Source: Bacillota bacterium
GTDB taxonomy: Bacteria > Acidobacteriota > Terriglobia > Acidiferrales > UBA7541
NCBI GenBank assembly: GCA_023511565.1
Contig: JAIMBE010000003.1
Coordinates: forward strand, 1 to 44,303
Length of the DNA stretch: 44,303 nt
Direction: 5' to 3'
Positions 1 to 44,303 of the stretch are shown here, one piece after another (the stretch's first letter is position 1; each line of letters starts with the position of its first letter). The notes beneath the pieces are model-generated. The model was not told where the DNA came from and did no database searches. It saw nothing but the letters and a program-made list of their open reading frames with translations. Made by a program: the position numbers and the translations under genes.

Positions 1-834
1 GGTAAAGATGCGTGGCACCGGACAGGAGCCCAACTCGACCACGGCGCGGGTGTTGCGCGGCAGCACGCGCGGCAGGTTGCCGGTGATGCCGCCGCCCGTG
101 ATGTGCGCCATGCCGGCCAGCAGATCTTTCGCCAGCAGGGGTTTCACGGCCGCCAGGTAGCAGCGGTGGGGCTTGAGCAGCTCCGCGCCGATTTTGTTAC
201 CCACTTCGGCGACGTAGCTTTCCGGCGTGAGGCGCTGCACTTCGAAGATCAGCTTGCGCGCCAGCGAGTAGCCGTTGGTGTGTAGTCCGGACGAGGGCAG
301 ACCGATCAGCACATCGCCGGCGCGGATGCGCTCACCAGTCAACAGCCGCGTGCGTTCCACCGCCCCGACGATGAATCCAGCCAGTTCGTACTCGCCGGGC
401 GCGTAGAACTCAGGCATTTCGGCGGTTTCGCCGCCCACCAGTGCGCAGCCGACCTGTTTGCAGGCCCGGCTGAGTCCTTCGATGATCTGCTCGACAGTGC
501 GCGGCTCCAGCCGGCCCATGGCCAGGTAGTCGAGGAAGAAGAGCGGCTCGGCGCCCTGCACGAGGATATCGTTGACGCAGTGGTGCACCAGGTCCACGCC
601 GACCGTCGAGTGCACGCGGCACAGCTGAGCGACGGCAAGCTTCGTGCCCACGCCGTCCGCGCTGGCCACCAGCACCGGCTCCTTCCAGCGTTTCCGATCC
701 AGCGCGTAGAGCGCGCCGAAGGCGCCGATGCCGCCCAGCACGTCCCGCGTGGCCGTGCGACCGGCCAGCGTGCGGATGCGCTGCTTGATCTGTTCCGCCG
801 CGGAGATGTCCACACCTGCGTCAGCGTACTTCAT
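1..834 (-). CDS. purM: Phosphoribosylformylglycinamidine cyclo-ligase (AIR synthetase), 3' end outside window
   Basis: PurM closes the imidazole ring of FGAM with ATP to give aminoimidazole ribonucleotide, step five of purine synthesis. The frame is open for 278 codons from an ATG at 834 to the window edge. It begins MKYADAGVDISAAEQIK, the normal PurM start. Family motifs follow in order: ASADGVGTKL near residue 60, a VNDILVQGAEPLFFLDY block, VGGETAEMPEFY near residue 137, GLPSSGLHTNGYSLARK near residue 180, and AHITGGGITGNLPRVLP near residue 255. About 60-70 C-terminal residues are missing because the window ends. It is the last gene of the minus-strand purine cluster, 96 bp after lepB. No good Shine-Dalgarno is visible, but a TACAAT lies just upstream of the ATG, so it may have its own near-leaderless promoter. 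Confidence 0.95.
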   Translation of the reverse strand, partial: MKYADAGVDISAAEQIKQRIRTLAGRTATRDVLGGIGAFGALYALDRKRWKEPVLVASADGVGTKLAVAQLCRVHSTVGVDLVHHCVNDILVQGAEPLFFLDYLAMGRLEPRTVEQIIEGLSRACKQVGCALVGGETAEMPEFYAPGEYELAGFIVGAVERTRLLTGERIRAGDVLIGLPSSGLHTNGYSLARKLIFEVQRLTPESYVAEVGNKIGAELLKPHRCYLAAVKPLLAKDLLAGMAHITGGGITGNLPRVLPRNTRAVVELGSCPVPRIFT

Positions 835-843
835 GGGCCTACC

Positions 844-849
844 ATTGTA
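844..849 (-). promoter_or_regulatory. Candidate -10 element for purM
   Basis: On the minus strand TACAAT ends ten bases before the purM ATG at 834. Transcription from it would start within a few bases of the start codon, giving an almost leaderless message. That would fit the absence of a Shine-Dalgarno. No convincing -35 is seen, so this rests on one hexamer and position alone. Confidence 0.3.
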
Positions 850-930
850 GTGCAGAAGGGGCTGCAGAGTCCGCTCGGAGCCGGACGGCGCGCGCGGCGT
901 GCGTCAGGCTGGGCGGTCGGTGCCGCCGGC

Positions 931-1629
931 TCAGAACGTATGCAGCAGGCGTCCCCAGCGGATTCGCTCCGGTCGGACCAGTGCGGCCAGATAGGCGCGG
1001 AAGCGTTCCGGAAGATGGCCCGGCTGCCAGGCGTCTTCCCCGGGCGCCTCAATGGACATGTAGATGACCAGTGGCGTGCCGATGATGTCCTCGCGCGGCA
1101 CGTAGGGATTCTCCCACATGCGGCTGTCGTTGGAGTTGCCCCGGTTGTCGCCCATCATGAAATAGTGGCCCGGAGGGACGTGCCAGGGGCCGCCTTCTTC
1201 GAACGGTCGAATGTTGTAGGCGTAGGGTTCGTCGAGCGGCGCACCGTTGATGTAGACGGCGCCGTTGCGGACCTCCAGGGTATCGCCGGGCATGCCGATG
1301 ATGCGCTTGACAAAATCGGCCTGGCCCGGGCGGCGGAAGACGACAATCTGCTGGCGTTTGGGTTCGCGCCACAGGGTCCAGCGGATGCCCGTGAAGGGAA
1401 TTTCCGCGCTGTAGCCAAAACGATCAACCAGCAGATGATCGCCCACCAGCAGCGTCTGTTCCATCGAACCCGAGGGGATCACCCGCGCCTGCACAATCGA
1501 CCCGTGGATGAACAGAAAAATCAAAATCACCCAGAACCAGGAGAGCACTTCCCGGCGCAGGCGCTCGCCGACGGAGATGACTTCCTTCCCGTCTTTCTCT
1601 TTGTTCTTGACTTCTTTTTCGTCGTTCAT
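931..1629 (-). CDS. lepB: Signal peptidase I
   Basis: This membrane serine protease removes signal peptides from exported preproteins on the outer face of the cytoplasmic membrane. The 232-residue protein has a charged N-terminus, one transmembrane segment at about 29-47 (SWFWVILIFLFIHGSIV), the nucleophile serine in the PSGSM motif (Ser55), and the general-base lysine in DFVKRIIGMPGD (Lys109). The late conserved block GDNRGNSNDSRMW lies near residue 160. The ATG at 1629 was chosen because the frame continues upstream into purF and the residues there do not resemble the family. No strong Shine-Dalgarno is visible. Its place between purF and purM is unusual, since it has no role in purine synthesis; it is probably co-transcribed with them. 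Confidence 0.95.
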   Translation of the reverse strand: MNDEKEVKNKEKDGKEVISVGERLRREVLSWFWVILIFLFIHGSIVQARVIPSGSMEQTLLVGDHLLVDRFGYSAEIPFTGIRWTLWREPKRQQIVVFRRPGQADFVKRIIGMPGDTLEVRNGAVYINGAPLDEPYAYNIRPFEEGGPWHVPPGHYFMMGDNRGNSNDSRMWENPYVPREDIIGTPLVIYMSIEAPGEDAWQPGHLPERFRAYLAALVRPERIRWGRLLHTF

Positions 1630-1703
1630 AGGCGTTTGTTTTCGGGCCAGGACGCCGGGGCGCGGGCCGAAGCCCGGGTCGGCGGGAGCAGATGTTGTCG
1701 CTC

Positions 1704-3119
1704 TCAGCCGCTCTTCTGCACGGCGACTTCGAGCTGCACCGGCGTTTCGGTGGGGTACGTGCCGGTGTAGCACGCCGTACAGTAACAGCCGCGGTCGTCT
1801 TCGACGGCGCGGCGCAGGCTTTCCAGTGAGAGGTAACCAAGCGAATCCGCGCCGAGAAAATCCCGAATCTGTTCGACCGACTTTTGCGCAGCAATCAGTT
1901 CGGCACGCGTGGGCGTATCCACGCCATAGTAGCAGGGCGCGATCGTCGGTGGACAGGAGATGCGCACGTGGACTTCGATGGCGCCGGCTTCGCGCACCAT
2001 GCGGACAATCTTGCGACTCGTGGTGCCGCGCACAATCGAATCGTCCACCAGGACGACGCGCCTGCCCGCCAGCAGTCCCCGCACCGGGTTCAGCTTCAGC
2101 TTGACGCCGAAATCGCGGATCGCCTGCTCTGGCTGGATGAACGTGCGACCGATGTAGTGATTGCGGATCAGGCCCATGACGAACGGGATACCCGATTCAT
2201 GCGCATAGCCAATGGCCGCCGGAACACCCGAGTCCGGCACCGGCGTGACGAGATCGGCCTCGGCCGGATGCTCGCGGGCCAGCAGGCGGCCGAGCCTCTC
2301 CCGGCTGCTGTTCACTGACCGGCCGAAGACCATGCTGTCGGGCCGTGCGAAATAAACGTGTTCGAAGATGCAGTACTGGTGCGGCCGCTCCGGCGCGAAG
2401 CGCACCGATTCGACCCCTCCGCGCGAGATGCGCAGCAGTTCACCGGGTTCCACCTCGCGCACGTATTCGGCGTCCAACAGGTCAAACGCGCAGGTTTCGC
2501 TGGCCACCACCCAGGCCGCGCCCAGCCGGCCCAGATTCAGTGGCCGGAAGCCGCGCGGATCGCGAATCGCAAACAGCTCCTCCCGGGTGAGCAGCAGCAG
2601 CGAGTAGGCACCTTCGACCTGGTTCAACGCTTCGGCCACTGAGGCGGTCAGGTTCCGGCCGCCGGCGCGTGCAATCAAGTGGACGATCACTTCGGTGTCG
2701 GACGTGGTCTGGAAGATCGAGCCGCGGTGTTCCAACCGGCGGCGCCACTCGTTGGCGTTGGTCAGGTTGCCGTTGTGCGCCAACGCCAGCTGGCCTTTGT
2801 TGCAGTCAATCAGGATCGGCTGCGCGTTGACGAGCGCGGTGTCCCCGGCGGTGGAATACCGCGTGTGACCGATGGCCGCCGTGCCCGGCAGGGCTGCGAG
2901 CACCTCGGGAGTGAACACCTCCTCGACCAGCCCCATGCCTTTCCGTGCGCGCAGCTCGCTGCCGTCACTGCTGACGATGCCGGCCGATTCCTGCCCGCGA
3001 TGCTGCAAGGCATACAGACCCAGATAGGTCAGTTTGGCCGCTTCCGGATGGCCGTAGATGCCGAACACACCACAGTGGTCATGGAAGTGGTCATCGGCGA
3101 TGCGCAGGTTCGCGGTCAT
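1704..3119 (-). CDS. purF: Amidophosphoribosyltransferase
   Basis: PurF catalyses the committed step of purine synthesis, transferring glutamine amide nitrogen to PRPP to give phosphoribosylamine. The 471-residue protein has a short propeptide before Cys16 in HDHCGVFGIYG; that cysteine becomes the N-terminal nucleophile of the glutaminase domain after processing. The PRPP-binding motif VVLVDDSIVRGTTS lies in the C-terminal half. Cysteines in QYCIFEH, SCPPTIAPC and RGCYCTAC match the [4Fe-4S] ligands of the Bacillus-type enzyme, so this is the oxygen-sensitive, processed form rather than the E. coli type. The ATG at 3119 has a clear GGAGGA seven bases upstream. It follows purL with a 110-bp gap. 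Confidence 0.96.
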   Translation of the reverse strand: MTANLRIADDHFHDHCGVFGIYGHPEAAKLTYLGLYALQHRGQESAGIVSSDGSELRARKGMGLVEEVFTPEVLAALPGTAAIGHTRYSTAGDTALVNAQPILIDCNKGQLALAHNGNLTNANEWRRRLEHRGSIFQTTSDTEVIVHLIARAGGRNLTASVAEALNQVEGAYSLLLLTREELFAIRDPRGFRPLNLGRLGAAWVVASETCAFDLLDAEYVREVEPGELLRISRGGVESVRFAPERPHQYCIFEHVYFARPDSMVFGRSVNSSRERLGRLLAREHPAEADLVTPVPDSGVPAAIGYAHESGIPFVMGLIRNHYIGRTFIQPEQAIRDFGVKLKLNPVRGLLAGRRVVLVDDSIVRGTTSRKIVRMVREAGAIEVHVRISCPPTIAPCYYGVDTPTRAELIAAQKSVEQIRDFLGADSLGYLSLESLRRAVEDDRGCYCTACYTGTYPTETPVQLEVAVQKSG

Positions 3120-3229
3120 GCGTTTGTCCTCCGCGCCGGTCCGGCAGTTCCGGGAGCGGAGAGGGCGCCCTCCAGTCGTTCTCCGACATCATTTCTCGCC
3201 CACGGAGCGGTGAGCCGGGAAACGGGCCC

Positions 3230-5581
3230 CTAGCCGGTGTGCAGGGCGCGTTCAAACGCGGTCGACCAAAGCTCGTGCAGTGACACGACCGGCGCTTCCA
3301 GCACGGTGGTGCCGTTCCACTGTACGCGGAAGCTCGGACCGCCCGTCCGTCCCAACTCGTGCGCCGTAACTTGGTATTGTCGCGCAAGCGCGAGCACGCG
3401 GGCAAGTGCACCTTCGGCACAGGAGACCACCGCCCGCGCCCCGCGTTCGTTGAACAGCGCAAATTCGAGCGGGAGGCTCCGCGGGCCGGACAACTGAATC
3501 TCGGCCCCCAGGGGCGGCTCGCACGTACAACAGGATTCCGCCACGGCCACCGCCAGGCCCCCATCGCTGAGGTCGTGCGCCGAATGCAGCAGTCCTTCGC
3601 TGGCCAGCGCTACCAGCAAAGCGATGAGCCGTTTTTCTGCAGCCAGGTCCACCGGCGGGGGTGTGCCGGCGATGACGCCGGCCAGAGTCTTGGCGTAGAG
3701 CGAAGAGGAAAACTCGCGCTGCAGCGCTTCGGTGGAGATGGTGTGCAGAGGCGGCTGGCTGCCGCCGTCGAGCAACACAATCAGGTCGCCGGCCTGACGG
3801 AAACCGCTTGTCAGGGCATGCGCGGCGTTTTCGAGCAGGCCGAGTACGCCCAGGATCGGGGTGGGGTAGATTGGCCGGCCCAAGGTTTCGTTGTAGAAGC
3901 TGACGTTGCCACCCGTGATCGGCACGCCCAGGGCTTCACAGGCCACGGCGATACCCTCGACGGCGCGGGCAAACTGCCACATGATCTCCGGTTTTTCTGG
4001 GTTGCCGAAGTTCAGGCAGTTGGTGGCGGCGATCGGACGAGCGCCGGTGCAGGCTACGTTGCGGGCGGCTTCGGCCACGGCGTGCTGCGCGCCGACGAAC
4101 GGGTCGAGCCAGCACCAGCGGCCATTGCCATCGGTGGCCAGCGCCAGCGCGCGCGCTGTGCCCTTGATACGCACCACCGCGGCGTCTCCGGCTCCCGGGC
4201 CGACCAACGTGTTCGTGCGCACCATGTAGTCGTACTGTTCGAAAATCCAGCGCTTCGAAGCCACGGCCGGTGCGGCAAGCAGTCGACAGAAGTGTTCCGT
4301 CCACCGCGCCGGGTCTGTGTCTGCGTCGGTGGAAAAGGTCAACAGGGACTCGTCGGTGCGTGGCGGGGGTGGTTGCCGCAAGCGATCATACACGGGACTT
4401 TGCTCGGCCAGGGCTTTCGCGGGTACCTCGGCGACCACGCGGCCGCGGTCGAGCACGCGCAGCAGGCCGTCGTCGGTCACCCGTCCGATGACCACCGCAT
4501 CCAGGCCCCATTTGGCGAAGACGTCCAGCACCTGTTGTTCGCGTCCGGCTTCCGCCACCAGCAACATGCGCTCCTGCGATTCCGAAAGCATGATCTCGTA
4601 CGGGGTCATGCCGGCTTCGCGCTGGGGCACCCGCGCCAACTCGATTTCGATGCCGGCACCGCCCCGGGAGGCCATCTCGCAGGTGGAGCAGGTCAGGCCG
4701 GCGGCGCCCATGTCCTGGATGGCGACGATGGCGCCGGTGCGCATCGCTTCCAGACAGGCTTCCAGCAGCAGTTTTTCGAGGAACGGGTCGCCGACCTGCA
4801 CGTTGGGCCGCTTCGCCTGCGATTCTTCGCTGAACTCGGCGGAAGCCAGCAGCGAGGCGCCGTGGATGCCATCGCGGCCGGTCTTTGCGCCCACGTAGAT
4901 GACCGGGTTGCCGGCACCGCGGGCGCGGGCGAAGAACAGCTCATCGTGCCGCGCGATGCCCAGCGCGAGCACGTTGACAAGCGGGTTGGTGGAGTAACAC
5001 AGCTCGAACTGCACTTCCCCGCCGACGGTCGGCACACCGAAGCAGTTGCCGTAGAATGCGATGCCGCTAACGACGCCCTCCAGAATGTGCCGATTGCGGG
5101 CCAGTTCGTCCGGGGACGTATCCCTCTGCGGATTGCTTGCAGGGGAGGGCCGGCCACCGCCAACCGCACGGAGTGGGCCGAAGCGCAGCGAATCGAGCAC
5201 GGCGATGGGCCGCGCGCCCATCGTGAAGATGTCGCGCAAAATGCCGCCGACGCCGGTGGCGGCACCTTGAAACGGTTCGACGAAGCTCGGATGGTTGTGG
5301 GATTCGATCTTGAACACTGCCGCCAGCCCGTCCCCGATGTCCACCACGCCGGCGTTTTCCCCGGGACCCTGCAGCACATGGGGGCCGCGGGTGGGCAGGC
5401 GTCTCAGGTGGATCTTGCTGGACTTGTAGGAGCAGTGTTCACTCCACATCACTGAGAAAAGGCCCAGCTCGGTCAGGTTCGGGTCGCGGCCGAGGATCTG
5501 GCGGATGCGGGCGAACTCTTCCGCGCTCAGGCCGTGTTGTGCGGCGACGTCGGCGGTGATTTTGATTTCCGTGTCCAGCAT
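3230..5581 (-). CDS. purL: Phosphoribosylformylglycinamidine synthase, small-type subunit PurL
   Basis: This is the synthetase subunit of FGAM synthase, which converts FGAR to FGAM with ATP and ammonia supplied by PurQ. At 783 residues it is the short form found in PurL-PurS-PurQ complexes, not the approximately 1300-residue fused enzyme. Recognisable segments are the N-terminal [24 protein letters not shown] near residue 45, [18 protein letters not shown] near residue 90, [16 protein letters not shown] near residue 112, a central [16 protein letters not shown], and [12 protein letters not shown] in the second half. Start at ATG 5581, 42 bp after purQ, so the two are co-transcribed. The short form normally needs the small protein PurS, and no purS is visible in this cluster. 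Confidence 0.96.
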
Positions 5582-5623
5582 GGGTCTCTGGCCGCGGGCA
5601 GTGCGCTGGGGTTGCGCGGCCGA

Positions 5624-6328
5624 TCAGGCGATGCCGGCGCGGGCCAGTGCGGCCACCATTGAGCGGAACACCACCAGCCCGTCGCTGCTCCCCAGAGCCG
5701 GCTCGACGGCGCGCTCCGGATGCGGCATCATGCCCAGCACATTCCGGCCTTCGTTGCAGATGCCGGCAATGTTGGCCAGCGAGCCGTTTGGATTTGCTTC
5801 CGGCGTGACCCGGCCGTCGGCGGTAGCGTACCGGAAAACGATGCGGTCTTCGCGCTCCAGTATGCGCAGCGTTTCCGGGTCGCAGTAGTAGTTGCCTTCG
5901 CTGTGCGCGATCGGCACCCGCAGTACCTGACCGGGTTGCGCCGCCAAAGTGAACGGCGTGTGCGTGGTTTCGGTGCGGAGATAGACGGGCCGGCAGACGA
6001 AGCGCAGACCCGCGTTGCGCAGCATCGCACCGGGCAGCAGTCCCGCTTCGAGCAGAATCTGAAATCCGTTGCAGATGCCCAGCACCAGCCCCCCCCCGCG
6101 CGCAAAACGCTCCACCGCGCGCATCACGGGTGAGAAACGGGCAATCGCACCGGTGCGCAGGTAATCGCCGTAGGAAAACCCCCCCGGCAGAATGACCGCA
6201 TCCACCCCCTGCAGATCTTCCGAGGCATGCCAGAGCCAGGTGACCGGCTGGCCGAGGACTTCGCCAATGGCGTGGTAGGTGTCGTGATCGCAGTTTGAGC
6301 CGGGAAAGACAACAACGCCGAATTTCAT
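5624..6328 (-). CDS. purQ: Phosphoribosylformylglycinamidine synthase, glutaminase subunit PurQ
   Basis: PurQ hydrolyses glutamine and passes ammonia to PurL. The 234-residue protein starts [20 protein letters not shown] and carries the class I glutaminase nucleophile cysteine in [16 protein letters not shown] near residue 90. The catalytic His-Glu pair lies in [11 protein letters not shown] near residue 200. The start has GGAG about seven bases upstream. This is the first gene of the minus-strand purine cluster. A TAAAAT-containing -10-like element lies 16-23 bases before the start codon. Confidence 0.96.
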
Positions 6329-6343
6329 TTCCGCTCCACCGGC

Positions 6344-6351
6344 ATTTTATC
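6344..6351 (-). promoter_or_regulatory. Candidate -10 element for purQ-purL-purF
   Basis: GATAAAAT on the minus strand lies 16-23 bases upstream of the purQ ATG, leaving room for the GGAG ribosome-binding site. It sits in a local AT-rich patch within GC-rich flanks. No clear -35 partner is visible. No G-box of the ppGpp/PRPP purine riboswitch kind and no PurR-like operator was recognised. Confidence 0.35.
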
Positions 6352-6562
6352 ACGAATCGCAGGTCGGCCCGGCAGCCCCCGTGTGGAGCGGGCTCCGGCC
6401 TGCGCACCCTCTCGAGCCGTTTTCCGGCCGCCGGACAAGCGGGGATGCGGCAGGCGTTCGCAAATCTACCGGGAGGCCCGGAGCGTCCTCTGCGGGTGAA
6501 CGTTGTGGCAGCCAGCAGAGCTCGACTACGCTGTGCGGTGCGTTCTGCACGGGGCGGCCTGG

Positions 6563-6582
6563 GCAGAACCGGCCGGTTCTGC
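6563..6582. repeat. Perfect 20-bp palindrome between glmU and purQ
   Basis: The stretch GCAGAACCGGCCGGTTCTGC equals its own reverse complement. As RNA it would form an 8-bp stem with a GGCC tetraloop, 33 bases downstream of the glmU stop. The half-site GTTCTGC occurs again at 6542-6548, so alternative pairings exist. There is no U-run after it on the minus strand. It could be a Rho-independent-like stop without a tail, an mRNA 3'-end stabiliser, or a dimeric-protein operator. The rest of the 286-bp space 6329-6614 shows no gene; in particular no purS-like frame was found. Confidence 0.6.
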
Positions 6583-6614
6583 TGTTGCGGTGTACGACAC
6601 GCGCCAGAGAACCG

Positions 6615-8150
6615 CTAGCCGCGCGGGGATTTCCTATGCCGACTGCCCGCCTTGCGCGCGGCCGGGGCTCGTTTTCGTTCGCGGTGGTTGCGTTTCGCAG
6701 TTTGCGTCGGAGGCTTGCGCTTGTCGACACTCGTTTTGCGATGTTCCGTACCGACCGGCTGGGACAGGCGAGCGCGGCGTGCGGCGGCCCATCCTTTTTT
6801 GTTCACTTGGCGCGCTCGCGCGATGGCCAACGCGTCGGCGGGCACCGGGTCGGTAATCGTGGAGCCAGCAGCAATGTAGGCACCATCGCCCACCGTGACC
6901 GGTGCGACCAGCTCCGTACCGCTGCCCACGAAGACGCGTTCGCCAATCGTGGTTGGGTGTTTGCGCACACCGTCGTAGTTGCAGGTGATGGTTCCAGCGC
7001 CGATGTTCGTGTGCGGTCCGATGGTGGCATCGCCCAGGTAGGTCAGGTGCATGGCCTTGACCCCTTCGGCCAGAAGGGACTTTTTCACTTCCACGTAGTT
7101 GCCCACGCGTGCCCCGGGGCGGAGCTCGGCGCCGTCGCGCAGGTGCGCGAAGGGGCCCACCCGAGAGCCGCGACCGAGGCGCGAGCCGGAGATCCGGCAG
7201 TTCTGCTGGATGAGCACTTCGTCTTCGACCACCGTGTCCACCAGCACCGAGCCGGTGCCGATCCAGCAATTCGTTCCGACGCGCGTGGCACCGAGCAACT
7301 GCACCCCGGGTTCGATCACCGTATCGGTGCCGACCTGGACGTCGGGGTCAATCAGCACGGTTTCGGGCAGATAGATCGTCACGCCGGCGGCCATTACGTC
7401 CGCGCATTTTCTCTGGCGAAAGATGCGGTCCACTTCGGCCAGTTCGGCGCGCGTATTGCAGCCCAGGATTTCCCGCGCGTCAGCAGCGCACTCGGCCCGC
7501 ACGGTGTGGCCGCTGCGGTGGAGTAGTTCGATGGCGTCGGTCAGATAGATTTCGCAGTGAATATTCTCCGGCCGCACCTGGCCGAGCGCGGACCAGAGCT
7601 GTGGCAGAGAGAAAACATAGATGCTGGAGTTGACCTCTCGCAGCGTGCGCTGCTCGGCCGAGAGTGCTTTTTCCTCGACAATCGCCGCCACCGTGCCGTC
7701 CGGGTTGCGCAGGATGCGGCCGTAGCCCTGCGGCGCCTCGAGCGTTGCGGTGAGCACAGTGGCTGCGGCGCCATCGGCCCGGTGCGCGCGCAGCAGCGCC
7801 GCCAGCGTTTCGGTACGAATCAGTGGCGAATCGCCAGGCAGCACAAGCACTTCGGCCACCCCCGCAGCTTCCAAAGCCGCCCGTGCCGTCAGCAAGGCGT
7901 GGCCCGTGCCCAGTTGCGGTTGCTGCAGGATGGTCTTTGCGCCGAACGGTTCGACGACGGCACGCACCTCATCGGCCTGGTGGCCGACAACAACGTGTAT
8001 TTCCGTGGCCCCGAGCGGCTGGCAGGCAAGCACCACGTGTTCGACCAGCGGGCGCCCGCCGGCGCAGTGCAGCACTTTGGCGCGGTTGGATTTCAGCCGC
8101 GTCCCTTTCCCCGCCGCCAGGATGACGATGGCAAACCGTGCAGAAGGCAT
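6615..8150 (-). CDS. glmU: Bifunctional UDP-N-acetylglucosamine pyrophosphorylase / glucosamine-1-phosphate N-acetyltransferase
   Basis: GlmU makes UDP-GlcNAc, the precursor of peptidoglycan and outer-membrane glycolipid, in the cytoplasm. The N-terminal uridylyltransferase shows LAAGKGTRLKSNRAKVLH at residues 11-28. The C-terminal left-handed beta-helix acetyltransferase shows NYVEVKKSLL and GAGTITCNYDG, the latter in the acetyl-CoA site. The start is ATG 8150; the open frame continues upstream but only with residues foreign to the family. The protein is 511 residues, longer than the usual 450-460, because a strongly basic tail of about 45 residues (many Lys and Arg) follows the last conserved VNKKGWA. 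It is transcribed divergently from the zinc-ribbon gene and towards the purine cluster. Confidence 0.95.
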   Translation of the reverse strand: MPSARFAIVILAAGKGTRLKSNRAKVLHCAGGRPLVEHVVLACQPLGATEIHVVVGHQADEVRAVVEPFGAKTILQQPQLGTGHALLTARAALEAAGVAEVLVLPGDSPLIRTETLAALLRAHRADGAAATVLTATLEAPQGYGRILRNPDGTVAAIVEEKALSAEQRTLREVNSSIYVFSLPQLWSALGQVRPENIHCEIYLTDAIELLHRSGHTVRAECAADAREILGCNTRAELAEVDRIFRQRKCADVMAAGVTIYLPETVLIDPDVQVGTDTVIEPGVQLLGATRVGTNCWIGTGSVLVDTVVEDEVLIQQNCRISGSRLGRGSRVGPFAHLRDGAELRPGARVGNYVEVKKSLLAEGVKAMHLTYLGDATIGPHTNIGAGTITCNYDGVRKHPTTIGERVFVGSGTELVAPVTVGDGAYIAAGSTITDPVPADALAIARARQVNKKGWAAARRARLSQPVGTEHRKTSVDKRKPPTQTAKRNHRERKRAPAARKAGSRHRKSPRG

Positions 8151-8272
8151 CCCGGCTATTGTGAAGCCGGCTGCGGGATTTGACAACCAGACCTGCGTCC
8201 ACGGCCACCAAAGCCGAACCCGAACCCGAATCGGAGGCCCGCGCCCGCAGTCGGCTGTGGGATAATGCGAAC

Positions 8273-8995
8273 GTGAAGCTCTGTTTCTACTGCGGTGCGG
8301 AAAATGCGGCAGATAACCGCATCTGCGCCACGTGCCGGCGCCCGTTCGCTGCCGGCACTCCGTTCGACCGGCTGGCTCAACCGAAGCTCGCTTGGCAGGC
8401 GCGGGCCAGCCTGATCTGTGGGCTGCTGGCTTGGTTTCCGCCGGCGGCGATTGCCGCGATTGTCTTCGGCCATCAGGCGCGCCGGCGCGCCGAAAAGGCT
8501 GGACTGGGCGGCGAAGGGCTGGCGTTGGCAGGTTTGGTGTTGGGGTGCGGAGGGTTGCTGCTTTTGCCTCTGCTGGTCTCTTTGGGCGTGCTTCCGCTGC
8601 GCGAGTGGTTCCCTCCGGAGACCGAGCGAAACGAAGCCGCTGCAATCGCCTTGATGCGGCAGCTTACCCAGGCCATCTATACCTACGCGGACAGCTACGG
8701 CCAGGCCCCGCCAACGCTGCAGGCGCTCGGCCCGCCCCAGCAGGCCGCACCGAGTGCAGAAGCCGCCGGTCTGATCGAGGCGAGGCTGGCGGAAGGAATC
8801 CAGGCGGGCTACCGTTTCCGCTATCAGCCTTTCGACCTCGATGGCGACGGCAAATTCGACACCTTCACACTTCAAGCCGATCCGTTTGAGCCGGGCACGT
8901 CGGGGAACCGCTACTTTTTCGTGGATACCAGTGGTGTGCTCCGAGCCGAGTCGGGACGGCCGGCAACTGCCTCAAGCCCACCCTTGCCCCGGTGA
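8273..8995 (+). CDS. Zinc-ribbon membrane protein with DUF4190-like and pilin-like C-terminal regions
   Basis: The 240-residue protein has three parts. An N-terminal zinc ribbon has cysteines at 4, 7, 18 and 21 (CFYCG and CATCRRPF). Two hydrophobic segments at about 43-62 and 82-105 contain the AAIVFGHQARRRA and GLALAGLVLG pattern of DUF4190-type proteins. The C-terminal part starts NEAAAIALMRQLTQAIYTYADSYG and ends with a FEPGTSGNRYFFVDTSGVLR motif, resembling the pilin-like domains common in acidobacterial secreted proteins. The GTG at 8273 is preferred because it places the zinc ribbon at the N-terminus; a longer frame opens at 8180 but its extra 31 residues are low-complexity. Function is unknown. 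A structured region follows its stop. Confidence 0.65.
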   Translation: MKLCFYCGAENAADNRICATCRRPFAAGTPFDRLAQPKLAWQARASLICGLLAWFPPAAIAAIVFGHQARRRAEKAGLGGEGLALAGLVLGCGGLLLLPLLVSLGVLPLREWFPPETERNEAAAIALMRQLTQAIYTYADSYGQAPPTLQALGPPQQAAPSAEAAGLIEARLAEGIQAGYRFRYQPFDLDGDGKFDTFTLQADPFEPGTSGNRYFFVDTSGVLRAESGRPATASSPPLPR

Positions 8996-8999
8996 GTCG

Positions 9000-9118
9000 A
9001 ACGCACTTCCGCCGGATGAAGTCGGGTGCGTTGGGGAGAAGTGGCGGCGGAAGTGGTCGGAAGGGCAAGCCGGCCCAGCCCTGCAATCCCCCGAAGGGAT
9101 TCCACGACTTGCCCTTCC
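9000..9118. repeat. Cluster of nested and alternative inverted repeats after the zinc-ribbon gene
   Basis: Three sets of perfect arms lie within 120 bases. GGAAGGGCAAG (9059-9069) pairs with CTTGCCCTTCC (9108-9118). Inside that loop AATCCC (9085-9090) pairs with GGGATT (9096-9101). Upstream, CACTTCCGCC (9004-9013) pairs with GGCGGAAGTG (9046-9055), while the overlapping AACGCAC (9000-9006) can instead pair with GTGCGTT (9026-9032). The first two upstream pairings share bases and compete. This may be a terminator for the gene ending at 8995, or part of a structured RNA. Confidence 0.55.
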
Positions 9119-9156
9119 TCTCGCTCAGGTAAGGGCACGGCAGATACCACAATTAA

Positions 9157-9441
9157 ATCTTTGAAAATGCACAGTTTAAATTTTCTGCGGCAAGCAAAAA
9201 AGTCACGCCTAGGGAAAAATTTTCCAGCCCCGCCTACAGCAGCACGTCCTGGTTTGCCGCGGGCGCCGACGACGCTGTGCGGTCGGCATCGGCGAATTCT
9301 ATTGAGAGGAAAGACTGGGATGCTTCGCTGGTTGAATTTGGCGCTGCGCCAACATACCAGAGCCGCGCCAAGAAATTCGAAGTGGTGCGGTGGCCGCCGC
9401 GTTCTGCTAAAACTGGGGCAGGCTCGGGGAAAACAGCCTGA
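9157..9441 (+). pseudogene. Possible gene remnant: startless 94-codon open frame
   Basis: This frame is open from just after a TAA at 9154 to a TGA at 9439-9441. It has no ATG, GTG or TTG near its beginning. The translation from about 9220 has a balanced, protein-like composition (SSPAYSSTSWFAAGADDAVR, then ERKDWDASLVEFGAAPTYQ, then KKFEVVRWPPR), and third positions are mostly G or C in the first half. I do not recognise the family. It may be a 3' fragment of a decayed gene or chance. Confidence 0.2.
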
Positions 9442-9468
9442 TATGGTAACTTCGACAAGAGAAATGAA

Positions 9469-9498
9469 TTGACGGTTGAGCCATTGGCTGTGTATTCT
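9469..9498 (+). promoter_or_regulatory. Candidate sigma-70 promoter for rpoD
   Basis: TTGACG at 9469-9474 and TATTCT at 9493-9498 are separated by 18 bp. Both are close to the TTGACA/TATAAT consensus and lie in the only AT-rich part of the leader. They would give an untranslated region of about 260 bases before the rpoD start. Confidence 0.5.
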
Positions 9499-9754
9499 GT
9501 ATCATTTGGAAGGAAACGAGCGCGGGGGCTCGTGCATCCAAATAGAGTTGAGGGGTTGGCGGACGCAGGTCTGGTTTGAATAATTAAGCCCTGTGGAATG
9601 TGTCTGTTAGCGGACGAAGTGGTCTGCAGGGCGAGGATGACCCCACTGACAGAGTCCCATACGCCTTCTTCAACGCAAGACTGCGCCGGCAACGAATCTG
9701 CACCTGCGCAGCCCGCGGTTGTGGTGTTTTTCGCGTCCGCTTCTCCCGGTTGGT

Positions 9755-9760
9755 GGAGGA
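9755..9760 (+). promoter_or_regulatory. Ribosome-binding site that sets the rpoD start
   Basis: GGAGGA lies six bases before the TTG at 9767. This favours that TTG over an upstream in-frame GTG at 9719, whose extra residues ([12 protein letters not shown]) do not look like region 1.1 of sigma factors. Confidence 0.7.
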
Positions 9761-9766
9761 CAGGCC

Positions 9767-11479
9767 TTGTCGCTTGAACAAAAATACGACCAGGTTCGAC
9801 AGCTCGTCGATATGGGCAAAGAGCGGGGCTACCTGCTCTATGACGAAGTGAACGACCTGCTGCCGGCCGAAGTGCACTCCTCGGAAGAGATTGACGACCT
9901 GCTCTCCACGTTTGAGCGGCACGGAATTGACGTCTACGAAGACATCGAAGCCGCCAAGGCCGCCCGGGCCGCCCAGGCGGCCGACGCGGAGGTCAAAGAA
10001 GACCTCGAAGCAGAGGAAGAAGTTCCGCTCGAGTTTGCCCCCGGACAACTGGAAAAAACCAACGATCCGGTGCGCATGTATTTGCGCGAGATGGGCACTG
10101 TGCCCCTGCTGACCCGCGAAGGGGAAGTGGCCATTGCCAAGCGGATCGAGCGGGGCGAGATGCTGGTGCTCAAGACGATCTCGCGCTCGCCCATCGTCAT
10201 CAAGGAACTGCTGGCCATCGCCGAGGAGCTGCGCAACGGCACCCGATCGATCAAAGAAATTGTCCAGTTCGACGATGAAGAACTGACCGACGAGAAGATC
10301 GAGGCCAAAACGCGGCAGACTCTGAAGATCCTCGACAAGATCAAAAAACTCTACGAGCAGGCGCTCAAACAGGCCGCCGCGCTGCAGCGCACGCCCAAAT
10401 CGAAGAAGAAGGCGTGGTTGCGGGCCAAGTACCGTCTGGCGCGGACCCGGGTGGAACTTTCCCGCGTGGTCCGTTCGATCGACTTCAACCCGATCGAAAA
10501 GAAGCGGATGATTGACAAGATCCGGCAAGCGGCCGAGCGCCTGCAGGCGCTCGAACGCGAAACCGGCCGGCTGGAACGCCGGGCGGAGACTCTGCGAGGC
10601 GATGCCGCTGCCGACGCCCGTCGGGAACTGCGCGAGCGCCGGGCGGAACTCCGCGCCATCGAAACCGACGCCGAAGTCAGCCCGCTCGAGCTCCGCCGCA
10701 CCCTGCAACTGATTCAGCGTGGCGAAGCGGAATCGGAACAGGCCAAAAAGGAGTTGATCGAAGCCAACCTGCGGCTGGTCGTCTCGATCGCCAAGAAATA
10801 CACCAACCGCGGGCTGCAGTTCCTCGATCTGATTCAGGAAGGCAACATCGGGCTGATGAAGGCGGTGGACAAGTTTGAATGGCGTCGCGGCTACAAATTT
10901 TCCACCTACGCGACCTGGTGGATTCGTCAGGCCATCACCCGGGCCATTGCCGACCAGGCGCGCACGATTCGTATCCCGGTGCACATGATCGAAACCATCA
11001 ATAAGCTCATCCGCACCAGCCGCCAGCTCGTGCAGGAGCTCGGCCGCGAACCCACCTCGGAAGAGATCGCCAAGCGGATGGATATTCCGGTCTCGAAGGT
11101 GCGGAAGATTCTGAAAATCGCTCAGGAGCCCATCTCGCTGGAAACGCCGATCGGCGAGGAAGAAGATTCCCATCTGGGCGACTTCATCGAGGACAAGGCG
11201 GTGGTTTCGCCTTCGGAAGCGGTGATCAACCTCTCGCTGAAGGAACAGACCGCTGCGGTCCTGAAGACGTTGACGCCGCGCGAAGAGAAGGTCATCAAGA
11301 TGCGCTTCGGGTTGGAGGACGGCAGCGAACACACGCTCGAAGAAGTGGGCCAGTCGTTTGCGGTCACCCGCGAACGCATCCGGCAGATCGAAGCCAAGGC
11401 CCTGCGCAAGCTGCGCCACCCCTCGCGTTCGCGCAAGCTGCGCGCCTTCCTGGAAGGGCCCAGCCGGGACTACCTCTGA
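9767..11479 (+). CDS. rpoD: RNA polymerase primary sigma factor
   Basis: The 570-residue housekeeping sigma factor directs RNA polymerase to -10/-35 promoters. Region 1.1 begins [20 protein letters not shown]. Region 1.2 has [20 protein letters not shown] near residue 100. Regions 2.1-2.4 run from [18 protein letters not shown] through [20 protein letters not shown] around residues 340-410. Region 3 has [13 protein letters not shown], and region 4 has [18 protein letters not shown] and the helix-turn-helix [19 protein letters not shown] charged linker of about 120 residues lies between regions 1.2 and 2. The start is taken as TTG 9767 because of its GGAGGA site; a chance longer frame opens at 9719. 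It is a single-gene unit, convergent with the next gene. Confidence 0.96.
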
Positions 11480-11821
11480 TGGACTCCCTGCCCCTCTCCG
11501 GTCTGCCCATGCAGGCCGGAAAACACCGGAAGACCCGTGTCGCCTCGCGTCGGCACTTTGCGTGTGGCCCGGCCGCGGCTGGCGGCGCTGTGTGTTGCTC
11601 AAGGTCGCTGCGGCCGTCCGTCGGCTAGGGCCTCGCCGAGCCCCGGTCGTCGAGTGCGGGCCTGTCCGATCTGCCCATGCCGATCAGATCCACTGCGAGG
11701 GCGCGAGCCGTGCGCGTCGCATACGGGACAAAGGTTGCGCTACAGGTAGGACCAGGTCAGATTGCCGTGCAGACACGGAACAGGGTCGCCTGCGACGAGC
11801 GCGACGGAGTGCATCCGCGCA
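11480..11821. other. 342-bp convergent intergenic stretch after rpoD
   Basis: It lies between the rpoD stop and the end of the minus-strand DUF2231 gene. It holds a hairpin at 11497-11520. The 11-base word TCTGCCCATGC from that hairpin loop is repeated at 11670-11680, there flanked by GATCTG and CAGATC arms. No coding frame with family-like features was seen on either strand. Confidence 0.5.
11497..11520. terminator. Hairpin after rpoD
   Basis: TCCGGTCTGC and GCAGGCCGGA pair over ten positions (one G-U) with the loop CCAT, 18 bases after the rpoD stop. No U-run follows, so any termination would be of the tailless kind. It could serve both convergent genes. Confidence 0.4.
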
Positions 11822-12292
11822 CTATTTCTGCGGCTGTGCCTCGGCCCAGTTGACTCCGGTGCCGTAGCGATAGACGAGCAGCGCCCCGCGATCGGCGCCG
11901 AGCCCCACCAGCACCGCAAGGACGAGCAGGCCCGCGAGAAACAGGCGGCGCCGGTTCGTGCTCAGCTCTCCGCGTCGCAGTCCCACCAGCATCGAAAGCG
12001 CCACCGCAATGCCCGTGGCCAGCAGCATCACCAGACGATGGAACTGCAGCGCCTGCCCGGCCGGACCGGGCGGCACTGCAGCCTCGGCGAGCAAACCGGT
12101 CAACAGCGCGGGCAGCGCAGCGAACGTGCCCAGGTAGAGCAGCCGCTCAGCGGTGGCGCGCCAGGGTTCGCAGTTGCGCCACTGGCCAAGCAGTTCAAAC
12201 AGCAGCGCACCCAGCCAGAACGCAATCGGAAAGTGCACAAACAGTGGATGGTAGTTCAGCAGGCCCTGCAGGCCGGGAAACAACGTCTCCAT
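11822..12292 (-). CDS. DUF2231 family membrane protein
   Basis: The 156-residue protein starts METLFPGLQGLLNYHPLFVH and has the DUF2231 signature NYHPLFVHFPIAFWLGALLFE, where the conserved histidines lie at the start of the first membrane helix. Three further hydrophobic stretches follow (LLYLGTFAALPALLTGLLA, FHRLVMLLATGIAVALSMLV and a LAGLLVLAVLVGLG segment), giving four predicted helices. DUF2231 proteins are often heme- or electron-transfer-associated membrane proteins, but the role here is unknown. The ATG at 12292 has GGAGGA four to five bases upstream. It follows the symporter gene by 41 bp on the same strand and is probably co-transcribed with it. Confidence 0.75.
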   Translation of the reverse strand: METLFPGLQGLLNYHPLFVHFPIAFWLGALLFELLGQWRNCEPWRATAERLLYLGTFAALPALLTGLLAEAAVPPGPAGQALQFHRLVMLLATGIAVALSMLVGLRRGELSTNRRRLFLAGLLVLAVLVGLGADRGALLVYRYGTGVNWAEAQPQK

Positions 12293-12333
12293 GTTTTCCT
12301 CCGGGCCGGCCGGGTGTGCTTCGAACGCTGCAC

Positions 12334-13641
12334 CTACTTGGGGTCTTCCGCAGCGGCCGGCGCAAATGAAAAACCTTCTGAACGGGTGATGAAGGCAGCC
12401 GCGGTGATATCGCCAACCACATTCACCGTGGTGCGGCACATATCCAGCAGGCGGTCCACGCCGAGAACGATGGCGATGCCCTCGCCGGGCACCCCCACCG
12501 CCTGGAGAACCAGGATGAGCAGCGGAATGGCTCCGCTCGGAACCCCGGCGGCGCCGATGGCGGTCAGTACGCTCATCAGCACAACGATGACCTGGGCCCC
12601 CAAGCCGAGTTCGATGCCAAAGACCTGAGCGATGAACAGCACGGTCACCCCTTCGAAAAGCGCGGTGCCATTCATGTTCATCGTGGCGCCCAGCGGAAGC
12701 ACAAACCCGCACACCTGCTTCGGGCAGCCCAGCTCGGTTTCGGTGACGCGGAGCGTGGTGGGCAGGGTTGCATTCGAAGAGGAAGTGGAAAACGCGGTGA
12801 GGATCACGGTGCGGATGCGGCGGAAGAAATCGAGCGGATTCAGCCGGGCCAGCCCCCGCACCAGCAACGCATAGACGCCGAAGAAGTGCAACGCCAGCCC
12901 CAGCAGGACCGTCATCACATACAGCCCCAGTTTCAACAGCAGGTCGTACCCAAAGCGCGCCGTGACACTGAAGATGAGTGCGAAAACACCGTACGGCGCG
13001 AGCTTCATCACCAGGTCAATGATGGCCGTCACGACGTCCGCCAGCGCTTCGAGAAACCGGATCATCGGCTCGGCGCGGTGCGGCGGGGTCAGGGCCAGAC
13101 CGACGCCGAAGGCCAGGGAGAAAAAAATCACCGCGAGCATCTCGAAATCCACCATGGCCTTCAGCGGATTTCGCGGCACGATGTTCACGAGCAGGGAAAT
13201 ATCGAGCTGGAGCCCCCGGGCCATTGTTTGGCCGGCGGCCGCCTGCGCACCATACGTTTCCAGCATGCGCTCACGCGTTTCTTGCGGCAGGCCCTTGCCC
13301 GGCTCGATCAGGTTGACCAGGGTCAGCCCGATGATGACGGAAATGACGGTGACGGCGAAAAAGTACAGCAGGGTCTTCAGCCCGATCCGCCCCAACCGCT
13401 TCACATCCCCCAGCCCGGCCACCCCGAGCACCAGCGAGGCAAACACCAGCGGCAATACGATCATGATCAGTGCGCGTAACCACATCTGCCCGGCCGGATC
13501 GGTGACGCGGCTGACCACCCACTCCAACCAGGGTGCACCGCCCCAGAACAGATTCGCCAAAACGCCTGCGGCCGCCCCGACGATCAGCCCCACGAAAATC
13601 TGGGTGGCCCGCACCCCACGATGTTTCGACGCGTCGCTCAC
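12334..13641 (-). CDS. Dicarboxylate/amino acid:cation symporter (DAACS family)
   Basis: This integral membrane carrier imports glutamate, aspartate or C4-dicarboxylates with sodium or protons. The 435-residue protein carries the family marks: the serine-rich re-entrant loop FSTSSSNATLPTTL near residue 290, the cation-site NMNGTALFEG near residue 325, and the second hairpin AIGAAGVPSGAIPLL near residue 360. The GTG at 13639-13641 is the start, with GGAGGA seven bases upstream. GltP, GltT and DctA share these motifs, so the substrate cannot be fixed from sequence alone. A glutamate dehydrogenase about 4 kb away makes glutamate a plausible substrate, but that is inference. Confidence 0.9.
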   Translation of the reverse strand: MSDASKHRGVRATQIFVGLIVGAAAGVLANLFWGGAPWLEWVVSRVTDPAGQMWLRALIMIVLPLVFASLVLGVAGLGDVKRLGRIGLKTLLYFFAVTVISVIIGLTLVNLIEPGKGLPQETRERMLETYGAQAAAGQTMARGLQLDISLLVNIVPRNPLKAMVDFEMLAVIFFSLAFGVGLALTPPHRAEPMIRFLEALADVVTAIIDLVMKLAPYGVFALIFSVTARFGYDLLLKLGLYVMTVLLGLALHFFGVYALLVRGLARLNPLDFFRRIRTVILTAFSTSSSNATLPTTLRVTETELGCPKQVCGFVLPLGATMNMNGTALFEGVTVLFIAQVFGIELGLGAQVIVVLMSVLTAIGAAGVPSGAIPLLILVLQAVGVPGEGIAIVLGVDRLLDMCRTTVNVVGDITAAAFITRSEGFSFAPAAAEDPK

Positions 13642-13737
13642 GAAGATTCCTCCTTGGTCTGGTGGCTCGCGCGCAGCCGCGCATTATCGCGGATTGCGGC
13701 TGCGGCGTAAATGGCGGCGACCGGTGGGTCCCCGCCC

Positions 13738-15072
13738 TCAGCCAAGTCGCAGACCGGACACCTGCGCCCGCAGCAGCGCGCGTGCTCGCAGCGACGCCAG
13801 AAATGCCACGCCGTAGAGCGTTCCCAACGCGCCAAAGGCGATCGGCAAGCCAACGGATTTGGCCAGCCAGCCGAGGGAAAAGCTCATTGCCATCTGCAGC
13901 AGCGTGGAGATCACGCTGAAGGCTGACTGCGTCCGTCCCATCAGCCGGCGCGGCACAAGGGCCATAATCGAGGACTGAGTGAGCACACCGCCCAGCGCGC
14001 GGCAGCCACCGAACACCGCATTCAGCATCACCGCCACCTCCAACAGCGACACATACGGGAACAGCGCGTGGCCGATCGCCAGCGTGGCCAGTGCGGTCGA
14101 AAGCACCGCAAGGGGCGAAAATCTGCGCACCAGCACACCGCTCAACAGGCCTCCGCTGATGGCCCCGAAGGCCCATCCGGCTTCCAGGTAGCCATAGCCG
14201 TGCGGGCCGGCTTGCAACAGGTCGTGCGCCAGCGCGACCAGCAGCACATTGGCACTCAACACGCCGGCCATCATGCAGGCGTAGGTCAACCCGATGGCGA
14301 ATACACGCGGCTCGTTGCGCAGATAGCGCCAGCCCTCGCGCAGGTCGGAGAGAAACCCCAAAATCAGGCCCGGCTCGACAATCGGCGGCACCACGGCTTC
14401 TTCGGTGAGCTCGGTCGGCAGCGGCGCTTCGATGGTGGGTGAAATCTCGGCTTGGCGGTGCGGCGGCGGATGGTGTCCGCGCCGCAGACCCAGCAAACAG
14501 AGCGCCGCAGCCAGATAGGTCAGCCCGTCCACGGCCAGGATGCCGCTCAGCCCCAGCCGCGCATAGACGAAGCCCACCAGCGCCCCGGCGGCCATCATCC
14601 CGCCCTGCACGGCGATCAGCACGGCGGCGTTGGCGCCCATCAACTGCTCGGGCTCGACAACTTCCTGCACCAGCGAGTTCGTTGTGCTCCAGTAGATCGC
14701 AAACCCGATGCCGAGCACGAACATCAGCGCGCGCACGTGCCACAGCTCCGCGGCACCGTACCAGGCCAGCAGGGCCACACCCAGCACCACCACCCCGCGA
14801 GTCAGATCCAGCGCGATGCCCAGATAGCGGCGGTCCACCCGGTCAATCAGTACCCCGCCGAACAGCGGCACAAACAGGCCGGGCAGGGTCACCAGGATGA
14901 CGATGAAGCTGACTTCGATGGTCGAATGTGTCTGCTCGAGCACCCACCAGGTCACGCCGGCATAATTCAGCCCCGTACCGAACAACGAAATGAACATCCC
15001 GGCAAACAGAAAACGGAAGCCGGGACGGCGAAGCAGCCGAGCCCAGTGGGTGCGTTGCTCTTGAAACGTCAT
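13738..15072 (-). CDS. MFS transporter, EntS/MFS_3-like
   Basis: This is a 12-helix major facilitator protein of 444 residues. The N-terminus MTFQEQRTHWARLLRRPGF is followed by the first helix FLFAGMFISLFGTGLNYAG. The loop 2-3 motif reads FGGVLIDRVDRRYLG, and the later part has LVPRRLMGRTQSAFSV. This pattern is that of the MFS_3 branch, which includes enterobactin exporters and drug-efflux pumps; direction and substrate are unknown. A hydrophilic loop of about 40 residues between helices 6 and 7 (rich in Pro, His and Glu) is typical. The ATG at 15072 has AAGG three bases upstream; a longer frame to 15123 lacks family residues. It is divergent from the methyltransferase at 15180. Confidence 0.8.
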   Translation of the reverse strand: MTFQEQRTHWARLLRRPGFRFLFAGMFISLFGTGLNYAGVTWWVLEQTHSTIEVSFIVILVTLPGLFVPLFGGVLIDRVDRRYLGIALDLTRGVVVLGVALLAWYGAAELWHVRALMFVLGIGFAIYWSTTNSLVQEVVEPEQLMGANAAVLIAVQGGMMAAGALVGFVYARLGLSGILAVDGLTYLAAALCLLGLRRGHHPPPHRQAEISPTIEAPLPTELTEEAVVPPIVEPGLILGFLSDLREGWRYLRNEPRVFAIGLTYACMMAGVLSANVLLVALAHDLLQAGPHGYGYLEAGWAFGAISGGLLSGVLVRRFSPLAVLSTALATLAIGHALFPYVSLLEVAVMLNAVFGGCRALGGVLTQSSIMALVPRRLMGRTQSAFSVISTLLQMAMSFSLGWLAKSVGLPIAFGALGTLYGVAFLASLRARALLRAQVSGLRLG

Positions 15073-15179
15073 GGCCTTGCCGCCACCGAATGAAACAGAG
15101 CAGGCGCCGTTTTGCAACTGCAAAGCGCAGCGCGTGCCGCCGCGGTGTCGGCCACCGATTCGGTGTATGCTGTGGAGCC

Positions 15180-15986
15180 ATGGCCCCGCGCCAGAGTCAC
15201 CAGGACCGTGTGCGCGAACGCTTCACGCGCACGGCCGAGGCCTTCGCCTCCTTCTCGCTCGGCACCCGCAGCGAAGAAGCCACTCGGCTGTTGGAGCTGG
15301 CCTGGCCCCATCTGCCGTCGCGACCGGTGGCTGCACTGGACGTGGCGTGCGGGCCGGGCACGTTCACCCGCGTGCTGGCGCAGCAAGCGGCGCGCGTCTG
15401 CGGACTGGACGTGACGCCGGCGCTGCTCGCGCACGCCCGTGCCGCGTGCCAGCAGCAGGGTCTTGGCAACGTTGCGCTGGTCTGCGGCGATGCCACAGCG
15501 CTGCCGTTTGCCGAAGCCAGCTTTCCCCTGGCCATCTGCGGCTACAGCCTGCACCACATGCCGGATCCGCGTGCGGCCCTGCAGCAGATGGCGCGAGTCG
15601 TCGGGCCGGACGGCGTGGTGGCGATAGTGGATATTGTGGTTCCCGCGGGCGCCGACCCGGAACTGAACAATCGCATCGAACGGACGCGCGACGCCTCCCA
15701 TGCGCGCACCCTGACCACCGCCGAGTTGCTGGGCCTGTTCGCCTGGGCCGACCTTGAAGTCCTGGCCACCGAACCCAGTCAGATCTCGCGCAGCTTTGAC
15801 GAGTGGATGCGCGTGGCCGGCTGGCAGCCGGACGATGCCGCCTACCGGAAAACACGCCGGCTGATGGAAGCCGACCTGGAAGAAAACTCCTCTGGATTCC
15901 GCCCGCGCCTGACGGGGGAGGTCGACGAGGAAGAGCTGGTCTTTACGCAGACTTCGCTGTTCGTTGTCTCTCGGCGCCGTCTGTGA
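15180..15986 (+). CDS. Class I SAM-dependent methyltransferase (UbiE/Methyltransf_11 type)
   Basis: The 268-residue protein has the SAM-binding motif I ALDVACGPGTFTRVLA near residue 55, the acidic motif II end in VCGLDVTP, motif III-like DATALPFAEASF, and the YSLHHMPDP segment common in the UbiE/Methyltransf_11 group. The C-terminal half contains a Trp-rich cap typical of small-molecule methyltransferases. The acceptor is unknown. The ATG at 15180 has GGAG three bases upstream; the frame extends upstream to 15090 without family-like residues. Transcribed alone, divergent from the MFS gene and convergent with the BMC operon, whose last stop is 31 bp away. Confidence 0.8.
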   Translation: MAPRQSHQDRVRERFTRTAEAFASFSLGTRSEEATRLLELAWPHLPSRPVAALDVACGPGTFTRVLAQQAARVCGLDVTPALLAHARAACQQQGLGNVALVCGDATALPFAEASFPLAICGYSLHHMPDPRAALQQMARVVGPDGVVAIVDIVVPAGADPELNNRIERTRDASHARTLTTAELLGLFAWADLEVLATEPSQISRSFDEWMRVAGWQPDDAAYRKTRRLMEADLEENSSGFRPRLTGEVDEEELVFTQTSLFVVSRRRL

Positions 15987-16017
15987 ACCGCTCCCCGCAG
16001 AGAAAACTCCGGCGAGG

Positions 16018-16293
16018 TCAGGTTCCGCTGGCCAGGTGCACCGTGTCCACGATGCCGACAATGGTGGCTTCCGTCGGCACTTCTTCAGGCAGGAAAGGAA
16101 AGCTGGCCTCACGGCCGCGGCACCAGTAGATTCGCTCGCCGGCGCCGGCGCCAACGGCGTCCACTGCCACGAGGGGGCGCCCCACGTCGCGGCCATGGCC
16201 ACCGACCGGCTGCACGAGCAGCAGCTTTTTGCCTTCGAGCGCTGGATCTTTTACGGTGGCAACTACGCTGCCCACCACGCGCCCCAATTGCAT
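16018..16293 (-). CDS. Bacterial microcompartment pentamer protein (BMC-P, EutN/CcmL family), copy 2
   Basis: BMC-P proteins cap the twelve vertices of microcompartment shells as pentamers. The 91-residue protein starts MQLGRVVGSVVATVKDPALE, then GKKLLLVQPVG, LVAVDAVGAGAGERIYW and ends with TEATIVGIVDTVHL, the normal EutN/CcmL order. It differs from copy 1 by a short extra loop (CRGREASFPFLPEEVP) where family members usually have a compact turn of the kind V-x-x-G-S-S-A-R. The ATG at 16293 fits the family start. It is the last gene of the minus-strand operon, 38 bp after copy 1. Confidence 0.9.
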   Translation of the reverse strand: MQLGRVVGSVVATVKDPALEGKKLLLVQPVGGHGRDVGRPLVAVDAVGAGAGERIYWCRGREASFPFLPEEVPTEATIVGIVDTVHLASGT

Positions 16294-16331
16294 CGACGAA
16301 CCCTCCGAACTCTGCCGGGCAGCCGCAGGCG

Positions 16332-16637
16332 CTATTTTCGTTTTGCCGCGGCCAGTTCCGCCTCGTGTGCCCCATCCAGCCGGACGCTGTCGACAACACC
16401 GACGATGGCGGCGTCGATGGGGCGGTCTTTGCACTCCGCGGCCATGCGCGCCGAACTGCCCTGCACGACAAGCACGGTTTCGCGAAAGCCAGCGTCCACG
16501 GTGTCGACGGCGACCAGATAGCCCGGCTCATCAGTGCCCTGTGGCGAGACCGGCTTGACGATCAGGAGCTTTTTTCCTTCCAGCCGCGGGTCTTTTCGCG
16601 TGGCCACCACCGTGCCGACAATGCGCGCCAGAATCAA
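16332..16637 (-). CDS. Bacterial microcompartment pentamer protein (BMC-P, EutN/CcmL family), copy 1
   Basis: The 101-residue protein reads MILARIVGTVVATRKDPRLE, GKKLLIVKPVSPQG, LVAVDTVDAGFRETVLVVQG, SSARMAAECKDRPIDAAIVG and VDSVRL. This is a textbook EutN/CcmL vertex protein with a short charged tail. The start is a TTG at 16637 with GGGGGA about six bases upstream; the open frame runs further upstream to 16778 but those residues overlap no family region. Two BMC-P paralogues side by side are usual in Planctomycete/Verrucomicrobia-type loci and suggest distinct vertex roles. Confidence 0.9.
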   Translation of the reverse strand: MILARIVGTVVATRKDPRLEGKKLLIVKPVSPQGTDEPGYLVAVDTVDAGFRETVLVVQGSSARMAAECKDRPIDAAIVGVVDSVRLDGAHEAELAAAKRK

Positions 16638-16725
16638 CTGTGTCCCCCGAAACGGAACCACAGAAACGAAGGAAGTACCGCGCCACCCGCAGGGCGGCGT
16701 TTCGAGCTGGCTCCGTGGGCGCTGC

Positions 16726-17025
16726 CTAGTGCGACGCCGCCGCCAGGGCCGACTTGCCGATTGGCAGCACGTCTTCAAGCGACGGGTGCGGACGCGGGAT
16801 CACGTGCACCGCAACCAGCTCGCCGACGCGCCGCGCTGCTGCGGCGCCGGCATCTGTGGCGGCCTTGACGGCGGCCACATCGCCGCGCACCAGAGCGGTC
16901 ACGTAGCCAGAGCCAATCTTCTCCCAGCCGACCAGCGTGACCTTGGCGGCTTTCACCATCGCGTCGGAGGCCTCAATCATGGCCACCAGTCCGCGGGTTT
17001 CAATCATGCCGAGTGCTTCACCCAT
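16726..17025 (-). CDS. Bacterial microcompartment hexamer shell protein (BMC-H, PduA/EutM/CcmK-like)
   Basis: This single-domain BMC protein of 99 residues tiles shell facets as hexamers. It starts [19 protein letters not shown], continues [20 protein letters not shown], where the IGSG loop lines the central pore in PduA-like proteins, then [20 protein letters not shown] and [19 protein letters not shown]. It is close in pattern to the canonical PduA/EutM type with no extra domain. The ATG at 17025 has GGAGGGGG six bases upstream. This is the only BMC-H in the window, and no tandem BMC-T gene is present. Confidence 0.95.
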
Positions 17026-17088
17026 GCCGTCCCCCTCCGAAATCCTGCTGCGCCGGGCACCGACCACCGGATGGCCGCGGCACCGGCG

Positions 17089-17889
17089 TCATCGGCCACT
17101 GCGACTCTTCACCGCTTCTTCGATCAGGGCCGCAAGTTCCTCGCGGGTCAGGATGACGCGCTCCGCCGCGAGCGATTCCGACGTCACGGGACATTCTGTG
17201 CCCGACGGCGCCGCCGTGGTCAGCCCGTACCGCGCTCGAGCCGCGAGCAATTTTTCCACATCCGTGCTGGAAAGCAAGACCTGTTTGCCGAGCAGCTCGG
17301 TGACCAGTGCGACGCGAGCGAAATGCTCGGTGGTCTCCATGCGAAAGAAGGCGCTGAGCAGGTCGGGGCCACAGGTGACCACACCGTGATTGGCCATCAG
17401 GATCGCGTCATAGCTGGCGACGTAAGGCTCGAGCGCCTCGGTCAACTCGGGCGTGCCTGGGGTGCCGTAGCGGGCCACCGGGATACAGCCCAGCGCCAGC
17501 ACAACCTCGCTGATCAACGCCTTGTTCAGGGGGATGCCAGCGGCGGCATAGCCGGTGGCCGTGGGCGGATGGGCGTGGAGAACGGCGTGGACGTCGGGCC
17601 GGCGCTGGTAGATGAGCAGGTGCATGGCCAGTTCGGAGGAGGGGTTGCGCCGTCCCGAGAGTTTGCGGCCCTTCATGTCGGTCACGACCAGATCCTCGGG
17701 CAGCATCATGCCCTTGCTGATGCCGGTCGGTGAGGTGAGGACACGCTGGGGATCCAGCCGCACGCTGATGTTGCCGTCGGTGGCGGCCACGAAACCGCGC
17801 TCGTGAATCCAGCGGCCCACCAGGCAGATGTCGCGCCGGTGCTCGTCTTCGGTTTTCAGGGCGCCAGGTTGGAGAATCTCGTGTGGCAT
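17089..17889 (-). CDS. Class II aldolase (fuculose-1-phosphate type) with C-terminal encapsulation-peptide-like helix
   Basis: Enzymes of this family split sugar phosphates such as L-fuculose-1-phosphate into DHAP and lactaldehyde using a metal. In this 266-residue protein Glu86 (in NPSSELAMH), His105 and His107 (in VLHAHPP) and His168 (in MANHGV) have exactly the 19-2-61 residue spacing of E. coli FucA Glu73, His92, His94 and His155. The catalytic part ends near residue 223. A Pro/Ser/Thr linker then leads to VILTREELAALIEEAVKSR at 246-264, an amphipathic helix of the kind that targets cargo into BMC shells. It lies 39 bp after glutamate dehydrogenase and 63 bp before BMC-H. GGAG stands eight bases before ATG 17889. 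The true substrate is unknown. Confidence 0.88.
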   Translation of the reverse strand: MPHEILQPGALKTEDEHRRDICLVGRWIHERGFVAATDGNISVRLDPQRVLTSPTGISKGMMLPEDLVVTDMKGRKLSGRRNPSSELAMHLLIYQRRPDVHAVLHAHPPTATGYAAAGIPLNKALISEVVLALGCIPVARYGTPGTPELTEALEPYVASYDAILMANHGVVTCGPDLLSAFFRMETTEHFARVALVTELLGKQVLLSSTDVEKLLAARARYGLTTAAPSGTECPVTSESLAAERVILTREELAALIEEAVKSRSGR

Positions 17890-17928
17890 GCCGTGCTCCG
17901 CCGCTTGCGGTGGGTTCCGGACCTCGCC

Positions 17929-19200
17929 CTAGGCGTAGATGCCGCGCAGTTTGAGCGCATAGGCCACGCGGTCAATCCCCAGCATGTAGGCGGCAATGCG
18001 GTTGTTCACCTTGTGCGTTTCCGAGTACCGCACCACCTCGTCAAAGGCATGCTCCATCACATCCTGCAACCGCTCGTTCACTTCGCTCTCGCGCCAGAAG
18101 AATCCCTGCCGGTCCTGCACCCACTCGAAGTAGCTGACGGTGACGCCGCCGGCATTGGCCAGGATATCCGGGATGACGAAAACGCCCTTCTCTTCGAGGA
18201 TCTCGTCGGCGGGCGCGGTGGTCGGGCCATTGGCGCCCTCACAGAGGATGCGGGCTTGGACGCGGTGCGCGTTCTGGCTGGTGAGCTGATTTTCCACCGC
18301 GGCCGGCAGCAGAATATCGCAGGGCTGAAAGAGAATCTCCTGCGGAGACATCTTCTCGCCCCCGCCGGGAAACTCCGGCAGCGGCTTGCGCTTGATGTGC
18401 ACCCAGTCGATCAGCGCCGGAATTTCAAACCCCTTTTCGTTGTACAGCCCGCCGTGCACATCGGCGACGCCCACAATCCGGTACCCCGCCTGATGCATCA
18501 ACAGCGCGGCCATCGAACCGACGTTGCCGAATCCCTGGACGATCACACGGCAGCCCTCGCGCTTCAGGCCCAGCCGCGCCAGCGCCCGATCGCAGACAAT
18601 CATGCAGCCGCGGCCGGTGGCTTCGCGACGACCGCGGGAGCCACCTAAATCGAGCGGCTTGCCGGTCACCACAGCAGTGGTCGTGCGCCGCATGTGCATC
18701 GAGTAGGTGTCCATCACCCAGGCCATGACCTGCTCATTCGTACCCAGGTCGGGCGCAGGGACGTCGCGCTCCGGCCCCAACCAATCCATCAGTTCGGCCG
18801 TGTAACGGCGCGTGATGCGCTCCAGTTCCCCCTGAGACAGTTTGGCCGGATCGCAGATGATTCCGCCCTTGGCACCGCCAAACGGGATGTTCACCACAGC
18901 ACATTTCCAGGTCATCCAGGCGGCCAGCGCGCGGATTTCGTCCAGCGAGACGTCGGGGGCATAGCGAATGCCGCCCTTGCCGGGACCGCGCACCAGCGAA
19001 TGCTGCACCCGGTAGCCGACGAACACCTCCAGCCGCCCGTCATCCATGCCCACCGGGATGTACACCGTGATTTCTTTGTCCGGGTATTTCAGGTAGCGGT
19101 ACAGGCCGTTCTCCAGCCCCAGCTTCTGCGCCGCCGCCTCAAAGCGCGCTTCAGCCGATTCATAGACGTTCAATTCATTCTTGACCGTGACACGAGTCAT
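17929..19200 (-). CDS. gdhA: Glu/Leu/Phe/Val dehydrogenase (glutamate dehydrogenase)
   Basis: This enzyme interconverts glutamate with 2-oxoglutarate and ammonia using NAD(P). The 423-residue protein has the glutamate-dehydrogenase marks [14 protein letters not shown] (Lys75), [18 protein letters not shown] (Lys99 and catalytic Lys111), [20 protein letters not shown], a Rossmann segment [14 protein letters not shown] near residue 220, and [14 protein letters not shown] near residue 355. Length and motifs fit the hexameric NAD-type (RocG/GudB) group. The ATG at 19200 has AAGGAG eight bases upstream. It is the first gene after the promoter at 19285-19313 and is followed after 39 bp by the aldolase, so it appears to be part of the BMC operon. 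Whether it is shell cargo is unknown; no added targeting helix is obvious. Confidence 0.92.
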
Positions 19201-19284
19201 CGCGGCGTCTCCTTCCAATCTCCGTTTCCACCGACACGACTCCCTCTCGGCGAAGCCACGCGCACAACCGAAATCGCGTCGGCC

Positions 19285-19313
19285 AGTATAAAGAGGGCCC
19301 GTGCCTGCTGCAA
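19285..19313 (-). promoter_or_regulatory. Sigma-70-type promoter of the glutamate dehydrogenase-BMC operon
   Basis: On the minus strand TTGCAG (19308-19313) and TATACT (19285-19290) are separated by exactly 17 bp. The expected start lies about 75-80 bases before the glutamate dehydrogenase ATG. This is the best -35/-10 pair in the window after the one before rpoD. No operator was recognised near it. Confidence 0.6.
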
Positions 19314-19456
19314 GCTGGGCCCCCGGAACCGTTTGAGGGGGGCCACCGCCGGCCGCCACGTGGTTCGGTGTTCCCGCCGCCCGGCTTGGCCGCAGAACTC
19401 CGTTCGAAAGATCGTGGATCGGACCACATTTCGTGGCGCGGTTGGGACGGTCGCGA

Positions 19457-20485
19457 TCAAGACCGCCTTGTGCGTCGGCGAAGGATGAACTCTTCGAGCA
19501 GCAAGCGGGTGAGCCGGGCGCTGTTGTGGCGCACGACGCTGTTTTCCTCGACCAGCTCGTCGGCAATCACGCCCACACCCAAGCGCTGCAGAGACTCGAG
19601 GTCGGCACGGACCGGCTCGGCACCCTGGGCGCGGTAGCGGCGGAGCAGGCGCGGAGAGATCGGCTGCCGGTTCACCACCACCCAGTCAAACAGCCGCCGC
19701 CGCGCATGCTCATAGATCGCCCGGATGTGATCCGCCACCGTGTACCCCTCCGATTCCCCAGGCTGGGTCATCAGGTTGGCGAGGTAGACGCGGGTGGCCC
19801 GCGACCGCGCGATGGCTTCCGCCACGCCGGCCACCAGCAGGTTGGGGATGATGCTGGTGTAGAGCGAGCCGGGCCCGACCAGAATCAGGTCGGCGGCGCG
19901 GATGGCTTCGAGCACCTCCGGCAGAGGCTTCGGCCGCCGCGGCACCAGGCGAACGCGCCGGATCCGTCGGCCCGAACGCGCAATGCGCGTCTCCCCGCGG
20001 ATCACTGAACCATCTTCCATCTCCGCCTCGAGTTCCACGTTGGCCGTGGTGGAAGGAAAAATCCGGCCGCGAATCGCCAGCACCTGTCCCGAGAGCCGCA
20101 CCGCCTCGGCAAAATCTCCGGTGACGCTGGCCATGGCGGTCAGGAACAGGTTGCCGAAACTGTGTCCGCGCAGGCCACTGCCGGCGGGGAAGCGGTACTG
20201 GAACAGACGGCTCAGCAGCGCTTCGTCTTTCGAAAGCGCGACCAGGCAGTTGCGGATGTCACCCGGTGGAAGGATGTCATAGGCGCGGCGCAACCGGCCC
20301 GAACTGCCCCCGTCATCGGTCACGGTGACCACCGCGGCCAGATCCCCGATCGGCAGCCGCACACGATCCTGCGGCCGTCGGGCCACGTGCTCCTTCAGCC
20401 CGTGCAGCAACGTGGAAAGCCCGGTGCCGCCCCCCACGGCAACGATGCGCACGGGCCGCGCCCCGATCTTGCTCGAGCTGTTCAC
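19457..20485 (-). CDS. yvcK: Gluconeogenesis factor YvcK/GlmR family protein
   Basis: YvcK/GlmR proteins resemble CofD but regulate carbon flow into cell-wall precursors; in Bacillus the protein binds UDP-GlcNAc and stimulates GlmS. The 342-residue protein has the nucleotide-sugar loop [15 protein letters not shown] at 17-31, [20 protein letters not shown] near 54-73, [25 protein letters not shown] near 108-119 and the late [15 protein letters not shown] segment, all diagnostic. The start is GTG 20483-20485; no Shine-Dalgarno is visible, so the exact start is uncertain by a few codons. It follows the TPR gene by 78 bp on the same strand. GlmU, which makes UDP-GlcNAc, is also in this window but 11 kb away. 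Confidence 0.92.
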
Positions 20486-20563
20486 GGCAATGCGGCTTCG
20501 TCGTCTCTTCTGCAGGACTCACCGCCACAGGGCAACCGCACGGATCCTTCCGCGTGGCGCCGC

Positions 20564-21196
20564 TCACGCCAGAACTTCCCGCTCCGGGTAGAGCAGCTCG
20601 GTGAAGCGCGGGTCTTCCTGCAAAAAGGCAAAGTCTTCGTCGTTGCGTGCGTGGTAGCGATTTTCTGGGCGCAGTTCGATGGCCCGCTTCAATTTTTCCA
20701 GCGCGGCGTCGGCTTCGCCGGTCAGGCAATCGAGTGCCGCCAGGGCATAGATGACGTAATCGGCTTTCGGGGCGAGCTTGAGGGCGCGTTCCAGGTGATC
20801 GCGCGCTTCATCCCAGTGGCCCAGGTTCATCATTGCCACGCCGTGATGGTAGTGGTCGTCGGCCGTGCGTGGCGTCGCGACTGGCGGTCGTTCGATGCGC
20901 TGCACACAGATGCGCAGGTGCACACGCGCGCGGTCAGCCAGTTCGCGGCTTGGTCCGACCAGGGCCCGTTCGAACTCCGCCTTCGCCTTGTGAAACTTTT
21001 GCTGCTGGAAAAGCCGCATCCCTTCTTCATAATGTTTCAGTTGCTGCTGGGCAGCAGGATCGGTCAGGTTGTCCAGCAGATGCGAAGGTCGATTGAGGCC
21101 TTCAACAACCTTTTTTTTCTTGCTCTTAGAAGCTGTGGTGGGAGACATTGCGTTTCTGGATCCCGCGCGGCGCGATGCTTTGATCGGACGTGCCAT
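20564..21196 (-). CDS. TPR-repeat protein
   Basis: The 210-residue cytoplasmic protein has a Lys-rich N-terminus (SKSKKKKVVEGLNRP) and then TPR-like helices: YEEGMRLFQQQKFHKAKAEF near residues 56-75, a HYHHGVAMMNLGHWDEARDH repeat near 115-134, then ALKLAPKADYVIYALAALDC and a third partial repeat ending LKRAIELRPENRYHARND. The C-terminal EDPRFTELLYPE is often seen after terminal TPRs. Such proteins are scaffolds; the partner is unknown. The ATG at 21196 is given, but an internal ATG at 21148 (MSPTTASKSKKKK) is equally possible, since neither has a clear Shine-Dalgarno. Probably in one transcript with yvcK. Confidence 0.7.
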   Translation of the reverse strand: MARPIKASRRAGSRNAMSPTTASKSKKKKVVEGLNRPSHLLDNLTDPAAQQQLKHYEEGMRLFQQQKFHKAKAEFERALVGPSRELADRARVHLRICVQRIERPPVATPRTADDHYHHGVAMMNLGHWDEARDHLERALKLAPKADYVIYALAALDCLTGEADAALEKLKRAIELRPENRYHARNDEDFAFLQEDPRFTELLYPEREVLA

Positions 21197-21409
21197 GCAG
21201 GCATGCTAGCAAAGCGCACGGTTGTCGTCAACGGAGTCAGAATCTTATAGCTAAAAGATAATTAAAAGAATCCAGCCCGCTCGCCACCCCGGCTCGCCCT
21301 CGGCACGGCACCGCAGAGCCGCTCGACACGCTCGCGCTCGAGCCGCTGCGCCGGCCCGTTATTGTTCGGCTACGCCGGTCCCTCGGGCCGATGAACCGAA
21401 GCGGAGGGG

Positions 21410-21439
21410 TATGCTATAAGTAGCCACCCGCTGCGGGTG
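21410..21439 (+). promoter_or_regulatory. Candidate -10 and near-palindrome upstream of mglA-like gene
   Basis: TATGCTATAAG at 21410-21420 contains two overlapping -10-like hexamers. Directly after it CACCCGC (21425-21431), one base, then GCGGGTG (21433-21439) form a 15-bp near-palindrome in the position of a transcription start or operator. No -35 was recognised. The rest of the 292-bp divergent space 21197-21488 is GC-rich without a visible gene. Confidence 0.35.
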
Positions 21440-21488
21440 CGCCCAGAGCCACCCGTTCCGAGGGGCTGGCAACAGACTGAGGGCGTTT

Positions 21489-22076
21489 GTGCCGTTCATC
21501 AATTTTCCTGCGCGCGAGATCAACTGCAAGATTGTCTATTACGGCCCAGGGCTGGGCGGTAAGACGGCCAATCTGCAGTGGATCTACGACCACACCGGCC
21601 AGGAATTGAAGGGCAAAATGGTCTCGCTGGCCACGGAAACCGACCGCACACTGTTTTTCGATTTTCTACCGCTCGACTTGGGCACCGTACGCGGCTTCCG
21701 CACTCGGTTCCACCTCTACACCGTGCCCGGGCAGGTCTTCTACGAAGCCAGCCGCAAGCTGATTCTGAAAAATGCCGATGGGGTCGTCTTTGTCGCCGAT
21801 TCGCAGGAAGAGCGGCTCGACGCCAACCTGGAAACCCTTGACAACCTGCGCGAACACCTACGCGAACATGGCCTGAACTTCGCGACCCTCCCCTACGTGC
21901 TGCAACTGAACAAGCGCGACCTGCCCAACATCCTGCCGGTCGAAGAGCTGACCCGCTTGCTGCGTTTGAAGGGCGAACCGGTGACGGAAGCCGTCGCCAT
22001 CCAAGGTCGAGGCGTGTTTGAGACGCTGAAGGAAGTGGCCCGGCAGGTGCTCGCCGAGCTCCGCAAAGGCGCCTGA
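21489..22076 (+). CDS. mglA: MglA-type Ras-like GTPase
   Basis: MglA GTPases set cell polarity, motility or effector positioning by switching between GDP and GTP forms at the cell pole. The 195-residue protein closely matches the MglA plan: [20 protein letters not shown] with P-loop GPGLGGKT (19-26), [20 protein letters not shown] (46-65), the MglA-specific G3 sequence TVPGQ (78-82) in place of the usual D-x-x-[19 protein letters not shown], and the G4 motif NKRD (141-144). The start is GTG 21489 with GAGGG nine bases or so upstream. No mglB (roadblock GAP) neighbour is present, unlike the standard mglBA pair. It is probably a single-gene unit. Confidence 0.92.
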
Positions 22077-22374
22077 AGTAAAAGACAATCTCCACCCGGG
22101 TACAGGTCAGTCGGGGCTCGCAGGGGCAAGGGCGGTAGAACTGCTCTCGTCGGACCGCACTCCCGGCGGCTCCGGTCAATCCGTGCGAGCAGCGCCCTCC
22201 TGATTTTGCCTCCCTGCGTTGGCTGCTGGTGACGCAGACCATCCCGCTTTCTGCTCTCAGCCAAAAATGTTGCCGGCGGGCTGCCCTCGGGCGCACTGCT
22301 GGTGGAACTGTGCTAGCCTGCACACAGGCAGGCCCGGAGGAGGACCGGCCCGACCGCCGTGCTGGCCTGAGCCG
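22077..22374. other. 298-bp space between mglA-like gene and endonuclease V gene
   Basis: No supported gene or strong hairpin was seen. A GGAGGAGGA tract at about 22336-22344 looks like a ribosome-binding site but lies some 30 bases before the endonuclease V ATG and has no in-frame start at the right distance. Confidence 0.4.
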
Positions 22375-23061
22375 ATGAAGTCGCTGCCACTGCATCGTTG
22401 GGACGTCACTCCGGCCGAAGCGCGCCGCATCCAGGAAGAGCTGCGGCGCCGTGTGCGCGCCGAGCGGCCCCACACGATTTCACCCGAACGCATTCGTCGC
22501 ATTGCCGGCGCCGACGTGGCGCTGGATACTGCCCGCGGACGGGCAATTGCCGGTGTTCTTGTCTACAGCTTCCCCGCGCTGGAAGAGCTCGAACGTGCCT
22601 GGTCGGCGCAGCCACTGCAGTTTCCCTATGTGCCGGGTTTGCTCAGCTTTCGCGAGGTCCCGGCGCTGCTGGCTGCGGTGGAGCGGCTGCGAGAGTCGTT
22701 CGATCTGCTCTTCTGTGATGCGCATGGCTACGCACACCCGCGCCGTTTTGGTCTCGCCTGTCATCTCGGCGTGCTGCTCGGCCAGCCCACCGTGGGCGTA
22801 GCGAAATCGCGCTTGATTGGCACGCACGCCGAACCCGCCCCGGAGCCGGGCGCGTGGGCGCCGCTGCTCGACGCTGGCGAGACGATCGGCGCGGTGCTGC
22901 GCACGCGTGCGGGCGCGCGTCCAGTGTATGTCTCTGTGGGCTATCGCATCGAGCTGCAGAGCGCGATCCAGTTGACCCTGGCTGTCTGTGACGGCTACCG
23001 CATCCCGCGCCCCACGCGAGAAGCCGACCACTACGTCGAAGCCATCAAGCGCAGCTGCTGA
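22375..23061 (+). CDS. nfi: Endonuclease V (deoxyinosine 3' endonuclease)
   Basis: Endonuclease V nicks DNA at the second phosphodiester bond 3' of deoxyinosine, starting repair of deaminated adenine. The 228-residue protein has the three acidic residues of the family in context: Asp47 in IAGADVAL, Glu94 in PYVPGLLSFREVPALL, and Asp115 in LLFCDAHGYAHPRRFGLACH. GVAKSRLIGTH near residue 140 is the conserved late block. The ATG at 22375 matches family starts; the frame opens earlier at 22219 but those residues are unrelated. No Shine-Dalgarno lies close to the ATG. Gene neighbours give no functional link. Confidence 0.93.
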   Translation: MKSLPLHRWDVTPAEARRIQEELRRRVRAERPHTISPERIRRIAGADVALDTARGRAIAGVLVYSFPALEELERAWSAQPLQFPYVPGLLSFREVPALLAAVERLRESFDLLFCDAHGYAHPRRFGLACHLGVLLGQPTVGVAKSRLIGTHAEPAPEPGAWAPLLDAGETIGAVLRTRAGARPVYVSVGYRIELQSAIQLTLAVCDGYRIPRPTREADHYVEAIKRSC

Positions 23062-23268
23062 GCTGGCCGAATGGTCCGTTTCGCTCCTTCCGAACACACA
23101 GGAGCCCGCATCTGTTCCAAAAAAGCACGCCTTGCCATCCTGGAACAAGAAGAGGCTGCCGTCAGATCGAAACCTTCCATAACAAAAGATGATTCAAGCA
23201 ATCGCAGGCGCTGACCTGCGAGGGAATTGGCACTCCGCTTGCCCAGCTGAAAAGCAGCGAGCGGGCGC

Positions 23269-24069
23269 ATGTCGGAAATCCAAGCCAGGCTGCGGCGACT
23301 GGAACGGCGCGACTGGTGGCTGTGGTGGACGGCCATTGCAGTCATGCTGCTGCTGACGGCCGGGGTGGTTTCTCTCTCCTATCCCACGCTGGTGGAAGAA
23401 GACAGCGTTTTGCGACAGCAGCTCGATCTGGCCGTACGCGGGCTGGTGGGGCTGGTGTTGCTGTTCAACCTGTACTCGATCTACCAGCAAATCTTGATCA
23501 AGCGGCTGCGGCGGCAACTGGCTGAGAGCATGGAAGCGATGATCCGGCTGGAGCTGCGCGCCAGAGAACTGCACCAGCTGGCGATGCACGATCCCCTCAC
23601 CGGACTCTACAATCGTCGCTTTGCCGAGCAGCGGCTGAAAGCGGAAACGAGTCGCTCGCAGCGACACGGGCACTCGCTTTCGGTGCTGCTGTTTGACCTG
23701 AACAATTTCAAACAAATCAACGACCGCTACGGCCATGCCGCGGGCGACCTGGTGCTGAAAGAGTTCGCCGCGCGGCTGCAGCGTGTGCTGCGTGTTTCCG
23801 ACATCGCCGCTCGCATCGGCGGCGACGAATTCTTCGTCCTGCTCCCGGATTGCCCGCCGGAGCAGCTCCACCACCTGCTCGCGCGGCTGGGCAAGATCGA
23901 AGTGCACTATGACGGCACGCGCTTGCCCGTGACCTACGCTGTCGGCTGGGCCGGCTACGAACCGGGGGAATCACCGCAGCAAATGCTGGATCGAGCCGAC
24001 CGCGCACTCTACGAAAACAAACGGGCCTTGAAGAGCGACGCCGAGCGCGTGCCCGTTCCCACGCTCTGA
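23269..24069 (+). CDS. Membrane-bound diguanylate cyclase (GGDEF)
   Basis: It makes cyclic di-GMP from two GTP. The 266-residue protein has two membrane helices at about 18-37 and 55-75, a short coiled coil (QILIKRLRRQLAESMEAMIR), then a GGDEF domain that begins AMHDPLTGLYNRRFAEQRL near residue 104. The metal and substrate segment LLFDLNNFKQINDRYGH is intact, and the active site reads RIGGDEFFVLLP. An RVSD sequence lies five residues before GGDEF and fits the RxxD inhibitory I-site, so product feedback is likely. There is almost no periplasmic sensor, only about 17 residues between the helices. The stop at 24069 is followed by a 534-bp convergent gap. Confidence 0.92.
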   Translation: MSEIQARLRRLERRDWWLWWTAIAVMLLLTAGVVSLSYPTLVEEDSVLRQQLDLAVRGLVGLVLLFNLYSIYQQILIKRLRRQLAESMEAMIRLELRARELHQLAMHDPLTGLYNRRFAEQRLKAETSRSQRHGHSLSVLLFDLNNFKQINDRYGHAAGDLVLKEFAARLQRVLRVSDIAARIGGDEFFVLLPDCPPEQLHHLLARLGKIEVHYDGTRLPVTYAVGWAGYEPGESPQQMLDRADRALYENKRALKSDAERVPVPTL

Positions 24070-24603
24070 GACGTTACCCCCAAGACGGAACCAACTGAGG
24101 GCTTTGTGCCGCCCATCCGAAGACAATGGATGATGACAAACCGCTCGGAAACGAGAGGGAAGATTGAAGGAACGTTCTGTCGCTCCGGCAGCAGCAGGTC
24201 CCGTTGCCCCGCACGCCGCACACCGTTGCTGCAACCCGGTGCTGCTGAATAACGAACCCGTCTAAAGAAAGACGGGAGGTGAAAACCTTGCGGCCTTCAC
24301 CTCCCGGGGTGGGGTGGGGTGTTGCTGGAAGAAAACCGTTTGCGAAGTGTGCATGCTACTTGCCAGCTCGATCTTCGCCCTTTGGGTTACCGCCGCTTCG
24401 GCCCACTCGCCGATACCCCTTGCTTTCACCCCCACCATTTGGCTCTGGTGGCGCCAGATAGCACAGCCCGGCGAACCTGTCAACAGTTTTCGCAGGCGCG
24501 AGACAAAGGTCTGTGCAAAGTGCTGGAGCTCCGGCGCGCCACCAATCATCCTGAGCGGAAAACCTGCGGCCGCTGTGGGGGCCGGCCAGATTTCAGCGAC
24601 CGG
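24070..24603. other. 534-bp convergent intergenic stretch
   Basis: It separates the diguanylate cyclase (plus) from the molybdopterin oxidoreductase (minus). It contains the overlapping inverted repeats at 24257-24306 and directly after them three GGGG runs at 24306-24319. Two short open frames, one per strand, span the rest, but neither has supporting features. No gene is called. Confidence 0.5.
24257..24306 (-). terminator. Two overlapping, mutually exclusive hairpins
   Basis: CGGGAGGTGAA (24273-24283) pairs perfectly with TTCACCTCCCG (24296-24306). CCCGTCT (24257-24263) pairs with AGACGGG (24270-24276). The two stems share 24273-24276, so only one can form fully. Read on the minus strand the long stem is followed by TCTTTCTTT, a pyrimidine tail like that of an intrinsic terminator. 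It lies about 300 bases after the oxidoreductase stop. On the plus strand the second stem is followed by G-runs instead. Confidence 0.45.
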
Positions 24604-26868
24604 CTATGCCTTTTCCAAGACCACCCAGGCGTTGTAGTCCGGCTCTTTGCTTTGCGGATCTAAGCGCATGGGAATGAGCACGTTAGCTTCGGGCCAGTGG
24701 GCGACCAGCGTGCCGGAACGAACCGGCGCAATCCGGCAGACACCTAGGAGGCCCTTGTTTGCCGAGGCGGCAGCTGCTTCTCGGCGCAGCACGATGCGGT
24801 CGCCATCGCGCAGGCCAAGCCTCGCAGCGTCTTCCGCGGCAATCAGAACCTCCTCGCGGCGGGCGCCGGTCAACGGGTCGCGCTCACCCCAGATCATGGA
24901 ATTAAACTGCTTGCCGCGGCGCGTGGTGAGGTAGAAGCGGTTCGCAGCGGGCGGAAAGTCTGTGGGTTCCAGCTGCGGCGGGGTGAGTGCGACAAACCGC
25001 GCCCGCCCGCCAGGCATACCGGCAAACACGCCGCCGGCGCAGAGCAGCGGGCCACCGTACTGCACGGCATCTCCTTCGGCGCGCAGCGCGGCGATGCCCC
25101 GGTAGAGCGGCATCACGCGCTCCATTTCCTCGCGAACCGCCTGGGCGGAGTCGAAGTGCACCAGAGGGGCCCGCCCCGGGTCGAGCGCGGCTTCCCCGAT
25201 GCGCATGAAGATCTCCCATTCGGCCATCGCTTCTCCGATGCGCGGGCCGGGGATTTCCGGCGAAAAACGGATGCGGCGCTCGGTGGAAGTGAGCGTTCCG
25301 CCGCCTTTCTGTTCATAACGAGTCTGCGCCGGCAGCAGCAGAACGAATCCGCCGGGAGCTGGCGGAACCAGCATGGCCGAATTCAGCACAAGGTCCTGGT
25401 GGATGCGGCAGGGCACGCGTGCCAGCGCGACACGCATGCGGTCGGGTTCGGGCATGGTGTCCAGGAAATTTCCGCCGGCGATGTAGAAAACATCCAGGGC
25501 GCCCCGGGCGGCCGCTTCGAGCATTTCCGGCGCCGAGAGTCCCGGGCGCGCTGGCACCGGCGCGCCCCACAGCGCCGCGAAGTGGCGTGCGTTTTCTTCG
25601 TTGACGGCAAGCCCGCCAGGGAAGCCGTTCGGCACCGAGCCGCACTCGGCTGCACCCTGCACGCCGCTGTGTCCACGCACCGGCACCAGACCGGTGTTCG
25701 GCCGACCCACCATGCCACGGGCCAGGGCCAGATTGACAACGGCCTGCACGTTTTCCACACCAAAGCGGTGCTGCGTCAGCCCCATGCTCCAGATGAAAAC
25801 GGCCGTGCGGACACCGGCATAGAGTTCGGCGAAACGGCGCATCACCTGGCGATCCACACCGGCGCTGCGCTCCAGTTGCTCCCACGACTGGACGGCGAGT
25901 GCGGAGCAAAGGGCTTCGAAACCGGTCGTGTGCGCGGCGATGAAGGCATGGTCCACCGCGTCCATCTCGAGCAGATGCTTCAACACACCGTTCAAAAAGG
26001 CGATGTCCCCGCCTACCCGCACCTGGAAAAATGCATCGGTCATGCGGGTGCCGAACAGTGCGCTCGCAGGGATCGAAGGCACCCAGTAGCGCTCCAGGCC
26101 GGGTTCGCGGTAGGGATTCACCACCAGGATCCGGGCCCCGCGCTGGCGCGCATGGTAGAGGTACTTCATCGCGACCGGCTGATTGTTCGCCACGTCGGAG
26201 CCCAGCAAAACCACGAGCTCGGTGCCGATCCAGTCGGTGTACGAACAGGTGGCGGCGGCGACGCCGATCGTCTGTTTCAGCGCCGTGGTGGAAGCGGCGT
26301 GGCAGAGGCGCGCGGCGTTGTCAATGTTGTTCGTGCCCAGCAGGCGCGCTACCTTCTGCGCCACGTAATAGGTCTCGTTCGTCAGACCGCGCGACGTGGT
26401 GTAGAAGGCGATGCGGTCGGGATCGCGCGCAGCGGCCGCCCGCAGGGCCTCGCCGGCCAGCCGGATGGCTTCCGCCCAGGGAATGCGGCGGAAGCCGGGC
26501 TCGCCCGCACGCCGCAGCAGCGGGACCGGGAGCCGGCCTAGGTCGCGCAGCTGCGGACCGCTGCGCGATTCCAGGGCAGCGGCGTTGGCCAACCGACGGG
26601 GATCGAGCGCCGGCATCGTGTTCAGCCGCAGCATGCGCAGGCGCAGCAGGCAGAGGTGGATCCCCTCCATCGCGTCATCGTTGAGACCGCGTGGGCCCAG
26701 CGAACAGCCGTCGCAAACGCCGTGGCGCAGGATGCGCCAGGCATAGAGCAGGTGGTCGCGGTTCTCCCAGACTGTGCGGAGAATTTCCCAGTAGTGATGC
26801 GGTTTGGTGTGGCCGATGCCGAAAGGCACCCAGCTCGCAACCGCAGTTCTGGCGCGGCGGGCAGACAT
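24604..26868 (-). CDS. FdhF/YdeP-type molybdopterin oxidoreductase
   Basis: This is a molybdenum bis-MGD oxidoreductase of the formate-dehydrogenase-alpha/YdeP group, 754 residues. Near the N-terminus HGVCDGCSLGPRGLND gives Cys52 and Cys55, with Cys73 later, as possible iron-sulfur or structural ligands. NNIDNAARLCHAAS (Cys186) aligns with the position of selenocysteine in FdhH, so cysteine is the likely Mo ligand. GLTQHRFGVENVQAVVNLAL, RGHSGVQGAAECGSVPNGFP, FYIAGGNFLDTMPEP and RYEQKGGGTLTSTERRI are typical later blocks. The electron donor is unknown. The frame opens with GTG 26874, but ATG 26868 is preferred; TATAAT lies about 18 bases upstream. It is probably transcribed alone. No fdhD or subunit partner is nearby. 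Confidence 0.88.
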   Translation of the reverse strand: MSARRARTAVASWVPFGIGHTKPHHYWEILRTVWENRDHLLYAWRILRHGVCDGCSLGPRGLNDDAMEGIHLCLLRLRMLRLNTMPALDPRRLANAAALESRSGPQLRDLGRLPVPLLRRAGEPGFRRIPWAEAIRLAGEALRAAAARDPDRIAFYTTSRGLTNETYYVAQKVARLLGTNNIDNAARLCHAASTTALKQTIGVAAATCSYTDWIGTELVVLLGSDVANNQPVAMKYLYHARQRGARILVVNPYREPGLERYWVPSIPASALFGTRMTDAFFQVRVGGDIAFLNGVLKHLLEMDAVDHAFIAAHTTGFEALCSALAVQSWEQLERSAGVDRQVMRRFAELYAGVRTAVFIWSMGLTQHRFGVENVQAVVNLALARGMVGRPNTGLVPVRGHSGVQGAAECGSVPNGFPGGLAVNEENARHFAALWGAPVPARPGLSAPEMLEAAARGALDVFYIAGGNFLDTMPEPDRMRVALARVPCRIHQDLVLNSAMLVPPAPGGFVLLLPAQTRYEQKGGGTLTSTERRIRFSPEIPGPRIGEAMAEWEIFMRIGEAALDPGRAPLVHFDSAQAVREEMERVMPLYRGIAALRAEGDAVQYGGPLLCAGGVFAGMPGGRARFVALTPPQLEPTDFPPAANRFYLTTRRGKQFNSMIWGERDPLTGARREEVLIAAEDAARLGLRDGDRIVLRREAAAASANKGLLGVCRIAPVRSGTLVAHWPEANVLIPMRLDPQSKEPDYNAWVVLEKA

Positions 26869-26885
26869 ATGCACAACCGGCCGTC

Positions 26886-26891
26886 ATTATA
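26886..26891 (-). promoter_or_regulatory. Consensus -10 element for the molybdopterin oxidoreductase gene
   Basis: TATAAT on the minus strand lies 17 bases upstream of the ATG at 26868. The predicted message would have a leader of only about 10 bases. No matching -35 was recognised at 16-18 bp. Confidence 0.45.
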
Positions 26892-27046
26892 TACCTGGCC
26901 GGATGGCGCATTCGCGCTGGGCCGTGGGGCTCGGGCCTGTGCGCTACCGAAGGCCAAGCCGGGCGCGGGCGAACCCATCGGATGGGCCGAGCTTCAGCCG
27001 CAGAGAATGCCCCTGCTCGCACAGCGTATCCCGCTTCGGTGTCCGG

Positions 27047-28054
27047 CTAGGCCGCGGGCAGCGTGGCAAAGCAAGCCTCCAGGATGTCCCGCCCGCGGCA
27101 CCGCCCACGCACGGCCCGGTGTTCGTTGACGGCGCGCATCAGCCGGCGCACCGCACGGAGATAGGGCAGGGGCGAGGTGTAGTGCCGGAGCCAGGTGTGC
27201 TGTTCGAGCCGTCTGCGGACACGCTCCGAATTTTCCCGTAGCGCAGCCCGGTCCACCGGAGCCGGCTCCGCGGGTCGAAACACCACAAACAGGTTGCCAC
27301 CGTCGGGCGATAGCTCCGCATGCTCGGCCAAGAATCCCTCGCGCCGGCCCAGCGCCGTCAACGTGGCCCGGTTGAAATGGAACAGGTGGGCGCGATGGAA
27401 GCGATGATTCGGCGCCTGACAGGTCGCTTCCAGGTTGGGGACTTCGATGGCGAGCACACCGGTCGGTTTCAGCCACCGACGCAGTCGCGCCAGCACGACC
27501 GCCGGGCAGGCAGTGTGTTCCAGCACGTGGTAGAGCGCAATCAGATCGAACGATGCGGCTTCCAACTCGATCTGCTCAACGCTACCGATGCGCACATCCA
27601 ATCCGTACTCCCGGATGGCGAACTCCGCATAGCCGGGGTGTGGCTCGACGCCGGTAGCGCGGCAGCCCTGTCGCACGAACAGATAGAGCAGTTCACCGCC
27701 GCCGGAGCCGACGTCCAGCACGTAGGCCTGCGGAGCCAACCAGCGGCGAAGCTGACGGAAGCGCTCGAGCGCGTTGCGCCCGTTGCGGTAGATGTGGACA
27801 CGGCGCGGGCGATGTGTGCCCTGATATTCCCAACGGTAGTGCTCCCGGTAGTAGGCCGCGAGCGCGTCCGGTGCGGGCAGCGGATCGCTCCAGGCCAGGC
27901 CGCAGCCCCGGCAGAGCACGGTACGGAGCGGACGACCGTAGCGATCTTTGCAGGAAATCAGAGCCGCGTCCCGCGCCTCGCACAGCATGCAGGGGCTGCT
28001 GGCGGCGTTTTCCGGTTCCGCCGGGCCCCGCACTGTTTCGAAGCCGCTTCGCAC
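27047..28054 (-). CDS. SAM-dependent methyltransferase with N-terminal zinc-binding cysteines
   Basis: The 335-residue protein starts with a four-cysteine zinc-type motif, Cys22/Cys25 in SPCMLCEAR and Cys48/Cys51 in VLCRGCGLAWSDPLP. The methyltransferase core follows with motif I VLDVGSGGGELLYLFV near 112-127, VEPHPGYAEFA, and YHVLEHTACPAVVLARL near residue 175, then LKPTGVLAIEVPN. This zinc-finger plus Methyltransf_23 pattern is common among sugar C-methyltransferases and methyltransferases near cell-surface gene clusters; the acceptor is unknown. The start is GTG 28052-28054, nine bases after the citrate synthase stop, so translational coupling is likely. The frame must start before Cys22, which limits alternatives. 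Confidence 0.82.
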   Translation of the reverse strand: MRSGFETVRGPAEPENAASSPCMLCEARDAALISCKDRYGRPLRTVLCRGCGLAWSDPLPAPDALAAYYREHYRWEYQGTHRPRRVHIYRNGRNALERFRQLRRWLAPQAYVLDVGSGGGELLYLFVRQGCRATGVEPHPGYAEFAIREYGLDVRIGSVEQIELEAASFDLIALYHVLEHTACPAVVLARLRRWLKPTGVLAIEVPNLEATCQAPNHRFHRAHLFHFNRATLTALGRREGFLAEHAELSPDGGNLFVVFRPAEPAPVDRAALRENSERVRRRLEQHTWLRHYTSPLPYLRAVRRLMRAVNEHRAVRGRCRGRDILEACFATLPAA

Positions 28055-28063
28055 CGCCGTCGG

Positions 28064-29407
28064 CTAGCCGCCGCGGTGCTCGATGGGAATGTAGCTGCGC
28101 TGGTCGTAGCCGAGATAGACCTGCCGCGGCCGGGCGATTTTCTGCTCCGGATCGAGCAGCATCTCCTCCCACTGCGCGATCCAGCCCGACGTGCGCGGAA
28201 TGGCAAACAGCACCGGGAACATGGTGGTCGGGAAGCCCATCGACTGATAGATGAGTCCGGTGTAGAAATCCACGTTCGGATAGAGCTTGCGGGTGACGAA
28301 GTATTCATCTTCCAGCGCGATCCGCTCGACTTCCAGCGCGATGTCGAGTAGGGGGTTGCGCCCCATCACGTCGAACACCTGATAGGCGATCTCCTTGATG
28401 ATGCGCGCGCGCGGATCGTAGTTTTTGTAGATGCGGTGGCCGAAGCCCATCAGCCGCTTCTCGCCGCCTTTGACGCGCTTGATGTAGGCGGGCACGTTGT
28501 TCACGGAGCCGATGTCTTCCAGCATGCGCAGAACCGCTTCGTTGGCACCCCCGTGCAGCGGACCGTACAGCGCGGCGGTCGCCGCGGCCGTGGCGGAATA
28601 GGGATCCACGTGCGAGCTGCCGACGCTGCGCATGGCGTTGGCCGAGCAGTTCTGCTCGTGATCGGCGTGCAGAATGAACAGCACATCGAGCGCGCGCTCC
28701 AGTGCCGGGTTCGGCTTGTACTTCAGCTCGGTGGTCTTAAACAGCATGTTCAGGAAATTGCCCGTGTAGCTGAGGTCGTTGTCCGGATACACGTAGGGCA
28801 TGCCGATGCTGTGCCGGTACGAAAACGCAGCCAGCGTCGGCATCTTGCCAATCAGCCGGTAGGTCTGCTTCCGGCGGGATTCGGGATTGAAGATATCTTT
28901 GGCGTCCTCGTAGAAGGTCGAAAGCGCCGCCACGGTCGAGACAAGCATGCCCATCGGATGCGCGTCGTAGTGAAACCCATCGAGAAACTTCTTGATGGAT
29001 TCGTGAATGAAGGTGTGGTGGGTGATGTGATAGGTCCAATCGTCGAGTTGGGCCTTGGTAGGCAGCTCGCCGTGGATGAGCAGATAGGCTGTCTCCAGAT
29101 AGGTGCTGCGCTCGGCCAGTTCTTCGATCGGATAACCCCGGTAGCGCAAAATCCCCTTTTCCCCGTCAATGTAGGTGATCCGGGACTTGCACGACGCCGT
29201 GTTCGTGAACGCCGGATCGTAGCTCATCAGCCCGAAATCGGCTTCATCCACTTTGATCTGGCGCAGATCCATGGCTCGGATGGTGCCATGCTGGATCGGA
29301 ATCTCGTACCGCTTGCCGGTGCGGTTATCGATGATGGTCAGCGAATCTCGCCGGGTCTGCGCGGCGTCTTCGGCAGCGACGGTAGTAGCGGCTTTGGTCG
29401 GGTCCAT
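28064..29407 (-). CDS. gltA: Citrate synthase
   Basis: It condenses oxaloacetate and acetyl-CoA at the entry of the TCA cycle. The 447-residue type II-like protein has the active-site histidines in LHADHEQNCSANAMR and MGFGHRIYKNYDPRA, GPLHGGANEAVLRML, and the aspartate-bearing LYPNVDFYTGLIYQSMG near the end. The N-terminal TIIDNRTGKRYEIPIQHG and ITYIDGEKGILRYRGYPIEE blocks are also diagnostic. The ATG at 29407 is preferred because a TATATA -10 at 29451-29456 would start transcription near 29443, where a further in-frame ATG has GAGG with no spacing; the longer form would be 459 residues. The methyltransferase gene follows directly. Confidence 0.95.
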   Translation of the reverse strand: MDPTKAATTVAAEDAAQTRRDSLTIIDNRTGKRYEIPIQHGTIRAMDLRQIKVDEADFGLMSYDPAFTNTASCKSRITYIDGEKGILRYRGYPIEELAERSTYLETAYLLIHGELPTKAQLDDWTYHITHHTFIHESIKKFLDGFHYDAHPMGMLVSTVAALSTFYEDAKDIFNPESRRKQTYRLIGKMPTLAAFSYRHSIGMPYVYPDNDLSYTGNFLNMLFKTTELKYKPNPALERALDVLFILHADHEQNCSANAMRSVGSSHVDPYSATAAATAALYGPLHGGANEAVLRMLEDIGSVNNVPAYIKRVKGGEKRLMGFGHRIYKNYDPRARIIKEIAYQVFDVMGRNPLLDIALEVERIALEDEYFVTRKLYPNVDFYTGLIYQSMGFPTTMFPVLFAIPRTSGWIAQWEEMLLDPEQKIARPRQVYLGYDQRSYIPIEHRGG

Positions 29408-29450
29408 GGAAGTGCTCGTCCTTTTCTTTCCAGTTTCCCCCATCCTCTTT

Positions 29451-29456
29451 TATATA
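29451..29456 (-). promoter_or_regulatory. Candidate -10 element for gltA
   Basis: TATATA followed by AAAGAGG on the minus strand, about 44 bases before the chosen gltA start. The local AT-richness stands out against GC-rich flanks. The -35 region is poor. Confidence 0.4.
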
Positions 29457-29588
29457 CCAACCGGTGGCCGGCGCGAAACCGATTTCGCTGGGTCGTGGTT
29501 TTTCCCTGCACAACTCCGCTCCAGATTTCTCCTATGCCCGCGTTCCGCCGAGACCGGCCCGTTGCTTTGCGACCCGGCCCGGGCGCGG

Positions 29589-29594
29589 TAGAAT
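29589..29594 (+). promoter_or_regulatory. Candidate -10 element for the purine permease gene
   Basis: TAGAAT in the context GCGGTAGAATCGCG lies 42 bases before ATG 29637. The predicted leader is about 35 bases. No clear -35 is seen. Confidence 0.35.
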
Positions 29595-29636
29595 CGCGCT
29601 CCGTGCGGCCCGCACGGGTGCCGCTTCGAGCGCAAA

Positions 29637-30950
29637 ATGCGCCACCTCCTCCGCCGATACTTCGAGTTCGACCGGCACGGCACCGACTTCCGGCGGGAAG
29701 TGCTGGGCGGGCTGACCACCTTCGCCACGATGAGCTACATCATCGTGGTCAATCCAGCGATTCTGGCCGCCGCGGGAATCCCCATCGGTCCCGCCATGGT
29801 GGCCACGGTGCTGACGGCGCTGTTCGGCACGCTGCTGATGGCGTTCTACGCGAAGCGACCGTTCGCGATTGCGCCGTTGATGGGCGAAAACGCCTTTCTG
29901 GCCGTCACCGTAGTGCAGATTCTGGGCCTCCCCTGGCAGCAGGCCCTGGCGGCGGTATTCACTGCGGGGGTGCTGTTCACGGTCCTGACGGTTGCGCGCA
30001 TCCGGCAGTGGCTGGTGGACGCTGTGCCACCGGGGCTGCGCTACAGTTTCGCGGCCGGCATCGGTTTGTTCCTCACCTTCATCGGACTGCACCAGAGCGG
30101 AATTGTGACTGCGGGCGCGGCGGGCGCTCCGGTACAGATGGGACGGCTCGATTCGCCGCCGGTGCTCGTGGCCCTGTTTGGTTTTCTGCTCACGGTGGCC
30201 CTGATGATCCTGGGCGTGCGCGGCGCGATCCTGCTCGGGATTCTGGTCACAACCGCAGTGGCCTACCTGGCCGGGGTGGGTACCGCGCCGGCGTCGCTGC
30301 TGAGCTCGCCGCCGAGCCTAGCACCCATCCTCTGGAAACTGGATTTTTCCCACTTCTGGAGCGTGGGGTTCCTGTCAGTGGCGCTGATCACGTTCGTGAT
30401 GGCGTTTGTGGATACGCTCGGGACGTTGATCGGCGTCTCTTCGCGCGCCGGATTCCTCGATGCGCGGGGCAACCTGCCGCAGATCGAGCGGCCCATGCTG
30501 GCCGATGCGCTGGCCACTACGTTTGCCGCGGCGGTCGGCACGACCACCGCCGGCGCGTACATCGAATCCGCCGCCGGCGTCGAAGCGGGCGGGCGCACCG
30601 GATTCGCCGCGCTGGTGACGGCGCTGTGCTTTGTGCTGGCACTGTTTTTTGCGCCGCTCGTGGCCGCGATTCCGCCGCAGGCCTGCGGTCCGGCGCTGAT
30701 GGTGGTCGGCGTTCTGATGGTGGAGGCCGTGGTGCGCATCCAGTTCTCCGACCCGACGGAACTGGTTCCCGCCTTTACCACCATCACGCTGATGAGCTTC
30801 ACGTTCAACATCGGCGTGGGAATGACCGCGGGATTCCTGCTCTACCCGTTCTGCAAGCTGCTGGCCGGACGCGCGCGCGAGCTGCACTCTGGCCTGTGGG
30901 TGCTGGCGGCACTCTCGCTGCTGTTCTATCTGTTTTACCCGTACCACTGA
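29637..30950 (+). CDS. NCS2 family purine permease, AzgA/PbuG-like
   Basis: This multi-helix membrane transporter probably takes up adenine, guanine or hypoxanthine with protons. The 437-residue protein opens FEFDRHGTDFRREVLGGLTT and FATMSYIIVVNPAILAAAGI, the characteristic start of the AzgA/PbuG branch. The substrate-site region reads GENAFLAVTVVQILGLPWQQ near residue 84, then FVDTLGTLIGVSSRAG near residue 260, and GTTTAGAYIESAAGVEAGGR near residue 301, where the family has GTTNTSAYIES. Length is as usual. The ATG at 29637 is the natural family start although no Shine-Dalgarno is evident. It is divergent from gltA and convergent with the VIT-family gene. Its link to the distant purine synthesis genes is functional only by theme. 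Confidence 0.9.
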   Translation: MRHLLRRYFEFDRHGTDFRREVLGGLTTFATMSYIIVVNPAILAAAGIPIGPAMVATVLTALFGTLLMAFYAKRPFAIAPLMGENAFLAVTVVQILGLPWQQALAAVFTAGVLFTVLTVARIRQWLVDAVPPGLRYSFAAGIGLFLTFIGLHQSGIVTAGAAGAPVQMGRLDSPPVLVALFGFLLTVALMILGVRGAILLGILVTTAVAYLAGVGTAPASLLSSPPSLAPILWKLDFSHFWSVGFLSVALITFVMAFVDTLGTLIGVSSRAGFLDARGNLPQIERPMLADALATTFAAAVGTTTAGAYIESAAGVEAGGRTGFAALVTALCFVLALFFAPLVAAIPPQACGPALMVVGVLMVEAVVRIQFSDPTELVPAFTTITLMSFTFNIGVGMTAGFLLYPFCKLLAGRARELHSGLWVLAALSLLFYLFYPYH

Positions 30951-30976
30951 GAACGAAAATAGAAGCTTGCACATCC

Positions 30977-31001
30977 GGTGGCGCAGGTTTGCGCCGCCAC
31001 C
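30977..31001. terminator. Hairpin between convergent genes
   Basis: GGTGGC (30977-30982) pairs with GCCACC (30996-31001), with inner GCA/TGC pairing around a GGTT loop and a small bulge. It lies 27 bases after the purine permease stop and 34 bases from the VIT-family stop. No U-run is present. Confidence 0.35.
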
Positions 31002-31034
31002 ACCGTCGGCCGGGCGGAGTGCCGCCCCGCAGCA

Positions 31035-31583
31035 TCAGGTCAGCCGGCCGAGCAGGTGGCCGATGAAATAAGCGGCGGTGGCGGCCAGAGAACCCACCAG
31101 CAGCATCTCCAGGCCGCTCACGAACCACCGCGCACGCGTCACCAGCGTGCGCAGGCTGCCCACGGCAAACAGCGTGATACCCGTCGCCACGCACGACACC
31201 AGAAACATTTGCTCGGCCGGCAGAAACAGAAACGGCAGCAGTGGCACGCTGCCGGCAGCCACGAACGCAAAGAAAATCGCGGCACCATGGCCGAGCGCGT
31301 GGAGGCGTCCTTCGCGCACCGTGCCCTGCGTGCTGCGGAGATAGTCCTGCTCCGACCGCATCCCCTGATAACTCCCAGCGCCCATGGCGATGCCGTCGGC
31401 AATCAGGTTGGCCACGCCGAGAACCACAGCGATGCGCGGCTCGAGCGTGGCTCCGGTGGTGCCGCTGACCACCGCGAACGTGGTGACGATGCCGTCGTTC
31501 GCTCCGAAAACCAGATCGCCGATGTGATGCGCCCACGAAGGCCAGAATCCCAGATAGCCGGGGCCGTCATGTCTGTTGCCCAT
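31035..31583 (-). CDS. VIT1/CCC1 family iron/manganese transporter-like membrane protein
   Basis: The 182-residue protein has five predicted membrane helices and the family marks HHIGDLVFGANDGIVTTFAV near residue 23, ANLIADGIAMGAGSYQGMRS near residue 61, and the late GSLRTLVTRARWFVSGLEML. VIT1/CCC1 proteins move Fe(II) or Mn(II) across membranes; in bacteria the substrate is usually untested. The cytoplasmic metal-binding loop is short here (SEQDYLRSTQGTVREGRLHA). The ATG at 31583 is supported by AGGAGA five bases upstream; the frame opens 11 codons earlier without a site. A -10-like TATAGT lies at 31616-31621. Confidence 0.85.
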   Translation of the reverse strand: MGNRHDGPGYLGFWPSWAHHIGDLVFGANDGIVTTFAVVSGTTGATLEPRIAVVLGVANLIADGIAMGAGSYQGMRSEQDYLRSTQGTVREGRLHALGHGAAIFFAFVAAGSVPLLPFLFLPAEQMFLVSCVATGITLFAVGSLRTLVTRARWFVSGLEMLLVGSLAATAAYFIGHLLGRLT

Positions 31584-31615
31584 GGTGTCTCCTATGCAGT
31601 CGGGTGGCGCCGACA

Positions 31616-31621
31616 ACTATA
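31616..31621 (-). promoter_or_regulatory. Candidate -10 element for the VIT-family gene
   Basis: TATAGT on the minus strand, with a weak TTCCGA 17 bp further upstream, would start transcription about 25 bases before ATG 31583 and leave the AGGAGA site intact. Confidence 0.4.
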
Positions 31622-31711
31622 AAACCGCAGGCAGCGAATCGGAACCGAAGAAGCACGAACAACCACGGCGGCCCGAAGACTGCCGAAAAACCCAGGGAGG
31701 CACACACGCGG

Positions 31712-31717
31712 TACAAT
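31712..31717 (+). promoter_or_regulatory. Candidate -10 element for the serine hydrolase gene
   Basis: TACAAT in the context GCGGTACAATAGG lies about 72 bases before ATG 31789. No matching -35 was recognised. Confidence 0.35.
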
Positions 31718-31788
31718 AGGGCGGCAGGGCGCGCACAAACATCTTGCAAGGACGGCGGGCTGCAACCCGGAAAATTTGCGAGGCACAG

Positions 31789-33270
31789 ATGAGAAAGAAA
31801 GCACATCGGTGGGTGCTGACGGTTGCACTGGTGGCGGTGGCGCTGGCCCTGGTCACACTGGACGGGCGCGGCTTGAGGGGCGCCGGGGATGACGCCCTCG
31901 AAGCGCGCATCGCCCGCGTCGAAGCGGGCCTGCGCCCAGCCGTGCGCGTCGCAGGCCACCCGGAGGTCACCTGGACGCTCGCCGAACGCATGGAGCACTA
32001 CAACGTGCCCGGGGTGAGCGTGGCGGTGCTCGACCACGGGCGCATCGCGTGGGCGCGCGGCTATGGCGTGCAGGAAAAAGGCGGGGCAGCCGTGACAACG
32101 GAAGCGCTGTTTCAGGCCGCCTCGATCAGCAAGCCGGTGGCGGCGCTCGGCGCGCTGCGGCTGGTCGAGCAGGGCCGGCTGGCGCTGGACGAAAACGTGA
32201 ATGCGAAGCTCGTCTCCTGGAAGGTGCCACCGCACGAGTTTCACGGCCAGTCCGTCACGCTGCGCGGCCTGCTGACGCATTCCGCCGGACTGACGGTTCA
32301 CGGCTTCCGCGGCTACGCGGTGGACGAGCCAGTGCCGACCCTCACGCAGATTCTCGACGGCGTCAAGCCGGCAAATTCCGCGCCCATCCGCGTGGACATT
32401 GCGCCCGGGACGCGCTGGCGGTACTCCGGCGGCGGCTACACGGTGCTGCAACAGCTGATCGAAGATGTAACCGGGCAGCCGTTTGCCGACTACATGCGCG
32501 AAGCCGTGCTGGCGCCGCTCGGGATGCACGCCAGTACCTACGAGCAGCCGCTGCCTGAGCCGCTTCGCCCGCGCGCGGCCACCGGGCACCGCGTCGAGGG
32601 CCGCGCAGTCCGCGGCAAGTGGCACCGCTATCCCGAGCAGGCCGCCGCCGGGTTGTGGACCACACCTTCTGACCTGCTGCGCTTCGCTATCGAATTGCAG
32701 GAGGCCTACGCCGGCCGGTCGAATACAGTCATTTCGCAGCAGATGGCCCAGCAGATGCTCAGCGTGCAGTTGGAAAACTGGGGTCTGGGGCTGCAGTTGA
32801 CCGGCGCCGGCGATACGCTGCGTTTCAGCCACAGCGGCGGCAACGAAGGTTTCCGGTGTTTTCTCACTGCCTACGCCACGCGCGGGCAGGGCGCTGCGGT
32901 GATGACCAACTCCGATGCTGGCGCGGCGCTCTATCCTGAAATCCTGCGCAGCATCGCTGCGGAATACAACTGGCCGGACTTTCAGCCGGAGACCAAGCAG
33001 CTGCTTCCCCTTCCGGCAGCGCAGTTGCGCAGATTCGCGGGCCGCTACCGCGCCGCGCAGGGCCCGGACCTGCTGGTGAAGTTCAAAGGTGGCCGGCTGA
33101 CGATGGAACCTGCCGGAGAACCGCCGGTGGAACTGCTTCCGGAATCCGAGGCGCAGTTCTTCACCTGGGACGGCACCGCGGTGCGATTTTCGCTCGACAG
33201 CCGCGGCCGGGTCACGAACCTGGTAGTGCAGCGCGGCGGCTCCAGCTGGACGGCGCGGAAGATTCGCTGA
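31789..33270 (+). CDS. Serine hydrolase, class C beta-lactamase/DD-peptidase fold, exported
   Basis: The 493-residue protein has an N-terminal membrane or signal segment (WVLTVALVAVALALVTL, 8-24) and then a beta-lactamase-type domain. The nucleophile motif S-x-x-K is Ser112-Ile-Ser-Lys115 in QAASISKPVAALG. The second motif is Tyr212-Ser-Gly in WRYSGGGYTVLQQL, and the third is H-S-G in FSHSGGNEGF. This set is that of the EstB/LpqH-like serine hydrolases, which include esterases and D-amino-acid peptidases, not classical AmpC. About 90 residues after the fold form a beta-rich extra domain (FAGRYRAAQGPDLLVKFKGG). Substrate is unknown. ATG 31789 has GAGG about six bases upstream. The alpha/beta hydrolase gene follows by 43 bp. 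Confidence 0.85.
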   Translation: MRKKAHRWVLTVALVAVALALVTLDGRGLRGAGDDALEARIARVEAGLRPAVRVAGHPEVTWTLAERMEHYNVPGVSVAVLDHGRIAWARGYGVQEKGGAAVTTEALFQAASISKPVAALGALRLVEQGRLALDENVNAKLVSWKVPPHEFHGQSVTLRGLLTHSAGLTVHGFRGYAVDEPVPTLTQILDGVKPANSAPIRVDIAPGTRWRYSGGGYTVLQQLIEDVTGQPFADYMREAVLAPLGMHASTYEQPLPEPLRPRAATGHRVEGRAVRGKWHRYPEQAAAGLWTTPSDLLRFAIELQEAYAGRSNTVISQQMAQQMLSVQLENWGLGLQLTGAGDTLRFSHSGGNEGFRCFLTAYATRGQGAAVMTNSDAGAALYPEILRSIAAEYNWPDFQPETKQLLPLPAAQLRRFAGRYRAAQGPDLLVKFKGGRLTMEPAGEPPVELLPESEAQFFTWDGTAVRFSLDSRGRVTNLVVQRGGSSWTARKIR

Positions 33271-33313
33271 GGCGGTCAGCGATTCAGCGCTGGGTTCAAA
33301 TCGGGGTTCCGGA

Positions 33314-34351
33314 TTGCTGATCTTTCTCTGGACAATTGTGGGGCTTGGCGCGGGCGTCGCTGTTCTGCTGCTTGCGGCAGTGACCTATCAGGCCATCGGC
33401 CGGGCACGCGACCGGAGGCGGTTCCCTCCCCCGGGCAGGCTGGTGCCGGTTGGCGGCCACCGGCTGCACCTGCTGGAAGCCGGCGCGGGCGAGCCGGCGG
33501 TGATCTTTGACGCCGGATTGCCGGGGACATCGCTGGGCTGGTGTTACGTGCAACCCGCGGTGGCCGAGTTCACGCGCACGGTCAGCTACGACCGCGCCGG
33601 GCTCGGCTGGAGCGAACGCGGCCCGCGCCCGCGCACGACACGGCAGATCGTCACCGAGCTCCGTGCCGCGCTCACGAATGCAGGCATCGCCCCACCTTAT
33701 GTGCTGGTCGGACATTCCTTTGGCGGATTCACCGCGCGGCTGTTCGCACACAGCTACCCCGAAGACGTAGCCGGCATCGTGCTGGTGGATTCGATACATC
33801 CCCGCGAATGGCTGGAGCCCGACGCGGAAACACAGCGCAAAGTACTCCTCGGCATCCGGCTGGCGCGGCGCACGGCAGCGCTGGCACGGCTGGGCGCGAT
33901 GCGCTTCTATTTCTGGCTGATTGCACGCCGGGCGGTGCAGCCGACCGCGCCCAGTGAATGGGTGGCCTCGCTGCAGAAGATGCCGCGCGAACTGCTGCCA
34001 GCCCTGCGCGCCCTCTGGTCCGAAGCGAAACCCTATCTGACCGTGGCCGATCAGATCGAAGCGCTGCACGCAAGCGCCGCACAGGTCGCCGAAGCGGATG
34101 CGCCGCGCGATCTACCCCTGATCGTGCTTTCGGCAGGGAACGCCGATGCACGCCGACTGCGGGATGCCGCGGCCATCGCGAAGCGGTCTTCCCGTGGCGT
34201 GCACCTCTTGGCGCATGGCAGCGGTCACTGGATCCAGCTCGATCAGCCTGAGCTGATCATCGCGGCGATTCGCCAGATCGTCGAGCAGTACCGCCAGACC
34301 GGTGGGCTTCAGGCACCTTACATCCAATCTAAAAGCGAAATCGTTCACTGA
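33314..34351 (+). CDS. Alpha/beta hydrolase with N-terminal membrane anchor
   Basis: The 345-residue protein has one N-terminal helix (FLWTIVGLGAGVAVLLLAAV, 4-23) followed by an alpha/beta hydrolase domain. The oxyanion region is FDAGLPGTSLGW, the nucleophile is Ser135 in VLVGHSFGGFTARLF, the acid is probably in GIVLVDSIHPREW or the later LSAGNADARR, and the histidine lies in HGSGHWIQLDQPE near residue 309. It resembles proline-iminopeptidase or haloalkane-type hydrolases, but the substrate is unknown. The start is TTG 33314 without a clear ribosome-binding site, so the first few residues are uncertain. It follows the beta-lactamase-fold gene by 43 bp and may share its transcript. Confidence 0.8.
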   Translation: MLIFLWTIVGLGAGVAVLLLAAVTYQAIGRARDRRRFPPPGRLVPVGGHRLHLLEAGAGEPAVIFDAGLPGTSLGWCYVQPAVAEFTRTVSYDRAGLGWSERGPRPRTTRQIVTELRAALTNAGIAPPYVLVGHSFGGFTARLFAHSYPEDVAGIVLVDSIHPREWLEPDAETQRKVLLGIRLARRTAALARLGAMRFYFWLIARRAVQPTAPSEWVASLQKMPRELLPALRALWSEAKPYLTVADQIEALHASAAQVAEADAPRDLPLIVLSAGNADARRLRDAAAIAKRSSRGVHLLAHGSGHWIQLDQPELIIAAIRQIVEQYRQTGGLQAPYIQSKSEIVH

Positions 34352-34475
34352 ATGGCCTCGCCTCTCAGGAATCCCCCGGCGCTTGCCGGCTGCACGGAAA
34401 AAGGCTGGACTCGGCAAACAGACGGAACAATACTAGGCACCCGAGTAGCATCCCATCCACACTTCGGAGGCACAG

Positions 34476-35009
34476 ATGGCGTCATTCACCGAGCGCATGA
34501 TGGGAGCAGCCAAGCTGAACCTTTCCACCTACGAGGAAGTGGAAGCCGACAAGACCGCAACCGGACAGGCCATCGGCGTTGTGGTGCTGTCCAGCGTGGC
34601 AACCGGCATCGGCGGCGCAGGGATGGAAGGCGTGGGTGGCATGGTCGGCGGAGCCATCGGTGCGCTGATTGGTTGGGCGTTCTGGGCCTGGCTCACATAT
34701 TTCATCGGCACCAGGATTCTGCCCACACCACAGACCCACGCCGATTGGGGCGAGCTGGCCCGCGTGCTGGGGTTCGCACAGTCGCCGGGTCTGTTGCGGA
34801 TTCTGGGCGTGGTACCCGTCCTGGGCCCGCTGGTGCTTCTGGTTACCGGTCTTTGGACATTCGTCGCCGTGGTGATTGCGGTGCGGCAGGCGCTCGACTA
34901 CTCGAGCACGCTGCGCGCCGTCGGTGTCTGCATCATCGGTTGGGTTGTGCAGGGCCTATTGATTTTTTTCATGGGCTTTTTCCTGCCCGGCGGCCACAGC
35001 AGCTTCTGA
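34476..35009 (+). CDS. Yip1-domain membrane protein
   Basis: The 177-residue protein starts MASFTERMMGAAKLNLSTYE and then has a conserved EEVEADKTATGQAIGVVVLS entry to the first helix. A Gly-rich segment (GGAGMEGVGGMVGGAIGALI) forms the second helix region, followed by WAFWAWLTYFIGTRILP, the VLGFAQSPGLLRILGVVPVL motif typical of bacterial Yip1-type proteins, and two C-terminal helices. Five helices are likely. The function of these bacterial proteins is unknown. The ATG at 34476 has GGAGG five bases upstream, a strong start. The upstream 124 bp hold an AATACT that may be a -10. It stands between unrelated genes on the same strand. Confidence 0.75.
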   Translation: MASFTERMMGAAKLNLSTYEEVEADKTATGQAIGVVVLSSVATGIGGAGMEGVGGMVGGAIGALIGWAFWAWLTYFIGTRILPTPQTHADWGELARVLGFAQSPGLLRILGVVPVLGPLVLLVTGLWTFVAVVIAVRQALDYSSTLRAVGVCIIGWVVQGLLIFFMGFFLPGGHSSF

Positions 35010-35143
35010 CGGTACCGGCGTCGGCCGTCAACAAGGCCGGGAACAGGTCCCGGCGCCGATGGAAACTTTTTCTTTCTCTCTGCGTCTAAAAGGAGTAGGT
35101 TTGCCCTTTACCCTTCGGCCCCCCGCCGTGCCAGGAGGCAGGT

Positions 35144-36565
35144 ATGTCGAGTCATTTGCGTACAAGGCGTTCGCTGCTGGCCGGGCTGCTCGCGGCTGCG
35201 GTGCTGGCCGTGCCGCTGCTGGCGCAAACGACGCCACCAGCGGCCCGTCGTTCGCGCGGCACGACCATCTCGTTCACCGAGCACCGGTTGAAGAACGGGC
35301 TGCGTGTGATTCTCTCGGAAGACCATTCGGCGCCGACCTATTCGATCTGCGTCACCTACAATGTCGGCTCGCGGGATGAACGGCCCGGGCGCACCGGATT
35401 TGCGCACCTGTTCGAGCACATGATGTTCCAGGGTTCCGAGAATGTGGGCAAGGGCGAACACTTCATCCTGGTGCTGAACAACGGCGGCGGAATGAACGGC
35501 ACCACCAACCCCGATCGCACGAACTATTTCCAGACACTGCCGGCCAATCAGCTCGACCTGGGGCTCTTCCTCGAGGCCGACCGCATGCGCTCGCTGGTCA
35601 TCAACCAGGCCAACCTCGACAACCAGCGCCATGCCGTGCAGGAAGAGCGCCGGCTCGGCGTGGACAACCAGCCCTACGGCCGCACCTTCGAAGTCCTGCT
35701 GGAAACCGCCTACGACAACTTCGCCTACAAGCATTCCACCATCGGCTCGATGGAAGACCTGAATGCTGCCACCGTCGAAGATGTGGCCGAATTCTTCCGC
35801 ATCTACTATGCCCCGAACAACGCCGTGCTCACCTTGGTCGGCGACTTCGACAGCCGGGTGGCGCTGCAGAAAATCGAAACGTATTTCGGTAACATCCCGC
35901 CGCAGCAGCCGCCGCCCGAACCGGATATGACCGAACCGGAACAGCAGGCCGAGCGGCGCGCCACCGTCGAGGACGCCTTCGCCCGCCTGCCGCGCCTGGA
36001 CGTGGTCTTCAAGATTCCCCCGGGGAACACACCCGACTGGTACGCGCTGAGCATGCTCGGCAACATTCTGGGCAGCGGACAATCCTCGCGGCTCTATGAC
36101 CGATTGGTGCGCCGCGAGCAGTTGGCCATCGCGGCCTTTGCCGGTGCGGAGCCGCGCCGCGGCCCGTCCCTGTTTAACGTGGTCGCCCTGGCCCGGCCGG
36201 GCGTCCGTCCGGACACCCTGGAAAAAGCCATCCACGAGGAGCTGGAACGGCTGCGCACCGCACCGGTCGAAGACTGGGAAATCGAAAAGGTGCGCATGCA
36301 ACTGCGCCGTCAGCGGGCGCAGTCGCTGGTCAGCACCCTGGCGCGGGCGATTCAGCTCGGGCAGCTGGCGGTGTATTTCAACGACCCCGGCCTGATCAAT
36401 ACATTCGAAGAAAAATACGCGGCCCTCACAAAGGAAGACCTGCTGCGCGTGGCGCAAGCCTATCTGCAGCCCACGCGCCGCACCGTGGTGCTCACCCTGC
36501 CCAAGCCGCAGCCGGCACAGGGAGCCCCGGCGCAGCCCTCGGGCCAGAATGAGCCAGGGAGGTAA
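35144..36565 (+). CDS. M16 family zinc peptidase, catalytic subunit, exported
   Basis: The 473-residue protein has a signal-type segment (SLLAGLLAAAVLAVPLLAQ) and an insulinase-type fold. The inverted zinc motif H-x-x-E-H is His88-Leu-Phe-Glu91-His92 in GFAHLFEHMMFQGSEN, with the third ligand Glu at about 168 in HAVQEERRLGVDNQPYG. The later half includes YYAPNNAVLTLVGDF and VVFKIPPGNTPDWYALSM. It probably cleaves peptides in the periplasm or outer membrane. AGGAGG lies eight bases before ATG 35144. The second M16 gene begins six bases after its stop. The pair most likely forms a heterodimer of catalytic and non-catalytic chains, as in other bacterial M16B pairs. Confidence 0.92.
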   Translation: MSSHLRTRRSLLAGLLAAAVLAVPLLAQTTPPAARRSRGTTISFTEHRLKNGLRVILSEDHSAPTYSICVTYNVGSRDERPGRTGFAHLFEHMMFQGSENVGKGEHFILVLNNGGGMNGTTNPDRTNYFQTLPANQLDLGLFLEADRMRSLVINQANLDNQRHAVQEERRLGVDNQPYGRTFEVLLETAYDNFAYKHSTIGSMEDLNAATVEDVAEFFRIYYAPNNAVLTLVGDFDSRVALQKIETYFGNIPPQQPPPEPDMTEPEQQAERRATVEDAFARLPRLDVVFKIPPGNTPDWYALSMLGNILGSGQSSRLYDRLVRREQLAIAAFAGAEPRRGPSLFNVVALARPGVRPDTLEKAIHEELERLRTAPVEDWEIEKVRMQLRRQRAQSLVSTLARAIQLGQLAVYFNDPGLINTFEEKYAALTKEDLLRVAQAYLQPTRRTVVLTLPKPQPAQGAPAQPSGQNEPGR

Positions 36566-36571
36566 TCCGCC

Positions 36572-38110
36572 ATGCAACGAACCGAGCATCCGCTCCGCAC
36601 TGGGCGCGGTTGGGTCGCAACCGCCGGGATTCTGCTGATCGCCGCGACGCTGGCCGCGCAGCCGCAGGCAGCGCAACAGCCGGGCTCGAAAGAGGTCTCC
36701 GCCAGCAAGGTCGAACGGAAAAACCGTGCACCGGTTTCCCGCGAGGTGTTGCGCGTCAAACTGCCCCGGCCGGTCGAATTCACACTGCCGAACGGCCTGA
36801 CCGTGCTGGTGCTCGAAGACCATCGCTTCCCGCTGGTCTACGCGTGGATGGAAATTGTCGGCGCGGGCGGACTCTACGAGCCGGCCGAACTCCGCGGGGT
36901 GGCCCAGGTCACCGCCAGCATGCTCGCCCAGGGCACTGCAAAGCGGAACGCCCAGCAGATTGCGCAGGCCATTGAAGAGCAGGGCGCCTCGGTGAACGCC
37001 TCGGCCGGTTTTGGCGAAGAAACCGCCACGCTGATCGCTTCAGGTCTGAGCGATAACTTCGAAGCATGGTTCGCGCTGGCCACGGAACTGCTCCTGCAGC
37101 CGAGTTTCCCGCAGGACGAGCTGCAGAAGCTGCTCGCCCGGCAGAAGGCCTCGCTGCGGCAGGCCCGCACGCAGCCGGCCTTCCTGGTCAACGAACGGTT
37201 CAGCCAGGCGGTCTTCGGCAACCATCCTGCCGCGGTGGTCTCCGCCACGGAAGAGTCCCTGGACAAGCTGACGCCGGAAGTGCTGGCCAACTGGCACCGG
37301 CAGCGCTACGTGCCCCAGAACTCCATCCTGGGCATCGCCGGCGACGTTCGCGCCAGCCAGCTGCGGGCCAAACTGCAGCAATGGTTCGCGGGATGGAAGC
37401 GCACCGATTGGAAGCCGGAGCTGCCCCCCGCCCCCAAGCCGGCCACAGAAAAGAAAATCTACCTGGTGGACCGGCCCAACTCCCAGCAAACCACACTGTG
37501 GTTGGGGAATCTGACGATCCATCGCCGCGATCCCGATTATCCAGCCCTGGTGGTGATGAACCGGATTCTCGGCGGGGGTGCGGCCGCGCGCCTGTTCCTG
37601 AACCTGCGGGAAGAGAAGTCCTACACCTACGGAGCTTACAGCACCCTGCAGGCCCTGAAGTTCCCCGGCCCGTGGCGTGCCTGGGCTGACGTGCGCACCG
37701 AAGTCACCGAAGGCGCGCTCACCGAATTCCTGCACGAAATTCGGCGCATCCGCGAAGAGAAAGTGCCGGAGGGAGAACTGACCGAAGCGAAAAACTCCAT
37801 GGTGGCGAACTTTGCGCTCTCGCTCGAACAGCCCCAGCAATTGCTCAGCTACGCGATCACTCGCAAACTCTACGGGCTGCCTGCGGAGTACTGGGATAGC
37901 TACCCGGCCCAGCTCCAGGCCGTCACCGCCGACGATGTGCAGCGGGTCGCGCAGAAATATCTGAATCCGGAGGCGCTGCAGATTGTCGCCGTGGGCGAGG
38001 GCAGCAAGATCCGCTCGGTGCTGGAAAAATACGGTCCGGTCGTCGTCTACGACACGGAAGGGAAACCGGTCGAGCAAAAAGCTGCCCGCGCGGCCGTGCC
38101 GGGCCGGTAG
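36572..38110 (+). CDS. M16 family peptidase homologue, non-catalytic subunit, exported
   Basis: The 512-residue protein has a signal-type segment at about 16-31 (WVATAGILLIAATLAAQP) and the M16 fold, but the zinc motif is lost: the aligned region reads LRGVAQVTASMLAQGTAKRN instead of H-x-x-E-H. The C-terminal half keeps the substrate-binding R-x-Y-like segment LNLREEKSYTYGAYSTLQAL near residue 347, which in M16B heterodimers is supplied by the non-catalytic chain. Start at ATG 36572 with GGGAGG nine bases upstream. It is translated right after the catalytic subunit. The stop codon lies inside a hairpin shared with the convergent O-methyltransferase gene. Confidence 0.9.
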   Translation: MQRTEHPLRTGRGWVATAGILLIAATLAAQPQAAQQPGSKEVSASKVERKNRAPVSREVLRVKLPRPVEFTLPNGLTVLVLEDHRFPLVYAWMEIVGAGGLYEPAELRGVAQVTASMLAQGTAKRNAQQIAQAIEEQGASVNASAGFGEETATLIASGLSDNFEAWFALATELLLQPSFPQDELQKLLARQKASLRQARTQPAFLVNERFSQAVFGNHPAAVVSATEESLDKLTPEVLANWHRQRYVPQNSILGIAGDVRASQLRAKLQQWFAGWKRTDWKPELPPAPKPATEKKIYLVDRPNSQQTTLWLGNLTIHRRDPDYPALVVMNRILGGGAAARLFLNLREEKSYTYGAYSTLQALKFPGPWRAWADVRTEVTEGALTEFLHEIRRIREEKVPEGELTEAKNSMVANFALSLEQPQQLLSYAITRKLYGLPAEYWDSYPAQLQAVTADDVQRVAQKYLNPEALQIVAVGEGSKIRSVLEKYGPVVVYDTEGKPVEQKAARAAVPGR

Positions 38111-38121
38111 CGCTAGCTACC
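38106..38121. terminator. Hairpin spanning the stop codons of two convergent genes
   Basis: GGTAGC (38106-38111) and GCTACC (38116-38121) pair with a GCTA loop. The plus-strand TAG (38108-38110) lies in the left arm and the minus-strand TAG (38117-38119) in the right arm. The genes are separated by only six bases. The stem is short and has no U-run. Confidence 0.4.
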
Positions 38122-38758
38122 TCTTGAAGCTGATTGCAAAGCCCGCGGAGCTGCGCGTGTCCACGCGGGTGTCCAGTTGCGGGTGGCGGCGCACGATCTC
38201 CAAATAGCGCCGGATGCCGGGATCGTCAGCGTGTGAGCGTGTGTTGTGGGCGACGATGGCTCCCCCCGCGCGCACCTTCTCAAACACCAGTTCCAAGTAT
38301 CGCGGGTAATCGGGCTTCCAGGCATCGATGAAGACCAGATCCAGCGGGCCTTCCACCAGCGGCACCAGCTGCAGCGCATCGCCCCGGCGCAGTTCGATGA
38401 TCTCCTCAAAGCCCAGGCGACGGAAATTCTGTGCGGCCAGATTCGCGCGGGTTTCGTCAATTTCAATGGTGATCAGCCGCCCGCCGGTTTTGCGAAGGGC
38501 CAGACCCATCCACAGCGCCGAATAGCCGTTCGAGGTGCCGATTTCCAGCACGCGCTTGTAACCGTGCTCGACAATCAGGTCGTGGAGATATTCGCCATCT
38601 TCGCGCGGTACGTTCATCATCCCGGGTTGACGCACCTTGTCGAACTCGGCCTTCAACGCCTCTTCGTCCATGCGGGCCGGACCCTGCAGGGCCGGCCAGA
38701 ACACGATCCCGGCCACCGGTACCAGCAGTACTGCCAGACCCAGTTTTCCGCCGTGCAT
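38117..38758 (-). CDS. O-methyltransferase (COMT-like, class I) with N-terminal hydrophobic segment
   Basis: The 213-residue protein begins with a hydrophobic stretch (LGLAVLLVPVAGIVFWPAL, 6-24) that may be a signal or anchor, unusual for a SAM-dependent enzyme. The methyltransferase domain then shows REDGEYLHDLIVEHGYKRV, motif I VLEIGTSNGYSALWMGLAL near 69-84, ITIEIDETRANLA, and LDLVFIDAWKPDYPRYLEL near residue 139, matching catechol-O-methyltransferase-type proteins. The ending is AHNTRSHADDPGIRRYLE. Its substrate and cell location are unknown. ATG 38758 has GGGAGGAG directly upstream. It follows the APC permease by 22 bp on the same strand and is probably in its transcript. Confidence 0.82.
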   Translation of the reverse strand: MHGGKLGLAVLLVPVAGIVFWPALQGPARMDEEALKAEFDKVRQPGMMNVPREDGEYLHDLIVEHGYKRVLEIGTSNGYSALWMGLALRKTGGRLITIEIDETRANLAAQNFRRLGFEEIIELRRGDALQLVPLVEGPLDLVFIDAWKPDYPRYLELVFEKVRAGGAIVAHNTRSHADDPGIRRYLEIVRRHPQLDTRVDTRSSAGFAISFKR

Positions 38759-38780
38759 CGCTCCTCCCTTTTCGCTTTGT

Positions 38781-40199
38781 CTAGGGTGCGCTGGTGCGCC
38801 CGTTTCGGTGCTTGACCGTCAACCAGTATACCGGTATGCCAGCCAGCACCGTAGCCATCGCCGCCAACGACGGCCCGGGCCGCCCCGCGAACGCCACCAC
38901 CAGAATCCAGGTCATTGCGCCCAGATAACACACAGGCAGCAGCGGTCCTCCCGGCACGCGGAAGGGGCGGGGACGCGCAGGCTGCGTGAAGCGGAGCCAG
39001 AGCATGCCCGCCACGGCCATCCACGGAAAAATCCCCAGCGCGAAACCGATGTAGGTGAGCAGATCCTCGAAAGTGCCGCTGAGCACCATCGCGGCGGCCA
39101 CCACACCCTGCGCCAGAATCGAATCGCTCGGGGTCTGAAACCTTGGGTGCAACTGTGCGGCAAAACGGAAAAACAGTCCATCGCGGGCCATCGCGAAGTA
39201 GACGCGCGGGCCCAGCAGCGTGTAGGCGCTCAGCGAGCTGAGCAGCGCCAGCGCCACCAGCAGGGCAAAGCTGCGCCCGGCCTGCGCTCCGAACAGATGC
39301 CGCACCGCCACCTCACCCACCGTCTCGACACCGGCAAAACTCGCGCCCGGCGCGGCGTAGAAAAACAGCAGGTTCACCAGCAGGTAGATGACCATGACCG
39401 CCAGCGTGCCCAGAGCGAGCGACCGCGGCAGAGTGCGCGCCGGCTCGCGCACTTCTTCGGCCAGATAGGCGGCCGCGTTCCAGCCGCTGTAGGCGAACAT
39501 GACCAACAACATCGTCACGCCGAAGCCACCCCAGTTCCCCTGGGTCCAGAAGTCAGATCCGGCAGCGAAGTGTTCCCAGTTGCCGCGGCCCGAGGCGAAT
39601 CCAACCCCCATCAACCCGACCAGCAGCAGCAGCTTCAGTCCCGTGAGCGTGTTCTGCACCCGCGCGCCGAGCTGCAACCCGAGGTAGTGCACGCCGGTGA
39701 ACACCAGCACGATAGCCACGGCCACCGCCTTTTGCACCAACCCGCGCGCCGGCAGCACACCCGCTGCGGCTGAATAGAACGAGATGGCTACTGCGGTCGC
39801 TGCGATGGGGGCGGAAAAACCGACAAAAAAGCTTGTCCAGCCGGTCAGAAAACCGGCCAGCGGACTGTAGATTTCGCGCAGATACACATACTCGCCCCCA
39901 GCGTGCGGCATCATCGTGGCCAGCTCGGCGTAGCAGAGCGATCCGGCCAGTGCGATCCATCCGCCCAGCACCCAGGCCAGCAGCACCATCCAGCCAGCCT
40001 CCACGTGCGGGAGCAGCAAGCCGGTCGTGGTGAAGATGCCCGTGCCGATCATGTTGGCCACCACGACACTGGTCGCTGTGCCCAGGCCGAGCTGGCGCGG
40101 CAGCCGATGGGTCGTTGGCGACTCGGTCACGCGCAATGCCGGGTCCATCAGCCGTTTGGTGTCCTCCGTCGGAGAATCCGCACCCATTGCGGCGGTCAT
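38781..40199 (-). CDS. APC family amino acid permease (LAT-like)
   Basis: This is a 12-helix amino acid/polyamine/organocation transporter of up to 472 residues. Family marks are GLGTATSVVVANMIGTGIFT at the first helix, with the unwound G-x-G-I-F substrate site, AGSLCYAELATMMPHAGGEY in helix 2, and MLLVMFAYSGWNAAAYLAEE near helix 6. The pattern resembles LAT-type and exchanger members; the substrate is unknown. The start is uncertain. ATG 40199 overlaps a TACAAT that could be a -10; if so, ATG 40187 or ATG 40148 (MDPALRVTESP) would be the true start. It is divergent from the acyl reductase gene at 40353. Confidence 0.85.
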   Translation of the reverse strand: MTAAMGADSPTEDTKRLMDPALRVTESPTTHRLPRQLGLGTATSVVVANMIGTGIFTTTGLLLPHVEAGWMVLLAWVLGGWIALAGSLCYAELATMMPHAGGEYVYLREIYSPLAGFLTGWTSFFVGFSAPIAATAVAISFYSAAAGVLPARGLVQKAVAVAIVLVFTGVHYLGLQLGARVQNTLTGLKLLLLVGLMGVGFASGRGNWEHFAAGSDFWTQGNWGGFGVTMLLVMFAYSGWNAAAYLAEEVREPARTLPRSLALGTLAVMVIYLLVNLLFFYAAPGASFAGVETVGEVAVRHLFGAQAGRSFALLVALALLSSLSAYTLLGPRVYFAMARDGLFFRFAAQLHPRFQTPSDSILAQGVVAAAMVLSGTFEDLLTYIGFALGIFPWMAVAGMLWLRFTQPARPRPFRVPGGPLLPVCYLGAMTWILVVAFAGRPGPSLAAMATVLAGIPVYWLTVKHRNGRTSAP

Positions 40200-40352
40200 T
40201 GTATCCCGCCGGCGGTCCGGAAGGCGATTTTTCGGGGTTGTTGGTCGCCAACTTGAGCTTGCCGAGCGGTGATGATACCTTGATGCCGCTGGAAATCCGG
40301 CTGTAGCCGCGCGACGAGTTCCCGGAGCCCGCGGCGGAACGCATCCTGACCG

Positions 40353-42728
40353 ATGGCAGCCGCAAACTCAGACCCTTCGAGTGCCGTTCACACGGCACCG
40401 GAATGGCTGGGCGCGCCGGTGTTCTGGCGCGTCGAAGGCAGCCTGATCCACCTGCGCGCGGTGCGCGCGGTGGGCTTTTTCACCTGGAACGCACAAAGTT
40501 TCCTGGAACGGTGGGTACGGCGGGGCGGACTGTTGCTCCTGGCGTTGCTGCGTCCGCTGTCCTATGTGCTGCACCGGCGCGTGGCCACCCACGTGCTGCA
40601 CACGCTGCTGCGCGGCGTCAGTCGGGACCGGCTCGATTTGCTCGGTGAGGAATATTTTCACTACAAGATGCGGCCGCGGCTGAATCCGCGGGCTGTGGCG
40701 TTGCTCCGCGAGCGGCTGGCGGCCGGCGACCGGATCGTGCTCGTCAGCCAGGGTCTCGAACACATCATGCGGCCGCTCGCCCAGCACCTGGGGGTGCCGC
40801 ACCTGATTTGCAACCGGCTGGAATTCCGCAACGGCATCGCCACCGGGCGGTTGCTCGATCCGGTGATCCGCCCGCGGGGTGGACTCGCCTGGCTGCTGAA
40901 CCGCAATCCAGACGGACGCATCGCCCCGGAACAACTGCTGCGCGCACTCGGCTTTGCTGACCGCCCCGCGCTGCTGCTGGACTCGATCCGCCGTGCGGAA
41001 CGTTTCCGCCACCGCCCGCGCCGGAGACTGATCGAATTCGATTGCCGGCCGGACAATCCACCGCTCTCGGTGCGGGCCGCCCTGCGCGGCAAGCAGGTCC
41101 TGTTGATTGGCGTCACTGGCTTCATCGGCAAGGTGTGGCTGGTGAAGCTGCTCACCGATGTGCCGGAGATCGGTCGCATCTTTGTTCTGATTCGTCCGCG
41201 GCGCAACGCCTCCGCGCTCGAGCGGTTCGAGCGCATCGTCGCCGAATCGCCGGTCTTTGCCGGGCTCAGCGAAACCTACGGCGAGCAGTTGCCGGACTTC
41301 CTCGCCGCCCGGGTGGAAGTGCTGGAAGGCGACGTGAGCCGACCCGACCTGGGCCTGGACGCGGCCACCTGCACACGCCTGCAGGCCCAGCTCGACCTGG
41401 TGGTGAACTCGGCCGGCCTGACCGATTTCAATCCCGATCTGCGCGAGGCCCTGGAAACCAACGTCGCCGGTGTGGCCCACCTGCTCGAGTTTGTCCGCGC
41501 TTGCAACCACGCGGCGCTGCTGCACCTTTCCACCTGTTACGTGGTCGGCCACCGCGATGGACGCATCCCGGAAACCCTCACGCCAGACTACACCCCTGTC
41601 CCCCGGCCCGGATTTGACGCCCGTACCGAGTGGCAGGCCCTCGAGCAGATCGTCCGTGAAACCGTAGCCCGCTCGGAAGGCGCGGCGCTGACCGCGGAAT
41701 TGAAGCGACAGGCGCAGGTCCGGATGCACAGCCGGGGTGCCGATCCGGCCGCGCTCGAAGAACACGTACGCCGGTACCGTGCCCGCTGGCTCCGCGCACA
41801 GCTCGTCGAAGCCGGCATGCGACGGGCCCAGCACTACGGCTGGCCGAACACCTACACGTTCACAAAATCGCTGGGAGAATCGTTGCTTGCCCGTGCGCTG
41901 GCCGAAACCGCAGCAGCAGGTCGGCCGCTGCCGGTGGCGGTGGTGCGGCCCTCGATTGTGGAATCTTCACTGGCCGAGCCGTTCCGCGGCTGGAACGAGG
42001 GCGTGGGCACTTCGGCCCCGTTGGCTTACCTGCTGGGAACGTATTTCCGGCAACTGCCTTCCAACGAGCGAAAGTGCCTGGATGTGATTCCCGTGGACCT
42101 GGTCACACGCGGGATGACACTGATTGCTGCAGCGCTCGTCGAGCGGCGTCACCACACAGTCTATCAACTGGCCACCTCGGTGCGGAACCCGTGCACGATG
42201 GGCCGGGCCATTGAACTGACCGGTCTGGCGCACCGCAAACACTACCGCGCGCAGGAAGGTCTGGAGGCTTGGCTACGCTCCCGCTTCGACACCATCGCCG
42301 TCTCCAAAGCCCGCTACCGCCATCTCTCCGCACCTCGCCAGAAGCGCATCCTGAGCACGGTGAACCGCCTGCTGGAGCCGCTGCCCTGGAAACCCCAGGG
42401 GCTGCTCCGGCGCGAGCGCAATCTGGAGCGCGTAGAGAAAATCATCGAACTCTACGAACCGTTCATCCTGCACAACGACCACGTCTTCGAAGCCGACCAC
42501 ATCGAGCAACTGGCCCGGGCCCTGGTGGCCGACGAACAAGAGCACTTCGGCTACGATCCCACCAAGCTGGACTGGTGGGAATATTGGATCGATGTCCATG
42601 TGCCCGCGCTGCGCCGCTGGTGCTATCCGCTGATCGAGGGGCGCCCGCTCGAGTTGCCCGCCCGGCGCAGCTTCCGCTGGCCCGCAACAACCCCCGCCAC
42701 CCCGGTGGATTCTTCCCGGGCGGGCTGA
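40353..42728 (+). CDS. Pseudo-HAD / fatty acyl-CoA reductase fusion protein
   Basis: The 791-residue protein has two domains. Residues 20-225 resemble a HAD-IB (SerB/PlsC-associated) phosphatase, with VLVSQGLEHIMRPLAQHLGV and NRLEFRNGIATGRL, but motif I reads FWRVEGSLIH where catalysis needs D-x-D-x-T/S, so this half should be inactive. Residues 245-780 form a NAD_binding_4-type acyl reductase with the Rossmann motif GVTGFIGKVWLVKLL (253-267), VLEGDVSRPDLGL, LVVNSAGLTDFNPDLREALE and the catalytic Y-x-x-x-K as Tyr501 to Lys505 in TYTFTKSLGES. Such reductases turn acyl-CoA or acyl-ACP into fatty aldehyde or alcohol, for wax or ether lipids. No Shine-Dalgarno is seen before ATG 40353. Confidence 0.85.
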   Translation: MAAANSDPSSAVHTAPEWLGAPVFWRVEGSLIHLRAVRAVGFFTWNAQSFLERWVRRGGLLLLALLRPLSYVLHRRVATHVLHTLLRGVSRDRLDLLGEEYFHYKMRPRLNPRAVALLRERLAAGDRIVLVSQGLEHIMRPLAQHLGVPHLICNRLEFRNGIATGRLLDPVIRPRGGLAWLLNRNPDGRIAPEQLLRALGFADRPALLLDSIRRAERFRHRPRRRLIEFDCRPDNPPLSVRAALRGKQVLLIGVTGFIGKVWLVKLLTDVPEIGRIFVLIRPRRNASALERFERIVAESPVFAGLSETYGEQLPDFLAARVEVLEGDVSRPDLGLDAATCTRLQAQLDLVVNSAGLTDFNPDLREALETNVAGVAHLLEFVRACNHAALLHLSTCYVVGHRDGRIPETLTPDYTPVPRPGFDARTEWQALEQIVRETVARSEGAALTAELKRQAQVRMHSRGADPAALEEHVRRYRARWLRAQLVEAGMRRAQHYGWPNTYTFTKSLGESLLARALAETAAAGRPLPVAVVRPSIVESSLAEPFRGWNEGVGTSAPLAYLLGTYFRQLPSNERKCLDVIPVDLVTRGMTLIAAALVERRHHTVYQLATSVRNPCTMGRAIELTGLAHRKHYRAQEGLEAWLRSRFDTIAVSKARYRHLSAPRQKRILSTVNRLLEPLPWKPQGLLRRERNLERVEKIIELYEPFILHNDHVFEADHIEQLARALVADEQEHFGYDPTKLDWWEYWIDVHVPALRRWCYPLIEGRPLELPARRSFRWPATTPATPVDSSRAG

Positions 42729-42961
42729 GCGCGACCCTACGCCGGTTCTCCTCTGCCCCGTGCTGGACGGGCGGTATCGAATCGCTCCTAGAAGTGCTGC
42801 TTTGCGCCGCGCCTGCCTAGGGCTGCCCGCAGCAGACCTGTGCGGCGTGACACCCCGCGCCAACGCGATCAACGATCCGGCGTTGGCCCTGGAGCGTGCG
42901 GTCAGCAGAGGCACGATGGCTGCACTGTAACCGGCCCACCTGTGGTACTTTCTAGCGCGGT

Positions 42962-44125
42962 ATGGCGACGTTTCTCACGGGGGCAACCGGCTATATCGGG
43001 GCGCACATTGCCGCGAACCTGCTCAGCCACCACGGCGAGCCGCTGAATCTGCTGGTGCGTGCCCGGGACGACCGCGAAGCCGCCGAACGGCTGTGGCGCG
43101 CGCTGCAACTGCACATGGAGTTTGCTCCGTTTTATGACCATCTGCGCGCGCGCATCTCGATTTTTCGCGGTGACCTGACGGAGAAAAACTTCGGCCTGGC
43201 CGGCGACGACTACCGCCGGCTCGTCGAAACCACCGATTCCGTCCTCCACTGTGCCGCCTCGCTGAACCGCAAGTCGGAGAAAAGTTGCCTGAACACCAAC
43301 CTGCGCGGCACGCTCGAAGTCATCCAGCTGGCGCGGCGCGCACAGCAGCACCACGGGCTGCGGCGCTTCAGCCATGTCTCCACGGTAGCGGTGGCCGGCG
43401 TGCGCCGCCACGAAGTCGTCACCGAAGACACAGCGGTGGACTGGAACCGTTCCGATTACGATCCCTACGCGCGCACGAAGAAATTTGCCGAGCACATGAT
43501 CCGCACCCTGCTGGCCGATGTTCCCCTGACGATCTTCCGCCCCAGCATCGTGCTGGGTGACAGCCGCTGGGGTGCGACCACGCAATTCGACATGGTGCGC
43601 GCCTTCGCCTTTCTGGCGAGCCTGCCGGTGCTGCCGTTCCGCGCCACCGACCGGGTGGACATCGTCAACGTCGACTTTGTGGCCGACGCGGTCACCGGGC
43701 TGCACACCAAGGACCGGCCCCAGCACGACACCTATCATCTCTCCTCCGGGCGGGACTCGCAGACCTACCGCGAACTCACCGAGGCGCTGGCCCGCTCCGG
43801 TGTCGCCCGCAGGCCGCTGTTCGTGCCTGCGCTGGAGGCCCCGTTCCGCGTCGTGACGGACGGGCTGGCGCGCCGCGGCGGTGCTCTCGGCTACGGCGCA
43901 TCCCTGATGAAAGTGTTTCTGCCCTACCTGGTCTGGAACACGGTCTTTGACAACACGCGGGTCACCGCGGAACTGGGCCGGAGGCCGGCACCGTTTTCCT
44001 CCTACTGTGTACCGCTGCTGCGCTTTGCGCGCGAACATCGTTTTCAGTACCCCTATCGCCCCTGGCCGGAATCGGTCGCTGTGAGCGCGGCTGTGCACGG
44101 CGCAGGGCAGAGGGTAGGACCATGA
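42962..44125 (+). CDS. Thioester-reductase-like SDR (NAD_binding_4 type)
   Basis: The 387-residue protein is an extended short-chain dehydrogenase. The dinucleotide motif is GATGYIG at 7-13, [12 protein letters not shown] is the D-motif, [13 protein letters not shown] the substrate-side block, and [13 protein letters not shown] leads to the active site Tyr169-Ala-Arg-Thr-Lys173 in [33 protein letters not shown] and [13 protein letters not shown] are also typical of the thioester-reductase branch. The substrate is probably a lipid or carrier-bound acyl group, or a nucleotide sugar. The reductase fusion lies 233 bp upstream on the same strand. Its TGA overlaps the next gene's ATG (ATGA at 44122-44125), so the two are translationally coupled. 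No Shine-Dalgarno is evident before ATG 42962. Confidence 0.82.
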
Positions 44126-44303
44126 TGGACCTGGTGCTGCAGGCCTGGGTCGCAGCGCTGATCGAGTGGCGCAAGCTCCGCTGGATGCTGGGTGCGGGCC
44201 GGCCCTGGCAACCCGGCGAGCCGCTCCGGCTGCTGTTTGCCGGTTACAACGGCACGCGGAACACCGGCGCCGACGTCCGCGTGGAAGAGATGCTGCGGCA
44301 GGT
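44122..44303 (+). CDS. Polysaccharide pyruvyl transferase-like protein, 5' fragment
   Basis: Only the first 60 codons are inside the window. The protein starts [20 protein letters not shown], a short amphipathic N-terminus, and reaches [20 protein letters not shown], which matches the N-terminal nucleotide-binding loop of the polysaccharide pyruvyl transferase family (G-Y-x-G-x-x-N-x-G-D-like). Those enzymes put pyruvate ketals or related groups on surface sugars, or act in related glycolipid chemistry. The ATG at 44122 overlaps the SDR stop by four bases; AGGA lies two to five bases upstream, so ATG 44125 may be used instead. With so little sequence the family call is moderate. Confidence 0.6.

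Follow-up and report, generated by a model that had tools for sequence, protein, structure and literature searches.

Does an encapsulation-peptide (EP)-like tail place its enzyme inside a microcompartment? The question is raised by a class II aldolase encoded in a 44,303-nucleotide stretch of acidobacterial DNA, hereafter the window. EP-like tails are commonly taken as evidence of microcompartment cargo, and an earlier note on this DNA read the C-terminal helix of the aldolase as direct support that the enzyme is luminal cargo of the shell encoded next to it. That reading did not hold. The same helix is kept in the aldolase of at least 55 genomes of the same family that have no convincing match to either BMC shell family, including 23 with a completeness of 95% or more, and it is therefore not direct evidence of cargo status. 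The helix shows EP type or ancestry, not the location of the aldolase inside a shell.

The window protein is a class II aldolase by fold and active site. PF00596 matches residues 20–195 (E = 1.8e-49, Pfam), and four residues identified by homology as the metal ligands and the catalytic acid (E86, H105, H107, and H168) are invariant in 57 relatives. The AlphaFold2 model aligns with solved FucA-like chains over ~205 residues (target TM-score 0.91; Foldseek 1e-19). Fold and conserved active site are common to the window aldolase, E. coli FucA, and B. thuringiensis 6btd/6btg (5-deoxyribose salvage), and 6btd is the nearest solved aldolase. FucA-type aldolases are tetramers, so each assembly would present four tails. 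None of the NCBIfam equivalog cut-offs was reached by the window aldolase. In view of 6btd and of the satellite aldehyde dehydrogenase (AldDH) of this genome, which is closest to acetylating acetaldehyde dehydrogenase, the substrate may be a 5-deoxypentulose phosphate instead of fuculose phosphate.

E. coli FucA (1fua, 215 aa) and 6btd/6btg end at ~215–222, and FucA-type PDB chains align with the window aldolase only up to residue ~222–225; the ~44 extra residues of the window aldolase, a linker and a helix, have no counterpart in these enzymes. The earlier note had placed a helix beyond the FucA-like domain, and this was confirmed: the domain runs to ~222 in a protein of 266 aa, and AlphaFold2 models the helix at a block pLDDT of 88 and the preceding linker at low confidence (blocks of 66–78). 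The helix starts at ~248–249 and not at 246 as proposed, and its amphipathicity over 246–264 was not borne out for the single sequence, since the Eisenberg moment of this span is not significant and is larger in 90% of shuffles. Amphipathicity of the window sequence is significant only for the core, residues 250–261 (p ~0.02), and that of the family column means is significant in shell-bearing genomes (p ~0.02). Positions 252, 255, 256, 259, and 260 are hydrophobic in 96–100% of shell-bearing sequences and, among shell-less sequences with the helix, in 98–100%. The family consensus, ELEALIDEAVR, resembles the EP of PduP. The linker described as Pro/Ser/Thr-rich is present but only loosely of that composition; its sequence and length differ freely from relative to relative, and it contains a conserved Cys-Pro (residues 233–234) that had gone unmentioned.

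None of 20 distant PF00596 paralogues, taken from the same genomes or from related ones, has the EP-like tail. Conserved hydrophobic positions, slow evolution, and tail-free distant paralogues together mark the helix as beyond chance. The tail does have the form of an EP, as was claimed, with a short terminal helix, one hydrophobic face conserved by position, a flexible linker, and a precedent in the ACI microcompartment type (PMC8217296), and with a weak single-sequence moment. The expectation that such a tail would be missing from aldolases outside BMC contexts held for the 20 distant paralogues but failed for the 55 shell-less orthologues.

The shell genes adjoin the aldolase as the earlier note had stated: directly downstream and on the same strand are a BMC-H gene and then two BMC-P genes (Table 1). 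The third BMC-P of this genome, a 2.6 Mb MAG, lies on contig C153 beside ruvB. AldDH is encoded with its own BMC-H on contig C32 and is likewise a satellite in shell-bearing relatives. With 599 bits it falls just short of the 620-bit cut-off of the acetylating acetaldehyde dehydrogenase model (NCBIfam), and it has a small C-terminal domain and an isolated helix (501–514) flanked by disordered stretches. The C-terminal region of AldDH includes long Ala/Pro-rich stretches; in relatives the isolated helix reads DRxxIARVVExxLAxxGIxRG, and the conserved end domain, FVSExDVRxAxxRxEKIxIGPKTIxTPSARDLG, has a predicted small beta-alpha fold. The window BMC-H carries AMVKAA and a second 10-residue segment, like the EP-binding groove segments of PduA; there AMVKSA and a second 10-residue segment build a groove, located between tessellating hexamers, to which EPs bind (PMC11157265). 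GDH serves as an orthology anchor and is probably not cargo. A second aldolase/BMC-H/BMC-P set, located by mraZ/rsmH/ftsI on another contig of the MAG (G000:C76, locus L014, 1–1407), was not counted as a paralogue; its neighbours and tail equal those of Bryobacteraceae locus L199, so it is probably Bryobacteraceae contamination.

Table 1. Features of the aldolase locus and its satellite (positions in the window unless a contig is given)
Feature	Position	Strand	Evidence or remark
Class II (FucA-like) aldolase gene, 266 aa	17089..17889	(-)	ORF, Pfam, structure comparison
C-terminal extension past the FucA-like fold, residues 223–266 plus stop	17089..17223	(-)	Structure alignment, AlphaFold2
EP-like helix, residues 249–265; hydrophobic face L252, L255, I256, A259, V260	17095..17145	(-)	AlphaFold2, conservation, dN/dS
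Cys233-Pro234 linker motif, tracks shell presence	17188..17193	(-)	Conservation across genomes and loci
BMC-H shell hexamer gene, likely start 17025	16726..17067	(-)	PF00936 8e-30; NCBIfam EutM 148 bits
BMC-P (EutN/CcmL) vertex gene 1	16332..16649	(-)	PF03319 1.2e-28
BMC-P (EutN/CcmL) vertex gene 2	16018..16320	(-)	PF03319 8.9e-28
Glu/Leu/Phe/Val dehydrogenase (GDH)	17929..19566	(-)	Adjacent to and syntenic with the aldolase in relatives with or without a shell
AldDH gene	L015 (G000:C32) 3083-4840	minus	

Shell genes were searched with PF00936 and PF03319 in whole-genome six-frame translations of 89 genomes of the window genome's family, the shell-less ones being mostly MAGs. The aldolase is present in 81 of the 89 (E <= 1e-45), BMC-H in 16 (a partial 17th match, in G102, sits at the cut-off), and full BMC-P in 13 (with a further two matches to weak fragments). 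All five core positions are hydrophobic in 54 of the 55 shell-less genomes that keep the helix; examples are VTLTRSELDALIDEAVRKDRTRR (G034) and VTLTRRELEALVEEAVRNDRARH (G015). The gene order GDH-aldolase-ruvA-ruvB is common to the loci checked, which identifies the shell-less aldolases as orthologues: shell-bearing genomes have GDH-ald-BMCH-EutNx3-ruvAB and shell-less genomes GDH-ald-ruvAB. A BMC-H and three BMC-P genes also lie between aldolase and ruvA at locus L177, from another family of the order, so that loss of the shell is the simpler direction. An apparent intermediate of this loss is G005 (locus L173), with GDH-ald-BMCH-ruvAB and no BMC-P between aldolase and ruvA; neither BMC-P nor AldDH was found in this 97% complete genome. 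Among the sampled genomes that lack shell genes, none gave a match to the satellite AldDH.

Each of the 27 shell-bearing genomes placed in the tree has the helix. It is lost or degenerate in shell-less g8 (three genomes), g12, and G106, so some lineages can do without its shell-independent function. At loci L200 and L201, which bear shell genes, the aldolase has an Ala/Pro-rich, KRRW-containing tail with no EP-like helix and with the Cys-Pro kept; the helix is thus not strictly required beside a shell. Comparison of tail and shell on independent pairs of the tree yielded few supported pairs, and support along the tree backbone is poor.

Selection on the helix was assessed by dN/dS from Nei-Gojobori counts made pair by pair and bootstrapped over columns, and the reading is drawn from g6 and g4, the two larger shell-less genera (g3 has few close pairs). 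Values for helix, catalytic domain, and linker are 0.16, 0.11, and 0.31 in g6 and 0.11, 0.16, and 0.45 in g4; intervals on dN/dS over 22 codons are wide. Mean identity in g4 is 74% for the helix, 75% for the catalytic domain, and 29% for the linker. Synonymous sites within both genera are highly diverged (pS ~0.56 even in closer pairs). Because its dN/dS is as low as that of the catalytic domain, the helix is maintained in g4 and g6 and not just inherited. Its loss or degeneration in g8 and g12, where the catalytic domain is still normally constrained (dN/dS 0.16), shows that constraint on the helix can be lifted.

Purifying selection on the helix after shell loss means that a shell-independent function must exist. 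On balance, we favour the reading that the tail is an EP-type self-associating helix that serves encapsulation in this genome and also a shell-independent function, probably self-assembly of the tetramer. In the window's genome, the linker and one-faced helix would most likely bring the tetrameric aldolase into an ACI-like microcompartment, with the helix bundling with like helices (its own and that of the satellite AldDH) and presumably docking in the groove between BMC-H hexamers. In relatives from which the shell genes and AldDH were deleted, the aldolase retains its helix under purifying selection, most likely because the tetramer self-assembles homotypically into larger complexes or condensates. 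The same self-association would be used for encapsulation where a shell is present and would be enough for a selected function where it is not. Metabolosome EPs self-associate by bundling with each other, and EPs fused to fluorescent reporters, a tetrameric one among them, partition cargo in shell-free cells (PMC12339742). When the tail was searched for in the sampled shell-less genomes, the aldolase alone matched strongly; internal matches were weak (E 0.003 or worse), and no other protein in these genomes had the same tail at a convincing E-value. The lack of a second tail-bearing protein there favours homotypic action.

We more tentatively consider that the shell-less relatives run a "naked metabolosome core," in which the helix would self-assemble the aldolase without a shell and the linker Cys-Pro would be the actual shell-specific signal. 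Of 27 shell-bearing genomes, 26 have Cys at column 233, nearly always with Pro directly after it, and the Cys is missing from 60 of 65 shell-less genomes, although many of these genomes are related and the counts are not independent tests. Scored separately by locus, on organisms largely overlapping the genome set, Cys-Pro (or Cys-Leu) occurs at all 37 loci that have BMC-H close by and at 2 of the 26 that do not. Exceptions to the match are g3, which lost the shell but kept the Cys, and G103, which kept the shell but lost the Cys. The Cys-Pro motif is a better and more specific shell marker than the helix. If the naked core is real, nature would here provide an example of enzyme condensation driven by EPs, one that has outlived its compartment and is selected independently of it.

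It is doubtful that the tail is instead a structural extension of this aldolase subfamily, stabilizing the tetramer or packing on its core, and never, or only secondarily, a targeting signal. Retention without a shell, a dN/dS equal to that of the catalytic domain, and the fair AlphaFold2 confidence of the helix are consistent with such a role, but the preceding linker varies freely, the catalytic domain of g8 and g12 stayed under normal constraint after the helix was lost, the helix occurs throughout the shell-bearing genomes of the tree, and its pattern matches that of described EPs. Recruitment of the helix to bind a different partner in shell-less genomes is unlikely. Selection on the helix where both shell and AldDH are gone agrees with a new partner, as does the near-fixed ending DEAVRKDRxRR in g6; a very similar ending, however, is already present in shell-bearing g5 and g2, and no second tail-bearing protein was found, though a partner need not carry the tail.

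A pure EP that persists in shell-less genomes as a vestige yet to decay is disfavoured and, in our judgement, very improbable. The synteny is more simply explained by an ancestor with a shell, and decay is visible in other shell-less lineages, but the helix dN/dS of 0.11–0.16 in g4 and g6 was reached despite highly diverged synonymous sites, and the adjacent linker did decay. That shells were simply missed, through incomplete assemblies or divergent shell proteins, is nearly refuted: most shell-less genomes are MAGs, but six-frame searches gave no convincing PF00936 or PF03319 match in 33 tail-carrying g6 genomes, the chance of assembly gaps hiding one locus in all 33 is ~1e-39 if the genomes are independent, many assemblies span the syntenic site and show it empty, and AldDH is missing as well.

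Acidobacterial BMC aldolases with an EP tail are a kind already described; what is new is the retention of the tail under purifying selection after shell loss. The open-access literature searched held nothing on point about EP-bearing enzymes in genomes without shells. This one family is a natural experiment, in which the shell is present, half lost (G005), gone with the tail kept, or gone with the tail lost. The series indicates that selection can act on an EP-type tail where no shell exists, and it opens the self-assembly role of EPs to direct tests in nature. It also offers the linker Cys-Pro as a stricter marker of encapsulation.

The window holds an ACI-like locus. The acidobacterial ACI type (Sutter et al. 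2021, PMC8217296) has a class II aldolase with a C-terminal EP, a BMC-P triplet, at least one BMC-H, and an AldDH in a satellite locus, and it is found mainly in Acidobacteriota subdivisions 4 and 6. The same parts were found here: a PF00596 aldolase with a C-terminal EP-like helix in the locus, one BMC-H, three BMC-P (contiguous in relatives, split over the window and C153 in this genome), and an AldDH with a further BMC-H on satellite contig C32. Because the ACI aldolase already has a C-terminal EP, an EP identity is expected for the tail of the window aldolase, which is likely an EP. Three differences stand out. A hydroxyacid dehydrogenase belongs to the ACI type, whereas none (PF00389/PF02826) was seen in the scan of window genes flanking the aldolase; the relatives of the window's genome are of Terriglobia/Acidiferrales type and not of subdivisions 4 and 6; and shell loss with tail retention, seen in the window's family, was not found in the ACI description (PMC8217296). 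PVM and GRM5 microcompartments also have a PF00596 signature enzyme inside the BMC (PMC8217296), but theirs are other locus types, and the likeness is by description only. With metabolosome EPs of the PduP, PduD, and PduL type, the tail of the window aldolase shares a terminal helix of 15–20 residues, a flexible linker, and a hydrophobic i, i+3, i+4, i+7, i+8 face; it differs in being C-terminal and in being kept under selection without shell genes.
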